A model generated the notes under the pieces. That model searched no databases and was not told the DNA's origin. It worked only from the letters and a program-made list of their open reading frames with translations. The translations under genes and the position numbers were made by a program. A stretch of DNA of 32,197 nt, taken from positions 1 to 32,197 of the forward strand of contig DAIDKM010000029.1 in assembly GCA_027450045.1 (NCBI GenBank), in the 5' to 3' direction. Positions 1 through 32,197 of this stretch are shown here, piece after piece (position 1 is the first letter of the stretch; each line of letters opens with the position of its first letter). Source of the DNA: Paludibacter sp. (GTDB lineage Bacteria; Bacteroidota; Bacteroidia; Bacteroidales; Paludibacteraceae).

Positions 1-1
1 A

Positions 2-1480
2 GGAGATTCAAGAGTTGGAGGTCTGGAATATATTCTCAATTCTGGTGGGCAAATAAATTTTGCTATTAAATCAATGAAATGGCCTGGTTTAGCAGCTGTT
101 GAAGTTTCTTTAATAACAATAAATAAGAAAAAAGAAAGAGTAAATTCTATTTTAAATAACGTTAAAGTTGATACAATTAATTCTTATTTGGAAAACTCAG
201 AAATTCTTTTGTCTCCAGAAAAACTGTCTATTTCTTCAAATTTAGGATTTATGGGAAGTAACGTTTTAGGGAGTGGTTTTATTCTTGAGAATGAAATAGC
301 AACTAAAATGATCAATGAAAATCCCAAAAACGACAATGTAATTTTTGATTTCTTGAATGCTGATGATATTAATAACTCTCCATCTCAAAGTCCGAGTAGA
401 AAAATTATAAATTTCTTTGATTGGCCTCTTGAATATTGTGAAGTAGAATATCCTGATTGCATTAAAATAATTCGTAGTAAAGTAAAGCCAGAAAGAGACA
501 AAGTTAATAGAGAAACATATAGAGAAAATTGGTGGCATTATGCCGAAAAAGGAGTCAATCTATATAAAGCTATAAAACCACTTTCAAGATATCTTGTAGT
601 ACCATTTACGACAAAATACTTAACGTTCATCTTTAAATCTGGTGATGTTGTGATTTCTCATGCTGGCGGTGCAATTGCTTTTGAAGATTTTAAATCATTT
701 TCATTCGTAAGCAATACATTTCACGAGCAATGGTCATGGTTAAATAGTTCCACGATGGGAGGAAATACTTTGAGATATACTCCTTCCTCTGCATTAGCAA
801 CATTCCCTTTCCCACAACACCTGACCGCTACCCAAGAGCAAAAACTCGAACAAATCGGTGAAGCCTATCACGAGCATCGTCGACAGTTGATGTTGAAAAT
901 GCAGTTGGGGTTAACCAAGACCTATAATGCGTTTCATGCGCGGGAGATTACAAACCTGACAGGTTTTGAAAACCTGTCAGGTTTAGACAAAAAGACGATA
1001 GAAAAGAAATACGGCAAGGAAGTTTGGAATTTGTGGAATCACCTGCAGAAAACCGAAGGCACCTGTTCACTGGAAGAAGCCGTTGCCGGTATTGTAGAAC
1101 TCCGCCGCCTGCATGTGCTTATGGATGAAGCGGTACTGGAGGCGTACGGCTGGGACCTCCCCCTAACCCCCTCACAAGAAGGGGGAACGAAGAGCGGCAT
1201 CGCACTTCGCCACGATTTCTACGAAGTGGATTATCTGCCAGAAAATGACCGCGTGCGCTACACCATTCACCCCGATGCCCGTAAGGAGATACTGAAACGT
1301 CTGCTGGAACTGAATCACAAAATCCATGCCGAAGAAGTGGAAGCGGGGTTGTGGGAAAAGAAGTCGAAGGGATATAAAGCTGCGGGTAAAAAAGGGGGTG
1401 TGGTGAACGAGGAACAAGCAGAATACGGCGGGTTGTTTGGGTATGGAGGGTTATTTGATAATGTAATAGAGGAGGAGTAA
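2..1480 (+). CDS. Eco57I-like type II (IIG-like) DNA methyltransferase, C-terminal part (5' truncated by window)
   Basis: The frame is open from base 2 to the stop at 1480, so the gene begins outside the window; the first internal ATG is at 74. The segment reading 'INFAIKSMKWPG.AAVEVSL' matches the region after the NPPY catalytic motif in Eco57I-like adenine methyltransferases. It is followed by a target-recognition region (about residues 100-270) and a C-terminal part ending in 'DFYEVDYLPENDRVRYTIHP' and a helical tail. The catalytic motifs and any nuclease domain would lie upstream, so restriction activity cannot be judged. The first roughly 800 bases are much more AT-rich than the rest. 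Two palindromic repeats are inserted in frame (952-984 and 1154-1187). It could instead be the methylase of another defence system. The family is confident, the subtype is not. Confidence 0.85.
   Translation, partial: GDSRVGGLEYILNSGGQINFAIKSMKWPGLAAVEVSLITINKKKERVNSILNNVKVDTINSYLENSEILLSPEKLSISSNLGFMGSNVLGSGFILENEIATKMINENPKNDNVIFDFLNADDINNSPSQSPSRKIINFFDWPLEYCEVEYPDCIKIIRSKVKPERDKVNRETYRENWWHYAEKGVNLYKAIKPLSRYLVVPFTTKYLTFIFKSGDVVISHAGGAIAFEDFKSFSFVSNTFHEQWSWLNSSTMGGNTLRYTPSSALATFPFPQHLTATQEQKLEQIGEAYHEHRRQLMLKMQLGLTKTYNAFHAREITNLTGFENLSGLDKKTIEKKYGKEVWNLWNHLQKTEGTCSLEEAVAGIVELRRLHVLMDEAVLEAYGWDLPLTPSQEGGTKSGIALRHDFYEVDYLPENDRVRYTIHPDARKEILKRLLELNHKIHAEEVEAGLWEKKSKGYKAAGKKGGVVNEEQAEYGGLFGYGGLFDNVIEEE
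952..984. repeat. 33-nt near-perfect palindrome inside the methyltransferase gene
   Basis: Two 16-base arms (left AAACCTGACAGGTTTT at 952-967, right at 969-984) are exact reverse complements around a single G at 968. The element is 11 codons long and keeps the reading frame, encoding about NLTGFENLSGL. I recall similar AACCTGACAGGTT palindromes dispersed in Bacteroidota genomes; that recollection was not checked. Confidence 0.8.
1154..1187. repeat. C-rich/G-rich inverted repeat inserted in frame
   Basis: A run of the form ACCTCCCCCTAACCCCCTC is followed after a short loop by AAGGGGGAA. This resembles a dispersed CCTAACCCCC repeat common in Bacteroidota. It adds about 14 residues (PLTPSQEGGTKSGI) between 'YGWDL' and 'ALRHDFYEVDYLP', which would read smoothly without it. 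The extra DNA is a multiple of three, so the gene stays open. Confidence 0.65.
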
Positions 1481-1554
1481 AGATTATTGTATTCAGCTTA
1501 TAGCATATTTGCATTTAATAACCCCCCAAGGCTATAAACACATTAAATAACCCG

Positions 1555-1585
1555 TACAGGTTATGACTAAACAAAATAACCTGTA
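1555..1585. repeat. 10-bp inverted repeat with 11-nt loop
   Basis: TACAGGTTAT (1555-1564) and ATAACCTGTA (1576-1585) are exact reverse complements. There is no T-tract, so it is a weak terminator candidate. It lies 75 bases after the methyltransferase stop, in a 404-base stretch whose only other content is the two gene fragments listed next. Confidence 0.5.
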
Positions 1586-1642
1586 GCGATACTTGCAAAG
1601 TAAGACTAATCGAAAATTAAATAATTCAAAAACAATAAAATA

Positions 1643-1777
1643 ATGGAGACATGTGGCGTCATAACTGGCGATTTAGTAAAATCGCGTAAAATCAGAAATG
1701 AAGATGTTGAGTCCGTGATTGAATCATTAAAGGACTGTTTTTCAATTTGGGGATCTACGAAATGCTACAGATCATAA
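1643..1777 (+). pseudogene. SatD-like N-terminal fragment (44 codons)
   Basis: An ATG-started frame reads METCGVITGDLVKSRKIRNE and continues for 44 residues to TAA. The 'ITGDLVKSRK' start is typical of SatD-family proteins, which are normally about 200 residues or more. The homologous stretch stops near residue 37 and the rest is missing, so this is a truncated remnant. The family assignment rests on the short N-terminal motif. Confidence 0.5.
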
Positions 1778-1868
1778 GAAAACAGAGTATATAATCATTG
1801 GAACATTATTGAGTTTTGTATTTGCAATTGGAATAGGACTGGCATATAAAGTCATTTATCAACATTAA
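1743..1868 (+). pseudogene. Orphan C-terminal membrane-helix tail, out of frame with the SatD remnant
   Basis: In the next frame, with no start codon of its own, the sequence reads about 42 residues ending in a hydrophobic helix (IIIGTLLSFVFAIGIGLAY) and KVIYQH before TAA at 1866-1868. It looks like the tail of an unrelated membrane protein fused to the SatD fragment by a deletion. The parent family is not recognised. Confidence 0.35.
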
Positions 1869-1884
1869 ATTCGAAATTAGCCAC

Positions 1885-2679
1885 ATGGAACATTCAAATT
1901 CAACCGACAAAAATAATCGCCTCCGCAGGGAAAACGAGGAAAAGAAAAAGAGATTAGAAGAACAATTTGGTGCGGACTACTGGTACAATTCCGATGAAAG
2001 CACGTTTTCTCCGGAAATAGAAAGTCAGTTTCTGGATCATATCATGGCATTCGAGAATGCGTTTCAATCAAGTAAGCAAATTAAATTGTACGATTTTTTG
2101 GAACAACCAGCCTTTCGCAAGGTAGAAGAGTTGACTAATGCCGAAGTTACCGAAGAATTAAGTCGAATAATGGAACTGATGAACAAAAAAATGGTTTATC
2201 TGGATACAATTTGTGAAGTAGATGACAGCGAATTGTATCGGTTTATTACCGAAGAATTATTTTTTGAAGAGAAAGATGACATACCTATTCCCGGTATGAT
2301 AACGCACTATACTTACGAAGAGTTTCATCCCAATCATGAACACGATATCCGAAATCATTCAATTGATTTTGTACGTTCATTTCTTGATAAAGAAAGTGGC
2401 TATTATACAACTTTTATGACAGGTGAAGCTGAAAAAGCTGACTGGCATCTTCATTTCCGTGAGGCATTCAGCTTTTTTCATCTCAATGATTTCATCATTA
2501 AAGAATTGGAATTTGACACAGAAAAAGCAAGGGTTCAGTTCGATTGTGATTTTGTGGGAGAAGTTGAAGGTTCCGAGAAATCGCTTCATTTTTTGGGAGC
2601 GGGAGAATTGATGCTGCTGTATCAATGGGATTTTTGGTGTGTCGATAAGATAAACTTCCCGAAGAGTACAGTTTGTTAA
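1885..2679 (+). CDS. Conserved hypothetical protein, acidic, cytoplasmic
   Basis: 264 residues with no signal peptide or membrane helix. It begins with a charged helix (RLRRENEEKKKRLEEQFGAD). The body is rich in acidic and aromatic residues, including 'ELYRFITEELFFEE' and 'TYEEFHPNHEHDIRN', and near the end 'EAEKADWHLHFREAF' and 'LLYQWDFWC'. I do not recognise a characterised domain, although it resembles uncharacterised Bacteroidota proteins. It starts 17 bases after the membrane-tail remnant and is followed by a strong hairpin at 2696-2730. It appears intact. No function is proposed. Confidence 0.8.
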   Translation: MEHSNSTDKNNRLRRENEEKKKRLEEQFGADYWYNSDESTFSPEIESQFLDHIMAFENAFQSSKQIKLYDFLEQPAFRKVEELTNAEVTEELSRIMELMNKKMVYLDTICEVDDSELYRFITEELFFEEKDDIPIPGMITHYTYEEFHPNHEHDIRNHSIDFVRSFLDKESGYYTTFMTGEAEKADWHLHFREAFSFFHLNDFIIKELEFDTEKARVQFDCDFVGEVEGSEKSLHFLGAGELMLLYQWDFWCVDKINFPKSTVC

Positions 2680-2695
2680 ACGTCTTTTTATCTGA

Positions 2696-2730
2696 TAGTG
2701 ACAGCTTCACTCGAAGTGAAGCCGTCACTA
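2696..2730. repeat. Strong 35-nt hairpin (16-bp stem, one mismatch)
   Basis: TAGTGACAGCTTCACT (2696-2711) pairs with AGTGAAGCCGTCACTA (2715-2730) with a single A/C mismatch and a CGA loop. No T-tract follows on either strand, so it is more like a REP-type palindrome than a classical terminator. It could still end transcription of the upstream gene or protect its mRNA. Confidence 0.7.
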
Positions 2731-2770
2731 AACTGAATGTTATCCATTTATTGGTATGATATAAAAAATC

Positions 2771-3061
2771 ATGAAAACCGGAATAAAAATATTTGAAGAA
2801 CGAAAAGTTCGAACCGTATGGGATAACGAAACAGAGGAGTGGTATTTCTCAGTTATCGATGTAATTGAAGTGCTGACAGATTCGGACCGTCCGCGCAAGT
2901 ACTGGAACGACTTAAAGAAAAAACTACAAAAAGAAGGAAGTGAGTTGTCCGAAAAAATCGGACAGTTGAAGATGAAAGCTCCCGATGGTAAAATGCGACA
3001 AAGCTGTATTGAAAAAATGGAATTATTTACTTCTATCTTGCTAAATAGAAATAGAATATGA
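2771..3061 (+). pseudogene. Truncated BRO-N domain protein (duplicate copy)
   Basis: The first 77 of 96 residues align without gaps to the start of the intact gene that follows, with 48 identities by eye (for example 'TEEWYFSV.DV', 'PRKYW', 'KEGSEL', 'QLKM', 'DGK'). After 'DGKMRQ' the similarity stops and a short unrelated tail leads to a stop. The rest of the BRO-N fold and the C-terminal domain are missing. Its stop overlaps the start codon of the next gene. Divergence between the copies suggests an old duplication or two independent acquisitions. A small functional domain protein cannot be excluded. Confidence 0.7.
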
Positions 3062-3891
3062 AAAATAAGATTCAACTGTTTGAAGAAAAAAAAGTCCGCA
3101 CGGCATGGGACGAAGCAACGGAAGAATGGTATTTTTCGGTGGTGGATGTAGTGGATGTATTAACAGATAGTCCCAATCCGAGAAAATATTGGAGTGTGCT
3201 AAAAACTCGTCTTAAAAAAGAAGGCAGTGAGTTGACTACAAACTGTAGTCAACTGAAAATGGTCTCAGCCGATGGAAAAAAATATCTTACGGATGTGGTT
3301 TCCACCGAGCAGCTTTTCCGGTTGATTCAATCCATACCGTCACCAAAAGCCGAACCATTTAAACTTTGGATTGCTCAGGTAGCTAAAGAACGCTTAGATC
3401 AGATGCAAGATCCGGAATTGTCGATAGAGCAAGCCATGATGGACTACAAACGGTTGGGGTATTCCGACAATTGGATTAATCAACGCCTGAAAAGCATTGA
3501 AATACGCAAAGACCTGACCGATGAATGGAAATCAAGGGGATTGGAAGAAGGGTTGCATTTTGCTACTCTTACTGATATTATATACAAAACCTGGGCAGAC
3601 AAATCGGCCAGGGAATACAGGCAATTTAAAGGGTTGAAAAAAGAAAATTTGCGTGATAATATGACGAATACGGAGCTGGTGTTGAATATGTTGGCAGAGC
3701 TTTCTACTACACGCATATCGGAAACGACGAACCCGGATTCAATGGAAGAACATGAAAAGGTTGCAAAACAAGGCGGTGAAATAGCCCGTAATGCCCGACT
3801 GGAACTTGAAGCAAAAACAGGCGAGAAAGTAATATCACCATTGAATGCAAAAAAAGGAATTTTGAAAAACAACAAAGGTGATATTGACTAA
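3058..3891 (+). CDS. BRO-N family DNA-binding protein (phage antirepressor / DinD-like)
   Basis: 277 residues. Residues 1-105 form a BRO-N domain: 'IQLFEEKKVRTAWDEATEEW', 'YFSVVDVVDVLTDS', 'PRKYW', then 'VVSTEQLFRLIQSIPSPKAE' and 'FKLWIAQVAKERLD'. The C-terminal part (about 120-277) is charged and helical, as in the chromosomal BRO/DinD-type proteins of Bacteroidota. BRO-N proteins bind DNA and occur in phages and defence-rich islands; the exact role of this version is unknown. The start overlaps the stop of the truncated copy (ATGA), so translation may be coupled. It appears full length. Confidence 0.85.
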   Translation: MKNKIQLFEEKKVRTAWDEATEEWYFSVVDVVDVLTDSPNPRKYWSVLKTRLKKEGSELTTNCSQLKMVSADGKKYLTDVVSTEQLFRLIQSIPSPKAEPFKLWIAQVAKERLDQMQDPELSIEQAMMDYKRLGYSDNWINQRLKSIEIRKDLTDEWKSRGLEEGLHFATLTDIIYKTWADKSAREYRQFKGLKKENLRDNMTNTELVLNMLAELSTTRISETTNPDSMEEHEKVAKQGGEIARNARLELEAKTGEKVISPLNAKKGILKNNKGDID

Positions 3892-3939
3892 GTTTGAAGC
3901 AATGACAAAGGAATAAACGAAACAGCCATTTACAATATC

Positions 3940-3996
3940 ATGAAAACAGTACATACTTCGGATTGGCATTTGGGGAGAACAAAGGAAGCGATCTAA
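3940..3996 (+). pseudogene. sbcD: sbcD N-terminal stub (18 codons)
   Basis: The frame reads MKTVHTSDWHLGRTKEAI then TAA. 'M-K-x-x-HTSDWHLG' is the hallmark start of SbcD, the Mre11-like nuclease subunit, containing the first metal-binding Asp and His. Everything after residue 13 is lost and replaced by unrelated DNA, so this is a deletion remnant. A short match is weak evidence in general, but this motif is highly specific. Confidence 0.65.
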
Positions 3997-4057
3997 TCGC
4001 GCAGTAAAAGCTGGAATTAAATGAAAATATGGTATGTAACGAAAAAGACCAAAACAA

Positions 4058-4741
4058 ATGAACGACCACATAGATTATATCGAGAATTCACACGATTTTG
4101 ATGCAAAAATATTGACTAATGAGGAAATAGCCCAATTGGGAAAGAGGCTGGTAGATGTCGAAACAGGGATTGACGATAAGAAAAAAGCATTGGGAATTTT
4201 GGCTCACCGGGGCGATTTGCAAGCTTATGGTTACCTGAAACAATATGCAGAGCAGCCTGATAGAGAATTGGAAGAATGGGCAAAACTCGCATTGGGAGAG
4301 TGTACCTTGTTTTTGCATGGTGACATTTGTGGTGATGATGATTCGGACTTTGTGTTTACCGGTGTAGGAAAAAATAATAATATGTTGCGCATTTACCTGA
4401 TGGTTTTACCTCACGAAGGGAAGCATTTTGAAGTCTGGCAACATGCTATTATTGAGAAGGAAATGACTTATGTAGCTCGTGATTTGGAATGCGAGTCGGT
4501 AGAATGGTTTGATTGTAACCCGCATTATGTCGGATTTTCAGTACTGATACCAGTAACCATATCTATCGCTCAATTTATAGAAAAAGGTATTGCTGCATGT
4601 AATGAATTTGGAGATTTTGTAATGGAAGAATATTATTGCGAAAGCGGGATTCCCCATGAGAAAGAAATTGAAGAGATTATTCAAATAGTTCGATATGGTG
4701 AAAATGAGACTCATGTAGAATCCGAACAGAATCCATTTTAA
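4058..4741 (+). CDS. Conserved hypothetical protein with HEAT-like helical N-terminus
   Basis: 227 residues, acidic, with no signal peptide or membrane segment. Residues 20-90 contain paired helices resembling HEAT-type repeats ('KKALGILAHRGDLQAYGYL', 'RELEEWAKLALGECTLFL'). The rest is probably mixed alpha/beta, with 'LRIYLMVLPHEGKHFEVWQH' and 'GFSVLIPVTISIAQFIEKG'. No catalytic motif is recognised. The stop codon is followed two bases later by a 41-bp repeat that also precedes gene 5908. Before the RhuM insertion the two genes were therefore probably adjacent in one operon. Confidence 0.8.
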   Translation: MNDHIDYIENSHDFDAKILTNEEIAQLGKRLVDVETGIDDKKKALGILAHRGDLQAYGYLKQYAEQPDRELEEWAKLALGECTLFLHGDICGDDDSDFVFTGVGKNNNMLRIYLMVLPHEGKHFEVWQHAIIEKEMTYVARDLECESVEWFDCNPHYVGFSVLIPVTISIAQFIEKGIAACNEFGDFVMEEYYCESGIPHEKEIEEIIQIVRYGENETHVESEQNPF

Positions 4742-4743
4742 TG

Positions 4744-4784
4744 ATCATTTGAAGTTTTATAGGACTCAGCATTCATTATTCCGG
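4744..4784. repeat. Direct repeat, left copy (41 bp), flanking the RhuM gene
   Basis: It matches 5893-5933 at 40 of 41 positions. In the right copy the repeat contains the start codon and first codons of gene 5908. Here the only difference, A at 4761 against G at 5910, changes that ATG to ATA, so this copy is a silenced gene start. Confidence 0.9.
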
Positions 4785-4821
4785 CAACATTATAGAAAAA
4801 ATATTTTAATGATAGATACAA

Positions 4822-5889
4822 ATGGCAAAACGGATAAACCAACCTGTTGAAGAATTCAATGAAATACTGCTTTACACCACACCCAACGGCAAGGTAAAAG
4901 TAGAAATGTATTTGCATGACGAAACGATTTGGCTCACGCAACAAAAAATAGCCGATCTTTTTGGCGTAGATAGAACTGTTGTAACTAAACATTTAGGGAA
5001 TATATTCAAAACAGGAGAACTAAACGAACAAGTGGTATGTGCAAAATTTGCACATACCACTCCACACGGTGCTATTAAAGGAAAAACGCAGGAGTCGGTA
5101 ACAAAATATTATAACCTTGATGCAATTATTTCGGTTGGATACCGTGTAAATAGCACCCAGGCAACAGCATTTCGTATATGGGCTACCGAACGGTTGAAAG
5201 AATATATTATAAAGGGTTTTACCATGGATGATGAGCGGCTAAAAAACCCAAACAACATTTTCGGTAAAGATTATTTTGAAGAACAACTTGCCCGAATCCG
5301 CGACATACGCAGCAGTGAAAGAAGGTTTTATCAAAAAATAACCGACATTTACACCCAATGCAGTGCCGACTATAATATGGAAACGCAAACCACAAAAGAT
5401 TTTTTTGCAACCATACAAAATAAACTTCACTGGGCAATAACCGGACAGACAGCTGCCGAGTTAATTGCTTCGAGAGTGGATAGCGAAAAAGAACACATGG
5501 GTTTAACTACCTGGAAAAATGCACCAAAAGGAAGTATTCGGAAAACAGATGTGGGTATTGCCAAAAATTACCTGAACGAAAACGAATTAAACGGTTTGAA
5601 CCGTATAGTAACCATGTATCTGGATTATGCTGAAAATCAAGCAATGAAAGGTGTAGTTATGTATATGAGAGATTGGATAACAAAATTAGATGCATTCCTT
5701 CAGTTTAACGAAGAAGCCATTTTGAATCACCAAGGTAAAGTATCTCATGAAATTGCATTAGCACTTGCCGAAAGTGAATATGAAAAGTACCGTATTGTTC
5801 AGGATAAATTGCTTGAAAGCGATTTCGATAAAGCAATCAAAGAATTGTCCGCACCAGAAACTAAAATAAACCAAAACAAAAAGCAATAA
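4822..5889 (+). CDS. RhuM family protein
   Basis: 355 residues, the full length expected for the family. The N-terminal part (about 15-60) is a helix-turn-helix-like region ('IWLTQQKIADLFGVDRTVVT'). It is followed by the RhuM core: 'VCAKFAHTTPHGAIKGKTQ', 'YYNLDAIISVGYRVNS', 'FRIWATERLKEYIIKGFTMD' and 'LTTWKNAPKGSIRKTDVGIA'. The C-terminus is helical and ends in a basic tail. RhuM-like genes are named after a Salmonella pathogenicity-island gene and are often found on mobile or defence islands; the biochemical activity is not established. The gene sits between 41-bp direct repeats that split an older operon. It carries a perfect 31-nt palindrome in codons 70-80. Confidence 0.92.
   Translation: MAKRINQPVEEFNEILLYTTPNGKVKVEMYLHDETIWLTQQKIADLFGVDRTVVTKHLGNIFKTGELNEQVVCAKFAHTTPHGAIKGKTQESVTKYYNLDAIISVGYRVNSTQATAFRIWATERLKEYIIKGFTMDDERLKNPNNIFGKDYFEEQLARIRDIRSSERRFYQKITDIYTQCSADYNMETQTTKDFFATIQNKLHWAITGQTAAELIASRVDSEKEHMGLTTWKNAPKGSIRKTDVGIAKNYLNENELNGLNRIVTMYLDYAENQAMKGVVMYMRDWITKLDAFLQFNEEAILNHQGKVSHEIALALAESEYEKYRIVQDKLLESDFDKAIKELSAPETKINQNKKQ
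5031..5061. repeat. Perfect 31-nt palindrome inside the RhuM gene
   Basis: AGTGGTATGTGCAAA (5031-5045) and TTTGCACATACCACT (5047-5061) are exact reverse complements around one A. The segment encodes QVVCAKFAHTT, a part of RhuM I believe is conserved, so it is not an obvious recent insertion. Confidence 0.9.
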
Positions 5890-5892
5890 ATT

Positions 5893-5933
5893 ATCATTTG
5901 AAGTTTTATGGGACTCAGCATTCATTATTCCGG
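5893..5933. repeat. Direct repeat, right copy (41 bp), overlapping the start of gene 5908
   Basis: This is the partner of 4744-4784. It begins 3 bases after the RhuM stop codon and covers the leader and first codons of the next gene (MGLSIHYSG). The inter-repeat distance is 1108 bases and contains only the RhuM gene and about 37 bases of leader. Confidence 0.9.
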
Positions 5934-6504
5934 TCGTATAGCCGATAAAAGCAAACTCCCTCGTCTGATTGAGGAGTTGGAAGAAATTGCAGTGATCCAG
6001 GGGTGGGATTATCATGTTTTTGAGCGGGAGTTTCCGCCACGTGATTATTCGGAACATGAACACGATGGCAATCTTTATGGTATCTTTTTTTCGCATCCGA
6101 GATGCGAACCGGTTTCCATTGCTTTTTTAAGCAACGGGCGTATGAGCGGCCCTTTGCAACTTACCTGTTGGGGTGAGAGTCAAGATGAAACAGAACAAAG
6201 GCACCTGTATCTCATTTCAACTAAAACGCAATATGCCGGCGTGGAAATTCATAAGATGATGATTAGCCTCTTTCGGTATTTGCACAAGCGATACCTGACT
6301 GATTTTGAATTGATCGATGAGGGAGAATATTGGGAAACGAACGATGAAGAACTGCTGAAAAGGAATTTCAAAAAGAATACAGATTTGATCAACAGTGTTG
6401 CGTCGGCGCTTGAAAATAACCGAAGAAACGAAGGCGAGGACACTGAAGCGTTTATTGAGAGAGTGATACAACAAATGCATGATAAAAACAGCGATATAAG
6501 CTGA
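5908..6504 (+). CDS. Conserved hypothetical protein (MGLSIHYSG type)
   Basis: 198 residues, acidic, with no signal or membrane segment. It starts 'MGLSIHYSGRIADKSKLPRL', followed by a helix and alternating beta strands ('GIFFSHPRCEPVSIAFL', 'LQLTCWG') and a charged C-terminal helix. It resembles uncharacterised Bacteroidota proteins with the same start; no function is known to me. The start is fixed by conservation of the N-terminus and by the duplicated copy upstream. It is followed 19 bases later by the HTH gene, so the two are probably co-transcribed. Confidence 0.8.
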   Translation: MGLSIHYSGRIADKSKLPRLIEELEEIAVIQGWDYHVFEREFPPRDYSEHEHDGNLYGIFFSHPRCEPVSIAFLSNGRMSGPLQLTCWGESQDETEQRHLYLISTKTQYAGVEIHKMMISLFRYLHKRYLTDFELIDEGEYWETNDEELLKRNFKKNTDLINSVASALENNRRNEGEDTEAFIERVIQQMHDKNSDIS

Positions 6505-6523
6505 CCGAAGCAGATAAAATGGT

Positions 6524-7411
6524 ATGGAATTTGATATTTACTTTCCGTTGTTTGAAGAAGTGATGCATGGCGGGTTGAATCCTGAATTGCCTGAAAATGC
6601 AGAAGGTTATCATTATGTTCGTCGTGTTCAGGAACAAATGGTGGCAGGAATTAAACCCGTCGGGCTGTTCAGTTTGCATTATGCAGAGCCGATCAATCAA
6701 AAATGCCTCTTTTACAAAAGGTTGTTGTTAAGCGAGACCCATGGGTATTGCGAAGATGTGTTGGCATATCTTTCTTCTGAAAAGGATGAGCGAATACGAA
6801 GTTATTATCGCGATCAGATCCTTGATAAGCATTTAACCACATGCCTGATGCGTTTAGGGGAGAAGATGGAAGCTGCCAATTATCGTTTTGACGGGTTAAT
6901 TCATCATGCTGCCGATGCAGATCAAGACCGGTTGTCGAACATTTATATTTTTCACTTGTTGAAAGCGTGTCTGGCAAAAGCATATTTAGAAGTACAGGAG
7001 TTGCTCTCCGATGTGGTGCGTTGGAAATTGACGGAAGAGATGTTATATACCACATTGGAGAGGGAGAAAATACCTGTACAGACTTTTTTGAGAAAAAGGG
7101 AACAGCCTGTTGCGGTTCAGGATCAGAATAAAAGTGATATAGCATCGAAAAACAACGCTGCCAAAGGGAATAAGGCAGAAATGGCACCACAACCTGTTAA
7201 CACGCACGATGCGGTTAGAAACGAAAAAGTGGAATTTTTGGATGTGAAGCAGGTTTGTGCGCAGTTGCATAAAACGGAGAACACGGTTTATCGGAGAATT
7301 CAAAACGGAGAAATTAAAGCCATCAAAGAGGGGAAAACCTATTTGATCGAAAAGCAGGCTTTTGAAAAATACCTCGATTCGTTAGGAATCAAGCCGCCCG
7401 CCAAGAAATAA
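6524..7411 (+). CDS. Protein with C-terminal excisionase-type helix-turn-helix
   Basis: 295 residues. The first 190 residues are helical and unassigned. A polar linker (about 195-230, rich in K, N, Q) leads to an HTH_17/excisionase-like domain at about 233-290: 'FLDVKQVCAQLHKTENTVYR', 'RIQNGEIKAIKEGKTYLI', 'AFEKYLD'. This fold usually binds DNA, as in Xis or MerR-like factors. It follows gene 5908 by 19 bases and is the last gene before a 584-base gap leading to the Argonaute. It could regulate the island or be an adaptor for a lost recombinase. No integrase is seen nearby. Confidence 0.8.
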   Translation: MEFDIYFPLFEEVMHGGLNPELPENAEGYHYVRRVQEQMVAGIKPVGLFSLHYAEPINQKCLFYKRLLLSETHGYCEDVLAYLSSEKDERIRSYYRDQILDKHLTTCLMRLGEKMEAANYRFDGLIHHAADADQDRLSNIYIFHLLKACLAKAYLEVQELLSDVVRWKLTEEMLYTTLEREKIPVQTFLRKREQPVAVQDQNKSDIASKNNAAKGNKAEMAPQPVNTHDAVRNEKVEFLDVKQVCAQLHKTENTVYRRIQNGEIKAIKEGKTYLIEKQAFEKYLDSLGIKPPAKK

Positions 7412-7995
7412 ACGTTTGCCAAGTTGTTTCAAAGGAATTCTCTTATTTCAAACAAGGGGTTTATGTTGAGCAAACTGCTCAAAAAAACATACAATCATTG
7501 ATTTTTTGGCAGATTAGAGTGCTTTCTTATGCATTGGAGGCATTTAAAGTACGTTTTAGGTTAAAATATTTGGTAGTTTAAGAAAACAATTGTAACATTG
7601 TGGTCTGACATTCACTGAAGCTCACAAATGAAGTTGAAAAGCGCTGCCTGAATAATGATTTTTGTCATGGAATGTATATAGAGCTATTGGGAATGTTTAA
7701 AAAAGAGTAGCATAGCTACCCTGAGTTTGCATATAAGTAATATGAACCTTATCATGTCGTGTTTTAATGCTGATCGTTGGTTCTTTCTTCTGACCTCATC
7801 TGCACTTCGGGCACCTTCTCGACCTCTTCCGTCCTTCGAACACCTTCTCCAAATGGAGAAGGAAAAAGGAATTAAAATTTTGGGAGAAGGGGAATGGATT
7901 CGTTCGTATAAATGAAACTATGCAGGGTACACCGAAGAAGGTTTCACGATGCTAATTAATTCCTACTATTTATCATTTCAAAATAGTCTTCTCCT
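7412..7995. other. Gene-poor 584-base gap upstream of the Argonaute gene
   Basis: I see no convincing gene on either strand. A 62-codon frame at 7727-7915 overlaps a repeat element and has no protein-like features. The gap contains a short inverted repeat TGAGCA/TGCTCA near 7473-7487, without a terminator T-tract, and the repeat at 7805-7862. No clear TAnnTTTG promoter was found before the Argonaute start. Confidence 0.6.
7805..7862. repeat. REP-like element: CTTCG-CACCTTCTC half-repeats plus hairpin
   Basis: CTTCGGGCACCTTCTC (7805-7820) and CTTCGAACACCTTCTC (7834-7849) match at 14 of 16 positions. The second runs into a perfect hairpin, CCTTCTCC / GGAGAAGG with an AAAT loop (7843-7862). The pattern resembles dispersed non-coding repeats of Bacteroidota genomes. 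Confidence 0.6.
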
Positions 7996-10119
7996 ATGGA
8001 AAAATCAGTCACATTGAATGTATTACATTTTGAACATCCGGCAAAAGAGTTAACGTTCGACTTCACCACGCAAGAGATAGAAGGTGCTTATAAAGTCAAA
8101 GAGAAGGATTGCTCGTTTTTAGTTGCTAAATTGAAATTGCCGAAAACAACCAAAGCACTTTACACAACTTTTCATCATCAAACGAACAATGGATTTACGG
8201 TAACTCAAAAGACATGTTGCAAGGAAAATGAACTCAAAGAAGCCTGTTGGTCGTATTCTATACTCAAAACCTATTATACGCAGGCAATTTATGCGTACTT
8301 CGGTAAACAATTTCCGGTCAGTTATACTTTTGTAGGAGATGTTGAAGTATGGATACCTGAGCAATCGGGTTATTCAACTTGCCATGGTTACCATGTGTTT
8401 GGTTTGCGGGTACAATTTGCGCGTATCACGAACCAACCCGAATTGATTGTTTATTCGGGTGATGCCCGATCCGTTTTCAAAGAATCGCTGACATCGGCAA
8501 CCTTCCATGAGATGTTGCCGGAAGTGTTTACCCGGGTGATGTTCGAGAACCGGTTCTACCGGTATGATGATATGCCCGATAAGGTACGTCGACATCTTGA
8601 TCACGTCTATCCATGTATAAATAAGAGATTAAAAAAAGCGCTTGGGATGCAGCATATTGCCCCTGATCAAAGCAATAAGTACATTCGCTATTTCGATGAA
8701 ATAGAGGCTTTCAAAAATAATTTTCTGCTTACTCCGCCCTTTCGCTCCCTATTGCCTTTAGAACACGATTGGGTGAACATGCCTTCCTTCCAATTTGCCG
8801 ATAATGGAACCGATCAAGCCGGATTGATCTTTGGGGGAGATACCACACATGAAGATTCCTATACAGGCATAAAAGAGTTTGGCCCGAAAGAATTGATTCC
8901 TAAACAAGATAAAGATGTTGTCTTCTTTTTTATTTGTCATGAAAATGATACGCAAATGGCGTTGACTGTCAATGATTTTATGCTTGGCGAGAAAAGAGGA
9001 TTTAGAGGTCTTGCTAATTTTGCAAAGATAAGGTATGTGACTCAGAAAGGGTTGAGTATTTATTTTAAGAATAAAGAGAACCCTTTGCCTGAAATAATAA
9101 CCCAACTGAATGATGGACGGTTTGATGGAGGCACCCGTTATGTAGCGCTATATCTGTCGCCTTACAGCAAATGGAGTGAGCAAGAAGAGGATCGTGCCAT
9201 TTATTATCGGGTGAAAGAGGAACTCCTGCATCGAGGCATTGTATCGCAAGCGCTGGAAGTGGAAAAAACGTGGGGAACGAATCGCGTACTTGACCAGAAA
9301 AGCAAGAAAGCCATTTTGGATGATAATTTCAAATTCAGCTTACCCAATATCGCCATCGCGTTGCTTGCCAAATTAGGCGGCACACCGTGGAGCTTACCAC
9401 AAGCCTCTTTTCACGAGTTGGTGATTGGGATCAGTGCATTTAAAAATCTTAAAATAGGCAAGAAATACCTTGGCAGCGCATTCAGTTTCTCAAACGAAGG
9501 GAAATTTTATGGATTTGATGTGTTTCGCAGCGATCAAATCAATGAATTAGCAGGATCAATCCTATTGGCAGTGAGACGGTATTGCGAAGAACATCATGAA
9601 ATGAAGCGTTTAGTGATTCATTTTTACAAAACGCTAAGTTGGCGAGAATTAGCTCCAATTGAAAAAGGATTGGCGGAATTGGGATTGAATGTGCCGGTGG
9701 TTGTGGTGTCGATGAATAAGGCCTTTTCGGAGGATATAGTGGGGTTTGATCTGAGTTACGCTCACAAAATGCCCGATTCAGGCACCTATCTGGCAATTGG
9801 CAGAAATGAATTTTTGCTGTATAACAACGGGTTTGCAGGAGGGGTGAAACGTAAAGGAAAAATGGTTTATCCTTTTCCGTTGAAACTCTCCATACAGCAA
9901 TATGAATCGTTATCGAAAGCAAACGAGTCAATTCTTGAGACAACCGCGGAAGAGTTGTTACAGCAAGTTTCCCGTTTCAGTTGTTTGTATTGGAAATCGG
10001 TGTCACACCAACCTCTCCCTGTGACCTTGAAATACCCGGAAATGTTGGCGCAAATCGTACCGCATTTTACCCGCCCTGAACTGCCTCAAACAGGCAAAAA
10101 GACTTTGTGGTTTCTGTAA
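7996..10119 (+). CDS. Prokaryotic Argonaute (long pAgo, MID-PIWI, probably catalytically inactive)
   Basis: 707 residues, the size of a long pAgo (N, PAZ-like, MID, PIWI). The MID domain (about 375-465) shows the guide 5'-phosphate pocket: Y403 and K407 in 'AIYYRVKEELL', Q418 in 'GIVSQAL', K459 in 'ALLAKLGG'. The PIWI domain (about 470-690) aligns by eye through 'LVIGISAFK', 'GSAFSFSNEGKFYGF', 'LVIHFYKTLS', 'SGTYLAIGRNEFLLYNNG' and 'LPVTLKYPEMLAQIV'. Catalytic positions appear changed: the first Asp is S480, the third tetrad position is Y544, and the final Asp/His is E682. The glutamate finger could not be placed. The protein should therefore bind guide and target but not slice. No effector gene is joined to it. 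The N-terminal 370 residues were not assigned to N and PAZ domains with certainty. Confidence 0.9.
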   Translation: MEKSVTLNVLHFEHPAKELTFDFTTQEIEGAYKVKEKDCSFLVAKLKLPKTTKALYTTFHHQTNNGFTVTQKTCCKENELKEACWSYSILKTYYTQAIYAYFGKQFPVSYTFVGDVEVWIPEQSGYSTCHGYHVFGLRVQFARITNQPELIVYSGDARSVFKESLTSATFHEMLPEVFTRVMFENRFYRYDDMPDKVRRHLDHVYPCINKRLKKALGMQHIAPDQSNKYIRYFDEIEAFKNNFLLTPPFRSLLPLEHDWVNMPSFQFADNGTDQAGLIFGGDTTHEDSYTGIKEFGPKELIPKQDKDVVFFFICHENDTQMALTVNDFMLGEKRGFRGLANFAKIRYVTQKGLSIYFKNKENPLPEIITQLNDGRFDGGTRYVALYLSPYSKWSEQEEDRAIYYRVKEELLHRGIVSQALEVEKTWGTNRVLDQKSKKAILDDNFKFSLPNIAIALLAKLGGTPWSLPQASFHELVIGISAFKNLKIGKKYLGSAFSFSNEGKFYGFDVFRSDQINELAGSILLAVRRYCEEHHEMKRLVIHFYKTLSWRELAPIEKGLAELGLNVPVVVVSMNKAFSEDIVGFDLSYAHKMPDSGTYLAIGRNEFLLYNNGFAGGVKRKGKMVYPFPLKLSIQQYESLSKANESILETTAEELLQQVSRFSCLYWKSVSHQPLPVTLKYPEMLAQIVPHFTRPELPQTGKKTLWFL

Positions 10120-10501
10120 CAGACATATTGGCCATTTATACATTGACCATTTGCCATTTGTTGATTGCCGATGACCATTCGAGGAATGCCATTTGGCATG
10201 GGAAGATCATTCATCAATAGCCATTATTATCGCCATATTTCTCTTCATTTACCTTTCCCTCTTTTATTTTTCCCATCAATAGTCCTCATTATCCCCATTT
10301 TAAAGTGGTGGCCAATCTTTTGTACCTGCATCTTCGGGAGGCGTCCCAAGGTTTAATGCAGTTGTCGAAAGGTTGGTGATCAACAACCCGGTAGAAGGAC
10401 GGTTAAAGAACGATTTGAAGTCGAGAATCAGTGATCAATGATTATCAGCGACGAATCAGATTGCAAAACTCAATTTTATAACTTCCTAAAACTATACAAA
10501 A
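10120..10501. other. 382-base gap between the Argonaute and DUF6266 genes
   Basis: The first 80 bases hold several near-repeats of the type CCATTTGCC / CCATTTGGC. The 3' part holds a possible gene remnant (10328-10441). There is no hairpin terminator directly after the Argonaute. A partial -7-like TAACTTCC lies about 20 bases before the DUF6266 start. Confidence 0.5.
10328..10441 (+). pseudogene. Possible C-terminal gene remnant (unrecognised)
   Basis: A start-less frame of 37 residues reads like protein (about 'RFNAVVERLVINNPVEGRLK' then 'NDLKSRISDQ') and ends in TGA. The composition is protein-like, but I do not recognise the family and it may be chance. Confidence 0.25.
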
Positions 10502-11149
10502 ATGGGAAAGTTAAATATCGGAATCCTTGGAGGATTCTCAGGATCAGTAGGCACTGTTGTAGGTGTCATTAAACAGAATGGCGATGATGTGATTCGTGCC
10601 AAGACAAAAATCAGACGTGTGTCGAATACCGAAGCGCAAGTAAATCAACGCATAAAGTTTGGGTTAGTAACTCAATTTATGCAACCGGTGAATTCGATTA
10701 TTCCAATTGGTTTCAAAGGCATAGCTAAAGGTCAAATGTCCCCATTCAATTACGCGTGTATGTGGACTTTGAAAAATGCCATTACCGGAACATCAGCCTC
10801 TGACTTTGCATTAGATTACAGTAAAGTGCAAATCAGCGACGGGGATTTGAGTCGGGCAGCGGTTGCCAGTGCAGAAATGACTGCCGGAGTTGTCAATTTT
10901 CATTGGGAAGACAATAGTCGGACAGGGGTAGGTAACTCTACCGACAAAGTTGTCATTCTGGTTTATAATGTTGATAAGAAAGAAATTAGTTATTCAGTTG
11001 GTGCAACCACACGTGCTGAAGGAGAAGGTTCATTGCCCCTCCCTTACAGTGAAGTGGGCGATCAACTGTTATTATTCTTGTTCTTTCAATCGACAAGTGA
11101 TCCGTTACTTGTATCGACAAGTCAATTTTTGGGAAACGTAACTGCGTAG
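10502..11149 (+). CDS. DUF6266 family protein
   Basis: 215 residues. The start 'MGKLNIGILGGFSGSVGTVV' and the blocks 'GVIKQNGDDVIRAKTKIRRV', 'QRIKFGLVTQFMQPV', 'GFKGIAKGQMSPFNYAC' and 'NAITGTSASDFALDYSKVQI' follow the DUF6266 pattern of Bacteroidota proteins. The C-terminal half is beta-rich, with 'KVVILVYNVDKKEISYSV'. No signal peptide is seen. The function of the family is unknown to me. Members are often multicopy and lie near accessory regions. The gene stands alone 382 bases after the Argonaute and ends before a strong terminator. A link to the Argonaute is possible only by position. Confidence 0.85.
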   Translation: MGKLNIGILGGFSGSVGTVVGVIKQNGDDVIRAKTKIRRVSNTEAQVNQRIKFGLVTQFMQPVNSIIPIGFKGIAKGQMSPFNYACMWTLKNAITGTSASDFALDYSKVQISDGDLSRAAVASAEMTAGVVNFHWEDNSRTGVGNSTDKVVILVYNVDKKEISYSVGATTRAEGEGSLPLPYSEVGDQLLLFLFFQSTSDPLLVSTSQFLGNVTA

Positions 11150-11162
11150 TTGCTCTTCATGG

Positions 11163-11193
11163 AAAAAGCCTCCGAAAACTCGGGGGCTTTTTT
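11163..11193. terminator. Bidirectional intrinsic terminator
   Basis: GCCTCCGA (11168-11175) pairs with TCGGGGGC (11180-11187, one mismatch or wobble). An A-run precedes the stem and a T-run follows it, so it can end transcription from both the DUF6266 gene and the convergent der gene. Confidence 0.85.
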
Positions 11194-11256
11194 ATTGACT
11201 TTGCGGAATTGATCTTGCTTTTAATCACCGCCCTTTGAGAATAAACCTCGTTGATG

Positions 11257-12570
11257 TTATTTTTGACGCATAAAGAGCTGAATGGGCGTACCCGAAAAGT
11301 CCCATGTAGCACGAAGTTTATTTTCCAAAAAACGAAGATAAGGCTCTTTGACATATTGAGGTAAATTGGCAAAGAAAACAAACGTCGGAACCTGGGTATC
11401 GGGAAGCTGTGTGACGTATTTTATCCTGATGTATTTCCCTTTTAAAGCCGGCGGCGGATAATTTTCAATTAGCGGGAGAAAGAATTCGTTCAGTTGGTGT
11501 GTAGGCACCCTGCGCGTTTTGTTATGGTAAACGGCATCCGCTGTTTCGATGATCTTGAAAATACGTTGTTTCGTGACCGTTGATGTGAAAATAATCGGAA
11601 AATCGACAAACGGTGACAAGCGCTCGCGGATGGAAGCCTCAAAGGCTTTGATATCCTTTGATGTTTTTTCCTCAATCAAGTCCCATTTGTTGACGCACAT
11701 CACAATTCCCTTTTTGTTCTTTTGAATCAACGAGAAGATATTCAAATCCTGACTTTCAATGCCACGCGTAGCGTCGATCATCAAGATGCAGACATCGGAG
11801 TTTTCAATGGCACGAATGGCGCGCACCACCGAATAGTATTCGAGATCTTCACTTACTTTGCTTTTCTTGCGTATTCCCGCCGTATCAACCAAATAAAAGT
11901 CGTGATCAAATTTTGTGTAACGGGAATAGATGGAGTCGCGCGTTGTCCCGGGAATATCGGTCACTAAGGTGCGGTCTTCTCCCATTAATACATTGACTAA
12001 GGATGATTTGCCGGCATTCGGACGGCCAACTACCGCTAAACGGGGAACATTTTCTTCGGTAGTCTCTAACGGTTGATCTTTTAATCGTATGGAGATTTCA
12101 TCCAAAAGGTCACCTGTCCCTGAGCCGTTGATGGCTGAAATAACACAAGGATCGCCCAATCCAAAACTATAAAATTCGGCAGCTTGCGAATGCAAATCAA
12201 AATTATCGGCTTTATTTGAAACAAGAATGACCGGTTTTGAAATGCGTCGCAACATATTTGCCACTGCAAGATCGAAATCGGTTATTCCACTCAGTATATC
12301 CACCATAAATAACAGGACGTCAGCTTCTTCCATGGCAATCAAAACTTGCCTTTTAATTTCCTCCTCGAATACATTGTTGGAATTAAGAACCCAGCCACCG
12401 GTATCGATGATCGAAAATTCACGTCCATTCCAGTCCACTTTGCCATATTGGCGATCGCGTGTGGTACCGGCTTCTTCATTTACTATGGCTCGACGGCTTT
12501 GGGTTAAGCGGTTGAATAAGGTCGATTTGCCTACATTTGGACGTCCTACTATGGCTACTAAATTGCTCAT
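11257..12570 (-). CDS. der: Ribosome-associated double GTPase Der (EngA)
   Basis: 437 residues from the chosen start '[16 protein letters not shown]', 8 codons inside the longest open frame. It has two tandem GTPase domains. The first has the P-loop GRPNVGKS (9-16), DTGG (56-59) and NKAD (119-122). The second has GRPNAGKS (182-189), a DTAG motif and NKWD. A C-terminal KH-like domain follows (about 350-437). Der binds the 50S subunit and acts in late ribosome assembly. It lies 121 bases downstream of the SPOR gene on the same strand and may be co-transcribed with it. Length and motifs are normal. Confidence 0.97.
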
Positions 12571-12691
12571 TTGAATTGATTTTAGCTTATGCACTGAAAC
12601 GCTTCAGCAAATAAACGTTGAATTGATATAGATTTGATTGAAACAAAAACAAAATTTCTTCTTGTTTTTCAACGTGATACAAGGTTCGTTG

Positions 12692-13192
12692 CTATTGATC
12701 GGAAAGAAGTATCGTATCGCGGACGATATATACATCTTGTTTTATTTGTGGGAGGGCATTCGTAATCTGTTGTTTTAGTTCTTGAGCTTCAGTTCTTGTT
12801 TTGCAATTTCCCACACGCACTTTCCAGAAAGGAGAGCTAAACATTACATAGACAGGTGTGTTAGGTAGTGTCTCCAAAACAGCATCTTGCATGGCAAACG
12901 CTTCCGTTTTTGCCGTTTTAGATTCATTGCTGGAAAAAACCTGTACTCTGAATCCGGGTACTTGTTTAGATGGTGCGAGTGAAACGGTTGCTACATCCTG
13001 AGGTTGCGTTTGAGGTTCATTTCTGAGCGTTAAATCAGTAATAAACTGCGATTGATAAACCTTCACCGTTGCACGGGTTGAGCTGTCTGGCGAAGCAAGT
13101 ACGGACAACAAATGTTGAGGTGTGACCGATTGTATCACCAACAGTGATAATGCAAAAATCGTCAGAATCCTGTATAATACGAGCTTACTCAT
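12692..13192 (-). CDS. SPOR-domain protein, membrane-anchored or exported
   Basis: 166 residues. An N-terminal hydrophobic segment (about 5-25, LYRILTIFALSLLVIQSV) acts as a signal peptide or anchor. It is followed by a linker and a SPOR domain (about 88-162): 'VPGFRVQVFSSNESKTAKTE', 'PVYVMFSSPFWKVRVGNC', 'EAQELKQQI'. SPOR domains bind denuded peptidoglycan glycan strands, typically at the division septum. The gene is divergent from the polyprenyl synthetase and precedes der. A TACCTTTG box lies upstream on the minus strand. Confidence 0.88.
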   Translation of the reverse strand: MSKLVLYRILTIFALSLLVIQSVTPQHLLSVLASPDSSTRATVKVYQSQFITDLTLRNEPQTQPQDVATVSLAPSKQVPGFRVQVFSSNESKTAKTEAFAMQDAVLETLPNTPVYVMFSSPFWKVRVGNCKTRTEAQELKQQITNALPQIKQDVYIVRDTILLSDQ

Positions 13193-13229
13193 AAAAAATC
13201 AATGACATAGAAGGTATATAAATACGTTA

Positions 13230-13237
13230 CAAAGGTA
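13230..13237 (-). promoter_or_regulatory. Candidate -7 box (TACCTTTG) for the SPOR-domain gene
   Basis: The minus strand reads TACCTTTG, matching the Bacteroidota TAnnTTTG consensus, 38 bases before the start codon. No convincing -33 TTTG was found at normal spacing. Confidence 0.5.
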
Positions 13238-13319
13238 CGCATTTTCAACCATAAGATGAACTTTGGCGTTGAAATATCACGCAAGTCACTATAACAAATA
13301 ACTTATGCCGATAATTTTA

Positions 13320-13327
13320 TAACTTTG
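13320..13327 (+). promoter_or_regulatory. Candidate -7 box (TAACTTTG) for the polyprenyl synthetase gene
   Basis: It matches TAnnTTTG exactly and lies 24 bases before the ATG. Together with the opposite box at 13230-13237 it makes this a divergent promoter region. Confidence 0.55.
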
Positions 13328-13351
13328 TGCCTCTAAGCAAAATCCATTTCA

Positions 13352-14332
13352 ATGAATGATATAGCGGCTATAAAACAACCTGTCATAGCTGAATTTCAAC
13401 GGTTTGAGACTTTTTTTTCTGATGCTTTTGAGTCTGATAATCAAGTCCTGAAAGAAATTTATGTCTATGTGTTGGATAACGTAGGGAAACAAGTACGCCC
13501 GCTTTTAACGCTTTTATGTAGTCAAGTATGTGGCGGCGTTACACAAACGACGATTCAGGCAAGCGTTTCTCTCGAGTTAATGCACACAGCCAGTCTTTTG
13601 CACGATGATGTGATTGATGAAGCTGACCAGCGTCGCGGAAAACCATCGGTACATGCCCGTTGGGGAAATAAGTCCGCCATACTTGCGGGCGATTATTTAC
13701 TGGCCAGCAGTTTTTTAGTTACCACCACCATTAATCATCCAAAAATATGGCAAATATTAGCCTCGGTGGGCAAACAATTAGCGGTAGGCGAGCTTTTGCA
13801 ACAAGATAGCACCATTGATATGCAATGGAGCGAAGCCCATTATCTGGATGTGATTTATAACAAAACCGCCCAATTGTTTGCAGCTTGCTGCCAGGTAGGT
13901 GCGTTAGCAGCCAATGCTACAAAAGAGCAAGTAGCTGCCATGAAGCAATTTGGCGAAAACATTGGCTTGATTTTTCAAATTAAAGATGACATCTTCGATT
14001 ACTTTGATAGCAAAGAAATAGGAAAACCCACCGGAAATGACCTGAAGGAAGGGAAAATCACGCTGCCTCTTCTTCATGCACTGTCTCAAGCATCTCCAGA
14101 CGAGAGTGATGCCGTATTGAATCTAATCCGCCAGGTTTATCATAATCATGATGAAGCTTCTATTCCTGTTATTCAACAATTTGCCCGTTCAAATGGCGGA
14201 ATTCGATATGCGGAAGAGAGAATGGATTTTTATCAGCAACAAGCGTTGGCTGCCTTATCGGAATTTGAAGAATCCGAAGGGAAATCCGCTTTGTTAGCTG
14301 CTTTGCGTTTTGTGTCCGATCGTAACTATTGA
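13352..14332 (+). CDS. Polyprenyl diphosphate synthase (IspB-like)
   Basis: 326 residues. The first aspartate-rich motif is D85-D86-V-I-D89 in 'LLHDDVIDEADQRRGKPSVH' and the second is D212-D213-I-F-D216 in 'FQIKDDIFDYFDS'. Other family blocks are 'GKQVRPLLTLL', 'LAGDYLLA' and 'GNDLKEGKITLPLL'. It condenses isopentenyl diphosphate onto an allylic diphosphate to make a long-chain prenyl diphosphate, probably for the menaquinone side chain. Chain length cannot be read with certainty. It is the first of a plus-strand run with the DUF4292 and EnvC-like genes. Full length. Confidence 0.95.
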   Translation: MNDIAAIKQPVIAEFQRFETFFSDAFESDNQVLKEIYVYVLDNVGKQVRPLLTLLCSQVCGGVTQTTIQASVSLELMHTASLLHDDVIDEADQRRGKPSVHARWGNKSAILAGDYLLASSFLVTTTINHPKIWQILASVGKQLAVGELLQQDSTIDMQWSEAHYLDVIYNKTAQLFAACCQVGALAANATKEQVAAMKQFGENIGLIFQIKDDIFDYFDSKEIGKPTGNDLKEGKITLPLLHALSQASPDESDAVLNLIRQVYHNHDEASIPVIQQFARSNGGIRYAEERMDFYQQQALAALSEFEESEGKSALLAALRFVSDRNY

Positions 14333-14362
14333 TTTACAAAAACACCCCATAATACTCTTCCA

Positions 14363-15157
14363 ATGCATTTCAAATCTTTCTTGTTTTATGTCCTTATCGG
14401 AGGTTTTGTTGCGACAAGCGTCGTGTCGTGTAGTTCAACCAAAAAATTAACAGCGACAACATCTGTTCATAATAGCGCTAAAGCAGAAACTTTCACACCC
14501 GCTACTCCTCAATTTGACACGTGGAATGTTGGTAAATGCAGGGTGAAACTCACTGTCAATGAGCGAACCATTACCGTGCAGGCTTCGTTGAGAATGGTGA
14601 AAGACAGCCTTATTTCGCTTTCTATTCAACCGCTATTGGGTATTGAAATGTATCGCGCCGATTTAACTCCGGATTCCATCACGTTGATCGATAGAGGAAA
14701 TCACGCTTTTTTCACTACATCCTATACTTTCTTTGAAAAGAAATTCGGAGTGGCTATCCATTTTGCTGATATACAAGCTATTTTATCAAACAACGTATTG
14801 GTTCATACTACAATCCCAACTGCTCACATGCAGTCGCAAGATAGCCTGACCGAGTGGATGGCTTCACGAAATGAGATGAAAATTGACTATGGTATTTCCA
14901 AAGAGAACCGGCTGATTCAAACACAGATCACGCAAGGCGCTAATCAGGCGATGTTCCGATGTACCTACGAACAATTTAAGTCCATTGCACAACAATTTGC
15001 GCCAATGCGCTACTTGTTATCCGTCAGTTCTAATCAAAAACACGCCGAAATGGCATTGACCTACGAGAATGTGAATGTCAATACGGGGATGCATCCAAAA
15101 CCATTGAATACTTCTCGTTATCAACGTGTTTCGCTTAATCAGATATTGCCATTTTAA
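14363..15157 (+). CDS. DUF4292 family lipoprotein
   Basis: 264 residues. The signal peptide ends in a lipobox (SVVSC, lipidated Cys 23), followed by SSTKKL. The mature part contains the DUF4292 pattern: 'TVQASLRMVKDSLISLSIQP', 'GIEMYRADLTPDSITLIDRG' and a beta-rich C-terminus. It resembles the fold of outer-membrane lipoprotein carriers such as LolB, but the function is not established. It lies 30 bases after the prenyl synthase and 6 bases before the EnvC-like gene, consistent with an envelope operon. Confidence 0.88.
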   Translation: MHFKSFLFYVLIGGFVATSVVSCSSTKKLTATTSVHNSAKAETFTPATPQFDTWNVGKCRVKLTVNERTITVQASLRMVKDSLISLSIQPLLGIEMYRADLTPDSITLIDRGNHAFFTTSYTFFEKKFGVAIHFADIQAILSNNVLVHTTIPTAHMQSQDSLTEWMASRNEMKIDYGISKENRLIQTQITQGANQAMFRCTYEQFKSIAQQFAPMRYLLSVSSNQKHAEMALTYENVNVNTGMHPKPLNTSRYQRVSLNQILPF

Positions 15158-15163
15158 TCACCT

Positions 15164-16462
15164 ATGCCTTTTGTTATGAAACGGTTTTTCGTTCTATTTC
15201 TAATTTTTTCGACTACCAGCTCGTTGTTGTTTTCTCAAAGCGTCAAAGAATTAGAGTTACAACGGAAAAAGATGTTGGAATCCATTTCATTGACAAATAA
15301 ATTGTTGAATGAGACGCAACGATCGACTACTTCAACCATCAACCGTTTAGCGATTATCCGCAAAAATATAGGGTTGAGGCAGCGGCTCATTGAAAACCTC
15401 AATCAGGAGGTGACTGCGTTGGATCAAACCATTGATACCTTGCAAGCTGAGCATGATCAGTTACAAGCGCATCTTACAAAGCTTAAACAAGATTATGCCC
15501 GTTTGTTGCAAGAGAGTCAAATGCGGCAAAACTCTTATTCAGAATTGCTTTTCCTCTTTTCTTCGCAGTCTATCTCGCAAGCGTATCGTCGGTTACGCTA
15601 TTTGAAAGAATTTAGTGATTACCGAAAACAGCAAGCGTTGGAAATTATTGCTGTGGAGAACAAGGTGGCGCTTCAACAGCAAACTCTGACACAAACGCGC
15701 AATGCGAAAGAGACGCTTCGCGTGCAGAAGGAAACTGAAAGCCGGAAATTGAAACTTGAACAGCAAAAGGAGAATCGTACTTTTTATTCTTTAAAAGGGA
15801 AAGAGAAAAATTTACATACACAATTGGCCAAACAACAACGCGTTGCAAACGCGTTGAATGCCAAGATTGAGCAATTGATTGCTGAAGAGATTCGTAGGGC
15901 TGAAGAGAGAAAACGAGAAGCCGCGCGATTAGCTGCAGCAAAACAACGTAAAGCAGCAGCCTCTCACGGAGTTGTGAAAAAACAACCCCCTACGGTTACT
16001 AAAGAGTCATCTGTTGATTTTATGACCAAAGAAGAGCAATTGGTGTCAGGTAATTTTGCGGCAAATAAAGGTCGGCTTCCATGGCCGGTTGAAAAGGGAT
16101 TCATCAGCGGTCATTTTGGCATTCAGCCTCATCCGGTTTTACAACATGTAACAACGAACAACAAGGGAATTTACATACAAACACCGCGAAATTCCGATGC
16201 AAGAGCTATTTTTGCCGGTGTGGTTACCGAACGGTTTTCAATTCCCGGAAGCAATAATGCCATTATCATTAAACACGGTAATTATCGTACGGTATATGCT
16301 AACTTGACCACAATTTATGTGCGTGAAGGCGAGCATGTATCTGCAAAACAGAAGATCGGAAGAATATTTACTGATGACGAAAATGGCGGAAAAACGGAGC
16401 TTTATCTGATGATTTGGAAGGATAAAACGCCATTAAATCCAGAGTTGTGGTTGGCTCGTTAA
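15164..16462 (+). CDS. EnvC-like murein hydrolase activator with degenerate LytM domain
   Basis: 432 residues from the first ATG; an internal ATG at 15176 (MKRFFVLFLIF) gives a more typical signal peptide and may be the true start. After the signal peptide there is a long coiled coil (about 25-260), then a LytM/M23 domain (about 305-430). The zinc ligands are missing: the HxxxD site reads N-N-K-G-I-Y, the usual 'YxHL' reads 'YANL', and the final 'HxH' reads 'LYLMIW'. As in E. coli EnvC, the domain should therefore activate amidases rather than cut peptidoglycan. It follows the DUF4292 gene by 6 bases. Confidence 0.9.
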   Translation: MPFVMKRFFVLFLIFSTTSSLLFSQSVKELELQRKKMLESISLTNKLLNETQRSTTSTINRLAIIRKNIGLRQRLIENLNQEVTALDQTIDTLQAEHDQLQAHLTKLKQDYARLLQESQMRQNSYSELLFLFSSQSISQAYRRLRYLKEFSDYRKQQALEIIAVENKVALQQQTLTQTRNAKETLRVQKETESRKLKLEQQKENRTFYSLKGKEKNLHTQLAKQQRVANALNAKIEQLIAEEIRRAEERKREAARLAAAKQRKAAASHGVVKKQPPTVTKESSVDFMTKEEQLVSGNFAANKGRLPWPVEKGFISGHFGIQPHPVLQHVTTNNKGIYIQTPRNSDARAIFAGVVTERFSIPGSNNAIIIKHGNYRTVYANLTTIYVREGEHVSAKQKIGRIFTDDENGGKTELYLMIWKDKTPLNPELWLAR

Positions 16463-16647
16463 TCCAGATTATGTAATAGATATTCAATCTTTGCAATCGC
16501 AATAGTCGTGTAAAACAGAAAAGTAGTGTCATGTAATAATATCCTGAATATTATTGATTAACAAAAATATGACAATGCTTTCAGTAGTAAGTAGAGTATA
16601 AACATATTAACTCATTAAGAGACAAAAGATAATAACAAGAAAGTGCC

Positions 16648-17316
16648 ATGAACCGATTTGTGATCATCGTAGCCGGAGGAAAAGGAGTTCGCATGAATGC
16701 CGAAACGCCAAAACAATTTTTAGAGCTTAACGGCAAACCGATTTTGATGTATACAATCGAAGCCTTCGCCCGTTTTGATGAAAACATAAAGATACTGGTT
16801 GTCCTACCTCAAGAGCACGTGGCAACATGGCGATCTCTTTGCATCCAATTTCAGTTTGACCTTCCTCATCAACTGGTTTTAGGTGGTGATACACGTTTTG
16901 AGTCGGTATCGCACGGTCTTCTTATGATTCATGACGAAGGTATTATCGCGGTGCATGACGGCGTACGTCCTTTAGTGAGTCCTGCTTTAATTGGTCGATG
17001 TTTTGAGACGGCTGAAAAATTGGGATCGGCAATTCCTGTATGCAATATGGTTGAATCAGTACGTCAACGCATGGAAAATGGCACAAAAAGTGTTGACAGA
17101 AATGAGTTTGTGACGGTTCAAACGCCACAAGTCTTTAACTCCATCATTTTGAAAATGGCATACAAACAAGCGCAACCAAAAAACTACACCGATGATGCTT
17201 CTCTTGTCGAACCGTTCGGGATTGCCCTTAACCTGGTTGAAGGAGAACGCAGCAATATTAAAATAACTGAACCTTTAGATCTGAAACTGGCAGAGTGGCT
17301 GCTTGCATCACATTGA
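16648..17316 (+). CDS. ispD: 2-C-methyl-D-erythritol 4-phosphate cytidylyltransferase
   Basis: 222 residues, normal for IspD. The nucleotide-binding start 'VIIVAGGKGVRMNAETPKQF' is followed by 'ILMYTIEAFARF', 'GGDTRFESVSHGL', 'VHDGVRPLVS', 'VQTPQVF' and 'TDDASLVE'. It transfers CMP to methylerythritol phosphate in the non-mevalonate isoprenoid pathway. Its neighbour 2.3 kb upstream uses the end product of that pathway. The 36-base gap to recG suggests co-transcription. Confidence 0.96.
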   Translation: MNRFVIIVAGGKGVRMNAETPKQFLELNGKPILMYTIEAFARFDENIKILVVLPQEHVATWRSLCIQFQFDLPHQLVLGGDTRFESVSHGLLMIHDEGIIAVHDGVRPLVSPALIGRCFETAEKLGSAIPVCNMVESVRQRMENGTKSVDRNEFVTVQTPQVFNSIILKMAYKQAQPKNYTDDASLVEPFGIALNLVEGERSNIKITEPLDLKLAEWLLASH

Positions 17317-17352
17317 GTTCTTTCCTAACGCTTTGTTTTTTATTCCAACGGT

Positions 17353-19452
17353 ATGATTGAATTAAATTCCAGTGATATTCAGTTCGTTCCAGGCATAGGA
17401 CCAAAGCGAGCTGAATTGTTACATACCGAACTTCAAGTAAAGACGATAGAGGATTTACTCTATTATTTTCCCTACAAATACATTGATCGGAGTCGCTTTT
17501 ATACCATTGCCGAGTTGCAAAGTGACGTAGGCTACGTGCAATTGAAAGGCAAAATCATACGTTTTGATAAGCAGGGCGAAGGCCGGAATCAACGACTCAC
17601 AGCTCGTTTTTCGGATGGGACGGGCTCCATCGAACTCATTTGGTTTCAGGGAATCCAGTACGTTCAAAAACAGTATAAAACAGACACCCTCTATGTCGTT
17701 TTTGGGAAGCCGACTGTTTTCAACGGTCGATTTTCGATAGTACATCCTGATATTGAACCTATTGAGCAAACTGAGTTGCAGGCAAACAGAATATTGCAAG
17801 GCTACTACGGTACTACCGAAAAAATGAAATCCAATTTTTTGAATTCAAAAGTGATTCAGAAAATCATGTTTACGGTACTCCGTTCGCTGGCAGCTCCGAT
17901 GCCCGAAACATTGCCGGCTTACATGGTGCAAAAGTTCAGCTTAATGTCGTTACACGATGCCGTTTCCACCATGCACTTTCCCGCCAATGCACAACGGCTG
18001 GCAAAAGCGCAACAAAGACTGAAATTCGAGGAGCTTTTCTATATTCAACTCTCGCTTTTACGAATTGCAAAACAACGTGCCGTGTCGTCCAAAGGATATG
18101 TATTCGGACAAGTAGGCGCTTTTTTCAATCAGTTTTTCCATGAATGCCTGCCTTTTGAATTGACGAATGCACAAAAAAAAGTGATTCGTGAAATTCGTGC
18201 CGATGTAGGCAGTGGTCATCAAATGAACCGATTGCTTCAAGGAGATGTGGGTAGTGGTAAAACGTTGGTAGCGCTCATGGTGATGTTAATTGGGATGGAT
18301 AACGGGTTTCAAGCTTGCCTCATGGCTCCGACGGAAATTTTAGCCAAGCAACATTTCGAAACTTTGACACGATTTTTGAAAGGCATGAATGTCGTTGTGG
18401 GTTTGTTGACCGGTTCCACGCGCAAAGCGGACAGAGTAATTTTGCATGAGCAGTTGCGTGCCGGAACCTTGCACTTACTAGTGGGCACTCATGCATTATT
18501 GGAAGATGAAGTGCAATTTGCCAATTTGGGATTGGTGATCATCGATGAGCAACATCGCTTCGGTGTGGCACAACGCGCTAAAATGTGGATGAAGAACGAA
18601 CAGGCTCCCCATATTTTGGTGATGACGGCAACGCCCATTCCACGCACGCTGGCTATGACGCTTTATGGTGATTTGGAGGTGTCAATCATTGACGAATTAC
18701 CACCGGGAAGAAAACCCATTCAAACCGTGCATTATTATGAAAAGAGACGAGGTGCAGTCCATCGGTTTATTGAGAAAGAAATTGCCTCCGGACGTCAGAT
18801 TTATATTGTCTATCCATTGATTGAAGAATCGGAGAAAATGGATTTTCAAAATCTTACCGATGGGTTGAATGCCTTAAAAGAGCGGTTTCCTGACTTTGCG
18901 ATTGGTATGGTGCACGGGAGACTAAGTTCAGCAGAAAAAGAAGAAGCCATGAATCAGTTTTCGGAAGGGAAAACACAGATTCTGGTAGCCACTACCGTAA
19001 TTGAAGTAGGCGTGAATATCCCCAATGCGTCGGTGATGATTATCGAAAGCGCTCAACGATTCGGGTTGTCTCAACTTCACCAGTTGCGAGGAAGAGTCGG
19101 GCGAGGCGGCGATCAATCGTATTGCATTCTGATGACGCCTTTTGAATTAGGGAAAGACACACGCAAACGCATAGAAATCATGACACGCACCAACGACGGT
19201 TTTGAAATTGCAGATGCTGATTTGAAGTTGCGAGGCCCAGGTGATCTTGAAGGAACGCAACAAAGCGGCATCCCTTTCACTTTGCGCGTGGCCAATTTGG
19301 CGCGCGATGGTCAAATGCTTCAATTTGTCCGTACGGTTGCTTCGGAGCTACTCGACGAAGATCCATTTTTACAACGCCCCGAACACACAATATTGAAGAA
19401 GCAACTCCAAAAAATGCAAAAAGACACCGTTGACTGGAAAAAAATCAGCTAA
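17353..19452 (+). CDS. recG: ATP-dependent DNA helicase RecG
   Basis: 699 residues, normal length. The N-terminal wedge/OB domain contains 'LQLKGKIIRFDKQ'-type strands and the helix-hairpin 'FVPGIGPKRAELL'. The helicase core has the Walker A GDVGSGKT (297-304), DEQH box (398-401), 'MTATPIPRTLAMTLYGDLEV', 'GMVHGRLSSAEK', 'LVATTVIEVGVNIPNA' and 'QLRGRVGRG'. It remodels stalled replication forks and Holliday junctions. It follows ispD by 36 bases. No anomalies. Confidence 0.98.
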   Translation: MIELNSSDIQFVPGIGPKRAELLHTELQVKTIEDLLYYFPYKYIDRSRFYTIAELQSDVGYVQLKGKIIRFDKQGEGRNQRLTARFSDGTGSIELIWFQGIQYVQKQYKTDTLYVVFGKPTVFNGRFSIVHPDIEPIEQTELQANRILQGYYGTTEKMKSNFLNSKVIQKIMFTVLRSLAAPMPETLPAYMVQKFSLMSLHDAVSTMHFPANAQRLAKAQQRLKFEELFYIQLSLLRIAKQRAVSSKGYVFGQVGAFFNQFFHECLPFELTNAQKKVIREIRADVGSGHQMNRLLQGDVGSGKTLVALMVMLIGMDNGFQACLMAPTEILAKQHFETLTRFLKGMNVVVGLLTGSTRKADRVILHEQLRAGTLHLLVGTHALLEDEVQFANLGLVIIDEQHRFGVAQRAKMWMKNEQAPHILVMTATPIPRTLAMTLYGDLEVSIIDELPPGRKPIQTVHYYEKRRGAVHRFIEKEIASGRQIYIVYPLIEESEKMDFQNLTDGLNALKERFPDFAIGMVHGRLSSAEKEEAMNQFSEGKTQILVATTVIEVGVNIPNASVMIIESAQRFGLSQLHQLRGRVGRGGDQSYCILMTPFELGKDTRKRIEIMTRTNDGFEIADADLKLRGPGDLEGTQQSGIPFTLRVANLARDGQMLQFVRTVASELLDEDPFLQRPEHTILKKQLQKMQKDTVDWKKIS

Positions 19453-19533
19453 AAAAGGTTCAACAAATTTGGCAGTCTCATTTTTTATCTCTTACTTTGA
19501 CCTGAAATTAATTTTATATCTATTTATCAGGCC

Positions 19534-19998
19534 ATGCAACAAACACTCATATTACTGAAGCCCAGCGCGATAGAAAGAGGATTAGTCGGTGAAATTCTTT
19601 CAAGACTCGAGAAAAAAGGATTGCTTATTGTGGGCATGAAAATGATACAGTTATCGGACGAGCTGATTGAAGCTCACTATGCACATTTAGTCAACAAGTC
19701 GTTTTTCCCTATTCTCAAGGAAGCCATGCAAAAAACACCTGTGATCGCGATGTGTGTTAAAGGGAAAGAAGCCGTAAGACTTGTACGTGAAATGGCCGGT
19801 GCTACAAATGGCCGAAATGCGACTCCGGGTACCATTAGAGGAGATTACAGCATCAGTGCAATGAAAAATCTTATTCACGCTTCTGATTCGTTGACAAATG
19901 CACAAATAGAAATCCAACGATTCTTTACTCCAAATGAACTCTTCAATTATCAAACAGTAATGGCAACTGCTCTATACGCGTTTGATGAATTGAATTAA
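19534..19998 (+). CDS. ndk: Nucleoside diphosphate kinase
   Basis: 154 residues. The family start 'TLILLKPSAIERGLVGEIL' is followed by 'EAHYAHLVNKSFFPIL', the 'GATNGRNATPGTIRGDY' loop and the phosphohistidine H115 in 'NLIHASDS'. It balances nucleoside triphosphate pools. One usually conserved residue differs: 'KPSAIERG' replaces 'KPDAVxRG'. It lies 24 bases before the M23 gene. Confidence 0.96.
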   Translation: MQQTLILLKPSAIERGLVGEILSRLEKKGLLIVGMKMIQLSDELIEAHYAHLVNKSFFPILKEAMQKTPVIAMCVKGKEAVRLVREMAGATNGRNATPGTIRGDYSISAMKNLIHASDSLTNAQIEIQRFFTPNELFNYQTVMATALYAFDELN

Positions 19999-20022
19999 AT
20001 ATAAACACACACGACCAAAGTT

Positions 20023-20868
20023 ATGAAGAAAGCAATTTTTTTCTCCTTTATTTGGCTATTTTCTTATGGATTCGCGCCCCACGTCTTTGCTAAAAAACGG
20101 GTACACGCAAAACATACCCATACCCGCCCAAGAGAATTAGCCGCAGTGGATGACGTGCAGCGTCAGATTAACGCATTGAACACTTTAATGCTGCAAAAAA
20201 TGCAGCAAGAAGAAGATCCAAACGCAACCGAAGACGACTCGAATATTCCTGCCAACGGGCTTTATGAGTCGTGGACAAACAGTCGTATCAACCCTTATCA
20301 TACCCCTTTTTACAAACTGCCTGACTCCGTCAGAATTGACGTTTCGCAGTTTGTGCCTCCTGTTGAATCGTTTATCACTTCACATTTTGGATGGAGAAGC
20401 CGCTTTCATCGTATGCATTATGGCACTGATTTGAAACTCAACATAGGCGATCCTGTCCGTTGTGCCTTCGATGGTAAAGTACGTATCACAGGTTATGAAG
20501 CAAGAGGTTATGGCAACTATGTCGTTGTACGTCATGACAATGGATTAGAAACTGTTTATGGTCACCTTTCTAAAATCTTAGTACATGAAAATGAACCGCT
20601 CAAAGCAGGGGACGAAATTGGATTAGGTGGAAGTACAGGTCGTTCAACAGGGCCACACTTACATTTCGAAGTGCGTTATTTGGGGAATGCTATCAATCCC
20701 GAAAAAGTATTTGATTTTGCCGATGGCACACCTATTCATGATACGTACGTAATTACAAAAACGGGCTCATTTGACTATGAGTATGCGCATAGATTAAGGC
20801 CATCGTCTAATTTTTCGAAAGGATTAGCCAGAGCATCTCACCACAAAAAACACTATCGCAGGAGATAA
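20023..20868 (+). CDS. M23 family metallopeptidase (catalytic LytM type)
   Basis: 281 residues. A signal peptide (1-23, ending VFA) is followed by a His/Arg-rich segment and a linker. The peptidase domain (about 117-235) has all zinc-site residues: H132 and D136 in 'RMHYGTDLKLN', H181 in 'VYGHLSKI', H212 and H214 in 'GPHLHFEV'. It should cleave peptidoglycan cross-bridges in the periplasm, unlike the inactive paralogue at 15164. The tail is basic (HHKKHYRRR). A hairpin terminator follows. Confidence 0.94.
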   Translation: MKKAIFFSFIWLFSYGFAPHVFAKKRVHAKHTHTRPRELAAVDDVQRQINALNTLMLQKMQQEEDPNATEDDSNIPANGLYESWTNSRINPYHTPFYKLPDSVRIDVSQFVPPVESFITSHFGWRSRFHRMHYGTDLKLNIGDPVRCAFDGKVRITGYEARGYGNYVVVRHDNGLETVYGHLSKILVHENEPLKAGDEIGLGGSTGRSTGPHLHFEVRYLGNAINPEKVFDFADGTPIHDTYVITKTGSFDYEYAHRLRPSSNFSKGLARASHHKKHYRRR

Positions 20869-20904
20869 ACACAGTACGTTATGCATTAACGGGTAACAGA
20901 CATT

Positions 20905-20940
20905 AAAAGGTTTGTGAGTAATTTTACTTACAAACCTTTT
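20905..20940 (+). terminator. Hairpin terminator after the M23 gene
   Basis: AAAAGGTTTGTGAGTAA pairs with TTACTTACAAACCTTTT across a minimal loop, with one G-T wobble. The 17-base arm and its position between genes argue against starting dgt inside it (ATG at 20914). Confidence 0.7.
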
Positions 20941-20970
20941 CTGTTTCTTCTCTATTTAAATAAAGTCTTT

Positions 20971-22314
20971 ATGCCAAATGAAAGTATGCAATGGGATATG
21001 CTGCTTACCAACAAACGGTTGGGTATGGAGCATTATCATGAACAACGCGCTGACGATCGTACGGAATTTCAACGCGATTACGATCGGCTCATCTTTTCAG
21101 CACCTTTTCGTAGGTTACAAAATAAAACACAGGTATTTCCTTTACCAGGAAGCGTATTCGTTCACAATAGACTGACACATAGCTTGGAAGTTGCCAGCGT
21201 GGGGCGCTCTTTAGGGAGTGTGGTAAGCAAACTTTTGAAAGAAAAACACCCCGATTGTCCTCCCTTTATGGATGAGATTGGAGCCATAATCTCAGCAGCA
21301 TGTTTGGCGCATGATTTAGGCAATCCTCCGTTTGGTCATTCGGGCGAACAAGCCATTGACACTTTTTTCTCCGAAGGACTCGGGCAAGTGATTAAAGAAA
21401 GGTTAGAAGAAACTTCCTACTGGACAGATTTTACTCATTTTGAAGGGAATGCCAATGCTTTTCGATTGCTGACTCACCGGTTCAATGGTCGTCGGGATGG
21501 CGGATTTGCCATGACGTATGCCACATTGGCAACCTTGGTAAAGTATCCGTATCTCTCTAATCATGCGGATTTCAATAAGTCCAAATTTGGCTTTTTCCAT
21601 GCTGATGAATCGATATATCTCCGTATTGCCAAAGAGTTAGGTATTCTCCAACATCCACAACACCCGCATCGTTTTGTCCGTTATCCTCTTACTTATCTAT
21701 TAGAAGCAGCTGATGATATCTGCTATCAGGTGATGGATATGGAAGATGCACAAAAACTAAAAATCATTTCTGCTGACGAAACCAAACGTTTATTGCAACT
21801 TTTCTTTCAACCGAAACGATTAACGAGAATCGCTGAAACGATGCAGATGGTAACGGATGTAAACGAACAGATTGCCTACCTGCGCTCATCTGTGATTGGT
21901 GTGTTGGTGGATGCGGTGGCACATGTATTTGTATCGCATGAAGAAGAAATTTTATCGGGTACTTTTCAAGGTTCTTTGATCGACAAATTGCCGGATTCTT
22001 TGAGGTTGGCCTATCGAGAATGCGCCATCATGGCTAAAAAGAAAATATATTGCGCTTCGGAAGTGTTGGATGTTGAATTGGCTGGCCATAAAATTATTAC
22101 GACATTATTGCAAGAGCTGACAAATGCCGTTCTATATCCCGAAAAAGCCTACTCGCGTCAATTATTGCTACGTATCCCGACACAGTACGAATTAGACAGC
22201 ACAACGCTTTATGGAAAGATGTTGGGTATGCTCGACTTTGTATCGGGTATGACTGATGTTTATGCGCTGGATTTGTACCGTAAAATAACCGGCATGGGCC
22301 TGCCAACGCTATAA
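20971..22314 (+). CDS. dgt: Deoxyguanosinetriphosphate triphosphohydrolase (dGTPase)
   Basis: 447 residues from the chosen ATG at 20971; an in-frame ATG at 20914 lies within the preceding terminator hairpin and was rejected, and 20986 is another option. HD-domain motifs are 'LTHSLEVASVGRSLG' and 'AHDLGNPPFGHSGEQ', with 'LIFSAPFRRLQNKTQVFPLP' near the start and 'YLLEAADDICYQVMDMEDA' later. It hydrolyses dGTP to deoxyguanosine and triphosphate. Some bacterial dGTPases also restrict phage by draining dNTPs, but this one is in a housekeeping setting. Confidence 0.95.
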   Translation: MPNESMQWDMLLTNKRLGMEHYHEQRADDRTEFQRDYDRLIFSAPFRRLQNKTQVFPLPGSVFVHNRLTHSLEVASVGRSLGSVVSKLLKEKHPDCPPFMDEIGAIISAACLAHDLGNPPFGHSGEQAIDTFFSEGLGQVIKERLEETSYWTDFTHFEGNANAFRLLTHRFNGRRDGGFAMTYATLATLVKYPYLSNHADFNKSKFGFFHADESIYLRIAKELGILQHPQHPHRFVRYPLTYLLEAADDICYQVMDMEDAQKLKIISADETKRLLQLFFQPKRLTRIAETMQMVTDVNEQIAYLRSSVIGVLVDAVAHVFVSHEEEILSGTFQGSLIDKLPDSLRLAYRECAIMAKKKIYCASEVLDVELAGHKIITTLLQELTNAVLYPEKAYSRQLLLRIPTQYELDSTTLYGKMLGMLDFVSGMTDVYALDLYRKITGMGLPTL

Positions 22315-22382
22315 TTTGGCTTTATAACAAAGAGGTGGAAGAAAGGTTTTCGTGAAGGTATACAACGAATAAGAAAAAAGCG

Positions 22383-22390
22383 TATCTTTG
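22383..22390 (+). promoter_or_regulatory. Candidate -7 box (TATCTTTG) for rpsP
   Basis: It matches TAnnTTTG exactly and lies 57 bases before the rpsP start. No clear -33 element was found. Confidence 0.5.
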
Positions 22391-22447
22391 TGGCGCTTTT
22401 CGGGCAAAAGCAAGTTAGGCTTTTATTTATTTAATCCAACATTTAAA

Positions 22448-22990
22448 ATGGCAACAAAAATCAGATTACAAAGACACGGACGCAAGCGGTATGCCTATTA
22501 CCACATTGTAGTAGCCGACAGTCGTGCACCAAGAAACGGTAAATTTATTGAGCGAATTGGTTCTTACAACCCCAACACCAATCCTGCTACTATTGATCTC
22601 AATTTTGATCGTGCGCTCTATTGGGTAAACGTTGGAGCAGAGCCAACCGATACAACACGCAATATTCTTTCTGACGAAGGTGTATTGTTAATGAAACACT
22701 TGCAAGGTGGCGTTCAAAAAGGTGCATTTGACGAAGCAGAAGCAACCAAACGTTTTGCTACATGGAAAGCATCGCGTACAGCTGTTGTAACTTCATTGCA
22801 AGAAAAGTTATCTTCGGAAACGAAAGAACAAGCTAAGAAACGCCACGAAGAAGAAGCTGCTAAAAATCAAGCAAAAATAGCCGCATTGGCTCAGAAACAA
22901 GCTGAGGAATCAGCTGCTCTTGCCGCTAAAGCAGTGAATGCCGCAAAAGAAGCCGCAGCTGCTGCAGCCCCTGAACAAGCTGCCAACTAA
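22448..22990 (+). CDS. rpsP: 30S ribosomal protein S16 with long C-terminal tail
   Basis: 180 residues from '[20 protein letters not shown]'; the longer open frame from 22388 has a non-conserved extension. The S16 core is residues 1-85 ('[11 protein letters not shown]', '[13 protein letters not shown]'). The tail (about 115-180) is a Lys/Glu/Ala-rich helix, usual for Bacteroidota S16 and absent from the roughly 80-residue E. coli protein. A terminator follows, so the gene is monocistronic. Confidence 0.97.
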
Positions 22991-23025
22991 ATCGAAAAAT
23001 AGCACATTGTGCTTATTGTTTTTCA

Positions 23026-23060
23026 AACCGCCTGCTCTTCCCAAAGACAGGCGGTTTTTT
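23026..23060 (+). terminator. Intrinsic terminator of rpsP
   Basis: AACCGCCTG (23026-23034) pairs with CAGGCGGTT (23048-23056), followed by a T-run to 23060. Confidence 0.9.
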
Positions 23061-23101
23061 AGTGTTAGCCAACCGGATTACACTTTCAAGTCGAGGTCAA
23101 G

Positions 23102-23132
23102 TTGGTTGAATGCAAAAAAAAGAGTACCTTTG
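23102..23132 (+). promoter_or_regulatory. Candidate promoter: TTG, 20 bp, TACCTTTG
   Basis: A TTG at 23102-23104 and a perfect TAnnTTTG box at 23125-23132 have Bacteroidota-type spacing. It lies about 100 bases upstream of the DUF1599 start and probably drives the DUF1599, BT_3928-family and tpiA genes. Confidence 0.6.
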
Positions 23133-23232
23133 AAGGTGATTTTTAGTTCAAAACAACCACTCCCTCATCCACGGCTTTGAACTTATTCGTCGTGGAATTT
23201 GGGCCGTGTTTACTTCTCAATGTCTGTTTGTT

Positions 23233-23790
23233 ATGCTTACTACCGATCAACAATACGACGCTGTCATTCATCAATGCCGCGATATTTTTGCTAAAAAATT
23301 AACAGATTATGGTAGTTCGTGGCGCATCTTGCGTCCCGCTTCAGTCACCGATCAGTTGTTCATCAAAGCAAGCAGAATTCGTTCGCTCGAAACGAAAAAA
23401 GAGGCGATGATTGATGAAGATGCACGTAACGAATGGATTGCCATTGTCAATTACGGCGCGATCGGGTTAATTCAATTAGAAAAAGGCTATGCAGAAGAAG
23501 CCGATCTTACGCCCCAGGAAGCGTTGGCGCTTTATGATGCTTATGTGCAACGGGCAAAAACGTTGATGATGGCTAAAAATCATGATTATGATGAGGCGTG
23601 GCGGATGATGCGCGTGGAATCATACACCGATTTGATTTTGATGAAACTCTATCGGACTAAACAAATTGAAGATCATAGCGGGCGCACTTTGATCTCGGAA
23701 GGAATTGATGCGAACTATTTTGACATGATTAATTATGCTGTTTTTGCACTCATCAAAATAGAATTTGAACCCGAAACGACTACTTCTTAA
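23233..23790 (+). CDS. DUF1599 family protein (tandem domain)
   Basis: 185 residues from 'MLTTDQQYDAVIHQCRDIFA'; the open frame extends to 23206 but this start matches the family. Two related halves are visible: 'DYGSSWRILRPASVTDQLFI' near residue 30 and 'DYDEAWRMMRVESYTDLILM' near residue 120. DUF1599 is also called nucleotide-modification-associated domain 1; its reaction in this chromosomal setting is unknown. DUF1599, BT_3928-family and tpiA in this order is a familiar Bacteroidales arrangement. Confidence 0.92.
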   Translation: MLTTDQQYDAVIHQCRDIFAKKLTDYGSSWRILRPASVTDQLFIKASRIRSLETKKEAMIDEDARNEWIAIVNYGAIGLIQLEKGYAEEADLTPQEALALYDAYVQRAKTLMMAKNHDYDEAWRMMRVESYTDLILMKLYRTKQIEDHSGRTLISEGIDANYFDMINYAVFALIKIEFEPETTTS

Positions 23791-23831
23791 CGTATGATCA
23801 TTTTCTCTCTCATTGATCTAATTTTTACTTC

Positions 23832-25115
23832 ATGAACGCTCTACTAACCTATGTATTAAAGATTAGCCGCTGGTTGCTTGGCGCTGTGTTTGTCTTTTCG
23901 GGGTTTGTCAAATTGATCGATCCTTTAGGCACGGCTTACAAGTTTCAGGACTATTTCACCGCTATGGGATTGGAGCGTCTGTCGGCTTTCGCCCTCTTCT
24001 TTTCGGTGATATTGTCGGTAATTGAATTATTGATTGGATTGAACTTGATTGCTGGTATTCGATTGAGAATAACCATGCTGGCCGCAGCCATTTTTATGGC
24101 AGTCATGACTCCTCTCACGTTATGGATTGCGCTGAAAAATCCAGTCAGCGATTGCGGTTGTTTTGGCGATGCTTTGATTATTGGTAACTGGACTACATTC
24201 TACAAAAATATCATTCTGTCATTGTTGGTAGTTGTCATCTTTTTGTTGATGCGCTTTCATGTATCCAAGCTGAAGCCTAAAACAGAATGGATTTTAATGG
24301 GATTTTCTTTGCTTTTTGTTTTAGCGATTGCCCATCTCAATTACTATTATTTGCCGATGCTCGATTTTCGTCCTTATAAAATTGGCAACAACCTTTCGCA
24401 AGAAATGAGCACCCCACCAGGCACTCCGGTCGATGTTTTTTCTACAACGTTCATTTTAGAGAAAAATGGGGTGAAAAAAGAATTTTCACTCGATAATTAT
24501 CCTGATAGCACGTGGAAGTTTGTCGATCAACATACGCGGTTAATAAAAAAAGGCTATACTCCTGCCATTCACGATTTTTCGATTCATGACGCTAGTATGA
24601 ACGACTTAACGGATAGTCTTTTGCAACTCAACAACTACTTGTTTTTAATTGTAGCTTACGATCTGAATCAGACGCAAACAAATCACCTTTCAAAAATACA
24701 GAATCTATATCAATTCGCGCAGCATCATCATTATGCATGTTATCTGCTTACCGGATCAACAAATTATGACGTGAGCAATTTTGTCCAAAAAACCGGATTG
24801 AACATCCCAATTTGTACTACGGATCCTACGACGTTGAAAACCGTGATTCGTTCGAATCCCGGAGTCGTGTTGTTGTATCATGGCACTGTACTCAACAAAT
24901 GGGCTAATGCTGCGTTACCTCAGTTTTCAACGCCACTTAGCAATGACCCGAAAAAAGAAATGCCAAAAATTCCATCTGCATGGAAAGTCGTCGGGCTGAT
25001 TGTGCTGTACATGCTGCTTTTTTGGCTAATACGACGTTGGCTTACAAACGGATTTACACATACAAAAAGAGGAAATATGTTTTATCACACTACAACTAAT
25101 TATTCAAACAAATGA
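23832..25115 (+). CDS. BT_3928 family membrane protein (DoxX/MauE-like)
   Basis: 427 residues. Residues 1-145 form a four-helix DoxX/MauE-like membrane domain with the start '[20 protein letters not shown]' and the cysteine motif DCGCFGD (107-113). Another helix follows at about 155-175, then a soluble domain with no recognised thioredoxin CxxC. A C-terminal membrane helix ([17 protein letters not shown]) ends the domain part. Relatives are annotated as unknown-function or redox-related membrane proteins. It overlaps tpiA by an ATGA junction, so translation is coupled. Confidence 0.92.
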
Positions 25116-25867
25116 GAAAGAACATTGTAGCAGGGAATTGGAAAATGAACAAAACCTTGCAAGAAGGATTGACCTTGGCAACTGAATTAAACAGCGCATT
25201 AGCAGGAAAAAGTTTGAACTGCGACGTAGTTATCGGAACTCCTTTTATTCATTTAGCTTCCGTAGCATCGGCCATTGACACCAAACAGATCGGAGTCGCG
25301 GCACAAAACTGTGCCGACAAAGAATCAGGCGCTTATACAGGAGAAGTAAGCGCGGCCATGGTAAAATCAACCGGAGCTGATTACGTTATTTTAGGTCACT
25401 CGGAACGTCGCGCCTATTATGGTGAAACATTTGAAACCTTGAAAGACAAAGTTTTGTTGGCTTTGAAAAACGATTTGAAACCTATTTTCTGTATTGGTGA
25501 GGTATTGGCTGAACGCGAAGATAACCGTCAAAACGAAGTAGTGAAAGCGCAATTGGAAGGTTCCGTTTTCAACCTTTCAGCAGAAGATTTTGGGAAAATC
25601 ATCTTGGCTTACGAACCCGTTTGGGCAATTGGAACAGGGAAAACAGCATCGCCGGCTCAAGCACAAGAGATTCATGCCTTTATTCGTAGCTTAGTGGCTC
25701 AAAAATATGGCAAACAAGTGGCTGATAATGTTACTATTTTGTATGGGGGAAGTTGCAATGCAGGAAATGCCAAAGAACTGTTTGCTAATCCCGATGTCGA
25801 TGGAGGTTTGATTGGCGGGGCATCACTAAAAGTCGCTGATTTTTCCGCTATTATTGACGCTTTTTGA
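25112..25867 (+). CDS. tpiA: Triosephosphate isomerase
   Basis: 251 residues with the full set of active-site residues: K11 in 'GNWKMNK', H96 in 'ILGHSERR' and E168 in '[11 protein letters not shown]', plus the phosphate loop 'YGGSCNAGN' and 'GGLIGGASL'. It interconverts dihydroxyacetone phosphate and glyceraldehyde 3-phosphate. Its start overlaps the preceding stop by four bases. In related genomes SPOR and folE genes often follow tpiA; here a terminator follows instead. Confidence 0.98.
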
Positions 25868-25896
25868 TTATAGCCTGTAATTCATCTGAAATATCC

Positions 25897-25934
25897 GAGA
25901 GGGGCAATCGATATCGGTTGCTCCTCTCTTTTTT
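25897..25934 (+). terminator. Intrinsic terminator of tpiA
   Basis: GAGAGGGGCAA (25897-25907) pairs with TTGCTCCTCTC (25918-25928), including one G-T pair, followed by six T. Confidence 0.9.
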
Positions 25935-26044
25935 AGTCGCTAATCCATTTTTCTCGCTTCTCTTTTGTAAAAGAATGGTGAAGATGAAACGGGAAATGGT
26001 TATCTTTACTCGTTTTTGAATCGCATTTACTCTGATAGAATTAC

Positions 26045-28378
26045 ATGATAACTTTGGAACAACTGCTTTCTCAACTTAATGAACATCAGCGTGAAGCCGT
26101 TGCATATAATGCTGGTCCATCTCTGGTTATTGCCGGCGCAGGCTCTGGCAAGACACGGGTTTTGACCTATAAAATTGCCTATCTATTGTTGAGTGGTTAC
26201 CATCCATCCACTATTTTAGCGCTAACATTCACCAACAAAGCGGCTCGCGAAATGAAACGACGCATTGCTGATTTAGTGGGTGCAGACAAAGCAAAATGGC
26301 TGTGGATGGGCACGTTTCATTCCATTTTCTCACGTATGTTGCGTTCTGAAGCAGAGCGTATTGGTTTTACGCCTCAGTTTACGGTGTACGACAGCTCCGA
26401 TTCGCGTAATGTATTGAAAGCCATTATCAAAGAAATGCAGTTGGACGATAAGGTCTATAAACCGGCGATGATTCAGGGTCGCATTTCGTACGCAAAAAAC
26501 AACTTGATTACTGCCTCCGCTTATGAATCACACGGGAATCTGTTGAAATCTGATTCTGACGCGCGTATTCCGATGCTTAGTAATATTTATTCCACGTATG
26601 CCAAACAGTGTCGTCAGGCAAATGCGATGGACTTTGACGACATGCTGCTTTACACCAATATTCTTTTACGCGATTTTCCTGAGGTATTGGAAGGGTTCCG
26701 GCAACGTTTCCAATTTATTCTGGTGGATGAATATCAAGATACAAATCTTGCGCAGCATATCATTGTAAAACGCTTAGCGGAGATTCATCAACGCATTGCT
26801 GTGGTTGGTGACGATGCCCAAAGCATCTACTCGTTTCGCGGTGCCAATATTGACAATATTCTCCAGTTCAAAGTTCAATTCCCTACCAGTAAAATGTTTA
26901 AACTGGAACAAAATTATCGTTCGACGCAAAACATTGTTGCCGCAGCCAATAGTTTGATCAAAAAGAATAAAGGGCAAATTCAGAAGAATGTCTTTTCAGA
27001 GAAAGACGAAGGCAACCGCATTCAATTGCTTACTGCGATGACCGACACAGAGGAGGGATATCTGGTGGCAAAAGAAATTTCTGACCTTTATTATCAGGAA
27101 CATCATCCCTACAGTGATTTTGCCATTCTCTACCGGACCAACGCCCAGTCACGTAATTTTGAGGAAGCGCTTCGTAAACGAAACATCCCATATCGCATTT
27201 ATGGAGGCTTGTCATTTTATCAACGCAAAGAGATTCGCGATGTTTTGGCCTATTTTCGCCTTATTGTCAACCCATTAGATGGAGAAGCATTGAAACGCTG
27301 CATCAATTATCCGACGAGAGGTATTGGAGAAACAACCATGACCAAAGTCTCCGAATGTGCCAACCAAAATCAGGTTTCACTTTGGTCTGTTATTGGCGAT
27401 CCTGTTTTTTTTCAACTGCCCGTTAACCGACCCACAGCCACAAAATTGACTCATTTCTATGCCATGATTCGCGCTCTTTCTGATGATGCGACGACTCTTG
27501 ATGCCTATGAAATGGCCGTTAAAATAATCAAGACTGTTGGCATAAGCGAAGATATGACAGAAGATATGTCTGCTGAAAACATAAGCCGCCGCGAAAATAT
27601 TCAAGAGTTGGTGAGCGGAATTCATACGTTTTGCGAACAAAAAGTGAATGAAGGTGAGACGCAAATTGGATTAGCTGATTTTCTTTCAGAAGTTTCGTTA
27701 CTTTCCGATCAGGACTTGGATGCAGAAGGCCCCGATGACAAGCTAACTCTGATGACGATTCACGCAGCCAAAGGCCTGGAGTTTCGCAATGTGTTCATTG
27801 TGGGTATGGAAGAGGAACTTTTCCCGTCAGGTTATGTTTCATCCGAGCGGGAACTTGAAGAAGAGCGTCGATTATTTTATGTGGCGTTGACTCGCGCAGA
27901 AGAGCGATGTTTCATTAGCTATGCCCGCAGTCGGTTTCGCAACGGGCAATTGAATTTTACGAACCCAAGTCGCTTCTTGTCCGATATTGATCAAAATCTA
28001 CTTGATCTTCCTGCCGATTTTCGACAAGCCATGTCGGTTTCTTCATTCATGCCAAACAAACGCGAAGAGGAAGTGTTTGAAAAGAAAATATCTAACGAAG
28101 AATCCGATGCACCAATTAAAACTACACAACGTTTTACTTCCTCATCGTGGAAAAAAGTGGCTTCTTCATCGTCTCAAATGACAAATACTTCAGCAACATC
28201 AATCCAATCGGGTGGTGGAGTAGCAGTTGGGAATAAAGTGTTTCACGAGAAATTCGGGCAAGGAATTGTCGTCTCATTAGAACAAATGGATGGCAATTGG
28301 AAAGCCAATGTCGATTTTGGCAGCAATGGAAGCCGTGCTCTGCTTTTGAAATATGCTAAATTGGTGATTTTAGAATAA
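26045..28378 (+). CDS. uvrD: UvrD/PcrA-type superfamily 1 DNA helicase
   Basis: 777 residues. Q motif 'LNEHQREAVAYNAGPSLVIA', Walker A GAGSGKT (31-37), DEYQD box (D228-E229), 'VVGDDAQSIYSFRGAN', 'LEQNYRST', 'LMTIHAAKGLEF' and 'RRLFYVALTRAEE' give the complete SF1A helicase set. The C-terminus has the PcrA tudor-like domain ('KVFHEKFGQGIVVSLEQ'). It acts in nucleotide excision repair and in removing stalled RNA polymerase. It is convergent with the barrel gene, only 12 bases apart, with no terminator seen. A near-consensus TATCTTTA lies 38 bases upstream. Confidence 0.96.
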   Translation: MITLEQLLSQLNEHQREAVAYNAGPSLVIAGAGSGKTRVLTYKIAYLLLSGYHPSTILALTFTNKAAREMKRRIADLVGADKAKWLWMGTFHSIFSRMLRSEAERIGFTPQFTVYDSSDSRNVLKAIIKEMQLDDKVYKPAMIQGRISYAKNNLITASAYESHGNLLKSDSDARIPMLSNIYSTYAKQCRQANAMDFDDMLLYTNILLRDFPEVLEGFRQRFQFILVDEYQDTNLAQHIIVKRLAEIHQRIAVVGDDAQSIYSFRGANIDNILQFKVQFPTSKMFKLEQNYRSTQNIVAAANSLIKKNKGQIQKNVFSEKDEGNRIQLLTAMTDTEEGYLVAKEISDLYYQEHHPYSDFAILYRTNAQSRNFEEALRKRNIPYRIYGGLSFYQRKEIRDVLAYFRLIVNPLDGEALKRCINYPTRGIGETTMTKVSECANQNQVSLWSVIGDPVFFQLPVNRPTATKLTHFYAMIRALSDDATTLDAYEMAVKIIKTVGISEDMTEDMSAENISRRENIQELVSGIHTFCEQKVNEGETQIGLADFLSEVSLLSDQDLDAEGPDDKLTLMTIHAAKGLEFRNVFIVGMEEELFPSGYVSSERELEEERRLFYVALTRAEERCFISYARSRFRNGQLNFTNPSRFLSDIDQNLLDLPADFRQAMSVSSFMPNKREEEVFEKKISNEESDAPIKTTQRFTSSSWKKVASSSSQMTNTSATSIQSGGGVAVGNKVFHEKFGQGIVVSLEQMDGNWKANVDFGSNGSRALLLKYAKLVILE

Positions 28379-28390
28379 TGGAGTAGGTTT

Positions 28391-29041
28391 TTAGAACAAG
28401 CGCCACCCAAGTGTGATGAAAATGCCGTGTCCATCATTACTCGTTTGAAAGGTCTGATTATTCAACGTAAATGAGGTGGACGGGGCAAAGTAATCACAAT
28501 ATTGCAAGTCAATACTTAATGCAAGAATATCGATACCTGCGCCTACTTCCCATCCCCAGTTACCACTTTTCACCTGTTGTGTGAGAGATGAACTGAATGT
28601 ACCCCAATCGCTGCTTTGTGTCAAAAAGGAGCCTGAATTAAAAATAAATCTCGGACCGGTAGTGACATGTAAATTAAGTACCTTCAAATCAATTATTTTG
28701 TATCCCAACAACAATGGCACTTCAACTGTCCGTGACTTAAACGAACTTTGAAGCGGTGTATTATCAATATAGACCGTTTGCGTGCTGTTTTTGAAGTTAA
28801 ACAACAATTCCGGCTGCAAATAGATGCTTTTTGCTCCGACACGCAACCATCCTCCCAACTGATAGCCATTAGCAAAACCTGATTTAAGCTGACTGACAAC
28901 ATTGGTGGCAAGATTCATGTCCTTAAACTGATTGTAACCAGAAGCGGCTTCGTACCCTGCTTTTACACCAACACTAAATATTTGAGCTACTAAAAGCTGT
29001 CCTGTAAAAAGCCAAAAACTTAGAGCTATGATTTTTTTCAT
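28391..29041 (-). CDS. Outer membrane beta-barrel protein (PorT-like)
   Basis: 216 residues. A signal peptide (MKKIIALSFWLFTGQLLVAQ) is followed by alternating amphipathic strands: 'FSVGVKAGYEAASGY', 'YQLGGWLRVGAKSIYLQPEL', 'VEVPLLLGYKI', 'LHVTTGPRFIFNSG' and a terminal aromatic strand 'GIFITLGWRLF'. This fits an eight-stranded PorT/OmpA-like barrel. No specific function can be assigned; PorT itself takes part in type IX secretion, but barrels of this type are diverse. Confidence 0.88.
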   Translation of the reverse strand: MKKIIALSFWLFTGQLLVAQIFSVGVKAGYEAASGYNQFKDMNLATNVVSQLKSGFANGYQLGGWLRVGAKSIYLQPELLFNFKNSTQTVYIDNTPLQSSFKSRTVEVPLLLGYKIIDLKVLNLHVTTGPRFIFNSGSFLTQSSDWGTFSSSLTQQVKSGNWGWEVGAGIDILALSIDLQYCDYFAPSTSFTLNNQTFQTSNDGHGIFITLGWRLF

Positions 29042-29178
29042 ATGAGTTTGTTTTATTTTTTACATTAAAGGCGCAAGTGTTATGATGGAAATCAAGTTTT
29101 TATCGACGGGATGGGAAAACTTGTTCTGATGAATTAAAGTCTTGACACGGTTGTAGCTGAAAACTTTATTTTTGTTTT

Positions 29179-29186
29179 CAAAGATA
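29179..29186 (-). promoter_or_regulatory. Candidate -7 box (TATCTTTG) for the barrel gene
   Basis: The minus strand matches TAnnTTTG. If used, the transcript has a leader of about 130 bases. The -33 element is not clear. Confidence 0.4.
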
Positions 29187-29530
29187 GATATAACCCATTC
29201 CAATTCCATCGTTTTTTTCTTATTTAACGCTACTAACACAAGTAATCCACACCATTGTTATGTAACCAGAGCAATATACAATGACAAGATTGTCTATCAA
29301 TCCTATAAATCAGCATGGTATAAAAAATCGCCGTGTCATTACTAATCTTTATTTTACTTACTCATTGCATCTTATCTTCTAACGTTAATTCTCTGCGATT
29401 GAGGGCTATTCTATTCCAATTGCTTGCTAATTTCTGGATTTCATTTCTCTCGGCGTCCTTCAATAATAATCTTGGACGTTGCTCTACGAAACATGATGGT
29501 GTAGTTGGTGGCAAGTGTCTTTTTGTAGGT

Positions 29531-29588
29531 TGACACGGATTAAAATTGTCATTTTGTCAGGTTGAGTGCGTTGGCATTTTTTTTGATA
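29531..29588 (+). promoter_or_regulatory. Possible sigma-54-like promoter with TGTCA half-sites upstream of htpG
   Basis: TTGGCATTTTTTTTGATA (29571-29588) resembles the -24/-12 consensus: GG, ten bases, then GA instead of GC. Upstream are TGACA (29531-29535) and two TGTCA sites (29547-29551, 29555-29559) eight bases apart. No TAnnTTTG box was seen near htpG. Confidence 0.35.
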
Positions 29589-29730
29589 TAGAATTGCCAC
29601 AAGCCATGACGTCCTTTTATGTGGGAAAGTCATATCAATTTTTCAAGCTAAATTTATCACAGTCGATGAAACGAACCCCTGTTAAGGAGGGTTGGTTTTA
29701 TCTGTAATGTAAACAATAAATAAAAATCAG

Positions 29731-31788
29731 ATGAAAGGCAACATTGGAGTAACGTCGGATAATATTTTTCCGATTATCAAGAAGTTTTTATACAGCGATC
29801 ACGAAATCTTTTTACGTGAATTAGTGTCGAATGCCGTTGACGCAACGCAAAAGTTGAAAACCTTAGCCTCGGTAGGCGAATTTAAAGGCGAGTTGGGTGA
29901 TTTGACAGTGCGGGTTAGCGTGAATAAAAAGAAGAAAACCATTACGGTAACCGATCGTGGTATCGGGATGACGGCTGATGAGATTGAAAAATACATCAAT
30001 CAAATTGCTTTTTCGGGTGCCGAAGAGTTTTTGGATAAGTACAAAGACGATGCGAATGCCATCATTGGCCATTTTGGACTTGGATTCTATTCGGCTTTCA
30101 TGGTATCGAAAGAGGTGGAAATTCAAACACTCTCGTTTAAGGAAGGCTCCAAAGCGGCACGGTGGGTGTGTGACGGCAATCCTGAATATCAATTGGACGA
30201 AATGGATAAAGCTGAAAGAGGTACTTCCATCGTGTTACATATTGATGATGACAATAAAGACTTTTTGGAAGAGGCAAAAATTACAGAGTTGCTGACAAAA
30301 TATTGCAAGTTTCTGCCGATTCCGGTTGCTTTTGGCAAAAAGAAAGAGTGGAAGGATGGGAAAGATGTTGAGACGGACGAAGACAATATCATCAATGATA
30401 CGACGCCGGCCTGGACACGTAAACCATCCGAACTCAAAGAAGAAGACTACAACAAGTTCTATCGCGATCTGTACCCAATGAGCGAAGACCCGTTGTTTTC
30501 GATTCATTTGAATGTGGATTATCCGTTCCATTTGACGGGAATTCTCTATTTTCCTAAAGTGAAAAACAACATCGAATTACAACGGAATAAGATTCAGCTA
30601 TACTGCAATCAAGTATTTGTGACCGATGCCGTGGAAGGAATCGTACCTGATTTTTTGACATTACTCCACGGGGTGATTGACTCTCCCGATATTCCCCTTA
30701 ATGTTTCGCGCAGTTACTTGCAAAGCGACTCGAACGTGAAGAAGATATCGAGCCATATAACCAAAAAGGTTGCCGATCGTTTGCAAGAGATATTTAAGAA
30801 TGACCGCGCTCAATTTGAAGCAAAATGGGATAGCCTGCGGTTGTTTATTATTTATGGCATGTTGACGGATGAGAAATTTTATGAGCGTGCCGAGAAATTT
30901 GTGCTTTTCAAGAATACGGAACAAAAATGTTTCACCTTCGAAGAGTACAAAACGTTGATCAAAGAAAATCAAACCGACAAAGAAGGTTCGTTGATTTATT
31001 TATATGCCAATGATGCTGAAAATCAGCATAGTTACATCGAAGCGGCTCGTAAGAAAGGATATGATGTCTTATTGATGGATGGCCAATTGGACATTCATTG
31101 GGTCAGTCAGTTGGAACAAAAGTTTGAAAAAAGTCGCTTTGTGCGGGTTGACAGCGACATTGTGGAACGCCTGATACGTAAAACAGATGACCCCCAACAT
31201 CAGCTGACCGAATCGCAACGTCAAGCGTTGAGTGCATTATTTGAAACACAATTGCCCGCGTTGGACAAAATTGAATTCTCCGTGAGTTTGGAGCAGATGA
31301 CACCCGATGCACCACCGCTTGTCATTACCCAAAGCGAATTTATGCGCCGTATGAAAGAGATGTCGGCTACACAAGGCGGCGGAATGATGAGCTTTTACGG
31401 CGAGCTGCCCGACAATTACACGCTGTCAGTAAACACGGCTCACCCATTGATCGAAAAGTTGTTGCACGACGAAGAGCAAATTTGTGCAGAGAAAGTGGCC
31501 CCCATTGAATCGGAAATAAAATTGTTGTCAGAACGTGTAGAGGCGCTCAAAGCAGCTCATAAAGGGAAAAAAGAGGAGGAAATTCCGCAAGCGGAAAAAG
31601 AAGAACTCACCACGTTAGAAAAGCAACAAACGGAAGCAAAACAACGCCAAAAAGAAGTAATTACGCAATTCGCAGTCAGTCAACCCTCCGTTCGTCAATT
31701 GATTGATTTGGCATTATTGTCCACCAATCTTTTGAAAGGAGAAGCGTTGAGTCGTTTTGTGAAACGAAGCGTAGAAACCATGTTGTAA
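29731..31788 (+). CDS. htpG: Molecular chaperone HtpG (Hsp90)
   Basis: 685 residues, longer than the 624-residue E. coli protein but usual for Bacteroidota. The GHKL ATPase domain has E30 and N34 in 'FLRELVSNAVDATQKLK', 'TDRGIGM' (74-80) and 'GHFGLGFYSAFMV' (from 113). The middle domain includes 'RSYLQSDSNVKKI', whose Arg contacts ATP in the family. The C-terminal dimer domain carries a long charged coiled coil at about 590-655. It folds client proteins under stress. It appears monocistronic. Confidence 0.98.
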   Translation: MKGNIGVTSDNIFPIIKKFLYSDHEIFLRELVSNAVDATQKLKTLASVGEFKGELGDLTVRVSVNKKKKTITVTDRGIGMTADEIEKYINQIAFSGAEEFLDKYKDDANAIIGHFGLGFYSAFMVSKEVEIQTLSFKEGSKAARWVCDGNPEYQLDEMDKAERGTSIVLHIDDDNKDFLEEAKITELLTKYCKFLPIPVAFGKKKEWKDGKDVETDEDNIINDTTPAWTRKPSELKEEDYNKFYRDLYPMSEDPLFSIHLNVDYPFHLTGILYFPKVKNNIELQRNKIQLYCNQVFVTDAVEGIVPDFLTLLHGVIDSPDIPLNVSRSYLQSDSNVKKISSHITKKVADRLQEIFKNDRAQFEAKWDSLRLFIIYGMLTDEKFYERAEKFVLFKNTEQKCFTFEEYKTLIKENQTDKEGSLIYLYANDAENQHSYIEAARKKGYDVLLMDGQLDIHWVSQLEQKFEKSRFVRVDSDIVERLIRKTDDPQHQLTESQRQALSALFETQLPALDKIEFSVSLEQMTPDAPPLVITQSEFMRRMKEMSATQGGGMMSFYGELPDNYTLSVNTAHPLIEKLLHDEEQICAEKVAPIESEIKLLSERVEALKAAHKGKKEEEIPQAEKEELTTLEKQQTEAKQRQKEVITQFAVSQPSVRQLIDLALLSTNLLKGEALSRFVKRSVETML

Positions 31789-31945
31789 ATTATAGCATAG
31801 TGCTCTTGATATTGCTTTTTAAGAAAATAATCACCGTAGAAATGGGGGTATCATTTCAAAAAAATCATTTTATGGACATTTTTGCCAGATAAAATAGGGG
31901 GTTAAATATTTTATTTGAATTTTTATACTGCTAAAAATGCAGTGT

Positions 31946-31975
31946 CGACACGTAAATCGACAATGTCGTTTTTTT
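31946..31975 (+). terminator. Terminator-like hairpin with seven T
   Basis: CGACA pairs with TGTCG just before TTTTTTT (31969-31975). The stem is only five base pairs, or shorter with an alternative fold, so it is weak. Confidence 0.4.
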
Positions 31976-31983
31976 CTCTTACT

Positions 31984-32017
31984 GAATGGTTGATCTATGT
32001 CAACCATTCTTTTTTTT
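31984..32017 (+). terminator. Intrinsic terminator downstream of htpG
   Basis: GAATGGTTGA (31984-31993) pairs perfectly with TCAACCATTC (32000-32009), followed by eight T. It lies about 195 bases after htpG and might end htpG or an unseen small RNA. Confidence 0.85.
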
Positions 32018-32197
32018 ATTGTTAATTGGCGATTGATTTTACGATTTTTACTATCGATTTTTGACCCGACAAGCTTAGTGCATGCAAGATCAAAGTATTT
32101 TCGCTTTCATATTTAACAATTAATCCTATTCCTCACTTGGTGTATTTATTGTGATCGTTGAAATCTTTTCGATTTGGTATATTAAACGTAAGACATT

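Follow-up and report, generated by a model that had tools for sequence, protein, structure and literature searches.

REPs flank tnpAREP genes, as set out in the sections of Quentin et al. (2018, PMC6006769) on these systems, and genes of subclass 2.4 carry in-frame REP insertions, which are there called unique to 2.4. Subclass 2.6 of the Bacteroidetes is described in the same sections with atypical, weaker structures without GT[AG]G, which occur beside the gene as well as elsewhere in the genome, and for genes of subclass 2.1 these sections report that no REP-like sequences were found beside them. REPs inside genes are likewise known, and palindromes in frame in many genes, often of DNA metabolism, are covered in the relevant parts of PMC3733652 and PMC10969869. 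Rickettsia palindromic elements (RPEs) also lie in frame inside genes and have about 150 bp (PMC10969869, part on RPEs). The placement of REPs is described as biased towards gene ends (PMC3733652, part on placement), and the repeat consensus sequences of Thiomargarita are characterized in a passage of PMC4853749 as "typically palindromic". Searches of open PMC papers brought up none that was recognized as describing the element or the transposase clade treated below. In-frame REPs as such are already known from the cited sections of PMC6006769; treated here is a REP-like element, probably of a RAYT-like group without tags, that lies in frame in the linker of a methyltransferase.

The window, i.e., the whole stretch of 32,197 nucleotides from Paludibacter sp. 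that was analyzed, begins within an open frame that holds a perfect palindrome of 33 nt, AAACCTGACAGGTTTTGAAAACCTGTCAGGTTT. Its two arms of 16 nt each (952-967 and 969-984, 100% complementary) are separated by 1 nt, a G, and each arm features a 15-nt palindrome of its own (AAACCTG-A-CAGGTTT and AAACCTG-T-CAGGTTT). The sequence-only reading had reported a 33-nt palindrome with 16-base arms and a single central G that is in frame within a methyltransferase gene, and every point of this was borne out. The observation is real and far beyond chance, with an expectation of about 1e-5 for 16-nt arms with a 1-nt loop in the window and a longest arm of 13 nt in 100 first-order simulations of the window. 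Read from the sequence, the palindrome begins at codon position 3, and the frame 2-1480 passes through it as [T]NLTGFENLSG[L], in the context ..FHAREI-T-NLTGFENLSG-LDKK... As RNA, it gives a hairpin of 15 pairs with a z-score of -5.15, and the tetranucleotide GT[AG]G is absent beside it. By tblastn, the frame is of the PglX / MmeI type IIL methyltransferase kind and is matched by 108 plasmid records, the best listed one being 39.1% identical across 90% of the query. Pfam and NCBIfam searches of the frame and a PDB search with its protein gave no match, and a search for viral relatives of the methyltransferase found none. The features are compiled in Table 1.

Table 1. Positions of the palindromes, the host gene and the in-frame copies in other genes (window coordinates, or locus and genome).
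Feature	Position or locus	Strand	Remarks
REP-like 33-nt palindrome	952..984	.	in-frame reading on + strand: TNLTGFENLSGL
C-terminal part of PglX/MmeI-type DNA methyltransferase	2..1480	+	492 aa, open at contig start
Second, imperfect 33-nt palindrome, AGTGACAGCTTCACTCGAAGTGAAGCCGTCACT	2697..2729	.	same architecture; between genes; 14 of 15 first positions pair
In-frame copies, hsdR	L264 of G490, L265 of G464		two copies each; TIGR00348 for L264, HSDR_N for both
In-frame copy, cas3	L290 of G401 (same genus)		TIGR01587
In-frame copy, type ISP gene	L284, own genome		PF18135
In-frame copies, WD40-caspase protein	L238 of G470		two different 33-mers; domain-supported
In-frame copy, histidine kinase-like protein	L195 of G480		domain-supported
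In-frame copy, 856-aa frame	L042, Anaerolineae bin		without domain support

The palindrome belongs to a dispersed family. A covariance model built from 27 family members, with the 31-nt palindrome of L212 left out of the alignment, matches it at E 1.5e-11. The genome-wide count of copies proposed by the sequence-only reading yielded four places in the own genome that match the model at E < 1e-5; the exact pattern occurs there once, together with one copy at two mismatches. Two of the four lie within restriction-modification genes, namely the 952-984 copy and a 34-nt variant (C30:12066) in a type ISP restriction-modification protein (PF18135, E 4.1e-114), one is located between convergent frames (C40:19520) and one within a 78-aa open frame that is taken as spurious (C4:92994). 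At E <= 0.01, the model further has matches in 38 of 101 relatives (in all counts for relatives, no more than 70 candidates were scored per genome, and matches on either strand were counted), and the strict pattern was found in 9 of 395 phylum-sample genomes, the own genome included. When one genome per species was scanned, the 33-mer pattern turned up in at least 120 stretches; among the 120 matches listed, 88 are Beggiatoaceae or other Thiotrichaceae by title, and the remaining ones are Flavobacterium and other Bacteroidota, Balneola, Chloroflexi and a Methylococcaceae bin. Plasmid and phage collections searched with the 33-mer gave no match, and viral contigs searched with its pattern gave one stretch. 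Short palindromes at many, mainly intergenic places, the hallmark of REPs, are seen in relatives and other phyla, the own genome holding only its four. Within one order the subtypes are genome-specific, e.g., GACCTG..CAGGTC in G480 and CCTAACAGG..CCTGTTAGG in G452.

The copies vary in a manner that preserves the stem. Among 61 copies scored in L192-L243, which had been found by a pattern search blind to pairing, 3 are unchanged, 3 have one change and 55 have two, and both changed positions stay paired in 51 of these 55; as the copies share ancestry, 51 is not a number of events. The paired changes are of six kinds, and the four unpaired copies are of four kinds, one each. A reading as two half-hairpins was tried as well and rejected: it also beats shuffles, yet in the model alignment, which is partly selected for palindromy, it pairs 94.2% of cells compared to 98.7% for the long stem. 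Another 33-nt family (AGACATTCCATATCTT..) was encountered in short open frames of G424 (L303:1032-1064 and L304:2129-2161), resembling the palindromes around transposase L315 of G423. Furthermore, L120 features at ~6650 a 15-nt half element where the related Parabeggiatoa loci L038 and L073 hold the full 33-mer, a possible case of decay by deletion.

In two element-rich loci (L248, L265), an in-frame copy directly follows the NHFH motif of a small gene. Pfam gave no match for this gene, and NF047646, REP-associated tyrosine transposase, is matched at E 1.9e-15 and 3.7e-15, with 57 and 56.1 bits compared to the 80 of the NCBIfam REP_Tyr_transpos cut-off. A profile (A3) made from an alignment of nine relatives matches the E. 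coli TnpA-REP structure 4er8 at E 6.9e-7. NHFH is present in 14 clade-type proteins and YIHxNP in most, which corresponds to the HUH and Y---NP motifs of class 2 TnpA-Y1; F[EQ] stands at the aligned place of the conserved W-Q, which subclasses 2.2, 2.4, 2.5 and 2.7 feature, which accompanies the recognition of GT[AG]G and which is lacking here. By protein query, a homologue was detected in 11 of 43 chosen genomes (15 loci), divided into 10 of 23 genomes picked as element carriers vs. 1 of 20 picked as poor. The A3 profile gave a match at E <= 1e-10 in 20 of 32 chosen genomes, with a best match below 1e-50 in 10 of those. The tree of 35 proteins places sequences with a common subtype in close pairs (L326/L329, L328/L330, L331/L333 and L319/L348), and sequences of Chloroflexi and Beggiatoaceae group with a support of 0.97, which suggests transfer between phyla. 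Genes of Pfam PF01797 (Y1_Tnp) were considered as partners, too, and discarded, as none of 24 loci in 8 genomes was beside an element; given that the clade (L248, L265) has no Pfam match, this test looked at the wrong genes. GTAG-type palindromes are located near two of these loci (L164, L172).

The association of palindromes with this clade was assessed at 24 clade loci and 42 loci of other Y1 genes within a range of 150 nt, leaving out the truncated or fragmentary L322, L339 and L344. A palindrome within 150 nt of the gene was found at 20 of 24 clade loci vs. 3 of 42 others, and palindromes on both sides at 11 of 24 vs. 0 of 42. Without L311, L313 and L317, to which the element had led as well (L265, L248 and L268), 17 of 21 loci still have a palindrome to one or both sides, 9 of them to both. 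Since several of the searched genomes were chosen for holding the element, the contrast within the clade loci is the safer figure, i.e., a density of 4.64 palindromes per kb near the gene vs. 0.25 further out. Four clade loci (L316, L318, L323, L334) lack a palindrome within 150 nt of the gene, and the controls L320, L321 and L325 do have palindromes nearby at looser limits. The core of the window's own palindrome (AAACCTGACAGG or AGACCTGACAGG) stands on both sides of the gene in Flavobacteria BAL38 (L328), F. filum (L330), Parabeggiatoa (L331), Marithrix (L333) and an Anaerolineae bin (L327), and in F. odoriferum (L339) a distance of 37 nt separates an exact element from the open frame of a 5' gene fragment. 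By visual inspection, 8 of the 24 loci (L311-L315, L318, L327, L331) carry a full or half copy in frame behind the HUH motif. At the level of genomes, at least 20 model matches occur in 7 of 9 relatives with a clade member at E <= 1e-60 vs. 6 of 92 others (Fisher p 3e-6 for the 101 relatives, uncorrected for relatedness and with several of these genes included in A3). The own genome, searched by protein query and profile, holds no clade member at E <= 1e-10, and the element-rich G411, G424, G480 and G490, several of which are drafts, gave no profile match at this threshold. G832 shows a weak profile match only, with a stop, and among the phylum-sample carriers G096, G170, G174, G194, G222, G257, G273 and G306 a strong match was found only in G174 and G194. 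Copies flanking a RAYT/TnpA-REP gene, the second hallmark of REPs, are a property of the relatives and not of the own genome. As a separate observation, four element copies, all open in one frame, precede the Parabeggiatoa transposase frame (L331:2105-2282).

The 952-984 palindrome is probably a copy of a REP-like mobile element that belongs to a RAYT-like HUH transposase clade and lacks the GT[AG]G foot. Its earlier description as a mobile mini-palindrome is supported by the dispersed family, the tight linkage to the transposase gene and the in-frame copies in unrelated genes. Judging from linkage and not from activity, the clade transposase would recognize the single-stranded hairpin and spread the 33-mer. 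The methyltransferase copy may have arisen by this spread, or it may, because no clade member was found in the own genome, have arrived with the methyltransferase by horizontal transfer; the window copy is either an orphan or came with its host gene. Three properties could have made it tolerable: the number of added bases is divisible by three, one of the frames on this strand is free of stops, and the surrounding linker varies in length.

Like REPtrons (REP and RAYT/TnpA-REP), the system consists of dispersed palindromes flanking a Y1 HUH gene. According to the sections of PMC6006769 on subclass 2.4, its REPs carry GT[AG]G, also as a double foot, and its proteins WQ, whereas here the clade proteins feature F[EQ] and the foot lacks GT[AG]G in 17 of 17 flanking copies checked (in 2 of these the tetranucleotide falls within 8 nt by chance, in none at the foot). 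With subclass 2.6, as portrayed there, the clade shares the Bacteroidota and tag-less repeats beside the gene and elsewhere, but that subclass is described with weaker structures, NH[LIV]H and WQ, in contrast to the strong perfect stems, NHFH and F[EQ] found here. The nearest motifs in the table of PMC6006769 are NH[YF]H, FQ and Y[IV]HLNP of subclass 2.1.2 / RAYT group 1, although subclass 2.1 is reported there without REPs beside the gene and the clade here has palindromes. By motifs and descriptions, the clade would be nearest to 2.1.2 in motif and to 2.6 in phylum and tag-less repeats. In-gene REPs and RPEs feature GTAG or CGTC tags or have about 150 bp in the passages on them in PMC3733652 and PMC10969869, while the elements here are tag-less and mostly of 33 nt; at this length they differ from the in-frame, ~150-bp Rickettsia elements with their conserved peptide. 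Quite possibly, an undescribed RAYT-REP group is at hand, with tag-less, symmetric hairpins of nearly fixed 33 nt that change with their own transposase, cross phyla with it and enter as in-frame 11-codon cassettes into mobile defence genes (hsdR, cas3, type ISP, MmeI-like) and into the post-HUH loop of the transposase, where a copy may set the expression or activity of the enzyme. Anonymous in-gene palindromes of Bacteroidota and other phyla are now tied to a concrete transposase clade. This offers a tag-less case for the question of how single-strand transposases, the known ones of which read GT[AG]G, find their hairpins, as well as a route for 11-residue peptides into proteins such as restriction and CRISPR enzymes.

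A simple ORF caller placed 263 copies, some of them counted twice (at least L007/L131 and L011/L048). Inside an ORF are 22 of the 263, several of these frames being short or high in GC and perhaps spurious, and in other phyla the same 33-mer lies mostly between genes. Divergent gene pairs hold 2 of 78 placed intergenic copies outside Beggiatoales and 19 of 118 intergenic copies in Beggiatoales, both raw counts without an orientation null. The family might be seen as a terminator or mRNA-stability hairpin that is kept and spread for a function at gene ends, with the methyltransferase copy a stray and the transposase link incidental. The avoidance of divergent pairs outside Beggiatoales, a raw count as stated, as well as the strong RNA hairpin and the paired changes are in line with this, yet the divergent share in Beggiatoales is not, and both the tight flanking of one transposase clade across several phyla and the in-frame copies in hsdR, cas3 and others are left unexplained. 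At 952-984 itself, TTTAGAC follows directly 3' inside the open frame, and the hairpin with a T run at a gene end that marks an intrinsic terminator is not found. REPs, too, are reported to favour 3' ends of genes (PMC3733652, part on placement), so that the two readings are compatible; on its own, a terminator origin is improbable.

Still less probable is an origin by mutation alone, in which template switching in a hairpin-prone linker perfected an imperfect palindrome without transposition. Template switching can turn an imperfect palindrome into a perfect one, and the paired changes as well as two neighbouring BRO-N-type paralogues in the window, which feature different palindromes at matching codons (2946-2964 and 3230-3254; SELSEKIGQLKM and SELTTNCSQLKM), would agree with such a process; near-identical 33-mers at unrelated places in several phyla, however, need spread. 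Template switching may act on copies after insertion.

The hsdR proteins of L264 and L265 are 89% identical over 164 aligned columns with the element excluded, and one hsdR site carries a copy in L265 only. There the two differ by a net 30 nt, not 33, with local divergence; this would support gain or loss, without fixing the ends of the element. Structurally characterized proteins lacking the peptide are hardly shorter at the respective place, a Cas3 by ~4 residues and a LlaGI by ~3 instead of 11, and a joined-flank search among the collected loci gave no clean empty site. The cas3 copy of G401 lies within ~6 kb of the transposase gene, and homologues of the WD40-caspase protein occur in 2 of 149 genomes, that of the query included. 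The sequence-only reading had attributed the survival of the element in genes to a length divisible by three. Such a length does let some insertions pass, but 33 nt is usual for intergenic copies also, and the length is therefore not a product of life inside genes. Nor are the copies unusually free of stops: 226 distinct 33-mers have 3.45 of 6 frames open and randomly drawn 33-mers of these loci 3.63, i.e., no enrichment of open frames.

Homologues of the methyltransferase were found in 2 of 101 relatives and 4 of 395 class-sample genomes (the own genome counted in both), and these are too distant to provide an empty site. The comparison with homologues that had been suggested comprised ten sequences, four from genomes and six of the 108 plasmid records, and the peptide NLTGFENLSG is missing in all ten. 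That the palindrome was "inserted" is nevertheless not directly visible; the linker differs in length among the homologues, the nearest one (L181, 53% identical) being only ~5 residues shorter there, so that the place of the element is a linker of varying length and none of the ten shows a clean gap of 33 nt. A peptide ancestral to the methyltransferase with a DNA sequence palindromic by chance, for which the linker of variable length and the small difference to L181 could speak, is already contradicted by the ten homologues, the chance expectation and identical 33-mers elsewhere, and hardly deserves credit. The combination named beforehand as speaking against a mobile element, a single occurrence and the same peptide in all homologues, fails on both halves, given the four family members of the own genome and the lack of the peptide in ten of ten. 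A second repeat-coded stretch of the methyltransferase, the in-frame repeat CCCCCTAACCCCCTC..GAAGGGGG at 1156-1187 (LPLTPSQEGG), is likewise absent from all ten aligned homologues, L182 and L188 carrying other stretches there.

The second palindrome of the window (Table 1) resembles copies upstream of the transposase L371 in a genome of the same family as well as L284:1939-1971 of the own genome. L371 belongs to the weaker profile matches, a second clade in several members of which other palindromes stand next to the gene and recur within it, behind the HUH motif (e.g., L369, L371, L372 and L375); the second-clade matches L368 and L373 have no such palindromes. A perfect 31-nt palindrome is located in the RhuM gene at 5031-5061. 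The sequence-only reading had likened it to the 952-984 palindrome, which is justified in shape and not in sequence: the RhuM palindrome was found in no other collected locus and had no exact match in viral contigs. The 707-aa protein encoded at 7996-10119 weakly matches the argonaute model NF052569 (E 5e-7, far below the cut-off). Lastly, a near-perfect palindrome with 17-nt arms (94%) occupies 20905-20940, at the start of the ORF 20914-22314.
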